From NCBI GenBank assembly GCA_913775265.1, contig CAJYJH010000068.1, positions 62,001 to 126,000 of the forward strand: a DNA stretch of 64,000 nucleotides, given 5' to 3'. Below are positions 1-64,000 of the stretch, piece after piece. The notes beneath the pieces were generated by a model. That model was given only the letters and a program-made list of their open reading frames with translations, made no database searches and was not told the DNA's origin. Both the position numbers and the translations under genes were made by a program. This DNA comes from an uncultured Mucilaginibacter sp. Lineage in GTDB: Bacteria; Bacteroidota; Bacteroidia; Sphingobacteriales; Sphingobacteriaceae. The stretch's first letter is position 1. The number at the start of each line of letters is the position of its first letter.

Positions 1-167
1 ACCACAGTATTGCAGCTAAGTAATAGCGCAGCAAAAGCTAAGTATTGCACCGACTTGACGAGTTTACGATGCTTTGTAAAACTTTGACGAAAGGGTATAC
101 CCTTCCCCTCACAATTAGATTTCATTCTTTTTGTTCATAAAGGTTAATTAGTTAACTCAGGATTATT

Positions 168-198
168 AAATGGCATCCAGATTGGAATGCCATTTTGG
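168..198 (+). terminator. Putative rho-independent terminator of a gene lying left of the window
   Basis: AAATGGCAT (168-176) pairs with ATGCCATTT (187-195), 10-nt loop, followed by T residues. Confidence 0.45.
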
Positions 199-995
199 GT
201 AAGTAGATTATAGGGTAAGTAATTTTTTACGCATAGACTCTTTTATTTAGTGTTTTTGTTTGTGTTATACTTTATAAAACCTTAATCATTATTGCCTCTG
301 TTGATAGGACGTACGATAAACTAATTACCTGCACTGATAGTATTTTTTTGTTTAAAGAGGACATCTTAAAACCTGTTGTTAACCAAACAGCCTTTGTATG
401 ATAATAACCATGCATTACTAGTAATTCAGTAATTCTAATAATGGTTAAATCATAATGCACCAACTGCACATCTCACGTTATTACTGCTTACAAAGCATTG
501 ATAATGTGACAAGTGCATAAACACAAGTTATAATTGATTAATACAAACGTAACTTTTTGGATAGATTAAGTTTTATGAAAACCATGCAATGTTTTATACA
601 ATATTGTCATGATTTGTATTTGTCGTGGAGAATGGAATAAGAAAAATTGAAAAGATTGATGGAAATTTACATGCCTATATATCTAAAAACAGGCGATTTT
701 CTATGCAATTTATAAAAACTCCCCTCTAATAGCGTAACCACTCAGGATGATTTATACAGATTATGCAATTTGCGGAACGACAACCTTTATGTTGAATAGC
801 ATCCGGCCATCGGCTTATCTGTTTAGTGCACAACCCCTGCCTAAATTGTTGAAGTACATCTGCCATATATGAGCGCAGATAACAAAAACAGGGATGCAAC
901 AAGATCACATCCCACCTACATATATGATTTATTCGAAAGTTTACGCTATGATAATTTGCTGATAGGCTATTAAAACGAACAAAGGAAACCCTTAA

Positions 996-1334
996 TCAGG
1001 CCTTTCGTACAAACTCAGACTTAAGAGCCATAGCGCCGAAGCCCTCAATCTTACAGTCGATGTTATGGTCACCATCAACTAATTTGATATTTTTCACTTT
1101 AGTTCCGGCTTTAATATTTTGTGAAGAACCTTTTACGGGTAAATTTTTAATCACTATCACGCTGTCGCCGTCTGATAAAATGTTGCCGTTGCTATCCTTC
1201 ACTACCGCCGCACCCGCAACATCACCGCTATCTTCCGGATTCCACTCATAACCACACTCGGGGCATACTAATAGGTTATCCATTTCATAAGTATACGTCG
1301 ATTTACATTCGGGACAAGGTGCAAGTTCGGCCAT
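996..1334 (-). CDS. PhnA/YjdM-like zinc-ribbon protein
   Basis: [31 protein letters not shown] zinc ribbon and C-terminal [27 protein letters not shown]...KVKNIKLV, typical of the PhnA family; start moved to the second Met. Confidence 0.85.
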
Positions 1335-1622
1335 AGTTTTAATAACGTTGGGGCGCAAAGATAATAATTAACGGCAACCTTTACTTTGAGCTTATTTTCT
1401 GAAGCCGTTGCTGTGCTGCAAGCAAGATTGCATTAAGTAAACAAATCCTGAATAGCTGTCTTGAAAAGTCCGGCATTTCCGCATCAAAATAATATAAAGT
1501 AAGTGTCTTAACAACACTAAGAATATCTATCTTTAGCCGCATATTACTTAGCTACGTATGCAACGACACAATTCAGCGTTGCTATTGCTGAGAATTGCAT
1601 ATTTTATAGGAGTATATTTAGA

Positions 1623-2597
1623 ATGAGTACGATAAGCAAAATTGGTGTATATACCTCGGGGGGCGATGCTCCGGGAATGAACGCAGCCATCAGGGCAGTA
1701 GTCAGAACTGCTCATTATTACCAGTTAGAGGTTTCGGGTATCAGGTTAGGATATGAGGGTATGATTAACGGCGACATACAGCCCATGAACCTGAAATCAG
1801 TTGGTAATATTTTGCACCGTGGTGGTACTGTGTTGAAGACTGCGCGTAGCGAAGAGTTCCGTACCGACGAGGGTAAACAAAAAGCTTATCGCCAGTTAAA
1901 ACGCTTTGGCATTGATGCTTTAGTTGCCATAGGTGGCGATGGTACTTTTACCGGTGCTAACAAGTTTAGCGACATGTTTGAGATACCGGTAATTGGTATA
2001 CCTGCTACTATTGACAACGACCTGAAAGGAACCGACTTTACTATTGGTTATGATACCGCCCTAAATACGGTTGTAAAATCTGTTGACCAGATCAGGGATA
2101 CAGCCGAATCGCATGACCGCTTGTTTATTATTGAAGTGATGGGACGCGACTCGGGCATGATTGCTTTGCACGCAGGTATTGCTGCCGGTGCCGAGGCTGT
2201 AATGATCCCTGAATTAAAAAACAACCTGGAGCATTTAGTTGAACGCCTGTCTGCTCCCGGACACCAAAAAAGCTCAAAAATATTAATTGTTGCAGAGGGG
2301 CAGGAAATTGGCGGCGCATTTGAAATTGGCCGCATCGTACGCGAAAAATTCCCTCATTACGATACACGCGTATCTGTACTGGGCCACATGCAGCGCGGCG
2401 GCCATCCGAGTTGTAACGACCGTGTTTTGGCCAGCCGGTTCGGCGTGGCAGCGGTTGAAGGCCTAATTGCAGGCAAAACGCAGGTTATGACAGGCATCCA
2501 GAATCAGCAAATTGTTTATATCCCGTTAGATCAGGCCATTCTGCAGCCATCCGAACTGGATTTAAAACTATTAAAGATAATCGATCAATTATCATAG
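1623..2597 (+). CDS. pfkA: ATP-dependent 6-phosphofructokinase
   Basis: GVYTSGGDAPGMNAAIRAVVR, IGGDGTFTGA, GIPATIDNDLKGTDFTIGYDTALN, EVMGRDSGMIAL, LGHMQRGG motifs. Confidence 0.97.
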   Translation: MSTISKIGVYTSGGDAPGMNAAIRAVVRTAHYYQLEVSGIRLGYEGMINGDIQPMNLKSVGNILHRGGTVLKTARSEEFRTDEGKQKAYRQLKRFGIDALVAIGGDGTFTGANKFSDMFEIPVIGIPATIDNDLKGTDFTIGYDTALNTVVKSVDQIRDTAESHDRLFIIEVMGRDSGMIALHAGIAAGAEAVMIPELKNNLEHLVERLSAPGHQKSSKILIVAEGQEIGGAFEIGRIVREKFPHYDTRVSVLGHMQRGGHPSCNDRVLASRFGVAAVEGLIAGKTQVMTGIQNQQIVYIPLDQAILQPSELDLKLLKIIDQLS

Positions 2598-2600
2598 ATG

Positions 2601-2640
2601 AACTAAAAAGAGGCGGATAAATATCTGCCTCTTTTTAGTT
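2601..2640 (+). terminator. Rho-independent terminator downstream of pfkA
   Basis: AACTAAAAAGAGGC ... GCCTCTTTTTAGTT perfect 14-bp stem. Confidence 0.85.
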
Positions 2641-2907
2641 ATAACCATAATTTGTATATTGTTGAATTCCAGCTATATTAATCAAAGGTTATTTAATAAT
2701 TTCGTTGTAAAAGAACAACTGTTTACATCTCAAAGAAATATGTAAGTTAAAACTTATCTGGCTAAAATAAGCTATGAAAACCGGCGTTGTATACATAACT
2801 TTGAAACAGCAATTGTTTTATGGTAAAATGCAGAGATAAGCTGCATGTTTACCAACAGTTCGTTCATTTGATTGAGTTTTATTGATTTACAGAAAACCTT
2901 ATCAGTT

Positions 2908-3279
2908 ATGGTTAAATTATTTGTTAGCGGCTTCCCCTTAGAGATTACAGAGATGGAACTCGCCCAGCTTATTGCCCCACACGGTGATATTGCTACGATT
3001 AAAATTGTTCGCGACCGACAGACCAAAAAATGTAAAGGCTATGCCTTTATTGAGATGGCTACGTTAACTGATGCCGAGAATGCAGTGATTGCTTTGGATG
3101 GAGCACAGCTTCAGGACAGAGAACTGACTGTAAAGATCAGTGAAGAAAAACCTGTTGCCCCAAAACCTTCATTTAAACGCCCATCCGCCCGCCCTACCGA
3201 AAGGTTTACTAACTATCCTAATAATAAAAACAATGCTGATTCTAATAACCAGCGCCCACGACGCCCAAGAATTAAATAG
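2908..3279 (+). CDS. RNA-recognition-motif (RRM) RNA-binding protein
   Basis: KLFVSGFPLEITEMEL (RNP2) and KCKGYAFIEM (RNP1); basic Pro/Arg tail; start moved to internal ATG. Confidence 0.85.
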   Translation: MVKLFVSGFPLEITEMELAQLIAPHGDIATIKIVRDRQTKKCKGYAFIEMATLTDAENAVIALDGAQLQDRELTVKISEEKPVAPKPSFKRPSARPTERFTNYPNNKNNADSNNQRPRRPRIK

Positions 3280-3338
3280 TATATAAAGCTCTTGTGGCGC
3301 TCGTTGATTAGGCTGCGCGATGAAACCTTTGGCCTTTT

Positions 3339-3563
3339 TTACATTTTAAAAACCGGTAGCCCGCTGCATTGCTGATTTTCTTTTCTACTACGTTGTATTT
3401 TTATAAGCGCAATGGTTTCGAGGGCTATACCCAAACCAGATAAAAAGCCTTTTATAAAGTCGGGTACGCCCATATATTTGCCTAAAATAAGGTTGAAGCT
3501 TACTATTAAAAGACCTGTTATTAGTAATACTATAGCTTGTTTAGGGATTGTGTTATGCTTCAT
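3339..3563 (-). CDS. Small two-helix membrane protein
   Basis: Short hydrophobic ORF overlapping the preceding gene in a sigma-factor operon. Confidence 0.6.
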   Translation of the reverse strand: MKHNTIPKQAIVLLITGLLIVSFNLILGKYMGVPDFIKGFLSGLGIALETIALIKIQRSRKENQQCSGLPVFKM

Positions 3564-4149
3564 CGTCTTTTAATTGTTGTGAAATTTTGTTTAAGTGCGC
3601 TCGTACCGTGTTCAACTTCTCTGCATTTTTTCTGAATGTTCGTGGCCTTACTACCAGCCAAATAAAAGCTAAATACGCTGCACTCAGGCTGTAGGTAATA
3701 ATTAGTCCGCTTAGAGATGCACTGGCCGACTCATAAAAATATAGCAGCAAACCCACAGAACTAAGCGACATAATAATAACCTGTGTTATTTTATAAAAAT
3801 AGATTTGGTTTTGCCTGGTTTGCTCTATAAAAGCCAGAAACTCTGCATTACTGCAATCATTTAAATGATAAAAGCGACTGATAGATTTAACATTAGTAAA
3901 CGCCAGCCATGCACATCCTACTGTAATAAGTACCTGCCCGATGCGGGTAGTAATCATTTTAGGCTGATAATAAAACATCGTAAAAATCATCAGCAAGGTT
4001 AACAGACTGGCCACTATAATTACCGTCCACTTTTTTCTGAGTCGTTGGCTCTTAAACTTGTGTATCAGCTGCAGCATCTGCGCTGACGTAGGCAGATTAT
4101 CCGTTTTGGCACTGTGCCATATGGCTTTTAGGTTAGTTAAATTGTCCAT
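3553..4149 (-). CDS. Membrane protein, possible anti-sigma factor partner
   Basis: Four apparent TM segments; overlaps the sigma factor gene end by 17 bp, same strand. Confidence 0.65.
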   Translation of the reverse strand: MDNLTNLKAIWHSAKTDNLPTSAQMLQLIHKFKSQRLRKKWTVIIVASLLTLLMIFTMFYYQPKMITTRIGQVLITVGCAWLAFTNVKSISRFYHLNDCSNAEFLAFIEQTRQNQIYFYKITQVIIMSLSSVGLLLYFYESASASLSGLIITYSLSAAYLAFIWLVVRPRTFRKNAEKLNTVRAHLNKISQQLKDDEA

Positions 4150-4627
4150 TCAATTTAAATTTTTTAGCCAGTTTTTCTTTAATCCGGTGTACTTTAATGC
4201 GCACATTACCATTGCTCAAACCTACAATAGCAGCTATTTCGGCCTGAGGTAAATCCTCCAATGTGAGCGATATAATGATGCGTTCCGTTTCTTCCAGTTC
4301 GGCAATACATTGATATAAAAATTTGAGCTTCTCTTCAGACGACTCCTCTCCTGCTTCGGCCATATTAAAAGGTAGCTCAGCAGGTGGCATACGCTTGGCT
4401 ACTTCTAACGCACGCAAGCAGTTATTGGTGGCAATCCTGAAAATCCAAGTGCTGATCTGCGATTGATGACGAAATGTAGCCAGGTTTTTCCAAACGGATA
4501 TAAACGTCTCCTGCACCAGATCTTTGGCCTGCTCAGCATCATTAGTATAGCCCATACATACCCTAAAAATTTGGGGAGCATACTGATTATAGATAGCTTC
4601 GAAATCTGTAGTTTCAGTTGCGGTCAC
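4133..4627 (-). CDS. ECF-type RNA polymerase sigma factor
   Basis: FEAIYNQYAPQIFRVCMGYTNDAEQAKDLVQETFISVWKNLATFR (sigma2) and LEDLPQAEIAAIVGLSNGNVRIKVHRIKEKL (sigma4). Confidence 0.93.
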   Translation of the reverse strand: MTATETTDFEAIYNQYAPQIFRVCMGYTNDAEQAKDLVQETFISVWKNLATFRHQSQISTWIFRIATNNCLRALEVAKRMPPAELPFNMAEAGEESSEEKLKFLYQCIAELEETERIIISLTLEDLPQAEIAAIVGLSNGNVRIKVHRIKEKLAKKFKLNGQFN

Positions 4628-4746
4628 TGCCGGTTAAATTTACTTATGCCGGTTTAGATACGGCATCGTATTAAATGTTACAGCTATTTTAAAAACTTGC
4701 AACCACTGATAGCTTGTAGACGGCGGGCCCCTTAAGCAATGCGCTT

Positions 4747-5628
4747 TTAAGCAGCAACAGGCTGCTTTCTGGAACAAAACAGTCCCGTTACTACCAATAT
4801 TGCTCCAATTACACCGAACAAAGTAAGGTGTTCACGCAAAATAATGACAGCCATAGCATAACCCAATACCGGTGTAAGAAATAGCCAAATACCAGCCTTC
4901 ACTGGGTCTTTATGCAACAGATGCAACCAAAGACTATAAGCCACTATAGAAACCGGGAAAACCAGCCATAAAAAAGACGCAAAAAAGTTAAAGTTGGGCA
5001 TAAAATACAGATGCCGGGCGTTGAGCGCAACAATAGGAATGAACAACAAACCGCCAAAAATAATCTGCCACATGTTAACCGTAGTCCGGCGCAAGGTTAG
5101 TCCAGTTTTCGAAAAATAGATGCTCCCAAACGACAAGGACAGGTTACCTAACAGCAACGCAATGATGCCTGTCAGCGTAGCGTGGCTCTCCCGAAGGTTG
5201 GGTATTGCCGCCACTACCAACCCTGCCAGCGATATAAATGTTCCGATCCACTCAAACCGGGTAAGCTGCCTTTTCAAAAATACGGCCGACATCATTACCA
5301 AAATTAGCGGATTAGTAGCCATCACCAGGCTAACCAAACCTGCTGACACTGTTTTAACGGCAATCAGGAACCCGCACATGTATATTGTGATGTTGAGCAG
5401 GCCAAGGATGAACAGCTGGCCGAACTGTTTTTTAGACGGATGCTCTAACGGATTCTTTTTAGACAATGAACTATATGTTAGCATCACCACCCCTACAAAT
5501 AAGAAACGTAAGCAGCTTAACAAAAACAAATCGGCAGAATGCACAGCAAATTTAGTGGCAGGCGTAGCAGACGCCCAAAACAGGGCAAATAGCAATCCTT
5601 CGAGTATTTCGGTGATTTTAGGGCTCAT
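4747..5628 (-). CDS. EamA/DMT-family transporter
   Basis: Ten-TM pattern, EamA-like repeats (ASATPATKFAV..., GLVSLVMATNPLILVMMSAVFLKRQLTRFEWIGTFISLAGLVV). Confidence 0.88.
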   Translation of the reverse strand: MSPKITEILEGLLFALFWASATPATKFAVHSADLFLLSCLRFLFVGVVMLTYSSLSKKNPLEHPSKKQFGQLFILGLLNITIYMCGFLIAVKTVSAGLVSLVMATNPLILVMMSAVFLKRQLTRFEWIGTFISLAGLVVAAIPNLRESHATLTGIIALLLGNLSLSFGSIYFSKTGLTLRRTTVNMWQIIFGGLLFIPIVALNARHLYFMPNFNFFASFLWLVFPVSIVAYSLWLHLLHKDPVKAGIWLFLTPVLGYAMAVIILREHLTLFGVIGAILVVTGLFCSRKQPVAA

Positions 5629-5690
5629 TATGCAATTCGGGCAAAAGTGCATCAAATTGCAATAATTAATATTGGGCTATTGTAATGAAA

Positions 5691-5740
5691 TAAAAAAAAG
5701 GGGTGCATACAAAACCGAATATCAGTTTTGTATGCACCCC
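5691..5740 (-). terminator. Rho-independent terminator of the 5781-6017 gene
   Basis: GGGGTGCATACAAAAC / GTTTTGTATGCACCCC 16-bp perfect stem, A8 tract on the left gives a U tract on the minus strand. Confidence 0.85.
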
Positions 5741-5780
5741 ATATAACTTTATTGACGTATAACTGTATTGAGATAAAACC

Positions 5781-6017
5781 TTATGATGCTACTAAGTGCA
5801 TATTAACAGGCACCATACTTTTGATGCGAATGTCTGCTTCTACAGCAGCTGTAATTTCGGTAAACTTAGTTTTAGTTTCCTGCAGGTCATTGTCAAAGCT
5901 ATATAATTGACTTTTAAATGCAGACAATTTATCTTGAAGATCAATAAGGGCTAAACGATTAGCTTCTTTTTGCGCTTGGGTCCGGCTTATAATGTTTTGA
6001 ATATATTGGCTATCCAT
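5781..6017 (-). CDS. Small coiled-coil hypothetical protein
   Basis: Helical heptad-like composition; own strong terminator immediately downstream. Confidence 0.6.
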   Translation of the reverse strand: MDSQYIQNIISRTQAQKEANRLALIDLQDKLSAFKSQLYSFDNDLQETKTKFTEITAAVEADIRIKSMVPVNMHLVAS

Positions 6018-6341
6018 AACTATGTGTTTACATTGTCATAAAAGCAATATCTGTTCCATAAAATTATGGTGTTGATAACTTTTGCAACAATGCACTTTTG
6101 CAAAGTGCTAAGCGTTAAATTTTAATAATTTTAAGTGAGCGTTATGAAGCTTCTTTTTTTACTCCATTATCGAATAAATTAAATTATCAACTTGTTAATG
6201 CGTATTTTGCGCAACACTATCTACTATGCTGAAAATAAATTCAAGAACTACGGCTCATACACTAATTATGCATCAAAACAGCGTTATAAACGCCTGTAAA
6301 ATAGCATTAACCTCTAATAAAATTTAATTAGAACTAAAAGT

Positions 6342-7850
6342 ATGGCCAATAAAAATTTTGACTCTGAGTTTTGCGGAAGCTTGCCCCTGCATCATGTAAA
6401 TATGATACAGCCGCATGGTTATTTACTGGTGCTAAATACAGACAGTCTGGATATTATTCAGGTTAGTGAGAACATAAGTGACCTATTACAGGCCGAAGCT
6501 GCGAGCATTATCAATACTAACATAGATCAATACATACCGTCTGCTCAGTTAGACGATCTGAGCAGTAAACTGAATACGGGAATCAAAAACAAAATCCCCG
6601 TTACCCTTAGCATGAACAACAAGCCTGTATTGGCTTTAGTGCATGCCCATCCTAATTATTTGCTGATTGAACTGGAAGTTGCCAACCATGGTACTGACCG
6701 CACTTTCATTAACGTATTTGAAGAGGTAAAATATGTAATGGCCGCTATCGAACTAGCCACTTCGGTTAAAGAGGCCTGCGAAATTGCCATACATGAGTTA
6801 AGGCGTATATCAGGTTTTGATGGCATTATGATGTACCGGTTTGACGCAAACTGGAATGGCACTGTCATTGCCGAAGAAAAAAGTAAAGGCCTGGAAGAAT
6901 ACCTGGGTGTTACCTTCCCGGCATCTGATGTACCTAAACAGGCTCGTCAGCTTTATTTAAAAAACCCGTATCGTTTAATTCCTAACCGTGATTATACGCC
7001 GGTTAGGTTATATCCTATTTTAAACCCGGTTACCAACTCGTTTACCGATTTGTCCGACTGTAATTTGCGTAGCGTTGCAGCAGTACACCTGGAGTATTTA
7101 AAAAACATGGGTATTACTGCGTCTATGTCAGTAAGGGTAATACACAACGAAAATTTGTGGGGTTTAATATCCTGCCACCATGCATCGCCTAACTATTTGA
7201 GTTTTGAGATACGTTCCATATTCGAATTACTATCGAGCGTAATCTCAAATAAAATATCATCTATCATTAATAAAGACGATTACGATTATGTGGCCAGCCT
7301 GCAAAGTCGCCGTAATTTGCTGATAGAACAGACCTACACTAATAATGATCTGGTAGAAGGCCTTTTACGCCAGGACGAAAGCCTGCTAACACTGTTTAGC
7401 GCTACCGGCGCCGTAATTTATTTAGACGGACAGGTAAGCACCGCCGGGACCGTACCGGACAAGGAAATGCTCGAAAATCTGCAATTGTGGTTACAGGCTA
7501 AAGGCATTGACAAGGTATACAGCACTAAACAATTGTCTGAAACTTTTGATGAAGCATTAGAGTTTACAGATATCGCCAGCGGCATGTTGGCTATCCCGAT
7601 TGATGCGGATACCGGCGACTATATTGTTTGTTTCAGGCCGGAAGTGATTCACACTATTGAGTGGGGTGGCGACCCGAACAATGCCATTAATTTTGAAGAA
7701 AACGGATTAAATTATCATCCGCGCAACTCTTTTAAAGTTTGGTTAGAAACCGTAAATCAAAGTTCTTTGCCCTGGCATGAACAAGAGTTGGTAATTGCCG
7801 AAACTTTCAGGAGTTTTGTATTTGAATATAAAACTAAACAAGTTTTATAG
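6342..7850 (+). CDS. Bacteriophytochrome photosensory module (PAS-GAF-PHY) with no output domain
   Basis: CGSLPLHHVNMIQPHGYLLVL with a Cys at the canonical biliverdin-attachment spacing; GAF EEYLGVTFPASDVPKQARQLYLKNPYRLI and LRSVAAVHLEYLKNMGITASMSV...LWGLISCHH; PHY tongue WGGDPN...HPRNSFKVW; ends at the PHY C-terminus. Confidence 0.93.
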   Translation: MANKNFDSEFCGSLPLHHVNMIQPHGYLLVLNTDSLDIIQVSENISDLLQAEAASIINTNIDQYIPSAQLDDLSSKLNTGIKNKIPVTLSMNNKPVLALVHAHPNYLLIELEVANHGTDRTFINVFEEVKYVMAAIELATSVKEACEIAIHELRRISGFDGIMMYRFDANWNGTVIAEEKSKGLEEYLGVTFPASDVPKQARQLYLKNPYRLIPNRDYTPVRLYPILNPVTNSFTDLSDCNLRSVAAVHLEYLKNMGITASMSVRVIHNENLWGLISCHHASPNYLSFEIRSIFELLSSVISNKISSIINKDDYDYVASLQSRRNLLIEQTYTNNDLVEGLLRQDESLLTLFSATGAVIYLDGQVSTAGTVPDKEMLENLQLWLQAKGIDKVYSTKQLSETFDEALEFTDIASGMLAIPIDADTGDYIVCFRPEVIHTIEWGGDPNNAINFEENGLNYHPRNSFKVWLETVNQSSLPWHEQELVIAETFRSFVFEYKTKQVL

Positions 7851-7866
7851 TTTTTTTGCTGATCGT

Positions 7867-10800
7867 ATGAATAAAGAGTTGAGAAAGCATGTTGCCAACG
7901 GCACTGCAGGTAAGTTTACCGATAACTATGTAGTAGCTATCGGCGCTTCTGCAGGCGGATTGGAAGCTATCCATGAGTTTTTTGATCACATGCCGGGTAA
8001 CTCCAGTTTCTCTTTTATTATCATACAGCATCTGTCGTCAGATTATAAAAGCCTGCTGGTTGAGCTGGTTTCCAAACACACTCACATGAAAGTGTTTGAA
8101 GCCACCGAAAACATGAGTCTGCAGCCTGATTGTGTTTACATCATCCCGAACAATAAACTCATTACTGTAAATAACAACCGCTTAAAACTTGCTGAAAAGA
8201 GCCACGAAAAAGTACCTAACACTGCCATCGATAACTTTTTGTTTTCGCTGGCGCACGATAAGCATGAAAAGGCTATCGCCATTATATTATCAGGTACCGG
8301 TACCGATGGGACTAAAGGCATCGAAGCCATCAAAGAATGCGGCGGCATGGTGATTGTTCAGGACCCCGAAACGGCCAAATTTGACGGGATGCCTAAAAGT
8401 GCTATCACTTCGGGTAATGCCGACATCGTTACCTCGCCGGCTAAAATACATGAAGAGCTTTTTGCCTATGTAAAAGAAGAACCCATCCAGATTTTAGAAA
8501 ACGGCAAGGTCAACGACGAGCTTTTTAATGAAATATTTCAATTGGTACACCAGCAAAGCGGGCACGATTTTAACTTATATAAAACACCCACCATCATCAG
8601 GCGTATTGCACGCCGTATGAGTTTTGTGGGCATCCGTACGCTGGAGAAATACACTGAATACCTGCAGGAAAACACGGAAGAAGTAAAAGCCTTAGGCAAA
8701 GACTTTTTAATTGGCGTAACCCGCTTTTTTAGAGATAAAGCAGCTTTTGAGCTACTGGCCGATAAGGTCTTACCGGAAATAATTGACGGCAAAGAAGAAG
8801 GTGAAACCCTTAAGGTATGGATTTGTGCCTGTAGCACCGGTGAGGAAGCATACTCAGTAGCTATATTGATTGATCAGTACCTACAGCGTAAAAACAAAGA
8901 ACTTGAAGTAAAAATATTTGCTACAGATATTGATGAAGCCAGTTTAGATGTAGCTTCGCATAACACCTACCCTGAAGCGATAGCTAAAGAAATTGCTCCG
9001 GATATATTGGAACAATATTTTGTAAAAGACGGCAGCCATTACACCGTTATACCAACCATACGCAAACAAATTGTGTTTGCCAGGCATAACGTAGCTAAAG
9101 CTCCCCCTTTTATTAAAAACGACTTGATTTGCTGCCGTAACATGCTCATTTACATGAACGTGCTTTTGCAGCAAAAGGTGCTTTCTACTTTCCATTTTTC
9201 GCTTAACCAGGGAGGGTATCTTTTCCTTGGCTCCAGCGAAACGGCTTCGGCTATTAAAGAGGGATTACACGAGGTAAGCAGCAAGTGGAAATTGTACCGC
9301 AAAATCGGCCCAATTAACCAGTCGACCACTAATAACTATTATAGTAGCAGCCCTACCGTTCCGCAAGAGATTAAGAGGCCGTTGCAGTCGGTAAAAAAAT
9401 CGACAGACACGTTATTTGCCGAATTTTTAACAACTACGCTGGGCTACGTAGGTGTTTTTGTTGACAAGAATTACGAGATTAAGGAAACTATAGGCGATTT
9501 TAAAAAATACCTGTCGCTACCCGAAAAAAAGCTGGAGCTTAACCTGCTCAAAATGGTTCCGCGCGAACTTTCGTTTACGCTTAATACCGCCATACGCACC
9601 GTTTGGAAAAACAACGAACCGGCTACCTTGAAGCGCATCAAAATAAAGCGCGACCAGGAAGATATTTACGTTAACATTTCCATCAATCCACCCAATAACG
9701 CTACATCATCAGCACTTACCTTAGTGCTGTTTAGCGAAACGGCGCTCGACCCGGCAGCTAAAGACCAGATTTTAATTCCGCTAACTACTGATGAACATCA
9801 AAGCGGTTACGTGGCAGAGCTGGAGTCGGAACTGAACGAAGTACGCGGCAACCTGCAAATGGCGGTGGAAGAAATGGAAACCACCAATGAAGAGCTGCAG
9901 TCGAGTAATGAAGAATTACTTTCGGCCAATGAAGAGCTGCAATCGAGTAACGAGGAGCTACAGTCGCTCAACGAGGAATTGCACACCCTCAACACCGAAC
10001 ATCAGCTTAAAATAAAGGACCTGATTGACCTTAACGACGACTTGAATAATTATTTTAAAAGTGTCGACATTGGTCAGATATTTATAGATACCCACTCGCT
10101 AATCCGCAAATTTAACCCGGCAGCAGTAAGTATGGTTAACCTGATTGAGGCCGACATAGGCCGACCAATAAGCCATATATCCAACAACATTAAATACGAT
10201 CACTTTTTGGATGATATTGCCCAGGTGCAATATCAACAGGATTTAGTGATTGAAAAAGAAATTGAACTTAAAAGCGGCAAGCACTGCCTGATGCGTATAC
10301 TTCCTTACGTACGTAAGGATAAACAAAAAGACGGTGTAGTGATTACGTTTGTAGACGTAAGTACCGTTACGGAGCTAAGTAACATTGTGGCCGGCGCATT
10401 TAATACCAGTTTAAGCGCTATTATAGTATTTAATGCAGTACGCAATCAACAAGGTCAGATTACTGATTTTGAATGCGTAACTACCAATAGTATGGCTTCC
10501 AAACTATTGGGCAAGCCTGAGGCTGATTTAAAGCATAGCCTGCTGGTTAAAAACCTGCCCGAGTTGCTGCAAAACAACCTGTTAGATCAGTTTAAAAAAG
10601 TAGTACAGTCGGGCCAGTACCTGCAAAACGAAATCCATTTCGAAAATAAGGGCTGGTACCTGGTAATGGCCAGCAAAATTGCAGATGGGTTTGCTGTAAC
10701 TTACACTGATATTACCGAACGTAAACTTAATGAGCAAAAGCTCAAAAAGAATTACAACGAGCTAATCAGCGCACGCGAAAACTTAAAAAAATTAAACAAC

Positions 10801-12729
10801 GAGTTAGAAGATAAAATTAAGGAGCGCACCTTACGCCTTTCTCAAAGCGAGGAGCGCTTTAAGCTGGTGTCGCAAGCTACTAATGATACCATCTGGGACT
10901 GGAACCTGGTAACCAACGTAATGTGGCGGAGCGACAATTTTACCGCCATGTTTGGTTATCATAGTAACGATGATACCAGCAACGTAAATTTCTGGTTCAG
11001 TAAAATACATCCAGACGATCGCACGCAGGTTGAGAAGAGCGTTCATGACGCGATCAATAGCGGCAAGAAAAATTGGTCGGCTGAGTACCGCTTTTTGAAA
11101 GCTGATGGCAACTATGCTGTGATCCTTGATCGTGGCAGTATTTTGCACGATAACTACCACACTCCTTTCCGGATGGTAGGCTCTATTGTGGACATCAGCC
11201 GTATTACCGAAGCCGAACGAAGGGTAAATAACAGCGAAAACCGTTTCAAAAAAATCTACGAGTCAAACATGATCGGTATGTTATTCGCCGATTTTAACGG
11301 CAACATCGTAGATGCCAACAATGCTTTTCTGGACATGCTCGGCTATACGCTCGAAGATATTCATCAGGGCCGTTTATCCTGGGATGAAATTACACCGCCC
11401 GACCAAAAGGCTATCAGCGACAGAGCTATTGAACAGTTACAAGCCGACGGATATTGCGCTCCTTTCGAAAAAGAATATATCAAGAAAGATGGCACCAAGC
11501 TCCCGGTATTGATGGGCTCTGCCAAATTGGAAGATGACCATATATCGGATGCGGTAACGTATGTAATTGACTTATCGAGCCAGAAAGAAGCTGAAAAGAA
11601 TCGGATCGAACTTCAAAGTCTGATAAAAAAACAGCAGGAAGAGTTTTACAGCATTTTCATGAATGCACCGGCATTGATCAGCATTCGCCGCGGTGCCGAT
11701 TTGAGGTACGAGTTTACCAATAAAGCATTTGAGGACTTTTTTAACCGGCACGACTTTATTGGTCGTACCACGCAGGAAGCACACGCTGATTTTAACTTCA
11801 AACATTTATTTGCCGACGATAAAAAAATCATCAATAAGGGCATCACCCATACAGGAAAAGCCTTTAACGTAAAACGCATTGACAGCATCAGCGGTCACTT
11901 GGTTGACACCTGGCTGGACTTTCTGTTTACCCCGGTTTTTGACAACTATGGAAATATTGACGGCGTTGCATTTTTCGGCTTTGAAGTGACAGATTTGGTT
12001 AAGGCTCAGCAAGCAACCAAAGAGCTTATGCACCGTAAAGATGAGTTTATGAGTATTGCCAGCCACGAGCTTAAAACGCCAATCACCAGTTTAAAAGGCT
12101 CGTTGCAGATTGTTCAGAGGCTGGCACATAACGAAAACACGGTGAATAAAATATTTCCGTTCATCGAAAAGGCCAGCAAGCAAACCGGTAAACTTACCTC
12201 GTTAGTAGAAGACCTATTGGATGTTACCCGTATACACGCGGGCAAAATGCGTTTTAATTACAGCTGGTTTAATGCCGGCGACATGATACGCGAATGCATT
12301 GAAGATACGCAATCGCATACTTCTACACATAAATTTGTAATTGAGGGAGAGGCAAACGTTCAGATCTACGCAGATAAGCACCGCCTGGAGCAGGTATTGA
12401 GCAATTTTGCATCAAATGCTGTAAAGTATTCTCCGGACACGCCAGATATCATTGTTAAGCAGGAAGTTACTGAAAATAATATGCTTAAGCTTTCGGTGAA
12501 GGACTTTGGCATTGGTATCCCGGCCGAGAAAAAAGATATGGTATTCGACCGCTTTTTCCGGGTGCAGGAGTCATCTCAAAAATTCTCGGGCTTAGGTTTA
12601 GGCTTGTACATCACCGCCGAAATTATCCATCGCCATTATGGTAAAATAGGTGTAGACAGTGTAGAAGGCGAAGGTTCAACCTTTTGGTTCTGTATACCAC
12701 TCATTCAGACGGAAGAACAGTTAGATTAA
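7867..12729 (+). CDS. CheB methylesterase - CheR methyltransferase - coiled coil - multi-PAS - histidine kinase fusion
   Basis: CheB GASAGGLEAI, IIQHLSS, LSGTGTDGTKGIEAIKECGG; CheR FLIGVTRFFRD, WICACSTGEEAYS, FATDIDEASL, NDLICCRNMLIYM; NEELQSSNEELLSANEEL coiled coil; PAS repeats; HisKA SIASHELKTPITSLKG; HATPase NFASNAVKYS, DFGIGIP, GLGLGLYI. Start at ATG 7867. Confidence 0.95.
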   Translation: MNKELRKHVANGTAGKFTDNYVVAIGASAGGLEAIHEFFDHMPGNSSFSFIIIQHLSSDYKSLLVELVSKHTHMKVFEATENMSLQPDCVYIIPNNKLITVNNNRLKLAEKSHEKVPNTAIDNFLFSLAHDKHEKAIAIILSGTGTDGTKGIEAIKECGGMVIVQDPETAKFDGMPKSAITSGNADIVTSPAKIHEELFAYVKEEPIQILENGKVNDELFNEIFQLVHQQSGHDFNLYKTPTIIRRIARRMSFVGIRTLEKYTEYLQENTEEVKALGKDFLIGVTRFFRDKAAFELLADKVLPEIIDGKEEGETLKVWICACSTGEEAYSVAILIDQYLQRKNKELEVKIFATDIDEASLDVASHNTYPEAIAKEIAPDILEQYFVKDGSHYTVIPTIRKQIVFARHNVAKAPPFIKNDLICCRNMLIYMNVLLQQKVLSTFHFSLNQGGYLFLGSSETASAIKEGLHEVSSKWKLYRKIGPINQSTTNNYYSSSPTVPQEIKRPLQSVKKSTDTLFAEFLTTTLGYVGVFVDKNYEIKETIGDFKKYLSLPEKKLELNLLKMVPRELSFTLNTAIRTVWKNNEPATLKRIKIKRDQEDIYVNISINPPNNATSSALTLVLFSETALDPAAKDQILIPLTTDEHQSGYVAELESELNEVRGNLQMAVEEMETTNEELQSSNEELLSANEELQSSNEELQSLNEELHTLNTEHQLKIKDLIDLNDDLNNYFKSVDIGQIFIDTHSLIRKFNPAAVSMVNLIEADIGRPISHISNNIKYDHFLDDIAQVQYQQDLVIEKEIELKSGKHCLMRILPYVRKDKQKDGVVITFVDVSTVTELSNIVAGAFNTSLSAIIVFNAVRNQQGQITDFECVTTNSMASKLLGKPEADLKHSLLVKNLPELLQNNLLDQFKKVVQSGQYLQNEIHFENKGWYLVMASKIADGFAVTYTDITERKLNEQKLKKNYNELISARENLKKLNNELEDKIKERTLRLSQSEERFKLVSQATNDTIWDWNLVTNVMWRSDNFTAMFGYHSNDDTSNVNFWFSKIHPDDRTQVEKSVHDAINSGKKNWSAEYRFLKADGNYAVILDRGSILHDNYHTPFRMVGSIVDISRITEAERRVNNSENRFKKIYESNMIGMLFADFNGNIVDANNAFLDMLGYTLEDIHQGRLSWDEITPPDQKAISDRAIEQLQADGYCAPFEKEYIKKDGTKLPVLMGSAKLEDDHISDAVTYVIDLSSQKEAEKNRIELQSLIKKQQEEFYSIFMNAPALISIRRGADLRYEFTNKAFEDFFNRHDFIGRTTQEAHADFNFKHLFADDKKIINKGITHTGKAFNVKRIDSISGHLVDTWLDFLFTPVFDNYGNIDGVAFFGFEVTDLVKAQQATKELMHRKDEFMSIASHELKTPITSLKGSLQIVQRLAHNENTVNKIFPFIEKASKQTGKLTSLVEDLLDVTRIHAGKMRFNYSWFNAGDMIRECIEDTQSHTSTHKFVIEGEANVQIYADKHRLEQVLSNFASNAVKYSPDTPDIIVKQEVTENNMLKLSVKDFGIGIPAEKKDMVFDRFFRVQESSQKFSGLGLGLYITAEIIHRHYGKIGVDSVEGEGSTFWFCIPLIQTEEQLD

Positions 12730-12752
12730 ACCATCAATATTATAAGTTTACT

Positions 12753-12785
12753 AAGGCGCCTACTTTTTACGCAGGCGCCTTTTTG
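12753..12785 (+). terminator. Rho-independent terminator
   Basis: AAGGCGCCT ... AGGCGCCTT + T run. Confidence 0.85.
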
Positions 12786-12953
12786 CTGGTCACTTCATTG
12801 CTTCTGTAACATAAATTCGTATAACAGGACAAGGCAGGATACTACAACACCATTTATGATGTAGCTTAGCTTGCACTATACCATTTTACCCTATTTTATT
12901 ATCTTATTCAAAGTTGATAGGCGACTATTGATTGTTACCCACTTTGTGCAGTT

Positions 12954-14069
12954 ATGAAATTAAGAACGGTATACCTTTATTTTATTACTATGAACCGACT
13001 GCTTACTATCCTTCTGTTTCTATTATTTATAATCATCAGCAGTTCAACCCAAGCGCAGGAAGATCGCGGGTACAAAATTTACCAGTTTCCGGCTAACATG
13101 ATTCCGAAGATTGATGGAAAAACCGACGATTGGGATAATTTCCCGAAAGAATATATTGTGGGCACCGACCAGCTTTGGGACGACTCGCACCGCTACCCTG
13201 CCGTCGACCCTAAAAACCTGGATGTAAAAGTGCGAGTAGCCTGGGTTAAAGGGTTAAATCGCTTATATTTTTTGTACGAAACTTATGATAATTACTGGGA
13301 CTTCTCGCTACCCGGCCTGCATAATGATACTTTTGAAATTATAGTTGACGGCGATATGTCTGGCGGACCGCTCATCACCGATTTTCACCCTTATCAGAAT
13401 CTTGACCAATGGGACCGATATTTCTCCTATCATGGCGTTCATGCTCAAAATTATCACATATTTACGCCTGCCGTGGGCAAAGACTGGGCCTTAGCATGGG
13501 GTAGCCAGCCCTGGATTAAAGAATTGCCATATGCCAACATCGCATATTCATATAACTTTAAGCCCGGTCAGCCTGGCAAACTGGTTGCCGAGTTTTGGAT
13601 TACACCCTTTGATTATGCTGGTGCCGAAGGCCCTGCCCGTGCAGTAGAATCTATACTTACCGACAATAAAAAGATAGGCCTCACCTGGGCCATAATTGAT
13701 TATGATGATGTGAACGATGAAACGAAAAAAGGATTCTGGAACTTATCTAAAAACCATAAAATGTATGGTAACTCCAGCCTGGGTACGGTATTTACCCTAA
13801 TGCCGCTTGAAGCCAGATACAAAAAAGCGATTGATGCCCGCTGGTCTTTTACCGTGATAGATATGAACCGCCGCATAGTAGCTTTTAAAGATGAGAGCGA
13901 TGGTAAAATCACCAATTGGCGATGGGATTTTGGCGATGGAACTACCTCAACCGAGCAAAACCCAATCCATCAATATAAAGAAGCCGGTAAGTATATTGTA
14001 GTGTTAAACATTGATGGCCCGGCCGGAAAGTCGAGGATGTCGAAGGTGTGGGATGTAGCCGTTAAATGA
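12954..14069 (+). CDS. Secreted protein with CBM9-like N-terminal domain and C-terminal PKD domain
   Basis: Signal peptide; IPKIDGKTDDWDNFPKEY...RLYFLYETYDNYWDF...DTFEIIVDGD (CBM9-like); ITNWRWDFGDGTTSTEQNPIHQYKEAGKYIVVL (PKD). Start could also be ATG 12990. Confidence 0.75.
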   Translation: MKLRTVYLYFITMNRLLTILLFLLFIIISSSTQAQEDRGYKIYQFPANMIPKIDGKTDDWDNFPKEYIVGTDQLWDDSHRYPAVDPKNLDVKVRVAWVKGLNRLYFLYETYDNYWDFSLPGLHNDTFEIIVDGDMSGGPLITDFHPYQNLDQWDRYFSYHGVHAQNYHIFTPAVGKDWALAWGSQPWIKELPYANIAYSYNFKPGQPGKLVAEFWITPFDYAGAEGPARAVESILTDNKKIGLTWAIIDYDDVNDETKKGFWNLSKNHKMYGNSSLGTVFTLMPLEARYKKAIDARWSFTVIDMNRRIVAFKDESDGKITNWRWDFGDGTTSTEQNPIHQYKEAGKYIVVLNIDGPAGKSRMSKVWDVAVK

Positions 14070-14102
14070 TGCATTAGCTGTTAATAATGTATACCTGTTA
14101 AA

Positions 14103-16514
14103 CTATAGTTTAACAGATTGTACTGCAACATTATCAAATATCTTATTTTTTGAGATATGATAAGAAATTTTGGCGTGTAACTCATCAGGTAAAAAGGGCT
14201 TTACCAAAATATCATTTATACCGTTTATAGCTAAGTCAAACCCAATTTCGGAAGGCAGCGTTGCTGTTAAAGCTATGATAGGAGTATTTATACCTCTACG
14301 GCGCATCATATTAGCCGATTGATAACCATCCATTACGGGCATGTGTATATCCATCAAAATAAGTTGATGACGATCAACATCTAATTTATCAAGTGCTTCC
14401 TGTCCGTTCACGGCCACTTCTACAGACGCTCCCCAACGTTTTAAAAATGCTTGGGCCACCATTACGTTCATGGGATTATCTTCGGCCAATAAAATATGTA
14501 CTCCTGCAAACGGCTTAGCGTTTTCGGCAGGCTTAGGTTCAATTATTTTAGGCTGGGTAATGTCGCCTGCCTTCTCATATCGTTGGTTAAAAAAGAAATT
14601 GGATCCTTTGCCTTCCTTACTTATTAACTGCAAAGATGAGTGCTGCAGCTCGAGTATTCGTTTACAAATAGACAAACCTAAACCCGTACCACCGAAACCT
14701 CTTGATGTGGAGGAATCTGCCTGGGTAAAGCGTTCAAATATCAATGCTTGCTTTTCTTTAGATATACCTATACCGGTATCTTTCACCTCAATACATAGCG
14801 CTATGTCATGCTCAGTTTGCGACCTTACTGTTACAGATAAAGTTACCGTGCCTTTCAAAGTAAATTTGATGGCGTTATGCACCAGGTTGGTAATCACCTG
14901 CGAGGTACGGGTAGGATCGCCGAAAACGGTATTCTTTAAGCTGGCATCTAAATCCAGTTTTAAATCCAAACCCTTATCCTGCGCGGCAGCTTCCAAGCTT
15001 TTGATCACAGCGCCAGCCAGCCCGGCTATATCCATCTCAATATTTTCGAAAGCAATTTTCCCGGCTTCTATTTTACTGTAGTCTAAAATATCATTAACAA
15101 TGTTGAGCAGGTTGTTGGCAGAAAATATCATTGCGTTGAGATGTTCCTGCTGATCGGCCCGGGGTTCGCTCTTAAGTAGCAGATGACTTAAACCTATTAC
15201 AGAATTTAAAGGCGTTCGGATTTCATGACTCATGGTACTCAAAAACTCAGATTTTGCTTTTAAACCTTCGGCGGCCTGCGAATTAGCACGCTTAAGCGTA
15301 AATGATACCCTGTGCGACAACACCAATGACTGCAAAAAGAAAAACGTCATGTAGCCGATAAAATTCACCATTGGCATCTGTGGCAAAATACCCCAGTAAT
15401 GTAGCAGCGTGATAATAAATATAGACATCAGTACAAAACTGCTGATTAATGAATAGGCAGCTCCCGGCCGATGATTACGATAGGCCTTTACATACAGGTA
15501 AGGCACATAAAATATGCAAACTACCGCAACCACAATAAACGGGTTTATTAGCTGCGTAAAATACCATGGGCTCAACAACAAAGTAGCTATTACAAATGCC
15601 CCGCAGACAATACCTACACTGTATACTATCTTACTGTTTTGATCTTTTGGATACAAGTAGTGACAATAAAAGCCAAATAAGCCTATCCCCGCGAACAGAC
15701 TGATATACTCGAGCTTAATAGTTAAATACCAGTTTAAATGTGGCATTAAAGTATGCAGTACGTAATTATCTGTACCTAAAATCCGGTAGCTGTACACAAT
15801 GGAAAACAGCGCAAACATCAGGATAGCTTTGTCACGGTTTCCAAATAAGTATAAACCTAAAAAAAAGAGTCCGGCCATTAACAAACAGCCCGTCAGTAAC
15901 AAATCAATAGCATTGGAACGAAAACTATTGAGTTCAATAATTTTCTTGGTCCCGATAAGTATTGACTGGTTGGTACCTCCTTTGCTATGTACAAAATTAG
16001 CAATCTGTAAAAGCAGCTTAAGTGTATCTGTTTTGGCCGGTATGTCTACTTCGTTAACCTGCCAGTGCGGAACAAAATTTTTAGCCGACGTAGTTACATT
16101 GCCGTTCTCGGCAACCAACTGACCATTGACATAAAAACGATAGGCACTATACACATCGGGCATGCTTAACTTTAACGGACTTGAATGGTGTGGAAGCAAG
16201 ACAGTAAGCCGGTAGGTGGCATAACCAACAGAAGAGATGGTATGGCCATTAGCCCTGATCGTTTTCCATAACGCCGGAAACTGCGCTGTGGTTGACTGCT
16301 TTTGATTGAACTGTGCAGGATCTAATAACTGTTTCCAGTTAAACAACCACTCACCGTCGAGATCTAAAACCTGGTTAAAAGATTGCTGACGTAAATCAAT
16401 CAACCCATTTTTGGCATATGGGGTGTATTTATTATTTAAGCTTGCGGCTGATAGATTGCTATTAAAAAATAATAGTGCAATAAAACATGTAAAAAAAGGC
16501 CGTAACAAGCGCAT
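14103..16514 (-). CDS. Hybrid histidine kinase with 7TMR-DISM sensor and C-terminal receiver domain
   Basis: LDLDGEWLFNWKQLLDP...YRLTVLLP extracellular domain, 7TM region, HisKA STMSHEIRTPLNSVIGLSHLL, HATPase DTGIGISKEKQALIFERFTQ...GTGLGLSICKRIL, REC ILLAEDNPMNVMVAQAFL...LILMDIHMPVMDG...ILVKPF. Confidence 0.93.
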   Translation of the reverse strand: MRLLRPFFTCFIALLFFNSNLSAASLNNKYTPYAKNGLIDLRQQSFNQVLDLDGEWLFNWKQLLDPAQFNQKQSTTAQFPALWKTIRANGHTISSVGYATYRLTVLLPHHSSPLKLSMPDVYSAYRFYVNGQLVAENGNVTTSAKNFVPHWQVNEVDIPAKTDTLKLLLQIANFVHSKGGTNQSILIGTKKIIELNSFRSNAIDLLLTGCLLMAGLFFLGLYLFGNRDKAILMFALFSIVYSYRILGTDNYVLHTLMPHLNWYLTIKLEYISLFAGIGLFGFYCHYLYPKDQNSKIVYSVGIVCGAFVIATLLLSPWYFTQLINPFIVVAVVCIFYVPYLYVKAYRNHRPGAAYSLISSFVLMSIFIITLLHYWGILPQMPMVNFIGYMTFFFLQSLVLSHRVSFTLKRANSQAAEGLKAKSEFLSTMSHEIRTPLNSVIGLSHLLLKSEPRADQQEHLNAMIFSANNLLNIVNDILDYSKIEAGKIAFENIEMDIAGLAGAVIKSLEAAAQDKGLDLKLDLDASLKNTVFGDPTRTSQVITNLVHNAIKFTLKGTVTLSVTVRSQTEHDIALCIEVKDTGIGISKEKQALIFERFTQADSSTSRGFGGTGLGLSICKRILELQHSSLQLISKEGKGSNFFFNQRYEKAGDITQPKIIEPKPAENAKPFAGVHILLAEDNPMNVMVAQAFLKRWGASVEVAVNGQEALDKLDVDRHQLILMDIHMPVMDGYQSANMMRRRGINTPIIALTATLPSEIGFDLAINGINDILVKPFLPDELHAKISYHISKNKIFDNVAVQSVKL

Positions 16515-16821
16515 AAGTATCATAAAATAAGTACGAGTGTATCAGAATATATTTCCGGCATCACCCGTACTGATTATGACGACTTTTACATCTTATAGAC
16601 GCCTCAGTATACAGTAGTAATCAGCGGGTTAGAATTATCTCTTTACGTTCAAATGTACATTTTACACAGCACATATAAAATTTAAAACCTCAAAAGAAAC
16701 AACATTATCTTACCTCATCCTATTATTTAACAAAGGGTTAAAATCGGCAAATTGTCATAAGTAAATATTGAACAAACACCCCTAATTGCCGATTGTAAAA
16801 TGTAAACGCTAAACAACATTT

Positions 16822-17808
16822 ATGAAATACAGAGAATTAGGAAAAACAGGTGAACAACTGTCGGCTACCGGATTAGGTTGCATGAGTATGAGCCATGCTT
16901 ATGGCCAACCCAACGATGAAGAATCGATTGCAACCTTGCATAAAGCTTTAGATTTAGGTGTCAACTTTTGGGATACCGCTGATGTATATGGTAGTGGTAA
17001 AAACGAAGAGCTGATTGCAAAAGTGCTCGTGCCCAACCGTGATAAAATATTTATTGCCACCAAATTTGGGTTTACACAGAATGCCGATGGTCAAGGTATG
17101 TCATTCAACGGATCGCCTGCTTACATGAAAACTGCGGTTGACGCCAGTTTAAAACGCCTGAAGACAGATGTTATAGATTTATACTATGCGCACCGGATCG
17201 ATCCGAATATCGCGGTTGAAGAGATGGTTGGCGCCATGGCCGAACTGGTTAAAGAAGGTAAAGTAAAATACTTGGGCTTATCAGAAGCTTCTGCTAACTC
17301 TATCAAGAAAGCCCACGCAGTACACCCCATCAGTGCGTTGCAAAGCGAATATTCGCTATTAACGCGAGAACCGGAAGAAAACGTGTTACCGCTTTGTAGA
17401 GAGTTGGGAATTACCTTTGTACCTTTTAGTCCATTGGCGCGTGGCTTAGTTACCAATACGCTTAATACAAATAACCTGACCGATGGCGATTTTCGCAAGA
17501 GCTTACCCCGTTACCAAAAAGAGCACCAAGACAATAACAACCAGTTGGTTGCCGGCTTTGCAGCTTTGGCTCAGCAAAAGCTGTGTACACCCGCCCAGTT
17601 AGCACTGGCGTGGGTATTGGCACAAGGCGATCACATTATACCCATACCAGGCACCAAAAAACGCAAATACCTGGAAGAAAATGCTGCTGCTGTTAATGTG
17701 GTTTTGAGTGAGGCAGATTTCAAAGTAATCGATGATTTGCTGGCCAAATACCCTGATACGGGCGACCGATACAGCGAAAGCAACTGGAAAATGGTAGATA
17801 GAAGTTAA
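16822..17808 (+). CDS. Aldo/keto reductase
   Basis: [24 protein letters not shown]..., [44 protein letters not shown]. Confidence 0.95.
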
Positions 17809-17813
17809 TTGAT

Positions 17814-17856
17814 AATTGCCTATACAGGTATTTGATGATTACCTGTATAGGCAATT
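17814..17856. terminator. Bidirectional terminator between convergent genes
   Basis: AATTGCCTATACAGGTA / TACCTGTATAGGCAATT perfect 17-bp stem. Confidence 0.8.
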
Positions 17857-19209
17857 TTATGATTTTGACCCGGATGGTTTATAAGGCCACTCCCGGTTTA
17901 CACGGGCTTTGATAAAATACACTACAGTACCGGTGGCAATAGCCGCTAAGCCACCCAATACCATAGTAACGCCCGTCGAGATTAGTATACCGGCCCACAT
18001 CAGCACAGCTAAAAAAATAGGCAACGGGAACAGTGGCATTTTATAAGGGAATTCTGTTTCGCTTTTAACTCTGCGTAGTAGGTATAAGCCTATAGCCTGC
18101 GAAATAAACTGAATCAGGATACGCATCGCTAATATGGCACTGATGACATCGCTCAGTTTAAATAACAAGCTAAAAACAAAGGCAATAGCACCCAAAACTA
18201 AAAGCGAGACATATGGAAAGTTACCGGTAGGATGCAGTTTAGCAAATACCTTAAAAAAGGCACCATCAGCAGCTGCCGCGTAAGGGATACGACTATAACC
18301 TAATGTAGCAGAAAAAACAGAGGCGAAAGCTACCAGCAAAATAAGGCAGGTAACTATTTTGGCAGCGGTATGACCTGCCAGTTGCTCCATGAAATCGCTG
18401 ATTACAAATTGACTATCTTTAGCCAATTGCCATGGGATCACACTGACTACACTGATGTTCATGCACAGATATAGCAAAGCAATACCCGCAATAGACAAGA
18501 ACATACTGCGCGGAATATTGCGCGATGGGTTAATAATTTCTTCGCCTAAATGGCATACATTATAGTAGCCTAAATAGCTATAAACGCTTTTTACGCTCGC
18601 AAAACCTATGGCAGCCACAAATGCATAGTTTAAGGTAATGCCATCATTAATATGCCTGATGGGTGCTGCGAAGTTACCATGCGCAATACCTCCGCCAATA
18701 ATCCAAAACATCGTACATAAAACAGCACCCCATAACAGCACACTTATTTTACCAATATGCTCTATTTTGCGATACAGTAAAGCGATGATACATATTACCA
18801 CTGCACCACTAATGAGTTTACTTTGGAGGGTTGATACAGGCACCAGGTAAGAAAAATAAGAAGCAAACCCGATAGCGGCCGAAGCAATCACTAAAGGCGC
18901 CTGGATCATGGTTTGCCAAACAAACAAAAAGCTCATTAACCGGCCAAAGCCCTGCTTGCCATAAGTTTCTTTCAAAAAATTATAAGATCCGCCAGCTTTT
19001 GGAAAAGCCGCGCCCAGCTCGCTCCATACCATCGCGTCCACTAAAGATAATACGGCACCTGCCAGCCAAGCATATAAAAAATAAGGCCCGTTCATCATAC
19101 CAATTACCATAGGCAAGGTGATGAAAGGGCCAATGCCCACCATGTCGGTCATGTTAATGGCGGTAGCCTGTAATAAACCTAAGCGTCGTTGCAGGGAGTT
19201 CTGTGACAT
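17857..19209 (-). CDS. APC-family amino acid permease
   Basis: MVGIGPFITLPMVIGMMNGPYFLYAWLAGAVLSLVDAMVWSELGAAFPKAGGSYNFLKE; 12-TM pattern. Confidence 0.92.
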   Translation of the reverse strand: MSQNSLQRRLGLLQATAINMTDMVGIGPFITLPMVIGMMNGPYFLYAWLAGAVLSLVDAMVWSELGAAFPKAGGSYNFLKETYGKQGFGRLMSFLFVWQTMIQAPLVIASAAIGFASYFSYLVPVSTLQSKLISGAVVICIIALLYRKIEHIGKISVLLWGAVLCTMFWIIGGGIAHGNFAAPIRHINDGITLNYAFVAAIGFASVKSVYSYLGYYNVCHLGEEIINPSRNIPRSMFLSIAGIALLYLCMNISVVSVIPWQLAKDSQFVISDFMEQLAGHTAAKIVTCLILLVAFASVFSATLGYSRIPYAAAADGAFFKVFAKLHPTGNFPYVSLLVLGAIAFVFSLLFKLSDVISAILAMRILIQFISQAIGLYLLRRVKSETEFPYKMPLFPLPIFLAVLMWAGILISTGVTMVLGGLAAIATGTVVYFIKARVNREWPYKPSGSKS

Positions 19210-19277
19210 GCAAATAAGATCAGCTGATGATTAAGGGGCAATATATCGTACTTAATTTGCTTTTCCGTCACTTCAGC

Positions 19278-20288
19278 TTAACCTTTTTTAAAAACGTCGG
19301 CCAGTATCTCGTATGAATGTAATCTTGCGCTATGCTCAAAGATGTGAGAAGTAGCCATAATTTCGTCAACTTGTGTTTCATCAATAAAAGCTTGTATTTT
19401 ACTCTTCAAAGTTTCAGGGCCTGCAAAAAAAGAGTAAGCCAGCATTTGCATGGCCGCTTGTCGCTCCTGATAACTCCATATGCCATCCATACTGTCTACC
19501 GGTGGTTGCAGCAACTGGCGCTTGCCGGTAACCACACCCATAAAAAACTGGTATAAGGATGTTGCTAATCGGTTAGCCTCGGCATCAGTATCTGCCGCTA
19601 CCACGTTTACACAAGCCAGCACATACGGCTTATCCAGATGTACCGAAGGCTGAAAGTTATTGCGGTAAATATCTATAGCCGATTTAAACAGAGCCGGTGC
19701 AAAGTGACTGGCAAAGGCATAAGGCAAACCCATAGCTGCTGCTAAACGGGCACTGTCATGACTTGACCCTAATATCCAGATCGGGATGTCCAATCCCTCG
19801 CCCGGGATAGCCCTTACCTTGCTGGTATGATTATCGGCCGAAAAAAACATTTGCAGCCGCTGTACATCCTGCGGAAAATGTTCGGCAGCGGCAAAGTTTT
19901 CTCCGCGGATAGCCATAGCGGTTAACTGGTCAGAGCCTGGGGCGCGGCCTAAGCCCAAATCAATACGACCGGGATACAGCGAGGCTAACGTACCAAACTG
20001 TTCGGCCACAATTAATGGTGCATGGTTGGGTAACATGATACCGCCCGAGCCTACCCGGATAGTGCTGGTAGCACCGGCAATATGCCCAATTAGCACGGCA
20101 GTAGCCGAGCTGGCTACATTTTCCATATTATGATGCTCGGCAAACCAGTATCGGGTAAAACCCAATTGTTCGGCGTGCCGGGCTAAATCTGCACTATTCT
20201 TAAAGGTGTTTGCAGGCGTTTGTCCTTGTGCAACGCTGGCTAAATCGAGTACAGAAAATTTTATATCTTTTAATTGCTTAGTTGCCAT
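19278..20288 (-). CDS. LLM-class flavin-dependent oxidoreductase (luciferase-like)
   Basis: FTRYWFAEHHNMENVASSATAVLIGHIAGATSTIRVGSGGIMLPNHAPLIVAEQFGTLASLYPGRIDLGLGRAPGSD. Confidence 0.94.
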   Translation of the reverse strand: MATKQLKDIKFSVLDLASVAQGQTPANTFKNSADLARHAEQLGFTRYWFAEHHNMENVASSATAVLIGHIAGATSTIRVGSGGIMLPNHAPLIVAEQFGTLASLYPGRIDLGLGRAPGSDQLTAMAIRGENFAAAEHFPQDVQRLQMFFSADNHTSKVRAIPGEGLDIPIWILGSSHDSARLAAAMGLPYAFASHFAPALFKSAIDIYRNNFQPSVHLDKPYVLACVNVVAADTDAEANRLATSLYQFFMGVVTGKRQLLQPPVDSMDGIWSYQERQAAMQMLAYSFFAGPETLKSKIQAFIDETQVDEIMATSHIFEHSARLHSYEILADVFKKG

Positions 20289-20473
20289 AGTAAAATGATT
20301 GAGGCCATCTAATTTTCTTCGCGAAAGCATTTTGGAATGACCGATACAAATTTACAAGCTACTAAATGAGTTATGCTGACACAGACCCGATATATGACTT
20401 TTCATAAACATACAAGTATCAATTTAACGCTGCGTAGATAATTGGCAATTACTTACCTTTGATACAACAATAC

Positions 20474-20938
20474 ATGGCACACAACCTCATTAACTACATA
20501 CAGCGCTGTAAAGCATTTTACGATTTAACTAACATTGAGCTTTATGCCATTATGCGGCTTCGCAACGAAGTATTTGTGGTTGAACAGAATTGTGCCTTTC
20601 AGGATGCTGATAACAAAGACCAGAAATGCTACCATTTGATGTTATGGCAGGACAGTATGCTGGCTGCTTACGCGCGTTTGGTACCTGCAGGTCTATCGTA
20701 CAAAGAAGTATCTATCGGTCGTATTATCACCAGTGCTGCCGTCCGCAGAACGGGCACGGGTTCGATACTGATGCAACATGCTTTAGAGGAGTGCCAGCGG
20801 TTGTTTGGCAATACCTCTATCCGGATTGGTGCGCAAGTATATGCCCAGCCTTTTTATGCAAAATTTGGCTTTAAAGCCGAAGGTGAAGTTTATGATGAAG
20901 ACGGTATCCCTCATATAGAAATGGTGCGCACTGCTTAA
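20474..20938 (+). CDS. GNAT acetyltransferase, ElaA-like
   Basis: LYAIMRLRNEVFVVEQNCAFQDADNKDQKCYHL...SIGRIITSAAVRRTGTGSILMQHAL; start at ATG 20474. Confidence 0.88.
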   Translation: MAHNLINYIQRCKAFYDLTNIELYAIMRLRNEVFVVEQNCAFQDADNKDQKCYHLMLWQDSMLAAYARLVPAGLSYKEVSIGRIITSAAVRRTGTGSILMQHALEECQRLFGNTSIRIGAQVYAQPFYAKFGFKAEGEVYDEDGIPHIEMVRTA

Positions 20939-20940
20939 AT

Positions 20941-20980
20941 AAAAAACCCGCTACAGATTATGTGATAACTATAGCGGGTT
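20941..20980 (-). terminator. Terminator of mannose-6-phosphate isomerase gene
   Basis: AACCCGCTA / TAGCGGGTT with A run on the left. Confidence 0.7.
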
Positions 20981-21003
20981 CTCTTAGATTATTTTGCTAT
21001 TAA

Positions 21004-21984
21004 TTAAGCAATATAGCTCTCTAAAATTTTAAAGCCGTTGGTAGTAGTCAGTTCTACCTGCTTAACACTATTAGGTAATAAAATGCTGTCGCCCATTTTA
21101 ACGTTGATAGTGCTGCCGTTGTAATGTAATTCGTAATTACCCTCTAAACAAACATGAATCACAAAAGAATCCAGCGAAGAGTAATCTTTGCTTAAATTTT
21201 CTGTATAATCCAACACGTTAGTGGTAAAGTACGGACAGCTTACCAAATGCACATCCTCGTTCTTTTTAGGCTCGTATTTGGTTTTATACTCCGGGTACTT
21301 TTTGTAATCAATTGCAGCCAGTGCCTCTTCGGTATGCAGCTCGCGTTTCTGACCTTTATCATCTACACGGTCAAAATCATAGATACGATAAGTAATATCA
21401 GACGTTTGTTGTATTTCGGCAATTAACAAACCTTTACCAATGGTGTGAACGCGACCGGCCGGTAAAAAAAATACATCACCTGCTTTTACGTCTTCACGGT
21501 TTAGAATATCGGTTAGGTGACCGCTGTTTAGTTTATCTACATAAACCTGCTGGTTAACTTCCTGGTTAAAACCAGCAATCAGGCTCGAACCCGGATCGGC
21601 TTCGATCACATACCACATTTCGGTTTTACCAAATGAGTTGTGGCGTTTTTTTGCCAATTCGTCGTCAGGGTGTACCTGGATAGATAAATCATCGGCAGCA
21701 TCAATAAACTTTACTAATAATGGAAAAGTATTGTTGAAGCGCTCATAAACTGCGTTACCAACCAACTCGCCTTTGTACTCTTCCAGCAAATCGGCCAGTG
21801 AACGACCATCTAATTCTCCGCCATCAACTACCGATACATCCGATTTTACGCCGGATATTTCCCAGGTTTCACCGCAGTTAGGCAAATCGCCAAAATCTTT
21901 ATGCAGGTAAGTATTAATCTTCTGGCCACCCCAGATTTTATCTTTATAAATGGTTTTAAATTTTAACGGATAGAGTGTTGACAT
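21004..21984 (-). CDS. Type I mannose-6-phosphate isomerase
   Basis: YPLKFKTIYKDKIWGGQKI, LPNCGETWEISG, FPLLVKFIDAADDLSIQVHPDD, FLPAGRVHTIGKGLLIAEIQQTSDITYRIYDF. Confidence 0.93.
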   Translation of the reverse strand: MSTLYPLKFKTIYKDKIWGGQKINTYLHKDFGDLPNCGETWEISGVKSDVSVVDGGELDGRSLADLLEEYKGELVGNAVYERFNNTFPLLVKFIDAADDLSIQVHPDDELAKKRHNSFGKTEMWYVIEADPGSSLIAGFNQEVNQQVYVDKLNSGHLTDILNREDVKAGDVFFLPAGRVHTIGKGLLIAEIQQTSDITYRIYDFDRVDDKGQKRELHTEEALAAIDYKKYPEYKTKYEPKKNEDVHLVSCPYFTTNVLDYTENLSKDYSSLDSFVIHVCLEGNYELHYNGSTINVKMGDSILLPNSVKQVELTTTNGFKILESYIA

Positions 21985-21990
21985 ATGATT

Positions 21991-22377
21991 TTAAATTACA
22001 TCGTTATAAGATTGCCTTATTAATTCCAAAGCTTCTTTCAATTCATTTTTGGTAGAAATATCTATTCCCTTTCTCAATGTCCATAAATGAGTATCCGGGA
22101 ACAAGTAAACATTTATATTAGAGGCTTTGTACTCTATTGGCCTTAGATGAACAGATATTTTTTCTCTTAAAATATGGATTTCTGCAAAAAGTCGAAGCTT
22201 TTTACCAGTTCCGCTATTCTTGTATTTATACCCCACATACGGTCGAGTCGGCACTTCGCAAATTGAATCAAATTGCAAGAGTTCTCTCCTTAAATCATCA
22301 AATAAATTTGCAATTGCTGGCAACCCCTTGTTTCGATGATCATCAACAGTTAATTTAAGTTTTTGTTGCCCATCCAT
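21991..22377 (-). CDS. Hypothetical protein (DUF5655-like)
   Basis: MDGQQKLKLTVDDHRNKG...; start trimmed because the track's GTG start lies in a terminator hairpin. Confidence 0.5.
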   Translation of the reverse strand: MDGQQKLKLTVDDHRNKGLPAIANLFDDLRRELLQFDSICEVPTRPYVGYKYKNSGTGKKLRLFAEIHILREKISVHLRPIEYKASNINVYLFPDTHLWTLRKGIDISTKNELKEALELIRQSYNDVI

Positions 22378-22408
22378 TTCACAATAATATACATTTACAG
22401 AAATCCTA

Positions 22409-22449
22409 TAAAGCAAAAAGTCCACACATGGTATGGACTTTTTGCTTTA
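22409..22449 (-). terminator. Rho-independent terminator of isocitrate dehydrogenase gene
   Basis: TAAAGCAAAAAGTCCA / TGGACTTTTTGCTTTA perfect 16-bp stem. Confidence 0.85.
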
Positions 22450-22460
22450 TTATTGTAATA

Positions 22461-23690
22461 TTACTTACCTAATTTAGCTTTCAGGTTTTCGTTAATTGCC
22501 TCCAAAAACTCCTCGGTATACAAGTAATCGGTACCGTGTTCTACTTTAGGCTTTACAGTGATAGCTAAGTCCTTAGTCATTTTACCGCTTTCTACAGTTT
22601 CGATACAAACCTGCTCTAATGCATGACAGAAATCGATCAACTCCTGGTTGTTATCTAATTTACCACGGAACTCTAAACCACGGGTCCAGGCAAAAATAGA
22701 AGCAATCGGGTTAGTTGATGTTGGACGACCTGCCTGGTGCTCGCGGTAGTGACGGGTTACTGTACCGTGTGCAGCTTCGGCTTCCATTACTGTACCATCT
22801 GGAGTAACCAATGTTGAGGTCATCAAACCTAATGAACCAAAACCTTGAGCTACAGTATCAGATTGTACGTCGCCGTCATAGTTTTTACAAGCCCATACAA
22901 AGTTACCATTCCATTTTAAGGCCGAAGCAACCATGTCATCAATTAAACGGTGCTCGTATACAATACCGGCTTCGTCAAATTTGGCTTTGTAATCTGCCTG
23001 ATAAATCTCTTCGAAAATATCTTTAAAACGACCATCATATTTTTTTAGGATGGTGTTTTTAGTTGACAAGTATAAAGGCCAGCCTTTCATTAATGCCTGG
23101 TTAAAACAAGCATGTGCAAAACCGCGGATAGACTCATCGGTATTGTACATAGCTAAAGCTACTCCATCGCTCTTGAAGTTAAACACCTCAAACGATTGCT
23201 CTTCGCCGCCATCTTCAGGAGTGAAAGTGATCTTTAATTTACCTTTGCCTTTGGTTAAAAAGTCGGTAGCACGGTACTGGTCGCCAAACGCGTGACGGCC
23301 GATACAGATTGGGGCAGTCCAGTTAGGTACCAAACGAGGTACGTTGCTCATTACAATCGGCTCACGAAATACAGTACCATCTAAAATGTTACGGATAGTA
23401 CCATTAGGTGATTTCCACATTTGTTTTAAACCAAACTCTTTTACACGAGCCTCATCAGGCGTAATGGTAGCACATTTAATACCTACACCATATTGTTTAA
23501 TAGCATTGGCAGCATCAATAGTTACCTGGTCGTTAGTTTCATCGCGGTACTCAATGCCCAGGTCGAAATATTTTACATCCAGGTCAAGGTACGGGAAGAT
23601 CAATTTATCTTTGATAAATTGCCAGATGATACGGGTCATCTCGTCGCCATCCAGTTCAACTACCGGATTTTCTACTTTAATTTTTGACAT
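22461..23690 (-). CDS. icd: NADP-dependent isocitrate dehydrogenase (eukaryotic-like type)
   Basis: [87 protein letters not shown]. Confidence 0.97.
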
Positions 23691-23725
23691 ATCGGGTTTG
23701 TTGTTGTTCGGTTATTTAAAACCCC

Positions 23726-23733
23726 CAAATATA
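23726..23733 (-). promoter_or_regulatory. Candidate Bacteroidota -7 element (TATATTTG) for icd
   Basis: CAAATATA on + strand = TATATTTG on minus strand, 36 bp upstream of the start; no clear -33 element seen. Confidence 0.4.
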
Positions 23734-23842
23734 TATATCTTACGTTTGGGTTTAATAATTTTAATCTTTTTTATACCCATTAACGTGTTTGTTACGTATT
23801 AACCGACTTGTTGCAAACAAGTAACGTAAAAACACAGGGCAG

Positions 23843-24295
23843 ATGAAACAGATTTACAGATTTTTATTTCTTGCTTTTATAGTTGTAATAAGCAGTTGTA
23901 AAAAAGACGAGGTAGTTATTCCAAACAATTTGCAAAACTCAAAACTTTTGGGCAAGTGGAATTTAACAATGATAGAAGTGAGCACAGCCGTCGACAATGA
24001 TGCGCCTACAACTACAATGTCAATTACTGACTTTACAGACCAAGATTACTTAACCATTAAAGAAAACAATGAAGCTGTCCTTTCTTTATCTGCAGACTCA
24101 GAACTGCGCCAAGGTTACTACTCATATACATCGTCAGCCGCTAAAGATGTTTTTACATTTAAAAGCGGCAATCTAATGTTGAAATACGATGTCATAAGCC
24201 TTGGCGCAAAAGAATTGATATTAGCAGAAACCAGCAGCGCTATTGTTGAAGGAAAAATTAATACTACTATTGAACAATACACATACACCCGTTAA
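23843..24295 (+). CDS. Lipocalin-like lipoprotein
   Basis: LAFIVVISSCKKDE lipobox; LLGKWNLTMIEVST lipocalin-like start. Confidence 0.6.
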   Translation: MKQIYRFLFLAFIVVISSCKKDEVVIPNNLQNSKLLGKWNLTMIEVSTAVDNDAPTTTMSITDFTDQDYLTIKENNEAVLSLSADSELRQGYYSYTSSAAKDVFTFKSGNLMLKYDVISLGAKELILAETSSAIVEGKINTTIEQYTYTR

Positions 24296-24302
24296 AAGCA
24301 TT

Positions 24303-24998
24303 TTGAAACGTTATATCTTAACCATTAGCGCCTGCCTGATGTGCTTTTTAGTAAAAGCGCAAACAGGCTATAACTATGCACAGTACGATGCAGGTTTAGG
24401 TGTTGCCCTCAATCAGGCATGTACCGATGCTGAGACCATAAAAAAAACACCTGCATTATTTCTCAATTTTACGTATAATCATACACCGTTTTTAAATTAC
24501 ATTGCAGAACTACAATTAGGCAGGCTTGCCGGAGGAGATTCTGTTAATACTATATCTGGCCGGCAATTTAAAAATAACTATACTGCGGCCACCTTCAGAG
24601 CTCAGTTGCAAGCCGGAGAATTTATTGATTATGCTGACAGTAAATTATACAATGCTTTAAAAAATGTATATGTAAGTAGCGGCTTGGGCATTATATATAA
24701 CAACATGGCAGAAATAAATCGGTCATCGCCAATACCCGGCTTTGTATCGACGGGACGCAATACCAGTACTGAATTTTTTATTCCAATTAAAGCCGGATAT
24801 GAGTTTAAAGTATTTAACAGTTATGATGAGCCTACTATTAAAATAGACTTAGGCTATCAATATAACTATGTTTTAGGAGACCAATTAGACGGCATTAAAG
24901 CCGGCAGCCGCAAAGATTTTTTTACTCAATTAGTAATAGGTGTAAAGTTTGCCATTGGTGGTTATACCTCTTACCGTAAATCTATATCGCACCAATAA
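24303..24998 (+). CDS. Outer-membrane beta-barrel protein
   Basis: Signal peptide (LKRYILTISACLMCFLVKAQ) and amphipathic strands; TTG start at 24303 just after the upstream stop. Confidence 0.6.
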   Translation: MKRYILTISACLMCFLVKAQTGYNYAQYDAGLGVALNQACTDAETIKKTPALFLNFTYNHTPFLNYIAELQLGRLAGGDSVNTISGRQFKNNYTAATFRAQLQAGEFIDYADSKLYNALKNVYVSSGLGIIYNNMAEINRSSPIPGFVSTGRNTSTEFFIPIKAGYEFKVFNSYDEPTIKIDLGYQYNYVLGDQLDGIKAGSRKDFFTQLVIGVKFAIGGYTSYRKSISHQ

Positions 24999-25072
24999 GC
25001 TGGTCAGAAATTAACAGGGTTAAAACTTTGGCAGGATATTTTCTGTTAGGTATCATAACAAAACTTAATCCT

Positions 25073-25588
25073 ATGAAAAACGACGATACCTTCTACCCGG
25101 GCTTCAATGACGAAAACCTGGATAGAGATAAGAAACTGAAAGACGACCTGGATGGCAATCCATCAACGCACGACTTAAAATACGACCCGGATACAGACAG
25201 CTACGAAATAGAAGTTGAAAGTGATGATCCGGATTATGATCCACCGCAACTATTTGACACCGCAGCTCCCGGCGGCAGCGATTTTGACTCGAGCTACGAC
25301 GAAGCTAACCCTTATGATACACAGGGCGAGTATGACAAAAACCGCTCATTAGAAACCGATGCTGAAGGTTTGGGTATGCACATTGATGACGGCAAAATTG
25401 TAGAATTAGACCCGGTAGATGAAACGCTGGCACGTACTCCTGAAGATGACCGCGACGATTTAGACGAAGAGGGCTATCCTAAAAATGACCAAGGATTGGA
25501 TAACGACGAGGATGACGAAACTAAAACGGATGAAGATGTTAGCGGGGACGATGAAGATGATGACGAAGACGATGAGTTTTTAAAATAA
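25073..25588 (+). CDS. Highly acidic hypothetical protein
   Basis: Asp/Glu-rich from MKNDDTFYPGFNDENLDRDKKL to GDDEDDDEDDEFLK; ATG at 25073; terminator follows. Confidence 0.7.
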   Translation: MKNDDTFYPGFNDENLDRDKKLKDDLDGNPSTHDLKYDPDTDSYEIEVESDDPDYDPPQLFDTAAPGGSDFDSSYDEANPYDTQGEYDKNRSLETDAEGLGMHIDDGKIVELDPVDETLARTPEDDRDDLDEEGYPKNDQGLDNDEDDETKTDEDVSGDDEDDDEDDEFLK

Positions 25589-25616
25589 AAAGCTGCCTGC
25601 TCCGGCAGACAGCTTT
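25588..25616 (+). terminator. Terminator hairpin
   Basis: AAAGCTG-c-CTGC / GCAG-a-CAGCTTT imperfect stem. Confidence 0.55.
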
Positions 25617-25640
25617 ATCAATAAATTTACAAAAAGCAGT

Positions 25641-27533
25641 TTAATCGAATTCAAGGTTAAACCGCTTTTTTAATTCCATCAACTGTGGGTTTTTAGCAGC
25701 CATGTGCTGAAATTTCTCAATTGAGGTATACGGTTTTCTCACCACTGTTTGCTCATCAATACGGGTTTGTACTTCAATATCAAAGTTGCGCAGTGTGGTA
25801 CGCAAGTGGTTCATCAAACCAGGCTTTTCTTCTCTAAATACGGCCTCTTGAGTACGGTTGCTTACAATAACCTCAAAGGTATATTCCTTCAACATTACCG
25901 GCGCGCTGGTAGTTAAAATGGTAAACAGTGTTGACTTCCCATCTGCCTTCACCTTGGTGGCAAAATCATTCCAGCACTTCGAAAAAGTATCGGAAGTAAA
26001 AGCCTCTTTATCCGTACCTTTTAAGTACGGATCTTCCTCTTCTTCAATAACCACACCGCCTACACTTCCACCGCCTTTTAATGATGGGCTTAAAGATGGT
26101 GTAGCCAGCAATGAACCGGTGATCGGCTTAATCATCCCCGGATTTTCGGCCAGGGTAGGTGCAGGCTTTTTAACAGCCGGCTGTGGCGAGGCCGATGGCA
26201 GCGCCTCGGTTTGATGTGCAACAGGCTCAGCTTTATTGAGCGATGGTGTAGCCGATGGATAGGTCGATTTAGGCTCGCTAACTATCGACGGTGCTTTAGC
26301 GGTAACCGGCACCTCAATAGGTATCGCATTAGCCGGTTTGGGTATCTCCGGAGCCTGATTTACGACTGGATCAGTTTTTTTTTTTAAAGCCTCACCTGCT
26401 GGTGATGCCTGTTGGGCCGGTAAACTTGCTGCTGTAAACGCCGCCTGCAGGTGGCATATTTTTAGCAATGCCAACTCAACCTGTAAACGTTGATTTTTGC
26501 TCAACCGGTAATTTAAATCACACTGGTTGGCAATATTCATGGCCGAAAGCAGGAATGACGGTGTAGCTTGCTGTGATTGTTGCAGATAACGCTGTTTAAT
26601 ACCTTCACTAACTTCGAGCAATTGCAGGGTTGCGGCATCTTTAGCTACCAGCAAATTACGCAAGTGGCCGCTTAATCCGGTGATAAAGTGGCTTCCGTCA
26701 AACCCTTTGCTTAAAATTTCGTCGAACAACAAAAGCGTTTTTGAGGTGTCCTCACTTAACAAACTTTGGGTAACGCTAAAGTAGTAATCATAATCCAGGA
26801 TATTCAGGTTATCAATTACCGATTTATAGGTAACTTGTCCTCCCGAAAAGCTTACAATCTGGTCAAACATCGACAACGCATCCCTTAAACCGCCATCTGC
26901 TTTTTGAGCAATGATGTGCAGTCCGTCGGGTTCGCAGCTAATATTTTCCTTTTGAGCAATAGAAGATAAGTGACCGGCCATATCTTCGACCCGGATACGG
27001 TTAAAATCAAATATCTGACACCGAGATAATATGGTAGGCAGTATTTTATGCTTCTCCGTAGTGGCTAAAATAAAAATGGCATAATTAGGCGGTTCTTCGA
27101 GTGTTTTCAGAAACGCGTTGAATGCCGCCTGCGATAGCATGTGCACCTCATCGATGATATACACCTTGTAACGGCCGGCTTGCGGCGGTATGCGAACCTG
27201 TTCAATCAGGCTACGGATGTCATCAACCGAGTTATTGGATGCCGCATCCAGTTCATGTACATTAAAAGAATTTCCGTTTTGAAAAGCACGGCACGAATCA
27301 CATTGTCCGCAAGCCTCACCGTTAGGCTGCAGGTTGGTACAGTTAATAGTTTTAGCTAAGATACGAGCACATGTAGTTTTACCTACCCCACGCGGCCCGC
27401 AGAATAAAAACGCCTGCGCCAGCTGATTATTCTTAATTGCGTTTTTAAGTGTATTGGTCACATGTTGCTGACCTACAACGCTTTCAAAAGTAACCGGGCG
27501 GTATTTCCGGGCCGAAACAATAAAATTATCCAC
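25641..27533 (-). CDS. dnaX: DNA polymerase III subunit tau (possible internal slippage to a gamma-type product)
   Basis: ARKYRPVTFESVVGQQHVTNTLKNAI, FCGPRGVGKTTCARILAKTINC, CDSCRAF zinc module, YIIDEVHMLSQAAFNAFLKTLEEPP, TTEKHKILPTILSRCQIFDF. Confidence 0.97.
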   Translation of the reverse strand: MDNFIVSARKYRPVTFESVVGQQHVTNTLKNAIKNNQLAQAFLFCGPRGVGKTTCARILAKTINCTNLQPNGEACGQCDSCRAFQNGNSFNVHELDAASNNSVDDIRSLIEQVRIPPQAGRYKVYIIDEVHMLSQAAFNAFLKTLEEPPNYAIFILATTEKHKILPTILSRCQIFDFNRIRVEDMAGHLSSIAQKENISCEPDGLHIIAQKADGGLRDALSMFDQIVSFSGGQVTYKSVIDNLNILDYDYYFSVTQSLLSEDTSKTLLLFDEILSKGFDGSHFITGLSGHLRNLLVAKDAATLQLLEVSEGIKQRYLQQSQQATPSFLLSAMNIANQCDLNYRLSKNQRLQVELALLKICHLQAAFTAASLPAQQASPAGEALKKKTDPVVNQAPEIPKPANAIPIEVPVTAKAPSIVSEPKSTYPSATPSLNKAEPVAHQTEALPSASPQPAVKKPAPTLAENPGMIKPITGSLLATPSLSPSLKGGGSVGGVVIEEEEDPYLKGTDKEAFTSDTFSKCWNDFATKVKADGKSTLFTILTTSAPVMLKEYTFEVIVSNRTQEAVFREEKPGLMNHLRTTLRNFDIEVQTRIDEQTVVRKPYTSIEKFQHMAAKNPQLMELKKRFNLEFD

Positions 27534-27726
27534 AGCACTAAGTTAGCCAAAAATGAAGGAAATCAAGTCATGCTAATTTGAAATTAGCGGATAGTGCCAA
27601 GCGATTCCATTCGATGCAACCTTTTAAATTTTGTTCACAACACCATGCAGTTATTTAGTGACATTGATACACCTAAACCTAAGAAATCCTTACTAAAATC
27701 AGTATCAATACTTTGTGATCTACCTT

Positions 27727-28341
27727 TTAAGCAACCTCCAGCTCCACACCAACCTGATTTACCCAAGCGTTAAATAAACGGGTTTCAATAGCCACTGCCT
27801 TATCAGCATGCACCTGCCAATCGGCAGAGAAGTTTTGCAACTGGTTAAGCATTTCTTCTAAATGACCCTCTTCTTCCAAAATGATCGACTTCACATTTAC
27901 CTTACTGCCTGCCTCTGTAAGGGCTTCCTGATAAACCGGGTAAAGTTCATCGGCACGCACTTCAATCGCATAAGTAACCAGTAAATAAGCCGCAAAGCGC
28001 AATTCAGCACCTTTCAAAGCCAGTTTTTCTTTCAGGTAACGACATACGTCGATGTCTAACTGGTTTAAGTAACGCTTGCTGTGTGTAGCTGCAAGCAAAT
28101 ATTTGGGCGCATAGGTGGGCAAAGTAACCCCTTCTATTTTTTCAATCTGTTTTTTCAAATAAAAGGCATGACGATGCTCCTCGGCCGCATGTTTAAGAAT
28201 AATATAAGTAACGGTAGTTGGGTCTTCGCTGGCCGATATTTTACGCGCACCGGTATTTTCCATTAAAGATAAGGTGTTTAACCAGCGGGCGTGTATGGTG
28301 TCGTTATTTACAATATGAGTAAACAGGCTTTTAAGTTCCAT
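27727..28341 (-). CDS. Ferritin-like (putative diiron) protein
   Basis: Helical protein with two ExxH motifs (AAEEHRHAF, LEEEGHLEEM) and a central Glu-rich helix (IEVRADELYPVYQEAL); 6 bp after bioA. Confidence 0.7.
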   Translation of the reverse strand: MELKSLFTHIVNNDTIHARWLNTLSLMENTGARKISASEDPTTVTYIILKHAAEEHRHAFYLKKQIEKIEGVTLPTYAPKYLLAATHSKRYLNQLDIDVCRYLKEKLALKGAELRFAAYLLVTYAIEVRADELYPVYQEALTEAGSKVNVKSIILEEEGHLEEMLNQLQNFSADWQVHADKAVAIETRLFNAWVNQVGVELEVA

Positions 28342-28347
28342 AGGTTG

Positions 28348-29613
28348 TTATATAGTTTGAAGCGCTTGCAAAATAGTGATGTAAATATAGTTGAGCTGCT
28401 CGTCGGTAATGCAATACGGAGGTAAAATGTAAACCACATTGCCTAACGGCCTAAGTATAATTCCGGCGTTTAGAAAATATTGATATAGCGTATCACGCAG
28501 ATTACTAAAATAGGAAGTCTGGCTACCGGTTTCCCATTCCATAGCCAAAATGGTTCCGATTTGCCTCACGGTTTTGATGCCTTTATTCCCCTGTAGTTGC
28601 AAGGCAAACTGCTGATGACTTTTTGTAATAAGCTGTATGTTTTGCGCGGTTGATGGATCGACAAACAAATCCATACTTGCCAAAGCGGCCGCGCAGGCTA
28701 TAGGGTTAGCCGTAAAAGAGTGGCCATGAAATAATGTTTTCAGTCTGTCGTCAGACAAAAAAGCGTCATAGATATACTGCGTGCAGGTAGTTACACCTAA
28801 CGCCATGGTGCCACCGGTCAATCCCTTCGAGAAACACATGATATCGGGCTGTTGTGTCAGGTGGTCGCAGGCAAAAGCTTTACCCGTACGCCCAAAACCC
28901 GTAAAAACTTCGTCGGCAACGGTAAAAATGCTTTCTGTACGACAATGGGCTACCAACTCATCTAAATAGGCTGCTTCATAAATCAGCATCCCTCCCGAGC
29001 CTAATACTAAAGGTTCAAAAATAAAACACGCTGTTTCATTTTTAAGGGCAGTGATCTGAGCTTTCAGTTCTTCTAAATTATCTTGGTTAGGCAGATCAAT
29101 GAACTCTACCTCGAACAGTAGCTTTTCGAACGCATTAGTGAAAGCACTGCGGGCACTAACGGCCATAGCGCCAAATGTGTCGCCGTGGTAAGCATTTTTA
29201 AAAGCTATGATTTTGGTGCGCTGCTCGCCGCGGTTATACCAGTACTGCAAGCACATTTTAATGGCCACTTCAACTGCTGTTGATCCATTATCCGAATAGA
29301 AGACTTTGCTTTGGTTGTCAGGTATGATCTTAAGCAGGCGTTCCGCCAGCTCAATAGCAGGTTCATGTGTAAAACCGGCAAAAATAACGTGCTCCAGCTT
29401 TTGCAGCTGCTCGGCAACTTTCGTTGCAATATAAGGATGCGCATGCCCGTGGATATTTACCCACCATGACGATACGGCATCAATATAACATTTCCCTTCT
29501 TCGTCGTACAAACAGGCTCCTTCCCCCCGCACAATACCTACTGGCGGTGCAGCAGTTTGCATTTGGGTATAAGGGTGCCATATTACTTTTAAATCGCGTT
29601 CGCTTAAAGTCAT
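28348..29613 (-). CDS. bioA: Adenosylmethionine-8-amino-7-oxononanoate aminotransferase
   Basis: IWHPYTQMQ, AVSSWWVNIHGHAHPYI, NAYHGDTFGAMAVS, FTVADEVFTGFGRTGKAFACDH, MCFSKGLTGGTMALGVTT, HGHSFTANPIACAAALAS. Confidence 0.96.
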   Translation of the reverse strand: MTLSERDLKVIWHPYTQMQTAAPPVGIVRGEGACLYDEEGKCYIDAVSSWWVNIHGHAHPYIATKVAEQLQKLEHVIFAGFTHEPAIELAERLLKIIPDNQSKVFYSDNGSTAVEVAIKMCLQYWYNRGEQRTKIIAFKNAYHGDTFGAMAVSARSAFTNAFEKLLFEVEFIDLPNQDNLEELKAQITALKNETACFIFEPLVLGSGGMLIYEAAYLDELVAHCRTESIFTVADEVFTGFGRTGKAFACDHLTQQPDIMCFSKGLTGGTMALGVTTCTQYIYDAFLSDDRLKTLFHGHSFTANPIACAAALASMDLFVDPSTAQNIQLITKSHQQFALQLQGNKGIKTVRQIGTILAMEWETGSQTSYFSNLRDTLYQYFLNAGIILRPLGNVVYILPPYCITDEQLNYIYITILQALQTI

Positions 29614-30047
29614 GCTTTGTTTTTTAATAAGTCCACCACATACTGGTCTATCGGGAAGGTCACGTCAGTGGCCTGTAATTCTCCCAGCTTTTTCCACCTG
29701 AATGATTGCAAACTAACTCCTGTTCCGTCAAAATCGAACGCTTTAGTCTTAATGGGGAATGTGAGCGGAGAAATATTCTTCACCAGGTAATAGATACTGA
29801 TTAACTGTGAATCGTTAAAGGCCGACTTTACATAAAAATCAGTCGTATAAAAGTGGCTTACAATTTCAACCTCAGTATTACACTCTTCCATGAACTCTCG
29901 CTTTAGTCCGTCAGTCAACCCTTCGCCAAACTCAAGGCCTCCGCCCGGAAACTTGGTAAAACGGTAGCCCTGCTCCTGCTCATCGGTTAGTAATATCTCC
30001 TGCTGCTCATTGACGAGCAGACCGTAAACTCGTACATTAAAATACAT
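29610..30047 (-). CDS. NUDIX hydrolase
   Basis: GGGLEFGEGLTDGLKREFMEECN resembles the Nudix box; 4-bp overlap with bioA. Confidence 0.85.
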   Translation of the reverse strand: MYFNVRVYGLLVNEQQEILLTDEQEQGYRFTKFPGGGLEFGEGLTDGLKREFMEECNTEVEIVSHFYTTDFYVKSAFNDSQLISIYYLVKNISPLTFPIKTKAFDFDGTGVSLQSFRWKKLGELQATDVTFPIDQYVVDLLKNKA

Positions 30048-31021
30048 TATTCGTAATGCTTTTTATTTCGGATGATGTTTTCCATAGTCCACTCAATATC
30101 CAGGCGTTTAGGTTCTGAACGGATAGGACAATTGGGCATACTGCAATAGTGGCAGCACTGCGGTAAGCAAGGATCGGTATGTATAAAAAGTTCGGTAAAT
30201 ACACCGGCCTTTTCGTTAATCAGTTTATCAACCAAAACCACTTCCTGGTGCACCCGATTAAGGTCGAAGTAGTTCGGCAACGTCATGTGACAGTCCAGGT
30301 GTAATTCATGCCCGTATTTTTGAGCACGCAGATTATGAATATCAATCCACTCCGGTTTACGTTCGGTATTTAACACGCTGATAATTTCTTCTACTACCGC
30401 AAAATCAGTTTCGTCCATTAAACCGGCAACCGATTTACGGATAAGCTTATACCCACTATAACATATGTACAGGCCAACTGTAATCGAAAGCACACTATCC
30501 AGCCATGCAAAGCCGGTAAAATAAATCAGCAAAAGACCCAATACTAAGCCGCCACTCGTTACCATATCGGTGAGCAGGTGCCGGCCATCAGCATCAAGTG
30601 TTATTGATTTAAGCTGTTTACCTTTATGAATCATATAATAGCCCAAAACGCCGTTGATAGCACCGGTAATACCGATAATGAGCGCACCAATTAACAGATC
30701 GCGTATTTCTTGAGGGTAAAACAGTCCGTAAACCGATTTAAAAAGAATTCCAATACCGGCGATGGAGATCAACGCACCTTCTAAAAACACTGAAAAAAAT
30801 TCAACCTTTCCGTGTCCGTAAGGGTGATTTTCGTCGCGCGGGCGAGAGGCTATATAAATACTAAAAAAGGCAAAGGCACTGGCCACCACATTTACAATAC
30901 TTTCGGCAGCATCAGTTAGTACAAAATTAGACGAGGTGATAAAATATGCACTGAATTTGGCTAGCATCAACACCACACTCACCACCAGCGCTATAATGAT
31001 TATATTCCGTTTGTCTTTCAA
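30047..31021 (-). CDS. Cation diffusion facilitator (CDF) family transporter
   Basis: TDAAESIVNVVASAFAFFSIYIASRPRDENHPYGHGKVEFFSVFLEGALI, DGRHLLTDMVTSGGL. Confidence 0.95.
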   Translation of the reverse strand: MKDKRNIIIIALVVSVVLMLAKFSAYFITSSNFVLTDAAESIVNVVASAFAFFSIYIASRPRDENHPYGHGKVEFFSVFLEGALISIAGIGILFKSVYGLFYPQEIRDLLIGALIIGITGAINGVLGYYMIHKGKQLKSITLDADGRHLLTDMVTSGGLVLGLLLIYFTGFAWLDSVLSITVGLYICYSGYKLIRKSVAGLMDETDFAVVEEIISVLNTERKPEWIDIHNLRAQKYGHELHLDCHMTLPNYFDLNRVHQEVVLVDKLINEKAGVFTELFIHTDPCLPQCCHYCSMPNCPIRSEPKRLDIEWTMENIIRNKKHYE

Positions 31022-31081
31022 GAGCGTAAAATATGGGCAAATTTAATCATAAGCCGATTAAATACGGGTAAAGTAATTTTC

Positions 31082-31089
31082 TATATTTG
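31082..31089 (+). promoter_or_regulatory. Candidate Bacteroidota -7 element (TATATTTG)
   Basis: TAnnTTTG match 21 bp upstream of the aminotransferase start; no clear -33 seen. Confidence 0.4.
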
Positions 31090-31109
31090 CCACAACTTGA
31101 TTTTTAACT

Positions 31110-32303
31110 ATGAGCGCACTGAGTGACAGAATTAATAATTTGTCTGAGTCACAGACAATTAAAATGGCAAAATTAGGCCGCGAACTGGCCGCAAAAGGAG
31201 TTGATGTAATTAGCCTGAGCTTTGGCGAACCCGACTTTCATACCCCTGAGCATATAAAGGAAGCCGCCAAGCAAGCGCTTGACGAGAACTTCACTTATTA
31301 TACTCCTGTAGCAGGTTATCCCGACTTACGCAAGGCCATTGTTCATAAGTTAAAAACAGAGAACGATTTAGATTACGACGCTAACGACATCGTAGTATCA
31401 ACCGGTGCTAAACAAGCTATTGCCAACGCAGTATTATGTTTGGTTAACCCTGGCGAAGAAGTAATCATTCCTACTCCTTACTGGGTGTCATACTCTGAGG
31501 TGGTTAAACTGGCCGAGGGTAAAAGTGTATTTATTAACACTACCGTTGAGCAAAACTTTAAAATTACGCCTGAGCAGTTGGAAGCGGCTATTACCGACAA
31601 AACCAAACTTTTCATGTTTTCGTCGCCGTCTAACCCAACAGGAAGTTTATACAGTAAAGAGGAATTGGCTGGTTTAGCCAAAGTTTTTGAGCGTTACCCG
31701 CAAGTATACATCCTGTCTGACGAAATTTATGAGCACATCAATTACGTAGACAAGCACGAATCAATTGCACAGTTTGACAGCATTAAAGACCGCGTGATAA
31801 TCATCAACGGTTTTTCGAAAGCTTATGCCATGACCGGCTGGCGCATTGGCTATACTGCATCGAGCAGGGAGTTGGCTGTTGCATTTGATAAGATGCAAGG
31901 ACAAATTACTTCTGGTACCTGTTCTATCACACAGCGTGCGGGTATCACAGCTTACATGAGTGGTTTAGAGTCAGTTTTAGAAATGCGTGCTGAGTTTAAA
32001 AAACGCCGCAATTTGGTTTACGGCTTGTTACAGGAAGTGGAAGGCTTAAAAGTTAACCTGCCTGAAGGTGCATTTTATTTCTTCCCGGATGTAACTGCAT
32101 TTTTTGGCAAGTCTTACAATGGCCGCACTATAAATGATGCTGATGCATTAAGCTTATATTTATTAGAGGAAGGCCATGTTGCCGTAGTAGGTGGCGACTC
32201 ATTCGGAGATCCGAGATCAATCCGTATATCATATGCTGCTGCCGAAGATAAACTGATTGAAGCGGTTAAACGCATTAAAAATGCTTTAGGACAATTGCAA
32301 TAA
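31110..32303 (+). CDS. Pyridoxal-phosphate aspartate aminotransferase (class I)
   Basis: SLSFGEPDFHTPEHIKEAA, YTPVAGYPDLRKAI, FSSPSNPTGSLYSKEEL, ILSDEIYEHINY, INGFSKAYAMTGWRIGY. Confidence 0.95.
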   Translation: MSALSDRINNLSESQTIKMAKLGRELAAKGVDVISLSFGEPDFHTPEHIKEAAKQALDENFTYYTPVAGYPDLRKAIVHKLKTENDLDYDANDIVVSTGAKQAIANAVLCLVNPGEEVIIPTPYWVSYSEVVKLAEGKSVFINTTVEQNFKITPEQLEAAITDKTKLFMFSSPSNPTGSLYSKEELAGLAKVFERYPQVYILSDEIYEHINYVDKHESIAQFDSIKDRVIIINGFSKAYAMTGWRIGYTASSRELAVAFDKMQGQITSGTCSITQRAGITAYMSGLESVLEMRAEFKKRRNLVYGLLQEVEGLKVNLPEGAFYFFPDVTAFFGKSYNGRTINDADALSLYLLEEGHVAVVGGDSFGDPRSIRISYAAAEDKLIEAVKRIKNALGQLQ

Positions 32304-32326
32304 GAAATATAGCTTATAATTATACG

Positions 32327-32363
32327 AAAGCCGGATTACGATAAATGTAGTCCGGCTTTTTTT
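32327..32363 (+). terminator. Rho-independent terminator
   Basis: AAAGCCGGA / TCCGGCTTT + T run. Confidence 0.85.
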
Positions 32364-32390
32364 ATGCCTATGTCCTAAAAGTTGTATGAA

Positions 32391-32427
32391 TAAAAATGCC
32401 CTGCCAGATTTAAATCCAGCAGGGCAT
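32391..32427 (-). terminator. Rho-independent terminator of the 32452-33006 gene
   Basis: ATGCCCTGC / GCAGGGCAT with A run on the left. Confidence 0.75.
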
Positions 32428-32451
32428 CTATGTATGAAATATCAACCTTTA

Positions 32452-33006
32452 TTAAAAATTAAATATATAAGCCGCACGTAATGTCATAAAGCTTACGTAA
32501 TCACCGTTGTGGTTTACATTCTCATAGCGGAAGGATACATCAAGGTGGTTAGTTTCGTAACCAATTGACGGAGCTAACAATTTGGCAAAATGGGATTGAC
32601 TGGCCTGATTAACATATGGGTCAACGTATGCTACACCTAACTCACCCCCAAAATAAGCTTCGGGTAAGAAGTATGCTTTAGCGCCTACACGCAAAGGAAT
32701 CATTTTAAAATCCGGGCGCGGAAAAGGGTTATTGTTTTTGTTAACGGTTGGCAATACATAATATCCGGTACCACCTGTCACACCTAAGTTCTGAGTAACG
32801 TCATATTGGTATTTAATAGAAAAGCCTACCCCGCCTCTATAAATTTGATGACCGGGATTTTGGGCGTAGAGGCCTTCTAAACCAACATTGATGTGTGATA
32901 CATACTGCGCGTAACGCTCGTTGTTTCCTAAAAGCTGAGCCTTGGCAGTTGATGCACCTAACAGTGCAAAAAGGATTACGGCAATTAGAGGCAAGTTGAA
33001 TTTCAT
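32452..33006 (-). CDS. Outer-membrane beta-barrel protein
   Basis: Signal peptide and strands ending in aromatic residue (AAYIFNF). Confidence 0.75.
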   Translation of the reverse strand: MKFNLPLIAVILFALLGASTAKAQLLGNNERYAQYVSHINVGLEGLYAQNPGHQIYRGGVGFSIKYQYDVTQNLGVTGGTGYYVLPTVNKNNNPFPRPDFKMIPLRVGAKAYFLPEAYFGGELGVAYVDPYVNQASQSHFAKLLAPSIGYETNHLDVSFRYENVNHNGDYVSFMTLRAAYIFNF

Positions 33007-33201
33007 AAACGATATGTGTGATAAAAATTTTCCAGACGAATATAATTTAAATAGTTAACATTGTTACAAAATATTTGTTTTTATTAAAAAAACATTCTTT
33101 AAATATAACTATTAAGTACAATATTTTCAAAAAAAGTGAAGTAACGTTACAATCTATAACAAAGCAATATATTATTCAAAAAATTACAGTGTATTTTATA
33201 C

Positions 33202-33239
33202 AACAACGGCCTCGCTTAAATGTTAAGGAGGCCGTTGTT
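33202..33239 (-). terminator. Hairpin downstream of 33256-33840 gene, probable terminator
   Basis: AACAACGGCCTC / GAGGCCGTTGTT perfect 12-bp stem; poly-T is on the + strand side, so orientation uncertain. Confidence 0.55.
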
Positions 33240-33255
33240 ATTTTTCGATAATATT

Positions 33256-33840
33256 TTACAACTTAAATCCGTAAGCTAAACGGGCGGCAACCATACCATA
33301 GTTGTAGTTGTTACCCGAGAAATGCTCGTAACGAACACCTAGATCGACGTTTGACCATGAGTAACCGATACCAGGAGCTAAAATCAACTTAGTGCTTTTG
33401 TTATAACCGTCATCACTTTGACCTTTAAGCAATCCAAAATTTGATGTTTCAAATCCGGCACCAGCTTCACCTGATACATAAAAACCGCTTCCAGTGTATG
33501 CCTTGATACCAGCTTTTAAGGGGATTATTCCCATTGACTTAAATCTTACATCGTTATTATTGCCAGGAAGTTTAACAGCATCTGCACCAAAAAGGTTATA
33601 ATAACCAGAAGTTAAAGTTAGAGCTACGTTGTTTGCTACACCATATTGTAAACGAGCTGTACCACCTAACATTGCTTTTGAAAATGTGCGTACACTACCG
33701 ACAGGCACGCCACCTTCAATACCGATACCAAATCTCCATGCATTTGGAGGAGTTGTACTTTGAGCTTTAACTGCATTTGTAGTAAAAAGAGTGGCAACGG
33801 CAATACCTGCAGCTGCTATAACTTTTGTTAGTTTTTTCAT
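33256..33840 (-). CDS. Outer-membrane beta-barrel protein, apparent paralogue of the neighbour
   Basis: Signal peptide; IGIEGG, PLKAGIKAY, LAPGIGY, VDLGVRYEH parallel to IGLEG, PLRVGAKAY, LAPSIGY, LDVSFRYEN in the 32452-33006 product. Confidence 0.75.
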   Translation of the reverse strand: MKKLTKVIAAAGIAVATLFTTNAVKAQSTTPPNAWRFGIGIEGGVPVGSVRTFSKAMLGGTARLQYGVANNVALTLTSGYYNLFGADAVKLPGNNNDVRFKSMGIIPLKAGIKAYTGSGFYVSGEAGAGFETSNFGLLKGQSDDGYNKSTKLILAPGIGYSWSNVDLGVRYEHFSGNNYNYGMVAARLAYGFKL

Positions 33841-34262
33841 GATTTTTGATTCGTTTTTGTGAATTATGTTAAGTTTTGTACCAATTTGTACACAAGGCGA
33901 TAATCAAATACTTTGCCACTAAACGATTTCTGAACACTGTTAATAGCTTATTTATCCCACACGAACTTTCACAAAAATTAAAACCAAAATCAAGAAAATA
34001 GGGCATTTTGTTGATTTTCAGCAAATTTTAAAGGCAACAAAATTTACTTAAAATTGAAAAGTCATCAAAATGTTAATTGCGTTTCTAAGAAATATGCAGC
34101 TATTAATTAGTGTACTAATTAGCTGCCATTTTGGTATACAACTGCGCTTTGTTGTAATGCTTTGAGTACAATTGTGAGATGTATTGAACGATTGTAGTGT
34201 AAAAACAAGCCATCACATATAGATAGCGTACACAATAAGTATTAACTTTAAAACGAATTGAA

Positions 34263-34715
34263 TTATAAAACTTTCAGTACTATATAACTCTTCCCATTAA
34301 AATCAAACTGATCGTCTGCTTTAGCTCCTTTAAGTTTAAGTCCGATAGGCGATGCTGTTGAAATAGCTACATATACCTCGTTGTCTGCCTTAATATTCCC
34401 CGCACTAATTGACAAATAAAAGTTCCCTTGATTAGTTTTGACCACACTACCGGCCTCGGCTGTAGTCGATCGCCCATTGATACCTATGCGATTTAGCGCG
34501 ACCATCAATTTATTAGCCTCATTTAATTGGGTAAGGTTACGATTAGTTTCTTGCTGAGCCATCTCGCGCCCGGTTTCGTATTTATCGCCCGCGCTGCTTT
34601 TAGTATCATTGTTGGCAGCTTGCTGGGCTTCGGCAATGGCTTGCTGCGCTGCATCCATACGCTGTTGCACATAATGAACGCACTGCTGGTGTAATTGCTC
34701 TTTTAAAGTACTCAT
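34263..34715 (-). CDS. GreA/GreB-type transcription elongation factor family protein
   Basis: N-terminal coiled coil (DAAQQAIAEAQQAANNDTKSSAGDKYETGREMAQQETNRNLTQL) and C-terminal ASPIGLKLKGAKADDQFDFNGKSYIVLKV. Confidence 0.7.
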   Translation of the reverse strand: MSTLKEQLHQQCVHYVQQRMDAAQQAIAEAQQAANNDTKSSAGDKYETGREMAQQETNRNLTQLNEANKLMVALNRIGINGRSTTAEAGSVVKTNQGNFYLSISAGNIKADNEVYVAISTASPIGLKLKGAKADDQFDFNGKSYIVLKVL

Positions 34716-34720
34716 CAAAC

Positions 34721-34755
34721 AAAAAAGTCCTGCTTAAACCACTTAAGCAGGACTT
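34721..34755 (-). terminator. Rho-independent terminator of the GH51 gene
   Basis: AAGTCCTGCTTAA / TTAAGCAGGACTT perfect 13-bp stem, A run on left. Confidence 0.85.
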
Positions 34756-34776
34756 GCCGGTAAATATAGCTATATT

Positions 34777-36312
34777 TTAATTCAGCTCTAAAGCTACTAC
34801 TGATTTTGCAGGTAAACTTACCATCAGTCTGTCACCATCGCGCTTTGCACCGTTAAAAGTTTTAGGCACTACGTTCATTGGTTTGGTAAACGTATTTACA
34901 TCAGCCGTACTATTGGCAGTAAGTACTTGCCCGGTAACTTTACTCCATTTCACATCTTTAAAAGCAGTGCTTACATCAATACTGTTATGCGAATCTAAGT
35001 TAACCAGTGTGATATGCACCTTTCCGGCTTTGTCTTGCGAAGCAGATACATTTACTGCAGGCAGCTTGTTACCGTCAAACTCGTAGTCAGGGGTATTTAA
35101 TTGTATAGGCAGATATTTAGCATCCTGGTGTACCTTATACATATCAAATATATAATAAGTAGGTGTCAACAGCATTTTCTCTTTATCTGTCAAGATTAAC
35201 GATTGTAACACATTAATGGCTTGTGCTATGTTAGCCATTTTTACCCGGTCGCAATGGTTGTTAAATATGTTAAGGTTAGTACCTGCTACCAACGCATCGC
35301 GCAAACTATTTTGTTGGTACAAAAATCCCGGGTTAGTGTTTGGCTCTACGTTAGTCCACACCCCCCATTCGTCAACAACCAGTGCTACCCGCTTCTTCGG
35401 GTCATACTTATCCATAATGGCGGAGTGCTTGGTTACGTATTCTTCCATACGCAGGGTATTCTTGATGGTATTGAAGTATTCTTTTTCACCAAAACCGGTT
35501 GCAGGGCCTTTATCGTTCCATCGGCCGGTAGGCAAAGTGTAGCTGTGTAAAGACAAGCCCCACATACGAGTGCCTACCTTTTTCATCATGGTTTCAGTCC
35601 AGTCGTAATCACCATCGCTTGGTCCGCAGGCTATTTTGCGCAACCTAACATTAGGATAGTCGCGTGCATAAGTAGCGTAGCGGCGGTACTCGTCGGCATA
35701 ATGCTCTGCGGTCATGTTGCCACCGCAGCCCCAGCTTTCGTTACCCACGCCCCAAAATTTAACATTGTATGATCCGGGATGTCCGTTTTGCTTACGTAAC
35801 GCCGTGAGCGGACTTGCACCGTCAAAATTTAGGTATTCTACCCACTTGCTCATTTCTTCCACCGTACCACTGCCTACGTTGGCCGATACATAGGGCTCGG
35901 TATTCAATAACTTACACAACTCTAAAAACTCGTGGGTACCAAAGCTATTATCTTCCACTACCCCACCCCAGTTAGTGTTGATCATTTTAGGGCGTTGTAC
36001 CCGCGGACCAATACCATCGCGCCAGTGATACTCATCGGCAAAGCAGCCGCCGGGCCAGCGCAGGTTAGGGATTTTGATACGTTTTAAGGCGTTTACAATA
36101 TCCAGCCTGATGCGATCTTGTTTTTGAACCGGTAGATTTTTATCTACCCAAAAGCCACCGTAAATACCGTGACCCAAATGCTCTGCAAAGTGGCCGTAAA
36201 TGTGCCTGCTAATAGTGTCTTTTGAGTCATTACTTACCGTAATGCTCGCTTTTTTTTGGGCGTAGCTGTTAAAGCTGATGCCAGCTAACAGCAGAAGTAA
36301 ATATTTTTTCAA
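34777..36312 (-). CDS. Alpha-L-arabinofuranosidase, GH51-type, secreted
   Basis: IYGHFAEHLGHGIYGGFWV, NLRWPGGCFADEYHWRDGIGPR, KFWGVGNESWGCGGNM, ALVVDEWGVW. Confidence 0.94.
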   Translation of the reverse strand: MKKYLLLLLAGISFNSYAQKKASITVSNDSKDTISRHIYGHFAEHLGHGIYGGFWVDKNLPVQKQDRIRLDIVNALKRIKIPNLRWPGGCFADEYHWRDGIGPRVQRPKMINTNWGGVVEDNSFGTHEFLELCKLLNTEPYVSANVGSGTVEEMSKWVEYLNFDGASPLTALRKQNGHPGSYNVKFWGVGNESWGCGGNMTAEHYADEYRRYATYARDYPNVRLRKIACGPSDGDYDWTETMMKKVGTRMWGLSLHSYTLPTGRWNDKGPATGFGEKEYFNTIKNTLRMEEYVTKHSAIMDKYDPKKRVALVVDEWGVWTNVEPNTNPGFLYQQNSLRDALVAGTNLNIFNNHCDRVKMANIAQAINVLQSLILTDKEKMLLTPTYYIFDMYKVHQDAKYLPIQLNTPDYEFDGNKLPAVNVSASQDKAGKVHITLVNLDSHNSIDVSTAFKDVKWSKVTGQVLTANSTADVNTFTKPMNVVPKTFNGAKRDGDRLMVSLPAKSVVALELN

Positions 36313-36438
36313 GGTTAAGAGAATTGGTTAATTGTCAATTATACAATTATATGATATATACCAATTCCATTTCAAGAATTATACTATATTTACATCATTT
36401 CCTGACCATTAGCACCAGTTTATAACAACCCGCTATCA

Positions 36439-38235
36439 TTACTTATCGTTATTATACTTGTTGAGTGCCAGTGCAGCACTAATTAAACTTAAGTGGGTAA
36501 ACGCTTGCGGAAAATTACCTAACTGTTGCCCGCGTTTACTTAACTGCTCGGAGTATAATCGCAGAGGATTGCCATATCCCAGTATTTTAGCATAAACTTC
36601 GTTAGCCTTATCCAATTCGCCGGCTTTGGCTAAACACTCAGCATACCAAAACGAACACATAGTAAATGTGCCTTCTTCTTCGCCGCCAAGCCCATCAATA
36701 TTTAGTTCGCTGTTACGGTAACGGTATATTAATACATCCAGTTTCAACTCACGTTCTACAGCTTCCAAAGTTTTTAACCAGCGCGGGTCTGTTGGTGTAA
36801 TAAAGCGCACCATCGGCATCAGCAACACCGATGCATCCATGGTTTGTCCGCCTAAATACTGTACGTAGGCTTCTTTTTCGGGGTTCCAGAAATCATTATA
36901 AACATTCAGGAATATCTCATCCCGCACAGCATACCAGCGTTCGCGCGGGAACGGAAACGAGCGCGATTCGCCAATTTTAATACCACGGTCTAAAGCTACC
37001 CAACACATTAGCCTCGAATGTAAAAAAGCACGTTTCTCACCGCGTATTTCCCACAGGCCATGGTCAGGGTCTTGCCAATGCTCACAAACAAAGTCAATCT
37101 GTTTGGTAATCATCTGCCAAAACTCAAAGGTGATTTGTCCGTCGTATTTATTAAACAAATAAATGGTATCAATCAGCTCACCATAAATATCCATCTGCTT
37201 CTGCCCAAACGCATTGTTACCAATTAGTACCGGCTTAGAGTCTTTATATCCGGCAAACTGTGTAAGTTCAGTTTCTGCATTAGGGTGATTGCCATCCATG
37301 GTATACATCAAATGCATATCATCAGCAATGCAATTAGCCTCAACCCATTTCATGTAATTCTCAGCATCCTCAATAAAACCGAGTCTCAGCAGTACATACA
37401 TGGTAAAAGAGGCATCCCTCACCCATGAGTAACGATAGTCCCAGTTGCGGATTCCACCCAAGGTTTCGGGCAGGGCAAAAGTTGCTGCTGCCATTACCGA
37501 TCCGTAAATGCGCGACGTCAGTAGTTTTAAAGTGATAGCCGATCGCCTTACTGTTTCTTCCCATCGACCGGTAAACGTACATTGACTGGTCCACTTCTTC
37601 CAAAAATCGTAGGTACGGTTATAGCAGTTGAGGCAGTAATGATGAAAATCTGTTTTAAACCCACTTTCCTCAATACTATTCTGTAGTACAAAGCAGGCGG
37701 TTTCACCTTGCTTCAATAAAAACGTTTCATTAACATCCTGCTTATCCGAAACTAACTTTATATCAGACCACAAGTGTAGTTCTTGCCCATCTTCGGCCTT
37801 AAATACAATACGGTTTTCGTCAGTGCTGACAATGTTATGTGGCGTTTCTGCATAATTAAATCGGGGTTGGCAAATTAAATCGAAATTGGTATCGCCACGC
37901 ACTGCAGTAACTTTGCGTACAATAGTAAATACACCGTTATCATCCACAATGGGCATAAAATCGGTTATCTCAGCAATGCCTTCATCAGCAAAGAAACGGG
38001 TAACTAATATGGCCGAATCCGTTAGATAAATTTGTTTATTGCTTACGTGAGTAAACTGCGGAGTGATGGAAAAATATCCTCCTTTTTCTTTATCTAACAG
38101 TGCCCCAAATACAGTAGGCGAATCAAAACGAGGCAGGCACAAGTAATCAATAGAACCGGCGTTAGAAACCAGCGCTACAGTGTGAAGATTACCTATAACG
38201 CCATAGTTCTCAATTGGTTCATAGGCATCTTTCAT
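36439..38235 (-). CDS. Glycoside hydrolase family 15 protein (glucoamylase/trehalase-like)
   Basis: YEPIENYGVIGNLHTVALVSNAGSIDYLCLPRFDSPTVFGALLD, GGIRNWDYRYSWVRDASFTMY, HGLWEIRGEKRAFLHSRLMCWVALDR, EEGTFTMCSFWYAECLA. Confidence 0.95.
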   Translation of the reverse strand: MKDAYEPIENYGVIGNLHTVALVSNAGSIDYLCLPRFDSPTVFGALLDKEKGGYFSITPQFTHVSNKQIYLTDSAILVTRFFADEGIAEITDFMPIVDDNGVFTIVRKVTAVRGDTNFDLICQPRFNYAETPHNIVSTDENRIVFKAEDGQELHLWSDIKLVSDKQDVNETFLLKQGETACFVLQNSIEESGFKTDFHHYCLNCYNRTYDFWKKWTSQCTFTGRWEETVRRSAITLKLLTSRIYGSVMAAATFALPETLGGIRNWDYRYSWVRDASFTMYVLLRLGFIEDAENYMKWVEANCIADDMHLMYTMDGNHPNAETELTQFAGYKDSKPVLIGNNAFGQKQMDIYGELIDTIYLFNKYDGQITFEFWQMITKQIDFVCEHWQDPDHGLWEIRGEKRAFLHSRLMCWVALDRGIKIGESRSFPFPRERWYAVRDEIFLNVYNDFWNPEKEAYVQYLGGQTMDASVLLMPMVRFITPTDPRWLKTLEAVERELKLDVLIYRYRNSELNIDGLGGEEEGTFTMCSFWYAECLAKAGELDKANEVYAKILGYGNPLRLYSEQLSKRGQQLGNFPQAFTHLSLISAALALNKYNNDK

Positions 38236-38526
38236 AGTTGTATCAGTTTTAATAATTATGTATCAGCAATATTATTTTACCCATCTGCACTGCTGCCATG
38301 AGTGATTTTGTGCAAGTATCCTATCGGACAGTAGTAATCAAACAACCATCCTACCTGATAAAATCTTCTACTTAACACTATTTATTTCAGCTTGTTTACA
38401 CCCTGATTGTTTAACTGTAGTTGATTTGATTAATTATAACTTAACAAAGTGTTAAAACAGAAGTATGCCCTTAAAAGTTGTATACCCACTGGTAAAAGCC
38501 ATTTACAGCGCCAGTACGGGATATTT

Positions 38527-39264
38527 ATGAGAATAAACGAGGACGAAAATGCAATTGCCTTTTACCAGGAGGCACTCGATCATTTAAAAGAAAGCGGCAT
38601 AGAATTTTTATTGGGCGGAGCTTTTGCTATTTTTCATTACAGCGGTATTTACCGTGATACTAAAGACCTAGACGTTTACTGCAAATCGGTTGATTGCCCG
38701 CGCATATTAAAATATTTTAACGACCGCGGTTACGAAACCCAATTTACTGATGCCCGATGGCTGGCCAAGATTTTTAAGGGCGAATATTTCATAGACTTAA
38801 TTTTTGATACCGTAAATAACATCTGCAAGGTTGACGATACTTGGTTTCAGCGAGCAGAAGATGCCAGCTTTTTTGACCGCAATGTAAAGCTCCTATCTCC
38901 CGAAGAATTGATATGGAGTAAAATCTACGTACAAAATCGCGAACGTTTTGACGGGGCTGATATTAACCACCTTTTGGTACAAGTAGGCGCCGACCTGGAC
39001 TGGCATCACCTGCTGTTCAGGCTCGATCAGCATTGGCAATTATTACTGGCCCAGGTAATCACTTTTCAATTTGTTTACCCTGCCGATTATCAACAAATAA
39101 TTCCGCGTTGGTTGTATGATGAACTGTTGCGCCGGGCAGCCGAGCAGTTTGACCTGCCATCACCCGAAGAAAAAGTTTGCCGTGGTCCGATGATTGACCA
39201 AACTCAATATAGCGTTGATATAAAAGACTGGAACTATAAATCGTATACTATAAAAACAGTTTAA
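38527..39264 (+). CDS. Nucleotidyltransferase-superfamily protein
   Basis: FLLGGAFAIFHYSGIYRDTKDLDVYC (GG...D.D NTase-like motif); ATG start 38527. Confidence 0.75.
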   Translation: MRINEDENAIAFYQEALDHLKESGIEFLLGGAFAIFHYSGIYRDTKDLDVYCKSVDCPRILKYFNDRGYETQFTDARWLAKIFKGEYFIDLIFDTVNNICKVDDTWFQRAEDASFFDRNVKLLSPEELIWSKIYVQNRERFDGADINHLLVQVGADLDWHHLLFRLDQHWQLLLAQVITFQFVYPADYQQIIPRWLYDELLRRAAEQFDLPSPEEKVCRGPMIDQTQYSVDIKDWNYKSYTIKTV

Positions 39265-39269
39265 CAGCA

Positions 39270-40010
39270 ATGGAACAAAAAAATATAACCCGTATTGCAG
39301 CTGTTGGCGATATACACGTACGCGAAACAGACCGTGGTAAATGGGTGGAATACTTTAGAGAAGTATCGAGTAAAGCTGATGTACTACTAATTTGCGGCGA
39401 CCTTACTGATACCGGCGATGAGGACGAAGCTCAGGTTTTAGCCAACGAGCTGCGCGCTTGTACCATTCCGGTGATCTGCGTTTTAGGAAATCACGACTAT
39501 GAAAAGGGGCGCCAGAAACTGATTAGGCAGGCCATACAAAATCATAACGTGCATGTGTTAGATGGCGAAGCCATGACTATAGGTAATGTTGGTTTTGCCG
39601 GTGTTAAAGGTTTTGGCGGCGGTTTTGACCGCTACCTGTTAACTATGTTTGGCGAGGATGCCAATAAAGCCTATGTGCAAGAATCTGTTGACGAAGCGTT
39701 GCACTTAGAGCGCGCGTTGCAAAAGCTGGATGCCGATGCGCAAGTGCATAAAAAAATAGCCGTTTTGCATTACTCGCCTATCAAGGCAACAGTAGTTGGC
39801 GAGCCCGAGGAGATCTACCCGTTTTTAGGCTCATCACGGCTGGCCGAAACGCTGATGCGTAACAACGTACTGGCTGCATTTCATGGTCATGCACACGCGG
39901 GTACGCTCGAAGGCACCATCAACAACACTGATATTAAGGTATTTAATGTAGCTAAACCGGTGTTAACGAAAGCTGGCTACGAGTGTCCTTATTACCTTTT
40001 TGATGTCTAA
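39270..40010 (+). CDS. Calcineurin-like metallophosphoesterase
   Basis: VGDIHVRE, LLICGDLTDTGDEDEA, VLGNHDYEKG, VLHYSP, AFHGHAHAG. Confidence 0.93.
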   Translation: MEQKNITRIAAVGDIHVRETDRGKWVEYFREVSSKADVLLICGDLTDTGDEDEAQVLANELRACTIPVICVLGNHDYEKGRQKLIRQAIQNHNVHVLDGEAMTIGNVGFAGVKGFGGGFDRYLLTMFGEDANKAYVQESVDEALHLERALQKLDADAQVHKKIAVLHYSPIKATVVGEPEEIYPFLGSSRLAETLMRNNVLAAFHGHAHAGTLEGTINNTDIKVFNVAKPVLTKAGYECPYYLFDV

Positions 40011-40104
40011 AAGTTGTAACAAGTTTATTGCACGTGTAAAACCTTTTTAAACCTTGGCTTGTAATTTGCATCATACACTACATCAGAATCAAATTATTAC
40101 ACTT

Positions 40105-40413
40105 ATGAAAAAGACTTTTTTGTTATTCGGTTTAATACTTGCTGTTATAGTTTCGTCTACTGATTTTACCATGGCACAACGCCGTAAAATGAGTTCACAG
40201 GCCAAAGGCGCCTTAATTGGTGGTGCCGGTGGTGCCATTGCCGGTGGTTTAATTGGCGGCGGTGTTAAAGGTGCTTTAATTGGTGGTGCTATAGGTGCTG
40301 GTGGTGGTTACGTAATTGGTAACGAACACCGTCGCAACAAAGCCAAAAGACGTGCCTATTATCGTTCGACAAGGAAAAACTCACGCTACTACAGCAGACG
40401 CCGTTATAATTAA
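40105..40413 (+). CDS. Glycine-zipper protein with Arg/Tyr-rich tail
   Basis: Signal peptide; SSQAKGALIGGAGGAIAGGLIGGGVKGALIGGAIGAGGGYVIGN; tail RRAYYRSTRKNSRYYSRRRYN. Confidence 0.75.
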   Translation: MKKTFLLFGLILAVIVSSTDFTMAQRRKMSSQAKGALIGGAGGAIAGGLIGGGVKGALIGGAIGAGGGYVIGNEHRRNKAKRRAYYRSTRKNSRYYSRRRYN

Positions 40414-40433
40414 TTGTCGTCGGATGTGAACAT

Positions 40434-40469
40434 AAAAAAAGCGATGCTCAGAAGAGGATCGCTTTTTTT
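40434..40469 (+). terminator. Rho-independent terminator
   Basis: AAAAAAAGCGAT / ATCGCTTTTTTT. Confidence 0.85.
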
Positions 40470-40539
40470 ATGCTTGATGAATAAAGACAAAACTATGATT
40501 TAATGGTTGCTGTTGACTTTGTAGTTATTAATCAAAAAT

Positions 40540-41112
40540 ATGTCGACTATACAAATTCTGAATCGCGAGACATTATCAGATCAAAAGTATCCGCTTAAAA
40601 CATTCACTTATTTAAAGCCGGATGCCGATGGGAAAATGCAGGAGCAAAAAACAGAAGTATACTATCGCCCCGATGCTGTTGCTGCGCTATTGTATGATCA
40701 AGATAAACAGAAGCTATTGCTAACCAAACAGTTCAGGCTGCCTACTTATTTAAACGGTAATGAGTCGGGCTACATTACAGAAGCATGCGCCGGTTTGATT
40801 GATGATGGCGAAACACCAGAGCAAACCATCGTTCGCGAAGCTAAAGAAGAATTATGCATTGATATTAGTAACCTGCGTAAAATAGGAGCCGTATACACAT
40901 CAGCCGGTGGCATTACCGAATATTTGCATTTGTTTATTGCGGTTTATGACTCATCGGCTTTTAAAGCAACGTTTGGAGGTTTAGCTGCCGAGGGCGAAGT
41001 TATTGAACCTATTGAGTTAAATTTTGAAGAAGCCAAAACAATGTTAAAAGATGGGCAGTTTAATGATGCAAAAACTGTCATGCTATTGCAATATTACTTT
41101 TTTTTTTGTTAA
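40540..41112 (+). CDS. NUDIX hydrolase (ADP-sugar/GDP-mannose pyrophosphatase-like)
   Basis: EACAGLIDDGETPEQTIVREAKEELCIDI Nudix box. Confidence 0.9.
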   Translation: MSTIQILNRETLSDQKYPLKTFTYLKPDADGKMQEQKTEVYYRPDAVAALLYDQDKQKLLLTKQFRLPTYLNGNESGYITEACAGLIDDGETPEQTIVREAKEELCIDISNLRKIGAVYTSAGGITEYLHLFIAVYDSSAFKATFGGLAAEGEVIEPIELNFEEAKTMLKDGQFNDAKTVMLLQYYFFFC

Positions 41113-41204
41113 TTACAATCGGTTTGACAAAGCTTTTTAAAGGAGCAACAAAACCATACATAAACCTTAAACCAATATTTAATTATTGTATTTGATTGGA
41201 CTGA

Positions 41205-42446
41205 ATGGTTAATAAGATCATTGCTTTTATTGTTATATACCTCTTCGCTGCAAATGCGCTTTTTGCGCAAGACAGTACGATGGTATCTACCTTTAAGCAA
41301 GCACAAATTGATACTGTTGGCCAAAAAGACCTGATTGATGTTTTTAAAAAGTTCTTCAGGCCCAACAAACCGTCAACACGACTTAATGCGCAAGAGGGTA
41401 AGGTTTACTTTTCTTTTTTACCTACAGCTTCTACCCTACCCGATGGCGGCGGCAAAATGTTTATTACCTCCACTACAGCTGGCTTTTATTTAGGTAGTCA
41501 GCAAACCACCAACCTTTCCAGCTTTACGTTTACACCATATTTTAACTTTAAAGGCCGTTTCGGCTTACCGCTACGTTCGAGTATTTGGTTTAATAATAAC
41601 CAGTGGTACTTGGCCGGCGATACCCGTTTTATGGTATATCCGCAGGATACCTGGGGATTGGGAGGCAATCAGCCCGAAGAAAACCGTATGCGGGTAGATT
41701 ACCGTTACATCCGATTTTACCAAAGCTTGTACCGTCGTATTAAATCTTATTTTTTTGCGGGTGTTGGCTATAACCTTGATTACCACATGCGTATTAAAGG
41801 CAATTACGCTAACAACGATCTGCAAGACGTTTCGGGTTATGCCTTTGGTACTGATTATGGTCAAAACTCTTTATCGTCCGGGGTTACTTTTAATCTGCTT
41901 TATGATACCCGTAACAACTCCATCAACCCACTACCCGGCTGCTATGCTAATTTAATTTACCGGATTAATACTCCGGTATTGGGTAGTAACCGCACCTGGA
42001 CTTCCGTTTACGCAGACATGCGTAAATATATTTCGCTCAACCCGGGCAAACCTGCTCAACAAAATACACTTGCGCTCTGGACTTATTTCTGGAGTACCTT
42101 AGACCGCGGCGCACCATACTTAAGCTTGCCCAGCGTAGGTTGGGATTTATATAATCGCTCGGGCCGGGGTGTTGAGCAGAACCGCTACCGTGGGCAAAGT
42201 TTGTGGTATACCGAAGCCGAATACCGCCGCAGTATAACCAGCAATGGTCTACTCGGTTTTGTATTGTTCGCCAATTTGACATCAGTAAACGAACCAGATA
42301 CCCGCCAGTTTAATTATTTCCACCCGGCTGGCGGCGGTGGTCTGCGCATTAAAATCAATAAAGCATCTAATACCAACATCGCCATTGATTATGGCTTTAG
42401 CAAGGGTTATTCGTCTATCAGATTAAATTTGGGCGAAGCATTTTAA
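41205..42446 (+). CDS. Outer-membrane beta-barrel protein, Omp85-like barrel without POTRA domains
   Basis: Signal peptide, barrel strands, YRGQ at the L6 VRGF/Y position, C-terminal GGGLRIKINKASNTNIAIDYGFSKGYSSIRLNLGEAF. Confidence 0.7.
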   Translation: MVNKIIAFIVIYLFAANALFAQDSTMVSTFKQAQIDTVGQKDLIDVFKKFFRPNKPSTRLNAQEGKVYFSFLPTASTLPDGGGKMFITSTTAGFYLGSQQTTNLSSFTFTPYFNFKGRFGLPLRSSIWFNNNQWYLAGDTRFMVYPQDTWGLGGNQPEENRMRVDYRYIRFYQSLYRRIKSYFFAGVGYNLDYHMRIKGNYANNDLQDVSGYAFGTDYGQNSLSSGVTFNLLYDTRNNSINPLPGCYANLIYRINTPVLGSNRTWTSVYADMRKYISLNPGKPAQQNTLALWTYFWSTLDRGAPYLSLPSVGWDLYNRSGRGVEQNRYRGQSLWYTEAEYRRSITSNGLLGFVLFANLTSVNEPDTRQFNYFHPAGGGGLRIKINKASNTNIAIDYGFSKGYSSIRLNLGEAF

Positions 42447-42677
42447 TTTTTTTATGCCATCAATGTTTCGTGAAGGGTGATACCTTTTTGATAGTTGTGC
42501 TATAGGTTTTTTAAAAGTAATGGAAACATAACAGGCTTTTGCTACCATACTTATAACTGTGAATCCTTGCATAGCTGCTAAAACGTTATACTTTAGCTTA
42601 AAACATAATTAGTTAAAAAGCCGGCGTTTACAGTTTATCATAATATTAATTACATTAGCCAGGCATAATGAGGTAAA

Positions 42678-43712
42678 ATGAGCATTCCTGAAAAAGAAAT
42701 TACAATTTATGATATTGCCAGAGAGCTGAATATTTCGGGCGCCACGGTAAGCCGTGCCCTGATGGATCACCCGTCTGTAAATATCCATACCAAGCAAAAG
42801 GTACAGGATGCCGCTAAAAGAATGGGCTACCGTTCTAACCAACTGGCCAGCAACCTCCGTAAAAAGAAGAGTAACATCATCGGCATTATTGTAGGTAACC
42901 TCAATAGTAGCTTTATGTCTAACGTTATTTTCGGGGTTGAAAAAGTGTTAAGTGATGCAGGTTATAACTTAATTATCAGCCAGTCGTTGGATAGTGTTTC
43001 CAAAGAAATTGCCATAGCGCAAGCCATGTATAATAACCGGGTAGATGGCCTATTAGTATCGCTGGCTTACAGTACCGAAAATGCCGACCACTTTGAAAGC
43101 TTTGTTAAACGAGGCATCCCGCTGGTTTATTTTGACCGTGCGTGGCCTCACCCTGAATGCCCCAGTGTAGAAATTGATAATGTCAGGGCAGCTTATGAAA
43201 TAACCAGCCATCTAATTAAGCAAGGCTGCAAGCGCATTGCACATGTTACCGCATTTAAATTAAGCAGTGTTGCAGCAGATAGATTTAAAGGCTATCGCCA
43301 AGCTTTGGAAGAACATAGCATTCCGTTTGACGAAAGCTTAGTGATACCTACACAACTTACCCTGGAGGCAGGTGTTGAAGCAGCACATACATTATTGAAC
43401 ATGACTGAACGACCGGACGGCGTATTTGTAACCAATGATGCCTGCGCAGTAAGCTGTATGCAAGAACTAAAACGCCACGGCGTACGCATACCCGGGGATA
43501 TTGCCTTTGCTGGTTTTAATAACGATACTGAGTCCAGCATTATAGAACCTAATTTAACTACTGTAAACTATAAGGGCTACGAAATGGGCACTACAGCTGC
43601 ACAAATTCTGCTCGACCGTTTGAATAACGCCAACGACAAAAAAGGCCGTAAAAACCGGCTCATTCAACCTTCAGAAATTATTATCCGGGCATCATCCCTA
43701 CATCAAGGTTAA
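42678..43712 (+). CDS. LacI-family transcriptional regulator
   Basis: ITIYDIARELNISGATVSRALMDHPSVNIHTKQKVQDAAKRMGYRSNQLASNLRKKKSNIIGIIV. Confidence 0.96.
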   Translation: MSIPEKEITIYDIARELNISGATVSRALMDHPSVNIHTKQKVQDAAKRMGYRSNQLASNLRKKKSNIIGIIVGNLNSSFMSNVIFGVEKVLSDAGYNLIISQSLDSVSKEIAIAQAMYNNRVDGLLVSLAYSTENADHFESFVKRGIPLVYFDRAWPHPECPSVEIDNVRAAYEITSHLIKQGCKRIAHVTAFKLSSVAADRFKGYRQALEEHSIPFDESLVIPTQLTLEAGVEAAHTLLNMTERPDGVFVTNDACAVSCMQELKRHGVRIPGDIAFAGFNNDTESSIIEPNLTTVNYKGYEMGTTAAQILLDRLNNANDKKGRKNRLIQPSEIIIRASSLHQG

Positions 43713-43798
43713 GTAGCTATTGCTTACCAAGCTTGATTGTATAAAAACAAGCCTATAGTTTATTACCCTTAAATTTAAGCTATACAACCACATTTATT

Positions 43799-43806
43799 TA
43801 CTTTTG
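43799..43806 (+). promoter_or_regulatory. Candidate Bacteroidota -7 element (TACTTTTG) directly before the MFS start codon
   Basis: TAnnTTTG match ending 5 bp before ATG 43812; no clear -33. Confidence 0.35.
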
Positions 43807-43811
43807 CGGCG

Positions 43812-44960
43812 ATGACTGCTATAACAAACCGGTCGCCGCGCGAACTGCGAATCGGGTGTGCTATTTTCTTTTTCATTTCGGGTTTTGGCTATTCCTCCTG
43901 GGCTTCGCGCATACCTTCAGTTCAGCGTCAGTTACATTTAAACGAAGCCCAATTAGGCACGCTCCTGTTTGCCTTACCAATTGGACTCATGCTCACGCTG
44001 CCGGTTACAGGTAAATTATTAAGCCATTATACCAGCCGCAGCATTATGTTTTTTGGCGCTATCGCATTTAATGTGGTACTTTTTTTATTAGGATTGGCTA
44101 CCGTTGCCTGGCAGTTCTCCATCATTTTATTTGCTTTGGGATCGGCGCGTAACTTATTAAATCTTTCGGTGAACGCACAGTCGGTAGGCGTGCAGTCGCT
44201 GTACCAAAAATCTATCATCACAACCTTTCATGGTATCTGGAGTATAGCAGGGTTTGCCGGTGCTGCCGGTGGTTACTTGATGGTAAGTTTTAATATCGGC
44301 TTGTTTTATCACCTGGGAGCTATCAGTGTTTTACTTTGTGCCGCTTCCATCTATTTTTATTCGTACACCTTTTATCAAAAGCCTAAGCCTGTTGAGCGTA
44401 AACCTTTTTTAATACTGCCCGACAGGCACATGCTTAAGTTTGCGGTGATTTGCTTTGCCTGTATGGCCTGCGAGAATACCATGTACGACTGGAGCGCCAT
44501 TTATTTTGAAAAAGCGGTACACGCCGGTAAAGCTACCTCAACTGCAGCCTTTGTAGCCTATATGATAGCCATGACCACCGGCCGCTTTGTGGGCGACAAA
44601 GTTGTACTACGCATCGGTATCAAAAATATGCTGAATTACAGTGGTTGGTTTATTTTTACCGGGTTATTGCTGGCGGTATTATTCCCTTATCCAATTGTTG
44701 CCGGAGCCGGTTTTATGTTGGTAGGTTTAGGTGTGGCCTGCGTAGTACCATTAGTATTTAGCATTGCAGGTAAATCAGCATCCTTAAGCAGTGGCACCGC
44801 TATTGCCTCGATATCAACCGTTGGATATTTTGGCTTTTTATTGGTACCTCCGTTTGTAGGTTACATTGCTCAGGCTGCAGATTTACGCTGGTCATTCGGC
44901 GTGATTGCACTATTAGGTGCACTCATTATTTGGATGGTGACTAAAATAGACGCTAACTAA
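43812..44960 (+). CDS. MFS transporter
   Basis: 12-TM pattern; FGYSSWASRIPSVQRQLHLNEAQLGTLLFALPIGLMLTLPVTGKL. Confidence 0.92.
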   Translation: MTAITNRSPRELRIGCAIFFFISGFGYSSWASRIPSVQRQLHLNEAQLGTLLFALPIGLMLTLPVTGKLLSHYTSRSIMFFGAIAFNVVLFLLGLATVAWQFSIILFALGSARNLLNLSVNAQSVGVQSLYQKSIITTFHGIWSIAGFAGAAGGYLMVSFNIGLFYHLGAISVLLCAASIYFYSYTFYQKPKPVERKPFLILPDRHMLKFAVICFACMACENTMYDWSAIYFEKAVHAGKATSTAAFVAYMIAMTTGRFVGDKVVLRIGIKNMLNYSGWFIFTGLLLAVLFPYPIVAGAGFMLVGLGVACVVPLVFSIAGKSASLSSGTAIASISTVGYFGFLLVPPFVGYIAQAADLRWSFGVIALLGALIIWMVTKIDAN

Positions 44961-44962
44961 AA

Positions 44963-44982
44963 AAGGTGCTTTTCAGCACCTT
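44963..44982. terminator. Bidirectional terminator between convergent genes
   Basis: AAGGTGCT TTTC AGCACCTT. Confidence 0.75.
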
Positions 44983-45009
44983 CCAATAATACTATATATC
45001 ATAATCAAA

Positions 45010-46131
45010 TCAGGCTTTGATTAACGCATTTAGCATGTCGGCAATCAGATCATCAATATGCTCTAACCAAACCGATACCCTCAGCAAGTTTTGTGGTGTT
45101 TTTGTATCCGGCCCTTCAATAGCCGCACGGCGCTCAATCAAACTTTCTACCCCGCCCAAACTGGTTGCCTTCGTAAACAGCTTTAAATGATTGATTACAC
45201 GTTCGGCAGCTTCTTTCCCACCCGCTACCATAAAAGATAACATACCACCAGAATTCAGCATCTGCTGTTTGGCCAATTCATGCTGCGGATGCGATGCCAG
45301 ACCTGGATAAAGCACCTGCTCTACCTGCGATTGTTGTTCTAAAAATTCGGCCAGTAACTGGGCATTTTGCACATGGCCGCGCATGCGATAAGGCAAAGTT
45401 TTGATACTTCTGGCGAGCCAGTAACAATCGGTTGGTGCAGGTATAGCACCGCCCATTTGCTGTATATCCAGTATCCGCTTCCACCAGTCGTCATCTTGTA
45501 CAGTAATTAGCGCACCGCCTGTTAAATCGCTATGTCCTCCTAAATATTTGGTGGTTGAATGCATCACCATATCAACACCCAGGCTTAACGGCTGTTGCCC
45601 TAATGGTGAGGCAAAAGTATTATCGCAGACCACTTTGATACCCCGGCTGCGAGCTAAAGCAACGACTTTTTTGATATCCGTTAATTTCAACAACGGGTTA
45701 GACGGCGTTTCTACCCAAATTAAACCGGTGTTGGGCTTAATGAGAGACGAGAGTTGCTCATCGTTATTTAAATCAATAAAATCAAACTCGAGTATACCGG
45801 CAAATAAAGTTTTAAGCTGATTACGCAGGCCATGATACATATCATCAGGCGCAATCACATGCGTACCCGGTTTTAACGACTGGAACACCGTCATGCCCGC
45901 AGCATTACCAGAAGAAAATGCTGCTGCCTGCACACCGCCTTCTAAGCGGGCAAGCACCGTTTCGAGCGCCTGACGGTTAGGATTCCCTGCACGGCTATAG
46001 CTATAGCCCTTGCTGTAATTACCGTCGTGGTCGCGTTCAAAAGTGGTAGACAATATTATGGGTGATACCACAGCCGATGTACTTTCATCAATATGGCTAC
46101 CGGCATGTATGGCCAGAGTTTCAATTTTCAT
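45010..46131 (-). CDS. Cys/Met metabolism PLP enzyme (cystathionine gamma-synthase/lyase-like)
   Basis: ETLAIHAGSHIDESTSAVVSPIILSTTFER, YSYSRAGNPNRQALETVLARLEGG, VCDNTFASPLGQQPLSLGVDMVMHSTTKYLGGHSDLTGG. Confidence 0.95.
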   Translation of the reverse strand: MKIETLAIHAGSHIDESTSAVVSPIILSTTFERDHDGNYSKGYSYSRAGNPNRQALETVLARLEGGVQAAAFSSGNAAGMTVFQSLKPGTHVIAPDDMYHGLRNQLKTLFAGILEFDFIDLNNDEQLSSLIKPNTGLIWVETPSNPLLKLTDIKKVVALARSRGIKVVCDNTFASPLGQQPLSLGVDMVMHSTTKYLGGHSDLTGGALITVQDDDWWKRILDIQQMGGAIPAPTDCYWLARSIKTLPYRMRGHVQNAQLLAEFLEQQSQVEQVLYPGLASHPQHELAKQQMLNSGGMLSFMVAGGKEAAERVINHLKLFTKATSLGGVESLIERRAAIEGPDTKTPQNLLRVSVWLEHIDDLIADMLNALIKA

Positions 46132-46217
46132 AGTGAGTCAAATTAAAGCATAATTTCAGTTATCTAAGCTTTGCTGACCTACAAACTACACTTACACTAT
46201 TCAATTTTTACAATTAA

Positions 46218-47177
46218 TTACTTAGCCATCCAACTAAAAGTCATCTTAACCGGCAGGATATGCCCCTCTTTATCAAACAGCATTTGATCCAAACAAATTA
46301 CTCTTTGATTAGCGCCGGTTTGGTCGAGTGGCCTGCGGTGGTATACAATGTAATACTTATCATCTTTAGCTGAATGTATCACAGAATGATGACCGGCACC
46401 GCGTGCAATTTTAGGATCCTGCTCTAGAACGGTTGACAGTCGCTTAAACGGGCCGAATGGAGAATCGGCAATAGCGTAAGCCACTTTATAATCCGGACCG
46501 GTCCAGCCCCCCTCCGACCACATAAAGTAATATTTATTGTTCCGGATAAACATATATGGCCCCTCTACATAGTGCTCAGGCGTTATTTCTTTGTATAGGG
46601 TACCATCTGGCAGTGGTTCAATCCCGCTAAAGTCGGATTTCAGCTTAACCATGTTGCAATGGCCCCATCCGCCATAGTACATGTAATATGATCCGTCTTT
46701 GTCTTTAAACACAAACTGGTCTATAGGTTGTGCACCGTTAACGATGGTGTCAATTAAAGGATGACCTAACAAATCTTTATAAGGACCATCGGGCTTATTA
46801 GCTACCGCTACACCGATGCCGCCTACTTCGCCTGGATGGATATCATTAGCTCCAAAAAATAAATAATATTTATTACCCTTTTTCAGCACTGCTGGTGCCC
46901 ACATGGCTTTCTTGGCCCACTTTACAGCGCTGGTATCTATAATGCGTGGATGCTTTTTCCACGTTTTTAAATCAGCTGACGAAAATGCATCCATAAATAT
47001 CTGATCCTTGTAAGGTGCAGAATAGGTTGGAAATATCCAGTAGGTGTTGCCATACTTAATACCTTCCGGATCGGCGTACCAGCCCTCTATCACCGGATTA
47101 TGCTGAGCAAAAGTTTTGGTACATAACAGAAGCAACACAACAAAAGCAGACTGTAATAAATGACGATATATTTTCAT
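46218..47177 (-). CDS. Glycoside hydrolase family 43 protein, secreted
   Basis: Signal peptide; NPVIEGWYADPEGIKYGNTYWIFPTYS, MWAPAVLKKGNKYYLFFGAND, YVEGPYMFIRNNKYYFMWSEGGW. Confidence 0.92.
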   Translation of the reverse strand: MKIYRHLLQSAFVVLLLLCTKTFAQHNPVIEGWYADPEGIKYGNTYWIFPTYSAPYKDQIFMDAFSSADLKTWKKHPRIIDTSAVKWAKKAMWAPAVLKKGNKYYLFFGANDIHPGEVGGIGVAVANKPDGPYKDLLGHPLIDTIVNGAQPIDQFVFKDKDGSYYMYYGGWGHCNMVKLKSDFSGIEPLPDGTLYKEITPEHYVEGPYMFIRNNKYYFMWSEGGWTGPDYKVAYAIADSPFGPFKRLSTVLEQDPKIARGAGHHSVIHSAKDDKYYIVYHRRPLDQTGANQRVICLDQMLFDKEGHILPVKMTFSWMAK

Positions 47178-47254
47178 TGGGTTTTATTATTGGTTTCAAA
47201 GACAAATTAAACGCCCTTAATATTTTATAAGAACTTTATCTAAAAATTGATAAC

Positions 47255-47290
47255 AAAAAAAGGGTTGACAGTTTAAGCTATCAACCCCTT
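47255..47290 (-). terminator. Rho-independent terminator of citrate synthase gene
   Basis: GGGTTGA / TCAACCC with A run on left. Confidence 0.75.
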
Positions 47291-47304
47291 ATTGAGTATT
47301 TTAA

Positions 47305-48591
47305 TTAGCGATTGCTGATGTCGGTATAATCATTACCGGTTTCGCCGGTGTAAATCTGACGCGGACGGCCAATCGGCTCTTTATTTTCTTTCATTTCTTT
47401 CCATTGGGCAATCCATCCCGGTAAACGGCCCAGGGCAAACAGCACCGTAAACATTTCGGTTGGAAAACCTAATGCACGATAGATAATGCCAGAATAAAAG
47501 TCAACGTTTGGATATAATTTACGCTCAACAAAATATGGATCTTTCAAGGCAACTTCTTCCAGGCGTTTAGCAATATCTAATACCTCGTCGTTTACACCTA
47601 ATTTTTCCAAAATATCGTCACAAGCCTTTTTGATGATTTTAGCGCGAGGGTCGAAGTTTTTATACACACGGTGACCGAAGCCCATCAAACGGAAAGGATC
47701 ATTTTTGTCTTTAGCCTTGGCAATCCACTTATCGGTATCACCACCATCAGCTTTAATTTTCTCCAGCATCTCAATCACCGCCTGGTTAGCACCACCATGC
47801 AGCGGGCCCCACAGTGCCGAGATACCGGCAGAAATAGAAGCGTATAAGTTAGCGTCTGATGAACCTACAATACGAACGGTAGAAGCAGAACAGTTTTGCT
47901 CATGATCGGCATGTAGAATCAGCAATTTATTCATGGCATCGACAACTACTGGATCAATCTCATAATCTTCAGTTGGTTTGCTGAAGGTCATGTACATGAA
48001 GTTAGTAACGTAGTCGAATTTATTTTTAGGATAATTGACCGGATGACCTAATGATTTTTTGTAAATCCACGCCACGATGGTACTCATTTTAGCAATGAGC
48101 TTATGAATCTCTAGGTCAACAATTTCAGGAGGCAACGATGGCGCTAACGACTCCGGGTTAAATGCAGCCAGTGCACCAATTAGAGATGACAACTGCCCCA
48201 TTGGATGCGAGTTGGAAGGGAAGCCGTCAAAAAACTTCTTCATATCCTCGTGCACCAATGTATGGCGATTCAGCTCAAATTGGAAGTTTTTTAATTGCTC
48301 TTGTGTAGGTAAGTTGCCATATATCAACAAGTAAGCAACCTCAACAAACGTTGATTTTTCGGCCAACTGCTCAATTGGATAACCACGATATTTTAATATA
48401 CCTTGTTCGCCATCTAAAAAGGTGATAGCGCTTTTAGTAGCACCTGTGTTTTTGTAACCAATATCTAAAGTAATGTATCCGGTTAAATCACGCAGTTTAG
48501 AAATATCTAAAGCTTTTTCGTTTTCTGTACCTTCAATAACAGGTAAGTCGTATGTTTTGTTGCCGATTTTTAATTGTGCAGTTTCCGACAT
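47305..48591 (-). CDS. gltA: Citrate synthase
   Basis: ITFLDGEQGILKYRGYPIEQLAEKSTFVEVAYLLIYG, LILHADHEQNCSASTVRIVGSSDANLYASISAGISALWGPLHGGANQAV, MGFGHRVYKNFDPRA, NVDFYSGIIYRALGFPTEMFTVLFALGRLPGWIAQWKE. Confidence 0.97.
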   Translation of the reverse strand: MSETAQLKIGNKTYDLPVIEGTENEKALDISKLRDLTGYITLDIGYKNTGATKSAITFLDGEQGILKYRGYPIEQLAEKSTFVEVAYLLIYGNLPTQEQLKNFQFELNRHTLVHEDMKKFFDGFPSNSHPMGQLSSLIGALAAFNPESLAPSLPPEIVDLEIHKLIAKMSTIVAWIYKKSLGHPVNYPKNKFDYVTNFMYMTFSKPTEDYEIDPVVVDAMNKLLILHADHEQNCSASTVRIVGSSDANLYASISAGISALWGPLHGGANQAVIEMLEKIKADGGDTDKWIAKAKDKNDPFRLMGFGHRVYKNFDPRAKIIKKACDDILEKLGVNDEVLDIAKRLEEVALKDPYFVERKLYPNVDFYSGIIYRALGFPTEMFTVLFALGRLPGWIAQWKEMKENKEPIGRPRQIYTGETGNDYTDISNR

Positions 48592-48615
48592 AGAAATATG
48601 GGGTTGTATCCGTAA

Positions 48616-48623
48616 CAAATGTA
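48616..48623 (-). promoter_or_regulatory. Candidate Bacteroidota -7 element (TACATTTG) for gltA
   Basis: CAAATGTA on + strand, 25 bp upstream of the start. Confidence 0.4.
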
Positions 48624-48755
48624 ATTAAATATGCCATTAATCACCTTTGCCGGTTAGTATTATCACTTAAAATTTACGTTTATAATTAATAATTTAAGTG
48701 CAAGCTATTGTTAGCTAACAAAAACTTAACAATGCTTAACACTTTAAACATTGGG

Positions 48756-49268
48756 TTATTTAATTTCTTCTTTTACCTCGCCACATTCCAGCATTTCGTC
48801 GCCGTAATAAGGGTTTTTGATTTCCTTTTGGGCCGACAACCAGTAACCGCCTTTACCGTTACCTGCCATAGGGCAATAAGCCACGTAAACCGGTCCGGAT
48901 TTGGTTTTCATACCTTTAACCAACGGGATAACATCCTGGCTTAACTGTAAAAATATATTACGCTGCGATTTCACATCATCTGTAGCTGCAATCCGGTTAG
49001 CCAAATCAGCCGCCTCTGTACATCCTTTGATGTTTCCTAAATTAGCCGCCAGTGTTTTGGCTGACTCCTGCGCCGCTTTAGGATCAGTTTTTACCAAGTT
49101 ATCTTTAACAGCCAAGTAAGCATTATATACTTTAGCAGTATCGGTTTGCGGAGCAACTATAGCTGTGCTGTCACTGCCTTGCACGGTTGAAGTCTCTTGT
49201 TTACTACCCGACTGACAAGCAGTTAATATAGAAGAAGCAATAACAGCCAGAAAAAAGTATCTTTTCAT
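48756..49268 (-). CDS. DUF3347-type periplasmic lipoprotein
   Basis: Lipobox LTAC; YCPMAGNGKGGYWLSAQKEIKNPYYGDEMLECGEV metal-binding-like C-terminus. Confidence 0.85.
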   Translation of the reverse strand: MKRYFFLAVIASSILTACQSGSKQETSTVQGSDSTAIVAPQTDTAKVYNAYLAVKDNLVKTDPKAAQESAKTLAANLGNIKGCTEAADLANRIAATDDVKSQRNIFLQLSQDVIPLVKGMKTKSGPVYVAYCPMAGNGKGGYWLSAQKEIKNPYYGDEMLECGEVKEEIK

Positions 49269-49425
49269 AATAGGTGGATTAATTGCGGGGCTAAGGTAGG
49301 TAATTTAAGGTTTAAACAAGTAAAATTGGTTACAGTAATTGCCTCTCATCAGCCCAATTTGAAAATTCTGACAACTTCAGCCCAAAAACTCCTACTCTCA
49401 TTTTGCCTGGCTTTTGTCTTAAATT

Positions 49426-49459
49426 AATAAAGCCCTTGAGCTTCCCCAAAGGCTTTATT
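49426..49459 (-). terminator. Hairpin downstream of the 49491-49766 gene
   Basis: AATAAAGCC / GGCTTTATT. Confidence 0.55.
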
Positions 49460-49490
49460 ATATGTATTATATCTATTATTTAATTACAAG

Positions 49491-49766
49491 TTACCATCTT
49501 CTGTAGCCGTAAGCGCGGTGCGGGCGGTGATAGTAACGTTGAACCACAACCGGACGACGTGGACCGTAATACCCCCGGCGTACTATTACCGGACGGCGAT
49601 GGTAATAACGACGTGGCGGACGTTCAACAACTACTACCCGGCGTTGCGGTGGAGCGTAATAAGCCGGACGGCCAATGTTTACGCCTATGTGTGCGGCTAC
49701 TTGTGCTTTAGCACCAAAACTCATTAAGGCTATTAAAAATGCTGCTAAAAATGTAATACGTTTCAT
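49491..49766 (-). CDS. Small secreted Arg/Tyr/Pro/His-rich protein
   Basis: Signal peptide MKRITFLAAFLIALMSFGAKAQ; low-complexity RRPVIVRRGYYGPRRPVVVQRYYHRPHRAYGYRRW. Confidence 0.7.
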   Translation of the reverse strand: MKRITFLAAFLIALMSFGAKAQVAAHIGVNIGRPAYYAPPQRRVVVVERPPRRYYHRRPVIVRRGYYGPRRPVVVQRYYHRPHRAYGYRRW

Positions 49767-50276
49767 GTTGCAAAAAATTTAATTTCATCCGGATGCTGTT
49801 GCATCGTTTTGTGTAGGTATGACAGTTAGCGGAAATTATGGTTTAACCTAAGCCGGGAAACAGGCATAACTTTTCCGTTACAAAAGGCCTTACACTAACG
49901 ATTAATAAGATTTTTTGAGGCAGCAGCTATTGAGTAAGTAGCAGACTTTCAATAAATAAATCACATACTTCTAATAAAGCAACAGAGGTTTAAATAAAAT
50001 TTTTAGAATTAAAATTTGGCTTGACCTATAAAACCAGATATTGGATGATTATATCGGAATTTACTCCCTGAAGAAAACTGCAAATCATTGCTGCGAACCA
50101 ATGAGGCGAGTAAAAGAAATAGATAGAACAATTTAAAACAGAAACACTCTGGACTTTATACAAGCAATCGCGTTAAAAACGGATAGGATAGTAAGAGCTA
50201 AGGCAAAGCCAGGTTGGCTTTGAAAAATAGAGATAATAAAAGCTCGGCGCAGATGAGAATCTGCCCTTAAATAAGA

Positions 50277-50308
50277 AAAGCCGGATTGTGCTTAAAAATC
50301 CGGCTTTT
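50277..50308 (-). terminator. Rho-independent terminator of the RRM gene
   Basis: AAAAGCCGGAT / ATCCGGCTTTT. Confidence 0.75.
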
Positions 50309-50319
50309 CAATATATATC

Positions 50320-50706
50320 TTAGTTCCAACGGCCACCGCCACGGTTGTTATCTTTTTGATAACCGCCGCCACCGCCACCACGGTTGCCACCGCCGAAGCC
50401 GCCGCCACCACGGTTGCCGCCGCCGAAGCCGCCGCCACCTCTGCGCTCGCCACCGCCGCTTGGTTTTCTGTCTTCTGCCTGGCTTACGGCAATTGATCTG
50501 CCGCTAACTTCAGCACCGTTAAGGCCAGAAATAGCTTTTTGAGCTGCTTCATCATCAGGCATTTCAACAAAGCCAAAGCCTTTGCTTCTGCCGGTCTCAC
50601 GGTCAATAATTAATTTTACTGAGTTTACCTCTCCGTATGCTTCAAAGAGTTCTTTTAAATCTGCTTCCTGTAAGCGGTAAGGAAGGCTTCCTACAAAAAT
50701 GTTCAT
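50320..50706 (-). CDS. RRM RNA-binding protein with glycine-rich tail
   Basis: NIFVGSLPYRLQEADLKELFEAYGEVNSVKLIIDRETGRSKGFGFVEM; (GGGGFGGGNR)n tail. Confidence 0.93.
   Translation of the reverse strand: MNIFVGSLPYRLQEADLKELFEAYGEVNSVKLIIDRETGRSKGFGFVEMPDDEAAQKAISGLNGAEVSGRSIAVSQAEDRKPSGGGERRGGGGFGGGNRGGGGFGGGNRGGGGGGYQKDNNRGGGRWN
50374..50433. repeat. 30-bp tandem repeat x2 encoding GGGGFGGGNR units
   Basis: gccaccacggttgcc(a/g)ccgccgaagccgcc at 50374-50403 and 50404-50433. Confidence 0.8.
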
Positions 50707-51064
50707 CAATTTTAAATTATCAATTTAAGCATAGTTGCTTAACACCGCAATTAACAGAAAAATTTCTGTATTTATCCAATAATTGGATGCGAAAAAATTA
50801 AAAAAAATTTAAAGACAATATTTAAAAATAGAAACATCTATATTTTGAGTATAACTTTGAGTTAATTAAACTCATTCTGTAAGCTATCTAACTAAAAATC
50901 AAGCTGTCAATATTTTACTATACTTACAATTTGATGGTTGCTTTACTCACCATCGACATAATTTTTTTAAAGGAAATAACAATTGTTGAAAACTTTTGAG
51001 GGTTTCACAGAAATTAAAAATTTCAATTAATAAAATAGTATATTAAAACATACAGAGTGTATCA

Positions 51065-51099
51065 AGAAGCGGTTCTGACATTTTTACATAACCGCTTCT
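51065..51099. terminator. Hairpin upstream of glycosyltransferase cluster (terminator or leader structure)
   Basis: AGAAGCGGTT / AACCGCTTCT perfect 10-bp stem. Confidence 0.5.
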
Positions 51100-51175
51100 G
51101 CCACAGTAAAACTATCTTGTTTACTCCCTTTGGTGTTATTATTGACCAACGTGTGCCAGAATACAACACTCCCAC

Positions 51176-52147
51176 ATGACAAATACACGGTTAAAAATTT
51201 TCACCTGGCACATTCACGGTAGCTATCTTTTTTACTTATCGCAAGGTAATTATGATATCTATATTCCTACCAAACCCGAAAAAACTGAAGGCTACTATGG
51301 TCGCGGCGAAACTTTTCCGTTTGGCTTAAATGTTATTGAGATCCCGGCAGAACAAGTAAAAAATCAGGAATTTGATGTCATTGTTTACCAAACCAACCAA
51401 AATTATCTAAAAGATCAGTACGAAATTTTATCGGCCGAGCAACGCGAATTGCCTAAGGTGTATATCGAACATGATCCACCACGTCAGCATCCGACCGATA
51501 CCAAACACGTGGTTGATGATAAAGACATTACCTTAGTGCATGTTACTCACTTTAACAAGCTGATGTGGGACTGCGGTATGACTCCAACTACTGTAATTGA
51601 GCATGGGGTAACTACACCCGGTGCGACCTATACCGGCGAAAAGCCGCGCGGCATTGTAGTTATTAACAATTTACCTATCCGCGGCCGTTTGTTAGGGTTA
51701 GACATATTTTTGAAGGTGCGCGAACATGTACCTATTGATTTAGTGGGTATGGGCACCGGCGACTTAGGTTTGGGCGAAGTATTGCATCCGCAATTACCTG
51801 AGTTTATTTCTAATTACCGCTTCTTTTTTAACCCTATACGCTACACCAGTTTGGGCTTAGCTGTATGTGAGGCCTTGATGCAGGGGATACCAGTGGTTGG
51901 TTTAGCTACTACCGAACTATCAGCCGTGATAGATAACGGCCATTCAGGTTTTATACATACTGATGTAGATTACTTGATTGATAAAATGAATTTATTGATT
52001 GAAGACGCTGAGCTGGCACGCCAAATTGGTGCCGGTGGTCAGCAACTGGCACAAAGCCGTTTTAATATAATGCGCTTTGTGCAAGATTGGGAGCAGCTTT
52101 TTACAAAGGTAAGCCAACAAACAAAAGCCTCCATTTTTATTTCTTGA
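51176..52147 (+). CDS. Glycosyltransferase (GT-B type)
   Basis: FFFNPIRYTSLGLAVCEALMQGIPVVGLATTELSAVIDNGHSGFI C-terminal GT-B signature. Confidence 0.8.
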   Translation: MTNTRLKIFTWHIHGSYLFYLSQGNYDIYIPTKPEKTEGYYGRGETFPFGLNVIEIPAEQVKNQEFDVIVYQTNQNYLKDQYEILSAEQRELPKVYIEHDPPRQHPTDTKHVVDDKDITLVHVTHFNKLMWDCGMTPTTVIEHGVTTPGATYTGEKPRGIVVINNLPIRGRLLGLDIFLKVREHVPIDLVGMGTGDLGLGEVLHPQLPEFISNYRFFFNPIRYTSLGLAVCEALMQGIPVVGLATTELSAVIDNGHSGFIHTDVDYLIDKMNLLIEDAELARQIGAGGQQLAQSRFNIMRFVQDWEQLFTKVSQQTKASIFIS

Positions 52148-52185
52148 TCCTGTAAAATACCGATAAAACATTTCACAATTAAATC

Positions 52186-53475
52186 ATGAGAGCTAACCAG
52201 CCGTACATTGCTTTTATAAGCGAACACGCCTCGCCTTTGGCCACCTTAGGCGGCGTTGACACCGGCGGTCAAAATGTTTATGTTGCACAGGTAGCTAAAT
52301 ACCTGGTGCGTAAGGGTTATATGGTAGATGTGTTTACCCGATGGGAGGATGCAAATCAGCCTCAAATTGTTGATTGGCAGCCCGGAGTAAGGGTAATACA
52401 TGTTAAGGCAGGCCCAGTGAAAATTATACCCAAGGAAAATATTTTAGGCTACATGCCGGAATTTACGCTGAACATGCTGGAGTTTATTAAAACTACCGAA
52501 GCTGATTATGAGCTGATCCATGCACACTTTTTTATGTCGGGCCTGGTAGCCGCTAACTTAAAAGCAGCATTGGATATCCCGTTCGCCATTACTTTCCATG
52601 CATTAGGCCATGTACGCCGTATACATCAGGGTAATAGCGACCTGTTTCCGGCCGAGCGTTTAAAGATTGAGGAAGACATTGTACAACAGGCCGATTATAT
52701 TATTGCAGAATGCCCTCAGGATCGTGATGACCTGATCAATCATTATAATGCACCCTCTTATAAAATCGTTATCATTCCGTGTGGGTTTAGTCATCAGGAG
52801 TTTTACCCGATTGATAAAAAATTGGCACGTAGAACGCTAAAGCTTGATACCGATAAGCACATCATTTTACAATTAGGGCGCATGGTGCCGCGTAAAGGTG
52901 TTGATAATGTAATCAAGTCACTCAAATACTTAAAAGACAAGCAAGCTGTTCAATTAGTGATTGTAGGTGGTGAAAGCGATATTCCCGATTCTGCGCAAAG
53001 CCCGGAACTAAGCCGTTTGCAAAAAATTGCTGCTGAGCATGGCGTTGAGACCTCAATTAAATTTGTAGGCCGTAAAAGCAGGGAGCAACTAAAGTTCTAT
53101 TATGCTGCGGCTGATATTTTCATCAGTACACCTTGGTATGAACCATTTGGTATTACGCCACTCGAAGCCATGGCATGTGGTACGCCGGTAATCGGTTCGA
53201 ACGTTGGCGGCATCAAGTATACAGTAGTCGACGGTGAGACGGGTGCATTAGTTCCGCCCGAAAATCCGGTGGTATTGGCTGCTAAAATTGAGCAATTGGT
53301 TAGCAATCCAACCAACTTACAACAACTCGGAAAAAATGCATTACGCAGGGTGAATAACTATTTTACATGGTCGCAAGTGACCGATAAACTAAGCTCGTTA
53401 TACGTAAAAATAATGGTAGAAACACAACGCTTTGCCAGCGAACCGATAGTAAAATCTAAAAGCAAAGCAGCTTAA
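52186..53475 (+). CDS. GT4-family glycosyltransferase, sucrose-synthase/SPS-like
   Basis: HASPLATLGGVDTGGQNVYVAQVAKYLVRKGYMVDVFTR; ILQLGRMVPRKGVDNVIKSL; STPWYEPFGITPLEAMACGTPVIGSNVGGIKYTVVDGETGALVPP. Confidence 0.93.
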   Translation: MRANQPYIAFISEHASPLATLGGVDTGGQNVYVAQVAKYLVRKGYMVDVFTRWEDANQPQIVDWQPGVRVIHVKAGPVKIIPKENILGYMPEFTLNMLEFIKTTEADYELIHAHFFMSGLVAANLKAALDIPFAITFHALGHVRRIHQGNSDLFPAERLKIEEDIVQQADYIIAECPQDRDDLINHYNAPSYKIVIIPCGFSHQEFYPIDKKLARRTLKLDTDKHIILQLGRMVPRKGVDNVIKSLKYLKDKQAVQLVIVGGESDIPDSAQSPELSRLQKIAAEHGVETSIKFVGRKSREQLKFYYAAADIFISTPWYEPFGITPLEAMACGTPVIGSNVGGIKYTVVDGETGALVPPENPVVLAAKIEQLVSNPTNLQQLGKNALRRVNNYFTWSQVTDKLSSLYVKIMVETQRFASEPIVKSKSKAA

Positions 53476-53480
53476 AAGGC

Positions 53481-54038
53481 ATGAACAAAGCCATTTTTTT
53501 GGACAAAGACGGTACAGTGATTAAAGATGTGCCATACAATGTTGACCCGGATAAAATTACGTTGTTGCCCGGCACTGCCGCCGGACTGCAGCAACTGCAA
53601 TTAGCCGGCTACTTACTCATCATGGTAACTAACCAAGCCGGAGTAGCACGAGGTTATTTTACTGAAGCCGAATTACCAGCGGTAAAAAATAAATTGCAAG
53701 AATTGTTAAAGCCATTAAGCATCCTGCTTGATGGCTTTTACTACTGCCCAAATCACCCGGAGGGAACTGTTGCCCCATACAATATAAGTTGCGACAACCG
53801 CAAGCCCCTGCCGGGTATGTTACTACAGGCTGCGCAAGATCATCAAATTGACTTAAATGCATCATGGATGATTGGAGATATTTTACATGATGTAGAAGCC
53901 GGCAACCGCGCGGGCTGTCGCAGTATCTTAATCAACAACGGCGGCGAAACCCAATGGTTGAAGGATAATGAATTCCGTGAACCGGAGTATATATGTGCAG
54001 ATTTGCTGGAAGCTGCACAGTATATTTTGAGTGTATGA
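53481..54038 (+). CDS. HAD-IIIA phosphatase, D-glycero-D-manno-heptose 1,7-bisphosphate phosphatase-like
   Basis: AIFLDKDGTVIKDVPYNVDP, LLIMVTNQAGVARGYFTE, YYCPNHPEG, WMIGDILHDVEAGNRAGC. Confidence 0.88.
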   Translation: MNKAIFLDKDGTVIKDVPYNVDPDKITLLPGTAAGLQQLQLAGYLLIMVTNQAGVARGYFTEAELPAVKNKLQELLKPLSILLDGFYYCPNHPEGTVAPYNISCDNRKPLPGMLLQAAQDHQIDLNASWMIGDILHDVEAGNRAGCRSILINNGGETQWLKDNEFREPEYICADLLEAAQYILSV

Positions 54039-54161
54039 TGAATTAACTTTCACCTCTTGATAGTGATGCATAAAAACGTCAATTTGATGAACTGCGCAGC
54101 CATCACAAGCGTATATTTCACTTCAAAAAAATCTATCAACAAATACTTCTCAAATAATAAT

Positions 54162-54169
54162 TATATTTG
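54162..54169 (+). promoter_or_regulatory. Candidate Bacteroidota -7 element (TATATTTG)
   Basis: TAnnTTTG match 35 bp upstream of the GTG start at 54205. Confidence 0.4.
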
Positions 54170-54204
54170 TTCTATCATTACAAATAATTAATTAATAAGA
54201 TATA

Positions 54205-54570
54205 GTGAAGATTATTGTTATTGAAGACAATCCGGACATCAGTGAAATCATGGACTATATCCTTAAAGATGAGGGATATGAAGTTATTTCGTCTGAAGAT
54301 GGAACTATCACCAACAGTTTTGAAGAATTAAAGCCAGACCTGGTTTTGATGGACGAACTTTTGCCAGGCAAACGTGGCAGCGAGTGGTGCCAGCATATCA
54401 AAGCAACACCTTCATTACAGCATATTCCGGTTATACTGGTATCTACTATGCCAAACCTTGAACAACTTGCACAGAAAAGCGGCGCTGATGCTTTTTTAGA
54501 AAAACCTTTTAATATCAGCAGCTTAGGTACGCTTATACGCGAGTTTGCCGCCAAAAAGAGCAAGATATAA
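54205..54570 (+). CDS. Single-domain response regulator
   Basis: KIIVIEDNPDISEIMDYIL...LVLMDELLPGKRGSEWC...VILVSTM...GADAFLEKPF; GTG start. Confidence 0.92.
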   Translation: MKIIVIEDNPDISEIMDYILKDEGYEVISSEDGTITNSFEELKPDLVLMDELLPGKRGSEWCQHIKATPSLQHIPVILVSTMPNLEQLAQKSGADAFLEKPFNISSLGTLIREFAAKKSKI

Positions 54571-54696
54571 TTAGGCCAGTATTCTACTTTTAGATGTTCG
54601 CCCTGTTATAAAACTATTACAATAACTGGTTTAACATCCCAACAACAAAAGCTACTAATTAGAGTTTATAGTATGGTTTACTTTACCACCAAAGCT

Positions 54697-55206
54697 ATGA
54701 CTCCTATCTATACCTTTTACAAACAAGCGGCTGCAACATTAGCCTGCGTTAGCTTGTTGATGCTTACCGCTTGCGAAAACTCATCTAAAAAAGAAGCTCA
54801 GGATAATCCTGATAGCACCAACCGCGACGCCAAACGTGGCCGGATTACCAAACGGACTCAGGATGGCTGTTATATTCATGTTAGCGGAAATCAAATGCGC
54901 GACACGCAGTATGTGCAGTTACACATTGAAAGTGATAAAGTAAGCGGTAAAATGGTAGAAAGCATTTATGAAAAAGATGCCCGTCGTGGAAATTTAACAG
55001 GCAGCGTTCAGAAAGATAAAAGCATCAAAGCAGTTTGGACTTATATGCAGGAGGGTCAGACCGATACACTTACGCTTGCATTTTTGTTAACACCAAAGGC
55101 ATTGATGCAAAAGCCGCTCAAGGCAGATAATTCTACCGGGCGGCAGGTGACAGACAACAGCGCCGCCTTTTCGGTTGAATTAAAACCTGCGGACTGTAAA
55201 TATTAA
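54697..55206 (+). CDS. Lipoprotein, hypothetical
   Basis: Lipobox LLMLTAC; internal ATG 54697 gives signal peptide. Confidence 0.65.
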   Translation: MTPIYTFYKQAAATLACVSLLMLTACENSSKKEAQDNPDSTNRDAKRGRITKRTQDGCYIHVSGNQMRDTQYVQLHIESDKVSGKMVESIYEKDARRGNLTGSVQKDKSIKAVWTYMQEGQTDTLTLAFLLTPKALMQKPLKADNSTGRQVTDNSAAFSVELKPADCKY

Positions 55207-55250
55207 TTGATGCGGCGTCACCGCAAAAGCACTTACGCAAATCGTAACAC

Positions 55251-55279
55251 AAAGGCCTTTGGATTATCCAGAGGCCTTT
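55251..55279. terminator. Bidirectional terminator between convergent genes
   Basis: AAAGGCCTTTGGA / TCCAGAGGCCTTT 13-bp stem with one G-U. Confidence 0.75.
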
Positions 55280-55286
55280 ATCAATA

Positions 55287-55805
55287 TTAAACGGTTTCTA
55301 AATTTAAACGTTTCTCGAAAGCCATAAACTTAAGTCCCGGTTTTTTGTGCAGGGTAATTTCGCCACCTAAGTGATAGCCTATCTTTAAAAACAGGTTTTG
55401 CATTGGGCGGTTCACGGTGTTTGTATCTAACCTTATTAATGGTATATCTTTCTCCCTGGCCACCACTTCGCACTGCTGCAGTAAGCTGTTAGCAATACCT
55501 TTACCTTGCATATCCGGACTTACAGCTAAGCGGTGAGCCACTACTGCAGGCTCAGTTGTATCCCACTCAGGCACTTGTCCATATTCGGGCTCCTGCCCCA
55601 AGGTAATAGCAATTACACCAGCTATCTGACCGTCAATATCAGCAACCCATAATTGCTTAGTTTGTACATCTGTAGTGAAAACTGCAGTATCAGGATATTT
55701 ATCGTCCCATTGTAAGTTACCGGTAGCCTGCATAATAGGCACTACCTGCTTTACCAGTTGCATGATGGCATCGATGTCGGCAAGGGTTGCCAAACGAATA
55801 TTCAT
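55287..55805 (-). CDS. GNAT acetyltransferase
   Basis: MNIRLATLADIDAIMQLVKQVVPIM...VVAHRLAVSPDMQGKGIANSLLQQCEVVA. Confidence 0.92.
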   Translation of the reverse strand: MNIRLATLADIDAIMQLVKQVVPIMQATGNLQWDDKYPDTAVFTTDVQTKQLWVADIDGQIAGVIAITLGQEPEYGQVPEWDTTEPAVVAHRLAVSPDMQGKGIANSLLQQCEVVAREKDIPLIRLDTNTVNRPMQNLFLKIGYHLGGEITLHKKPGLKFMAFEKRLNLETV

Positions 55806-55855
55806 ATCAATATTTTAAATGATGAAGTCTTGCAGTGATGAACTTTTGCAATACA

Positions 55856-56197
55856 TTAAAAAGACTCAGGTTTCTCGGCGCCCTTTTCCTGGCCCCCTAC
55901 TTCTATCAACTCCTCGCTAAACTCTTCAGATTGCTCAGATGTAGCATAATTGAGTTTGCGGAAACGCCAGATGGCAAAAGCCGGCTCTTGAAAACGGTTG
56001 ATGAGCTTGAAGAATTTAGGGAAGTTATGCACTTCTTCTAACAGTACCCCGGTTACAATACCATTATTATCTAATATCTCTCGAAGGGTATATTCTTTGT
56101 CCTTAGTGATCCAGATTTCAAAGTCTTGCTTTATCTCCTCTACTTTGTCAGGATCAATCTTATCGTTAATACAAACAACTTTATCTCCGGGTCTCAT
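55856..56197 (-). CDS. Hypothetical protein
   Basis: ORF with plausible start and coding composition; no family recognised. Confidence 0.5.
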   Translation of the reverse strand: MRPGDKVVCINDKIDPDKVEEIKQDFEIWITKDKEYTLREILDNNGIVTGVLLEEVHNFPKFFKLINRFQEPAFAIWRFRKLNYATSEQSEEFSEELIEVGGQEKGAEKPESF

Positions 56198-56339
56198 AAT
56201 TACAAAGATGATGATTTAATCAGAAGTTTAACGGCTTTGAAAGTCATTTTTACCAGTCGCTGATCAATTTTAAATAATCTGCGTTGCTTAAATCAACCCC
56301 AATGCTTTCACAAAACTTCAACAACCAACCATCCACTCG

Positions 56340-56711
56340 CTACACATCTGCTACTTTCTCCGGTACAAAATTAATATCGGTAGTATCATCAAAAACTACA
56401 TAAGCCCTTTGCCACGGGTCGGTACCCAGCAAACGCCATTTATGGCCGCTACCTATGGTATCTTGTGCAATAAGTACTTCGCCGGGCCTTAGCACAAACG
56501 TCTCACCTTTATAAGTAGTGAACTCCAGTGTACCCCGCAGATTAATTACAAACTGCATTGTTGGCGCCGGGTGCCAGTCGTATACAGAGCCGGGCGGCGA
56601 CTCCTGGAAACGGATAGACTGTGCCTTGGTAATTACAGCCTCTGATACATTGCCAGTTTTGAAATATGAATGGCCATCAGGGCCGGTATAGAGTTGATAA
56701 GCTTTAATCAT
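56340..56711 (-). CDS. Cupin-domain protein
   Basis: PGSVYDWHPAPTMQFVINLRGTLEFTTYKGETFVLRPGEVLIAQDTIGSGHKW. Confidence 0.8.
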   Translation of the reverse strand: MIKAYQLYTGPDGHSYFKTGNVSEAVITKAQSIRFQESPPGSVYDWHPAPTMQFVINLRGTLEFTTYKGETFVLRPGEVLIAQDTIGSGHKWRLLGTDPWQRAYVVFDDTTDINFVPEKVADV

Positions 56712-56769
56712 GATGTAAGTATAACGCTAAATAAAACATTAGCTTACCTGCAAATGTTTACCTGATACT

Positions 56770-57096
56770 ATGAACAAAGCCGACCAACCTTTTAATGAAA
56801 AGTTTAAACCCGTAGCCCCACCCGAAGCTTACCACGCCGAAGCGGATTGGCAAGACAAAGTTTTGTATGCATTAGCCCAATTAGGTGAAGGCACCGCGCC
56901 CGACGTAGCCGCCAAGCTTACTGAATACGAGCTTAAAGAAGCCCCTCAGAATTTGCACCGCCAAGCCGAACAGGTGCTACAAGAGCTATACAGCAAAGGC
57001 CTTATCAAAGGCACTGAGCAGGATGGTGAGGTGAGTTACAATTTGAGTAAGATGACCAAGCCTAATGAAGGAGGGACTGACCCGGATTTACTGTAG
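56770..57096 (+). CDS. Hypothetical protein, winged-helix-like
   Basis: VLYALAQLGEGTAPDVAAKL...AEQVLQELYSKGLIKGTEQDGEVSYNL. Confidence 0.6.
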   Translation: MNKADQPFNEKFKPVAPPEAYHAEADWQDKVLYALAQLGEGTAPDVAAKLTEYELKEAPQNLHRQAEQVLQELYSKGLIKGTEQDGEVSYNLSKMTKPNEGGTDPDLL

Positions 57097-57131
57097 GAGC
57101 ATTATTATAAAACTACCAATTATAAATTTAA

Positions 57132-57183
57132 ACTATATCAAAGCATGTACACAAATTTATATGTGTACATGCTTTGATATAGT
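57132..57183. repeat. 22-bp perfect inverted repeat with 8-nt loop
   Basis: ACTATATCAAAGCATGTACACA (57132-57153) / TGTGTACATGCTTTGATATAGT (57162-57183). Confidence 0.95.
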
Positions 57184-57465
57184 CAATCTACCTTAACCAT
57201 TATTTACATAGCTAAATCTATCGCCAATTCTAATTTACGAGATTAAACGTTACACATTAACACTCGTAACGTAGGTAGTTTTGTACTTTGAACATGGCAT
57301 TACCGAAAAAGATTAGCTATGTTATTGCATTTAGACTCACACGCAAAATAAGATTTTACACAGAAGTTATTCTGGTTTTGATTTGTAAAATTTGCCTTAG
57401 CTTAACAGAATGCTAAGGTAACTATTCCTTATCACCTGTGCACTCATTGCATAAAGTTAAAGCAC

Positions 57466-57493
57466 TTCGATTTTCATTAAATTACTATCTTTG
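57466..57493 (+). promoter_or_regulatory. Candidate promoter of the EPS locus
   Basis: TTCG (near TTTG) at 57466 and TATCTTTG (TAnnTTTG) at 57486-57493, 20-bp start-to-start spacing. Confidence 0.45.
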
Positions 57494-57694
57494 CAAAAAA
57501 CAATTAAAAGCTTTACTTAAAAAGTTAGCTACCAAAATAACTCAATGTGTTTACAGCATGTTTAAGTTAAAATCTTGTTGAAGATATTGCTATACTCAAT
57601 TACTCGGCAACGCTACTTCTTTATCGTTTGTTTATCAAATAAGAGTATCCATATATACTTCTGACTAACCTTTACCCATAATTTTATATTTAAA

Positions 57695-58774
57695 ATGGAT
57701 ACTAACAATATCGACAATAACCATGTCTCAGTAAAAGAGTTCTTTCTAAAATTTGCCTCTATCCTCAAATACTATAAAGCAAAATGGAAAGTATTTTTAA
57801 TTACTGTTCTAATATTTATTTCTGCTGCCCTGTTATATTCGCGATTCAAAGCCCCTTTATTCACAGCCACATGTACTTTTGTGCTCGATGATGGTGGAGG
57901 AGGTAGCAGTCTTGCCCAATATGCTGGTCTTGCCTCAATGGTTGGATTAGATATGGGTGGCAGTAAAAATGGACTTTTTCAAAGTGACAACATAATTGAA
58001 CTTTATAAGTCACAAAAAATGTTGAAAGAAACACTTCTAAGCCCATTGAGCGAAAAAAGTCAAGGCCTTTTAATTGATCGTTACATATTATTTAAACATT
58101 TAAGACAGAAATGGGAAACAAAGCCAGCATTAAAAAATTTGCGCTTTAAAGAATTCTCTGGCCAGCCCTTAACCAGAATTCAAGACAGCGTAATTAAAGC
58201 TGTAATCAAAGACATTAACAAGAATTATCTTACAGTAGGCAAAGTAAGCGATAATGCAAGCATCATAAAGGTTGAAACGAAAGCTCCGGATGAAATTTTT
58301 GCGAAGGAGTTTAATGACAAAGTAGTAAATAACGTTAATGACTTTTATAAGCAAACAAAAGTTAAAGTTACTTTACAGAATGTTAGCATTTTAAAACATC
58401 AAACTGATTCGGTAAGACGCGTGCTGAATGGGGCAATTAATCAAACAGTAAGCGTAAATGATGCCACACCAAATTTAAATATTACGCGGCAGGTGCTTAG
58501 GGTGCCAGCCCAAAAGGCTCAGCTTACCGCCGAAGCCAATAAAGCAATCCTGTCTGAATTGGTAAAAAACCTTGAACTGGCCAAAATAACACTTCAAAAA
58601 GAAACACCACTGATTCAGGTAGTTGATAGCCCAAGCTACCCACTTGAAAAAAAGGAAATTACACCTGTATTTGCTATAATCGTAGCAGGTTTAGCAGGCT
58701 TAATATTTACGGCATTCGTCTTGCTTTTTTACAAATTGTTTAAAGATTTAATGGCTAACAATTCCGAAGCTTAA
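57695..58774 (+). CDS. Wzz/chain-length-determinant-type polysaccharide protein, no kinase domain
   Basis: VSVKEFFLKFASILKYYKAKWKVFLITVLIFISAALLYSRFKAPLFTATCTFVLDDG; C-terminal VVDSPSYPLEKKEITPVFAIIVAGLAGLIFTAFVLL. Confidence 0.9.
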   Translation: MDTNNIDNNHVSVKEFFLKFASILKYYKAKWKVFLITVLIFISAALLYSRFKAPLFTATCTFVLDDGGGGSSLAQYAGLASMVGLDMGGSKNGLFQSDNIIELYKSQKMLKETLLSPLSEKSQGLLIDRYILFKHLRQKWETKPALKNLRFKEFSGQPLTRIQDSVIKAVIKDINKNYLTVGKVSDNASIIKVETKAPDEIFAKEFNDKVVNNVNDFYKQTKVKVTLQNVSILKHQTDSVRRVLNGAINQTVSVNDATPNLNITRQVLRVPAQKAQLTAEANKAILSELVKNLELAKITLQKETPLIQVVDSPSYPLEKKEITPVFAIIVAGLAGLIFTAFVLLFYKLFKDLMANNSEA

Positions 58775-58878
58775 TATTACAACAATTTTTCAGTCTTATC
58801 ATTTGTTTAGTTGTTACCGTTTTAACTCAAACTAATTCTTATAACTTCATTTTTTAGTCAGAGTTCCTACCGTCATCT

Positions 58879-59982
58879 ATGTTGCCATACATATTAATTT
58901 CATTATTAGCTGCTATATGCTGCTATGCTAATTTGATTGATTTAGGAGAAGACCTGGAGAATGCCATTTTTGTAACACTGATTATTGTACTCACCTTGTT
59001 TTTAGGCACACGCACCGTTGGTCCTGATTTATGGACTTACGAATCCATGTACCTTGTGACGCCCGCTTTCCCATCTTTAATACACAAATTCCCTATATAT
59101 ACAGCAATAACCAGATTCGAGCCGCTTTTTTTGTCCTTATACGGACTTTTTAAATGGGCTGGTATAAGCTTCCGTGTATTTAACCTTTTATTTACCAGTA
59201 CTTTCATGTACTTTTTTTTCTCAAGGTTGTCATTATATACACGTTATCGGTTTGTTGCCGTAATGGCTTTTTTAGCTTACGGCTACATCGCCGGTTTTTC
59301 AGCAATCCGCCAGGTAATGGCAGGGTCAATCTTTTTTTATTCTATTAAGTATTTAATTGAGGGACGGATAAAAAAATACTGTTTTGCCATTATTATCGCT
59401 TGTCTTTTTCACTCTTCTGCTTTTATTCTACTGATTTTTGCATTCATCAATAAAAAAAAATTTAATACTAATTTTATAATTTTAAGTGTTATAATTTCCG
59501 TTGCAGGTATATATACAAACGCATTTTCGGCCGTGGCAGGCATTGTACTCACCAAAATCCCATTTTTGTCTGCAGTTAAAGTAAAGGAATACTTAAGCGG
59601 TAAGGGAGCTTTTTTTGGATCTGTTTCGATCACTTGGATGCTACTACTCGCCGGACTTCTGATTTGGCGCGAGAAACTGGAGAAGCTGGATGCTAACTTC
59701 AATATTTACCTGAACGTATTTTGGATTGGGCTGGTAGTATTCGCAGTAGCTACAGGTTTTGGTGAGTTTGGAAGGGTGCTAATGTACTTTAAATTTATCT
59801 ATTTAATTATACTACCCCTATATGTACAACTAATAAAAGAAACAGCCGGTAAGATAGTTGTGTGCAGCATAATTATCTTACTTTCATCAAGTTTATTCTT
59901 CGCTTCTATACTTTTGGACAGCATGTACTCCGTTGAAAACAGATATTTACCTTACAACTCCTGGCTTATAAATGAAAAATGA
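58879..59982 (+). CDS. EpsG/Wzy-like polysaccharide polymerase membrane protein
   Basis: FLGTRTVGPDLWTYESMY, FEPLFLSLYGLFKWAGISFRVFNLLF, FSAIRQVMAGSIFFYSIKYLIEGRIKKYCFAIIIACLFHSSAFILL. Confidence 0.88.
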   Translation: MLPYILISLLAAICCYANLIDLGEDLENAIFVTLIIVLTLFLGTRTVGPDLWTYESMYLVTPAFPSLIHKFPIYTAITRFEPLFLSLYGLFKWAGISFRVFNLLFTSTFMYFFFSRLSLYTRYRFVAVMAFLAYGYIAGFSAIRQVMAGSIFFYSIKYLIEGRIKKYCFAIIIACLFHSSAFILLIFAFINKKKFNTNFIILSVIISVAGIYTNAFSAVAGIVLTKIPFLSAVKVKEYLSGKGAFFGSVSITWMLLLAGLLIWREKLEKLDANFNIYLNVFWIGLVVFAVATGFGEFGRVLMYFKFIYLIILPLYVQLIKETAGKIVVCSIIILLSSSLFFASILLDSMYSVENRYLPYNSWLINEK

Positions 59983-61090
59983 GCATTATATAATTTTTAA
60001 TTACGATTTAGACAAATTAGCCGGAACAGAGCGTGCCATTTATAATTTAGTTGATTACCTCAGTGAACGCAAGTTTACAAAAACTACAGTGGTATTAGCG
60101 CATGAACCTTGCGACTTGGCATTTGACTTACCCCCCACTGCAGCAGATGTCGTTTTTTTAGGGAAATACAAACAAGAACGATATTCAAATATTCTTGTTT
60201 CGCACTTGCGTCATCTGGTAAGGCTTTACAGGTATTTAAAAAATCAAAATCAATTAGATCAATATATTGCCATAACAACAAATCCGCTATTGGCGTTAGT
60301 AATGTTTTTAGCAAATAGTCTTTTGCCTAAACGCTGTAGAGCTCAAATAACATGCGAGCACTTTTCGATAACGGCAGCCGGCAAAGGCACATTGTTAGTC
60401 AGAAATTTTTTGTACCGGTATTTATATGTAACAACACTAACTGAAAATGATTGCCGGATTATTGATCAGAAATATCATCCCAGGAAAACTTCATGTATTC
60501 CGAATGCTACTCCTTTCGCCCTTAAATCCTATCAGGATTTTAAACGTAACAAGTCGTTTTTATCAATTGGCCGCCTCATTTCGCAAAAAGGCTTTGACTT
60601 ATTGATTACATCTTTTGCTAAAATAGCTGCTAAATATCCTGATTGGTCGTTAGTAATTGTAGGTGATGACTACGGCGAAAAAGCTGAACTGCTGCGTTTA
60701 ATAAGCCATTACGGATTGCAGAAACAAATTACTATAGAGCCAGCAACTAAAAACATATCGAACTACTATAAGCAAGCTGCATTTTATGTACTGTCTTCAA
60801 GGTTTGAAGGCTTACCTATGGTATTGCTGGAAGCGATGTCTTTTGGTTTACCAATTGCATCGTTCAATTGCCCTACTGGTCCCAAAGAAGTTATTGATGA
60901 CAGCAATGGATTTTTAGTAGATAACGGTAACACCCATCAGCTTTCTGACGCCATTGGTAAATTAATATTTGATGAAAGTTTACGATTGCAAAAAGCTAGC
61001 GGATCAGAAAATAAAGCAAAACTTTTCACTAAAGAACATATTAATGCACATTGGGATAAGTTTTTATTACATATTAAAAATGACTGCTAA
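59972..61090 (+). CDS. GT4-family glycosyltransferase
   Basis: KNKSFLSIGRLISQKGFDLLITSFAKIAAKYPDWSLVIVGDDYGEKAELL; SSRFEGLPMVLLEAMSFGLPIASFNCPTGPKEVIDDSNGFLVDN. Confidence 0.93.
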   Translation: MKNEHYIIFNYDLDKLAGTERAIYNLVDYLSERKFTKTTVVLAHEPCDLAFDLPPTAADVVFLGKYKQERYSNILVSHLRHLVRLYRYLKNQNQLDQYIAITTNPLLALVMFLANSLLPKRCRAQITCEHFSITAAGKGTLLVRNFLYRYLYVTTLTENDCRIIDQKYHPRKTSCIPNATPFALKSYQDFKRNKSFLSIGRLISQKGFDLLITSFAKIAAKYPDWSLVIVGDDYGEKAELLRLISHYGLQKQITIEPATKNISNYYKQAAFYVLSSRFEGLPMVLLEAMSFGLPIASFNCPTGPKEVIDDSNGFLVDNGNTHQLSDAIGKLIFDESLRLQKASGSENKAKLFTKEHINAHWDKFLLHIKNDC

Positions 61091-62567
61091 CGACATGCTA
61101 AAAAAAAAGCTCACATTAATTCATATCATTGTTTTGTGTATATTTTTTTCAATAACATTATACAATAAGGTTATTGCAGCCACCATAAACGTTAAAACGC
61201 TTGGGGCCAAGGGCGATGGAATAACTGATGACACTCAAGCTATAAAAAATGCTTTTTCTAAAGCTGCGGTTAATGGAGGAACCGTCTACTTTCCTTCGGG
61301 TAAATATCTAACAAATATTATTGATATAAGACCTTCAAAAGCTGTAACTATTAATATTACAGGAGTAGCGGGAAAAACCACTCTAATTAAAAAAGTTGAT
61401 GACCCTGTGAATGTAGCGCTGTTTTTCTGCGAGGTTCCTAATGTCAGTTTATCATTTACTAATTTAACATTAGATGGCTTAAAAACCAGAAAATTTAGAA
61501 AATGGAAGCAAGTGAAAGCCGGTGTGGTTGATTTAGACGAAGCAATAAATGGAATATACACTTACAATATAAATCAGCTTGCCGTTAATAATTGTGTAAT
61601 AAATAATTTTCATGGGCAAGGGATAGCCTGCTATAGCGGCAACAAACTAATAGCATCAAAAAATCAAATTAATAACGTTAGCGGTTCCGCAATTACGGGT
61701 CACCGTGTAAAATCAGTCTATGTAAGTAATTGTTCTATTAAAAACACAGGTTACATTGATGAGACGTATATTCTGGACGGTTTGAAAAAGAACAAAAAGT
61801 CATCATATCCTCAAACTACTTTCGGCGATGGCATTGAAGGCGAATGCGATTCAATGGTAGCTAAAAACAACTACATTGTTAATCCCGGAAGGTGTGGAAT
61901 AGTACATGACTTAGCTAGAGATCTGGGTTACAAAAACAGTGTTGCCATTGTTAGCGGAAATACAATAATAGTTAACAGTAAAAATGTGAATAATAATAAC
62001 CCGCCATCGGGTATGTGGTTTGAGCAGTCGTATACAGTAAATGTAAACAAAAATGTAATTAACCTGCTCAATTCAGAATCACCTGTTGTATCTGGATTAA
62101 GATTTTATGCGGTTACAGGCTCCATAAATTGTTCAGATAACATCATAAATGCCGATAAATATCAAAATATATCCAACGAAGCTATAGGTATATTTGAACC
62201 CGTTCTTAAAGCAGCATCTATTACTAACAATAAGATGAACGGCAAATTTAAAAATGGCATCACGATTTCATATGGCAATGCTGAATCATCAATCTTAAAT
62301 TTAAAAATAGCTAATAACACTATAGGTGCATTGCAACATGCAATCGCCTTCAGTATTGATGCTAAAAAAGCCTTCCCACAAAAAGTAGAAATTTCTCATA
62401 ATGATATTGGACTAGAAATCAGTAAAACTTTTCTGTTTAGTCGATACGGTGCTCAGCCAAAGGATATGCCACAAAGCGCTGTTTTTCACATCCGGAGTAA
62501 TAAGATTCGAGGTGTTATCAACAATCAGCTCCCTAAAACGGTAGCAGGAATAAAATTTGTTAACTAA
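61080..62567 (+). CDS. Right-handed parallel beta-helix (pectate-lyase-like) protein
   Basis: INVKTLGAKGDGITDDTQAIKNAFSKAAVNGGTVYFPSGKYLTN; start likely ATG 61080 or 61095 (signal-anchor/peptide follows). Confidence 0.88.
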   Translation: MTANDMLKKKLTLIHIIVLCIFFSITLYNKVIAATINVKTLGAKGDGITDDTQAIKNAFSKAAVNGGTVYFPSGKYLTNIIDIRPSKAVTINITGVAGKTTLIKKVDDPVNVALFFCEVPNVSLSFTNLTLDGLKTRKFRKWKQVKAGVVDLDEAINGIYTYNINQLAVNNCVINNFHGQGIACYSGNKLIASKNQINNVSGSAITGHRVKSVYVSNCSIKNTGYIDETYILDGLKKNKKSSYPQTTFGDGIEGECDSMVAKNNYIVNPGRCGIVHDLARDLGYKNSVAIVSGNTIIVNSKNVNNNNPPSGMWFEQSYTVNVNKNVINLLNSESPVVSGLRFYAVTGSINCSDNIINADKYQNISNEAIGIFEPVLKAASITNNKMNGKFKNGITISYGNAESSILNLKIANNTIGALQHAIAFSIDAKKAFPQKVEISHNDIGLEISKTFLFSRYGAQPKDMPQSAVFHIRSNKIRGVINNQLPKTVAGIKFVN

Positions 62568-62569
62568 AC

Positions 62570-63364
62570 ATGACAAATCGTACCAGTTCAATTTCTGTAA
62601 GTGCTGTTATTCCGGCTTACAACTCGCAGGTCAGCATTTCAAAATGCCTCGAATCTGTCATTAATCAAACAGTGCCGGTTTTAGAAATTATTGTTGTAAA
62701 CGATGGTTCAACAGATGACACTGTAGCTATTATTAATCAATTCATTGATGATCATCCTCAGTTTATTATAAAACTTTTTACCGTTCCAAACGGAGGCCCG
62801 TCAGCGGCACGTAACCTAGGCATTGAGAAAGCCACAGGAGATTTGATCGCTTTTTTAGACGCCGATGATTGTTGGGTTAATAATAAGCTAGAAGAGCAAC
62901 TTGAAGTCTTTTACACCTATGGAACAGATGTAATTATTGTAGGATGTAAAACTTCTGACGTAAAATTTAAATCAGTAGAAGACAAATGGATTGTAATTGA
63001 TTTTAATATGTTACTATGGAGCAATGTATTTTCAACACCAGCCGTTGTTACATGGAGGCATTTGTTACTTAATACTCGTTTTAATGTGCGACAGAAATAT
63101 TCTGAAGATTACGGGCTTTGGCTTCAACTTGCAAAAGGCGGAAAATCTGTAATAGTAAACAAAAAGTTAGTTTTACTCTCAGACAAACCAATTTATGGCC
63201 ACTCCGGCCTTTCATCTCAGTTATGGAAGATGACAAAGGGTGAATTTATGAATTTTAAACTCCTGCGACAAAAGAATTATATCAGCATATCTCAATATTA
63301 CTTTTTTTGTGCGTTGTCTCTTTTGAAACATTTTAGAAGAGTATTAATTACCCGTTTTAATTAA
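62570..63364 (+). CDS. GT2-family glycosyltransferase
   Basis: SVSAVIPAYNSQVSISKCLESVINQTVPVLEIIVVNDGSTDDT; NGGPSAARNLGIEKATGDLIAFLDADDCW. Confidence 0.95.
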   Translation: MTNRTSSISVSAVIPAYNSQVSISKCLESVINQTVPVLEIIVVNDGSTDDTVAIINQFIDDHPQFIIKLFTVPNGGPSAARNLGIEKATGDLIAFLDADDCWVNNKLEEQLEVFYTYGTDVIIVGCKTSDVKFKSVEDKWIVIDFNMLLWSNVFSTPAVVTWRHLLLNTRFNVRQKYSEDYGLWLQLAKGGKSVIVNKKLVLLSDKPIYGHSGLSSQLWKMTKGEFMNFKLLRQKNYISISQYYFFCALSLLKHFRRVLITRFN

Positions 63365-63380
63365 TTGATATACAAACATT

Positions 63381-64000
63381 TTGAAAAAGCTTTACAGACT
63401 TACTACTATTCCGGTCTCGCTAAACATTCTCTTAAAGAATCAGCTTAGATATTTGAATCAATACTTTCATGTTACTGCAGTATCCTCACCCGGTAAATAT
63501 CTTGATGAATTAGAGCAAAGAGAAGGCGTTCAAACTATTGCGGTTGAATTTGAAAGAGAAATCAATATAAAAAAGGACATAAAATCATTATTAAATCTAA
63601 TTAAAGTTTTAAAAGCTGGCAAACCAGACATCGTCCATTCCAATACCCCTAAATCGAGCTTGATTGCTATGCTGGCTGCTAAAATAGTTGGTGCTCCGTG
63701 CCGGATATATACAATTACCGGTCTTAGATTTGAAACCGAACATGGATTAAAAAGAAGGATATTGATTTGGATGGAACAAGTTACTTGCCGTTGTGCAACA
63801 CACGTTGTAGCCGAAAGCAAGGGAGTTAAAAGGATGATTGAAGAAAACAATCTCTCTAACAAACCATCCGTTATAATAGGCAATGGTAATATAAATGGGA
63901 TTGATGACAAATTTTGGGATAAAGAAAAAGTAGCAGAAGAAATAAGAAATCGCTTAAAAGAGGAATTAAATATTGAAGATGGCGACTTCGTATTTTTATT
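63381..64000 (+). CDS. GT4-family glycosyltransferase, partial (runs off the right edge), absent from the supplied ORF track
   Basis: TTG start at 63381; manual translation KKLYRLTTIPVSLNILLKNQLRYLNQYFHVTAVSSPGKYLDELEQREGVQTIAVEFEREINIKKDIKSLLNLIKVLKAGKPDIVHSNTPKSSLIAMLAAKIVGAPCRIYTITGLRFE..., open to the window end. Confidence 0.85.
   Translation, partial: MKKLYRLTTIPVSLNILLKNQLRYLNQYFHVTAVSSPGKYLDELEQREGVQTIAVEFEREINIKKDIKSLLNLIKVLKAGKPDIVHSNTPKSSLIAMLAAKIVGAPCRIYTITGLRFETEHGLKRRILIWMEQVTCRCATHVVAESKGVKRMIEENNLSNKPSVIIGNGNINGIDDKFWDKEKVAEEIRNRLKEELNIEDGDFVFL

What the first reader, a model, noticed from the sequence alone, without database searches (positions are those of the whole stretch)
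6342..12729. Output-less phytochrome paired with a CheB-CheR-PAS-histidine kinase
The 502-aa phytochrome has PAS-GAF-PHY, with a Cys at the canonical biliverdin spacing from IQPHG and the PHY PRxSF motif, but stops at the end of PHY with no kinase, GGDEF or other effector. Sixteen bp later begins a ~1620-aa protein with apparently intact CheB and CheR motifs (no receiver), a NEELQSS coiled coil, several PAS domains and HisKA/HATPase. No chemoreceptor, CheA/CheW or flagellar gene is in the window. A photoreceptor acting in trans on a methylation-capable kinase is a plausible, poorly described arrangement. In Bacteroidota this could link red light to gliding, surface or stress responses.
Basis: partly seen in the sequence, partly recalled or inferred. 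Interest (0 to 1): 0.62.

Follow-up and report, generated by a model that had tools for sequence, protein, structure and literature searches.

The report
Split light-sensing kinase with adaptation enzymes
These soil-type Bacteroidota carry a red-light sensor that has lost its own signalling part and is almost always encoded beside a separate giant kinase that also contains the two enzymes bacteria use to adapt in chemotaxis, so light sensing here is probably done by two proteins and could adapt by methylation.

Summary
The 502-aa PAS-GAF-PHY protein ends where the PHY domain ends. A 1620-aa CheB-CheR-coil-PAS-HisKA-HATPase protein starts 16 bp later.

The pairing is conserved. Of 73 distinct short phytochromes from two Bacteroidota families, 72 have a kinase of this family directly downstream, and in 71 it carries CheB-CheR. 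Bilin, CheB, CheR and kinase residues are essentially invariant. The short phytochromes form one clade (100/100), and so do their CheB-CheR partners (100).

The fullest form is a four-gene operon: heme oxygenase, phytochrome, CheB-CheR kinase, single-domain response regulator. In the window's genome the outer two genes sit together on another contig.

Natural rearrangements show what is dispensable. Two genomes lost the sensor and kept the kinase. One kept the sensor beside a PAS-kinase without CheB-CheR. One fused a sensor of this clade to a kinase domain closest to the partner kinases.

Most likely (0.72) the phytochrome is the trans-acting light input of this kinase. The genome has no CheW/CheA, so CheB-CheR probably adjust the kinase's own invariant EExxSS-heptad helix (inferred, about 0.35). 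No interaction, photochemistry or methylation is shown. Output-less phytochromes and kinase-helix methylation (RsbM-RsbK) are known separately; this combination was not found in the papers held.

The parts
6342..7850 (+). Output-less bacteriophytochrome, 502 aa: PAS_2 (6378-6680), GAF (6768-7247), PHY (7308-7826); candidate biliverdin Cys11 codon 6372-6374
   Evidence: Pfam; bilin-pocket residues conserved in 57 orthologs; AlphaFold model matches solved phytochrome PAS-GAF-PHY modules
7851..7866 (+). 16-bp gap between the two genes
   Evidence: Sequence; gap median 8.5 nt, range -161 to 79, in 72 loci
7867..12729 (+). CheB-CheR-coil-PAS-histidine kinase, 1620 aa
   Evidence: Pfam
7933..8460 (+). 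CheB methylesterase domain (aa 23-198), Ser28/His55/Asp147, no receiver domain
   Evidence: Pfam; triad 56/56 conserved; fold match to CheB
8524..9288 (+). CheR methyltransferase (aa 220-474)
   Evidence: Pfam; SAM-site and catalytic-site residues conserved; fold match to CheR
9403..9738 (+). Possible PAS-like domain (aa 513-624), not seen by Pfam
   Evidence: Secondary-structure order and PAS-helix-PAS fold matches, moderate confidence
9799..10062 (+). Long helix (aa 645-732) with EExxSS-type heptads at residues 668, 675, 682 and 689: candidate CheR/CheB substrate
   Evidence: Predicted helix; core coil is the most conserved region, 0.98; motif positions
10042..10359 (+). PAS_10 domain (aa 726-831)
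   Evidence: Pfam
10927..11184 (+). PAS_3 domain (aa 1021-1106)
   Evidence: Pfam
11275..11574 (+). PAS_9 domain (aa 1137-1236)
   Evidence: Pfam; PAS number varies among relatives
11686..11997 (+). PAS_4 domain (aa 1274-1377)
   Evidence: Pfam
12037..12243 (+). HisKA domain (aa 1391-1459), H-box SHELKTP
   Evidence: Pfam; H-box of this type in 30 of 31 complete relatives, the other has SHDLKEP
12373..12702 (+). HATPase_c domain (aa 1503-1612)
   Evidence: Pfam

Best explanation
The two genes encode a split photoreceptor kinase. Heme oxygenase (in this genome on contig C65) makes biliverdin, which binds Cys11 of the 502-aa phytochrome. Red/far-red photoconversion moves the PHY tongue and the C-terminal helix. 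Because that helix ends at residue 502 instead of running into a kinase, the change is passed by protein contact to the separate CheB-CheR-PAS-HK protein. That alters its autophosphorylation and phosphotransfer to a single-domain response regulator (here beside the heme oxygenase on C65). The CheB and CheR domains probably set the kinase's sensitivity by demethylating and methylating glutamates in its own EExxSS heptad helix, which would give adaptation to steady light. Shown by sequence: gene pair, operon, residues, absence of CheW/CheA, natural fusions and losses. Inferred: photochemistry, contact, direction of control, choice of regulator, self-methylation.
For: Pair conserved in 72 of 73 loci over two families. 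Bilin residues Cys, Asp, His and Tyr invariant, with one His in 53/57. CheB, CheR and HK residues conserved. Short phytochromes are one clade, 100/100; their partners one clade, 100. The operon HO-PHY-CheBR-HK-RR occurs in several genera. In the window's genome HO and RR are adjacent on C65 at the site that elsewhere holds the whole operon. One locus has HO-RR convergent with CheBR-PHY. In G753 the partner is a PAS-HK without CheB-CheR. In G710 a phytochrome nested in the clade carries a kinase in cis. The HK outside G710 that best matches that kinase, among 28-109 candidates per genome, is the phytochrome partner of G816, and the partner ranks first in 7 of the other genomes. No CheW in the genome. 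The core coil is the most conserved region, with four consensus-like sites 7 residues apart.
Against: G006 and G034 lost heme oxygenase and phytochrome but kept CheBR-HK and RR, so the kinase can be kept without light input. The RR ortholog occurs in all 35 sampled genomes of the genus, most without the pair, so it has other partners too. RR adjoins the kinase in only 14 of 38 loci with full flank. The re-fused HK belongs to a common kinase subfamily and its tree position is unresolved. The coil is also conserved, less strongly, in CheB-CheR proteins outside the clade. No interface could be modelled.
Confidence: 0.72

Rival explanations
1. The phytochrome and kinase are only co-transcribed. 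The phytochrome signals to some other protein and the kinase senses something else through its PAS domains.
For: Kinase and RR survive loss of the phytochrome in two genera. One orphan phytochrome (G750) has no kinase beside it. No interface is shown.
Against: 72 of 73 adjacency over two families, a partner-type kinase fused to a phytochrome of this clade, and retention of a PAS-HK partner when CheB-CheR is missing.
Confidence: 0.14
2. The phytochrome controls the CheB-CheR enzymes rather than the kinase, so that methylation of the coil or of another protein is the light output.
For: CheB, CheR and coil are kept while the PAS region varies. The N-terminal part of the kinase protein lies nearest the phytochrome gene.
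Against: In G753 the phytochrome is kept with a partner that has no CheB-CheR or coil. In G710 the phytochrome is joined straight to a kinase.
Confidence: 0.1
3. CheB and CheR in this protein act on other targets in the cell, not on the kinase's own helix; the coil is only a dimerisation and signal helix.
For: The coil is present in CheB-CheR proteins outside the phytochrome-linked clade. Signal helices can be conserved for mechanical reasons (general knowledge).
Against: No CheW or CheA in the genome, which makes classical chemoreceptor targets unlikely. The core coil is more conserved than the enzyme domains themselves, and nearly all MCP-like consensus sites of the protein lie in it. RsbM methylation of the RsbK signalling helix is a precedent (PMC4574943).
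Confidence: 0.25
4. The phytochrome is not used as a light sensor but as a biliverdin, heme or redox sensor of the kinase.
For: Linkage to heme oxygenase would also suit sensing of heme breakdown.
Against: The photochemically important pocket residues and the PRxSF and WGG tongue motifs are kept.
Confidence: 0.06

Closest known systems
Output-less bacteriophytochrome Cenrod_2641 of Candidatus Symbiobacter mobilis (PMC4053972)
   Same: PAS-GAF-PHY without output domain, in an operon with heme oxygenase; shown there to bind biliverdin and photoswitch
   Different: No partner kinase is described in the passages read; gammaproteobacterial-type phytochrome; here the partner is a conserved CheB-CheR histidine kinase
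Canonical bacteriophytochrome histidine kinases with heme oxygenase and response regulator operons (e.g. Myxococcus macrosporus BphP operon, PMC11832031)
   Same: Sensor module, heme oxygenase, kinase and receiver encoded together
   Different: There the phytochrome carries its own kinase; here the kinase is a separate protein with CheB, CheR and PAS domains. This genome has a canonical one too (contig C34)
CheB-CheR-PAS-histidine kinase fusion proteins of non-chemotactic bacteria
   Same: Same domain order and the NEEL-type coil; 35-45% identical over the first 726 residues in related genomes
   Different: The others sampled form other branches (one, in G500, adjoins a canonical phytochrome kinase); the phytochrome-linked ones are one clade
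RsbM-RsbK of Bacillus cereus (PMC4574943)
   Same: A methyltransferase methylates the signalling helix of a sensor kinase outside chemotaxis
   Different: RsbM is a separate protein and acts on a stress kinase; here CheR and CheB are in the same chain as the helix, and light is the proposed input

Membership tests
Bacteriophytochrome photosensory module | PAS-GAF-PHY domain order | tested here: met
   Pfam; top fold matches are phytochrome PAS-GAF-PHY modules
Bacteriophytochrome photosensory module | N-terminal biliverdin Cys, GAF Asp/His/Tyr pocket, PHY PRxSF and WGG tongue | tested here: met
   57 of 57 conserved except one His at 53/57
Bacteriophytochrome photosensory module | Binds biliverdin and photoconverts | not testable with these tools
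   Needs protein and spectra
Canonical phytochrome histidine kinase | Kinase or other output domain in the same chain | tested here: not met
   Stops at residue 502; same in all but one clade member
CheB-CheR-PAS histidine kinase | Intact CheB triad and CheR SAM/catalytic residues | tested here: met
   56 of 56 relatives; one CheR Glu is Gln in 13
CheB-CheR-PAS histidine kinase | HisKA phospho-acceptor His and ATP-binding N and G boxes | tested here: met
   Standard motifs in 30 of 31 complete relatives, the 31st has SHDLKEP
Classical chemosensory (Che) pathway | CheA and CheW in the genome | tested here: not met
   No CheW domain in the genome; the control found it in 7 of 14 genomes
Classical chemosensory (Che) pathway | Chemoreceptors (MCPs) in the genome | not tested
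Two-component system | Cognate response regulator linked to the kinase | tested here: inconclusive
   RR directly downstream in 12 and convergent in 2 of 38 loci; in the window genome on another contig beside heme oxygenase; also present in genomes without the pair

The most novel reading that the evidence does not exclude
A light-sensing kinase system whose photosensor is a separate subunit and whose sensitivity is reset by methylation and demethylation of its own signalling helix by CheR and CheB domains in the same chain: chemotaxis-style adaptation applied to a phytochrome signal without chemoreceptors, CheA or CheW.
Probability: 0.3. Interest if true: 0.85.

Novelty: new variant of a known kind. 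Interest (0 to 1): 0.62.

Why it matters
It would show that the phytochrome sensory module can be an independent subunit with a dedicated kinase, maintained as such over two bacterial families, and that evolution has re-joined the two at least once. It also gives a clean system in which to test what the widespread, little-studied CheB-CheR-PAS kinases do: light can be switched on and off, so methylation-based adaptation of a sensor kinase becomes directly testable. For optogenetics, a natural two-part red-light kinase would be useful.

Tried and rejected
(1) A natural phytochrome-CheB-CheR fusion was sought. One search reported a 2134-aa open frame for G106, but the DNA has a stop between the two genes, so it is not a fusion. 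(2) Assigning the response regulator by co-occurrence alone failed: the ortholog is in all sampled genomes of the genus. Synteny and repeated linkage are the remaining evidence. (3) The tree of kinase domains did not resolve whether the G710 cis-kinase descends from the partner kinase; the ranked search supports it but is not proof, because the kinase subfamily is common. (4) Plasmid search with the phytochrome gave only distant hits under 60% identity, the listed ones at 33-35%. (5) AlphaFold models came from 13-14 sequences (mean pLDDT 74 and 65) and no complex could be modelled, so no docking site is claimed. (6) Literature: no paper held was found that links a phytochrome to a CheB-CheR kinase; subscription papers are not covered.
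Full report
OBSERVATION. The window lies in a 4.9-Mb genome; its nearest match in the named collection is an uncultured Mucilaginibacter MAG (94%), and the nearest named species is Mucilaginibacter aquatilis (66%). ORF 6342-7850 (+, 502 aa) has PAS_2, GAF and PHY and nothing beyond. Sixteen bp later 7867-12729 (+, 1620 aa) has CheB, CheR, several PAS domains, HisKA and HATPase_c, without receiver.

CONSERVATION OF THE PAIR. A search of 201 genomes of the family with the phytochrome gave two clean classes: proteins of about 500 aa at 44-100% identity, and canonical kinase-bearing phytochromes of about 740 aa at about 30% or less. Every short one examined in the family has the CheB-CheR kinase directly downstream on the same strand. 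A second Bacteroidota family (unnamed, f2) has it in 18 of 200 sampled genomes, with the kinase adjacent in all but the exceptions below. In all, 72 of 73 distinct short phytochromes have a kinase of this family next to them, median gap 8.5 nt, and 71 of those kinases carry CheB-CheR. A phylum sample of 396 genomes found no further family. Conversely, identity to the CheB-CheR-coil part (residues 1-726) is bimodal: 37 loci at 53% or more, of which 35 belong to the phytochrome pair, and all others at 45% or less.

FUNCTIONAL RESIDUES. In 57 short phytochromes the Cys, PASDVP Asp, Arg, His, Tyr and PHY motifs are invariant; one His is Asn in four. In 56 CheB-CheR proteins the CheB triad and CheR Arg, Asp, Asn and Tyr are invariant. 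Of 31 complete kinases, 30 have the HELKTP-type H-box and N and G boxes; the other has SHDLKEP. None of the parts looks degenerate.

HISTORY. The short phytochromes form one clade against kinase-bearing ones (support 100/100). The phytochrome-linked CheB-CheR proteins form one clade (SH-aLRT 100). So the pairing looks to have arisen once, and early relative to the sampled families.

OPERON. In at least ten genomes the order is heme oxygenase, phytochrome, CheB-CheR kinase, single-domain response regulator, with heme oxygenase and phytochrome usually overlapping (median 17 nt). In the window's genome the only heme oxygenase and the response regulator (86% identical to the operon one of L036) lie next to each other on contig C65. 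Their flanking TonB-like gene is the same one that flanks the complete operon in L036, L037, L038 and L184, and in L036 the upstream Mg-chelatase-like gene is shared too (these two gene names are by eye, not by family search). The window's two genes are therefore most simply read as the middle of a four-gene unit now located elsewhere. The opposite direction, insertion between heme oxygenase and regulator in other lineages, is not excluded. In G814 the same four genes lie side by side as two convergent pairs. The regulator is however present in all 35 sampled genomes of the genus, with or without the pair, so it is not exclusive to this kinase.

NATURAL EXPERIMENTS. (a) G006 and G034 keep CheB-CheR kinase and regulator in the same synteny but have lost heme oxygenase and phytochrome by different deletions that left remnants: residues 1-23 and 472-501 of the phytochrome in one, the first half of heme oxygenase and the phytochrome tail in the other. 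They nest within the clade. The kinase is thus useful without light. (b) G753 has heme oxygenase and phytochrome followed by a 795-aa PAS-kinase with no CheB, CheR or coil. (c) G710 has a phytochrome nested in the short clade but with a histidine kinase in the same chain. Searching that kinase domain against all kinases of 18 genomes, the best match outside G710 is the phytochrome partner of G816, a close relative by phytochrome tree. The partner ranks first in 7 and second in 3 of the 14 other genomes in which a partner kinase was matched, among 28-109 candidates each. The kinase tree itself is unresolved. Taken together these say that the kinase is the likely functional target of the sensor and that CheB-CheR is an added layer.

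THE COIL. Residues 645-732 are predicted as one 88-residue helix between PAS-like folds. Its core (676-713) is the most conserved part of the protein (0.98, against 0.82 for CheB and 0.73 for CheR), also in CheB-CheR proteins outside the clade (0.77 against 0.65 and 0.64), and it varies by whole heptads. All matches to the loose glutamate-methylation consensus in the window protein lie there, at 668, 675, 682 and 689, seven residues apart. [quoted passage not shown] The genome has no CheW domain and only one other CheR. Methylation of a kinase signalling helix outside chemotaxis is documented for RsbM-RsbK (PMC4574943). Self-methylation is thus a reasoned inference, not a result.

MECHANISM, BY STEP. 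Shown: gene content, order, conservation, intact residues, losses and fusion. Inferred: biliverdin binding and photoconversion (likely, from residues), contact between phytochrome and kinase (likely, from linkage and fusion), regulation of kinase activity and transfer to the regulator (plausible), adaptation by methylation of the coil (possible). The final output is unknown because the regulator is a bare receiver.

NOVELTY. Output-less phytochromes with heme oxygenase are known (Cenrod_2641, PMC4053972), as are heme oxygenase-phytochrome-kinase-regulator operons (PMC11832031) and CheB-CheR fusions. The dedicated pairing and its breadth were not found in the papers held. I rate it a new variant of a known kind.

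Noticed in passing
L108:6495-9145 (G000:C34): The same genome has a second, canonical phytochrome histidine kinase (743 aa) followed at once by a 139-aa ORF that overlaps a weak receiver match, so two phytochrome systems share one heme oxygenase gene.
   Followed up: partly
L176:3783-3916 and L177:6572-6941: Deletion scars of heme oxygenase and phytochrome in two genera that kept the CheB-CheR kinase and regulator.
   Followed up: yes
L089:6123-11999: In another Bacteroidota family a CheB-CheR-PAS kinase lies directly upstream of a canonical kinase-bearing phytochrome, a second kind of association of the two families.
   Followed up: partly
L232:4688-6946: Phytochrome of the short clade with a histidine kinase in the same chain, followed by heme oxygenase: an apparent re-fusion.
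   Followed up: yes
L090:5677-8256 and L091:6914-9847: Phytochromes with N-terminal extensions of about 100 and 220 residues before the PAS domain and small ORFs of 141-171 aa beside them; extension not identified.
   Followed up: no
L231:5045-6541: An orphan member of the short clade with no kinase, heme oxygenase or regulator found beside it.
   Followed up: no
window 14103-16523 (-): A 7TMR-DISM histidine kinase with receiver domain lies close downstream on the opposite strand; not seen beside the pair in relatives.
   Followed up: no
window 54205-54570 (+): Single-domain response regulator among polysaccharide genes (glycosyltransferase, Wzz-like, EpsG).
   Followed up: no
G000:C65:70238-71292 (-): Heme oxygenase and response regulator remain adjacent (110 bp apart) without the phytochrome and kinase, at the site that holds the whole operon in relatives.
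   Followed up: yes
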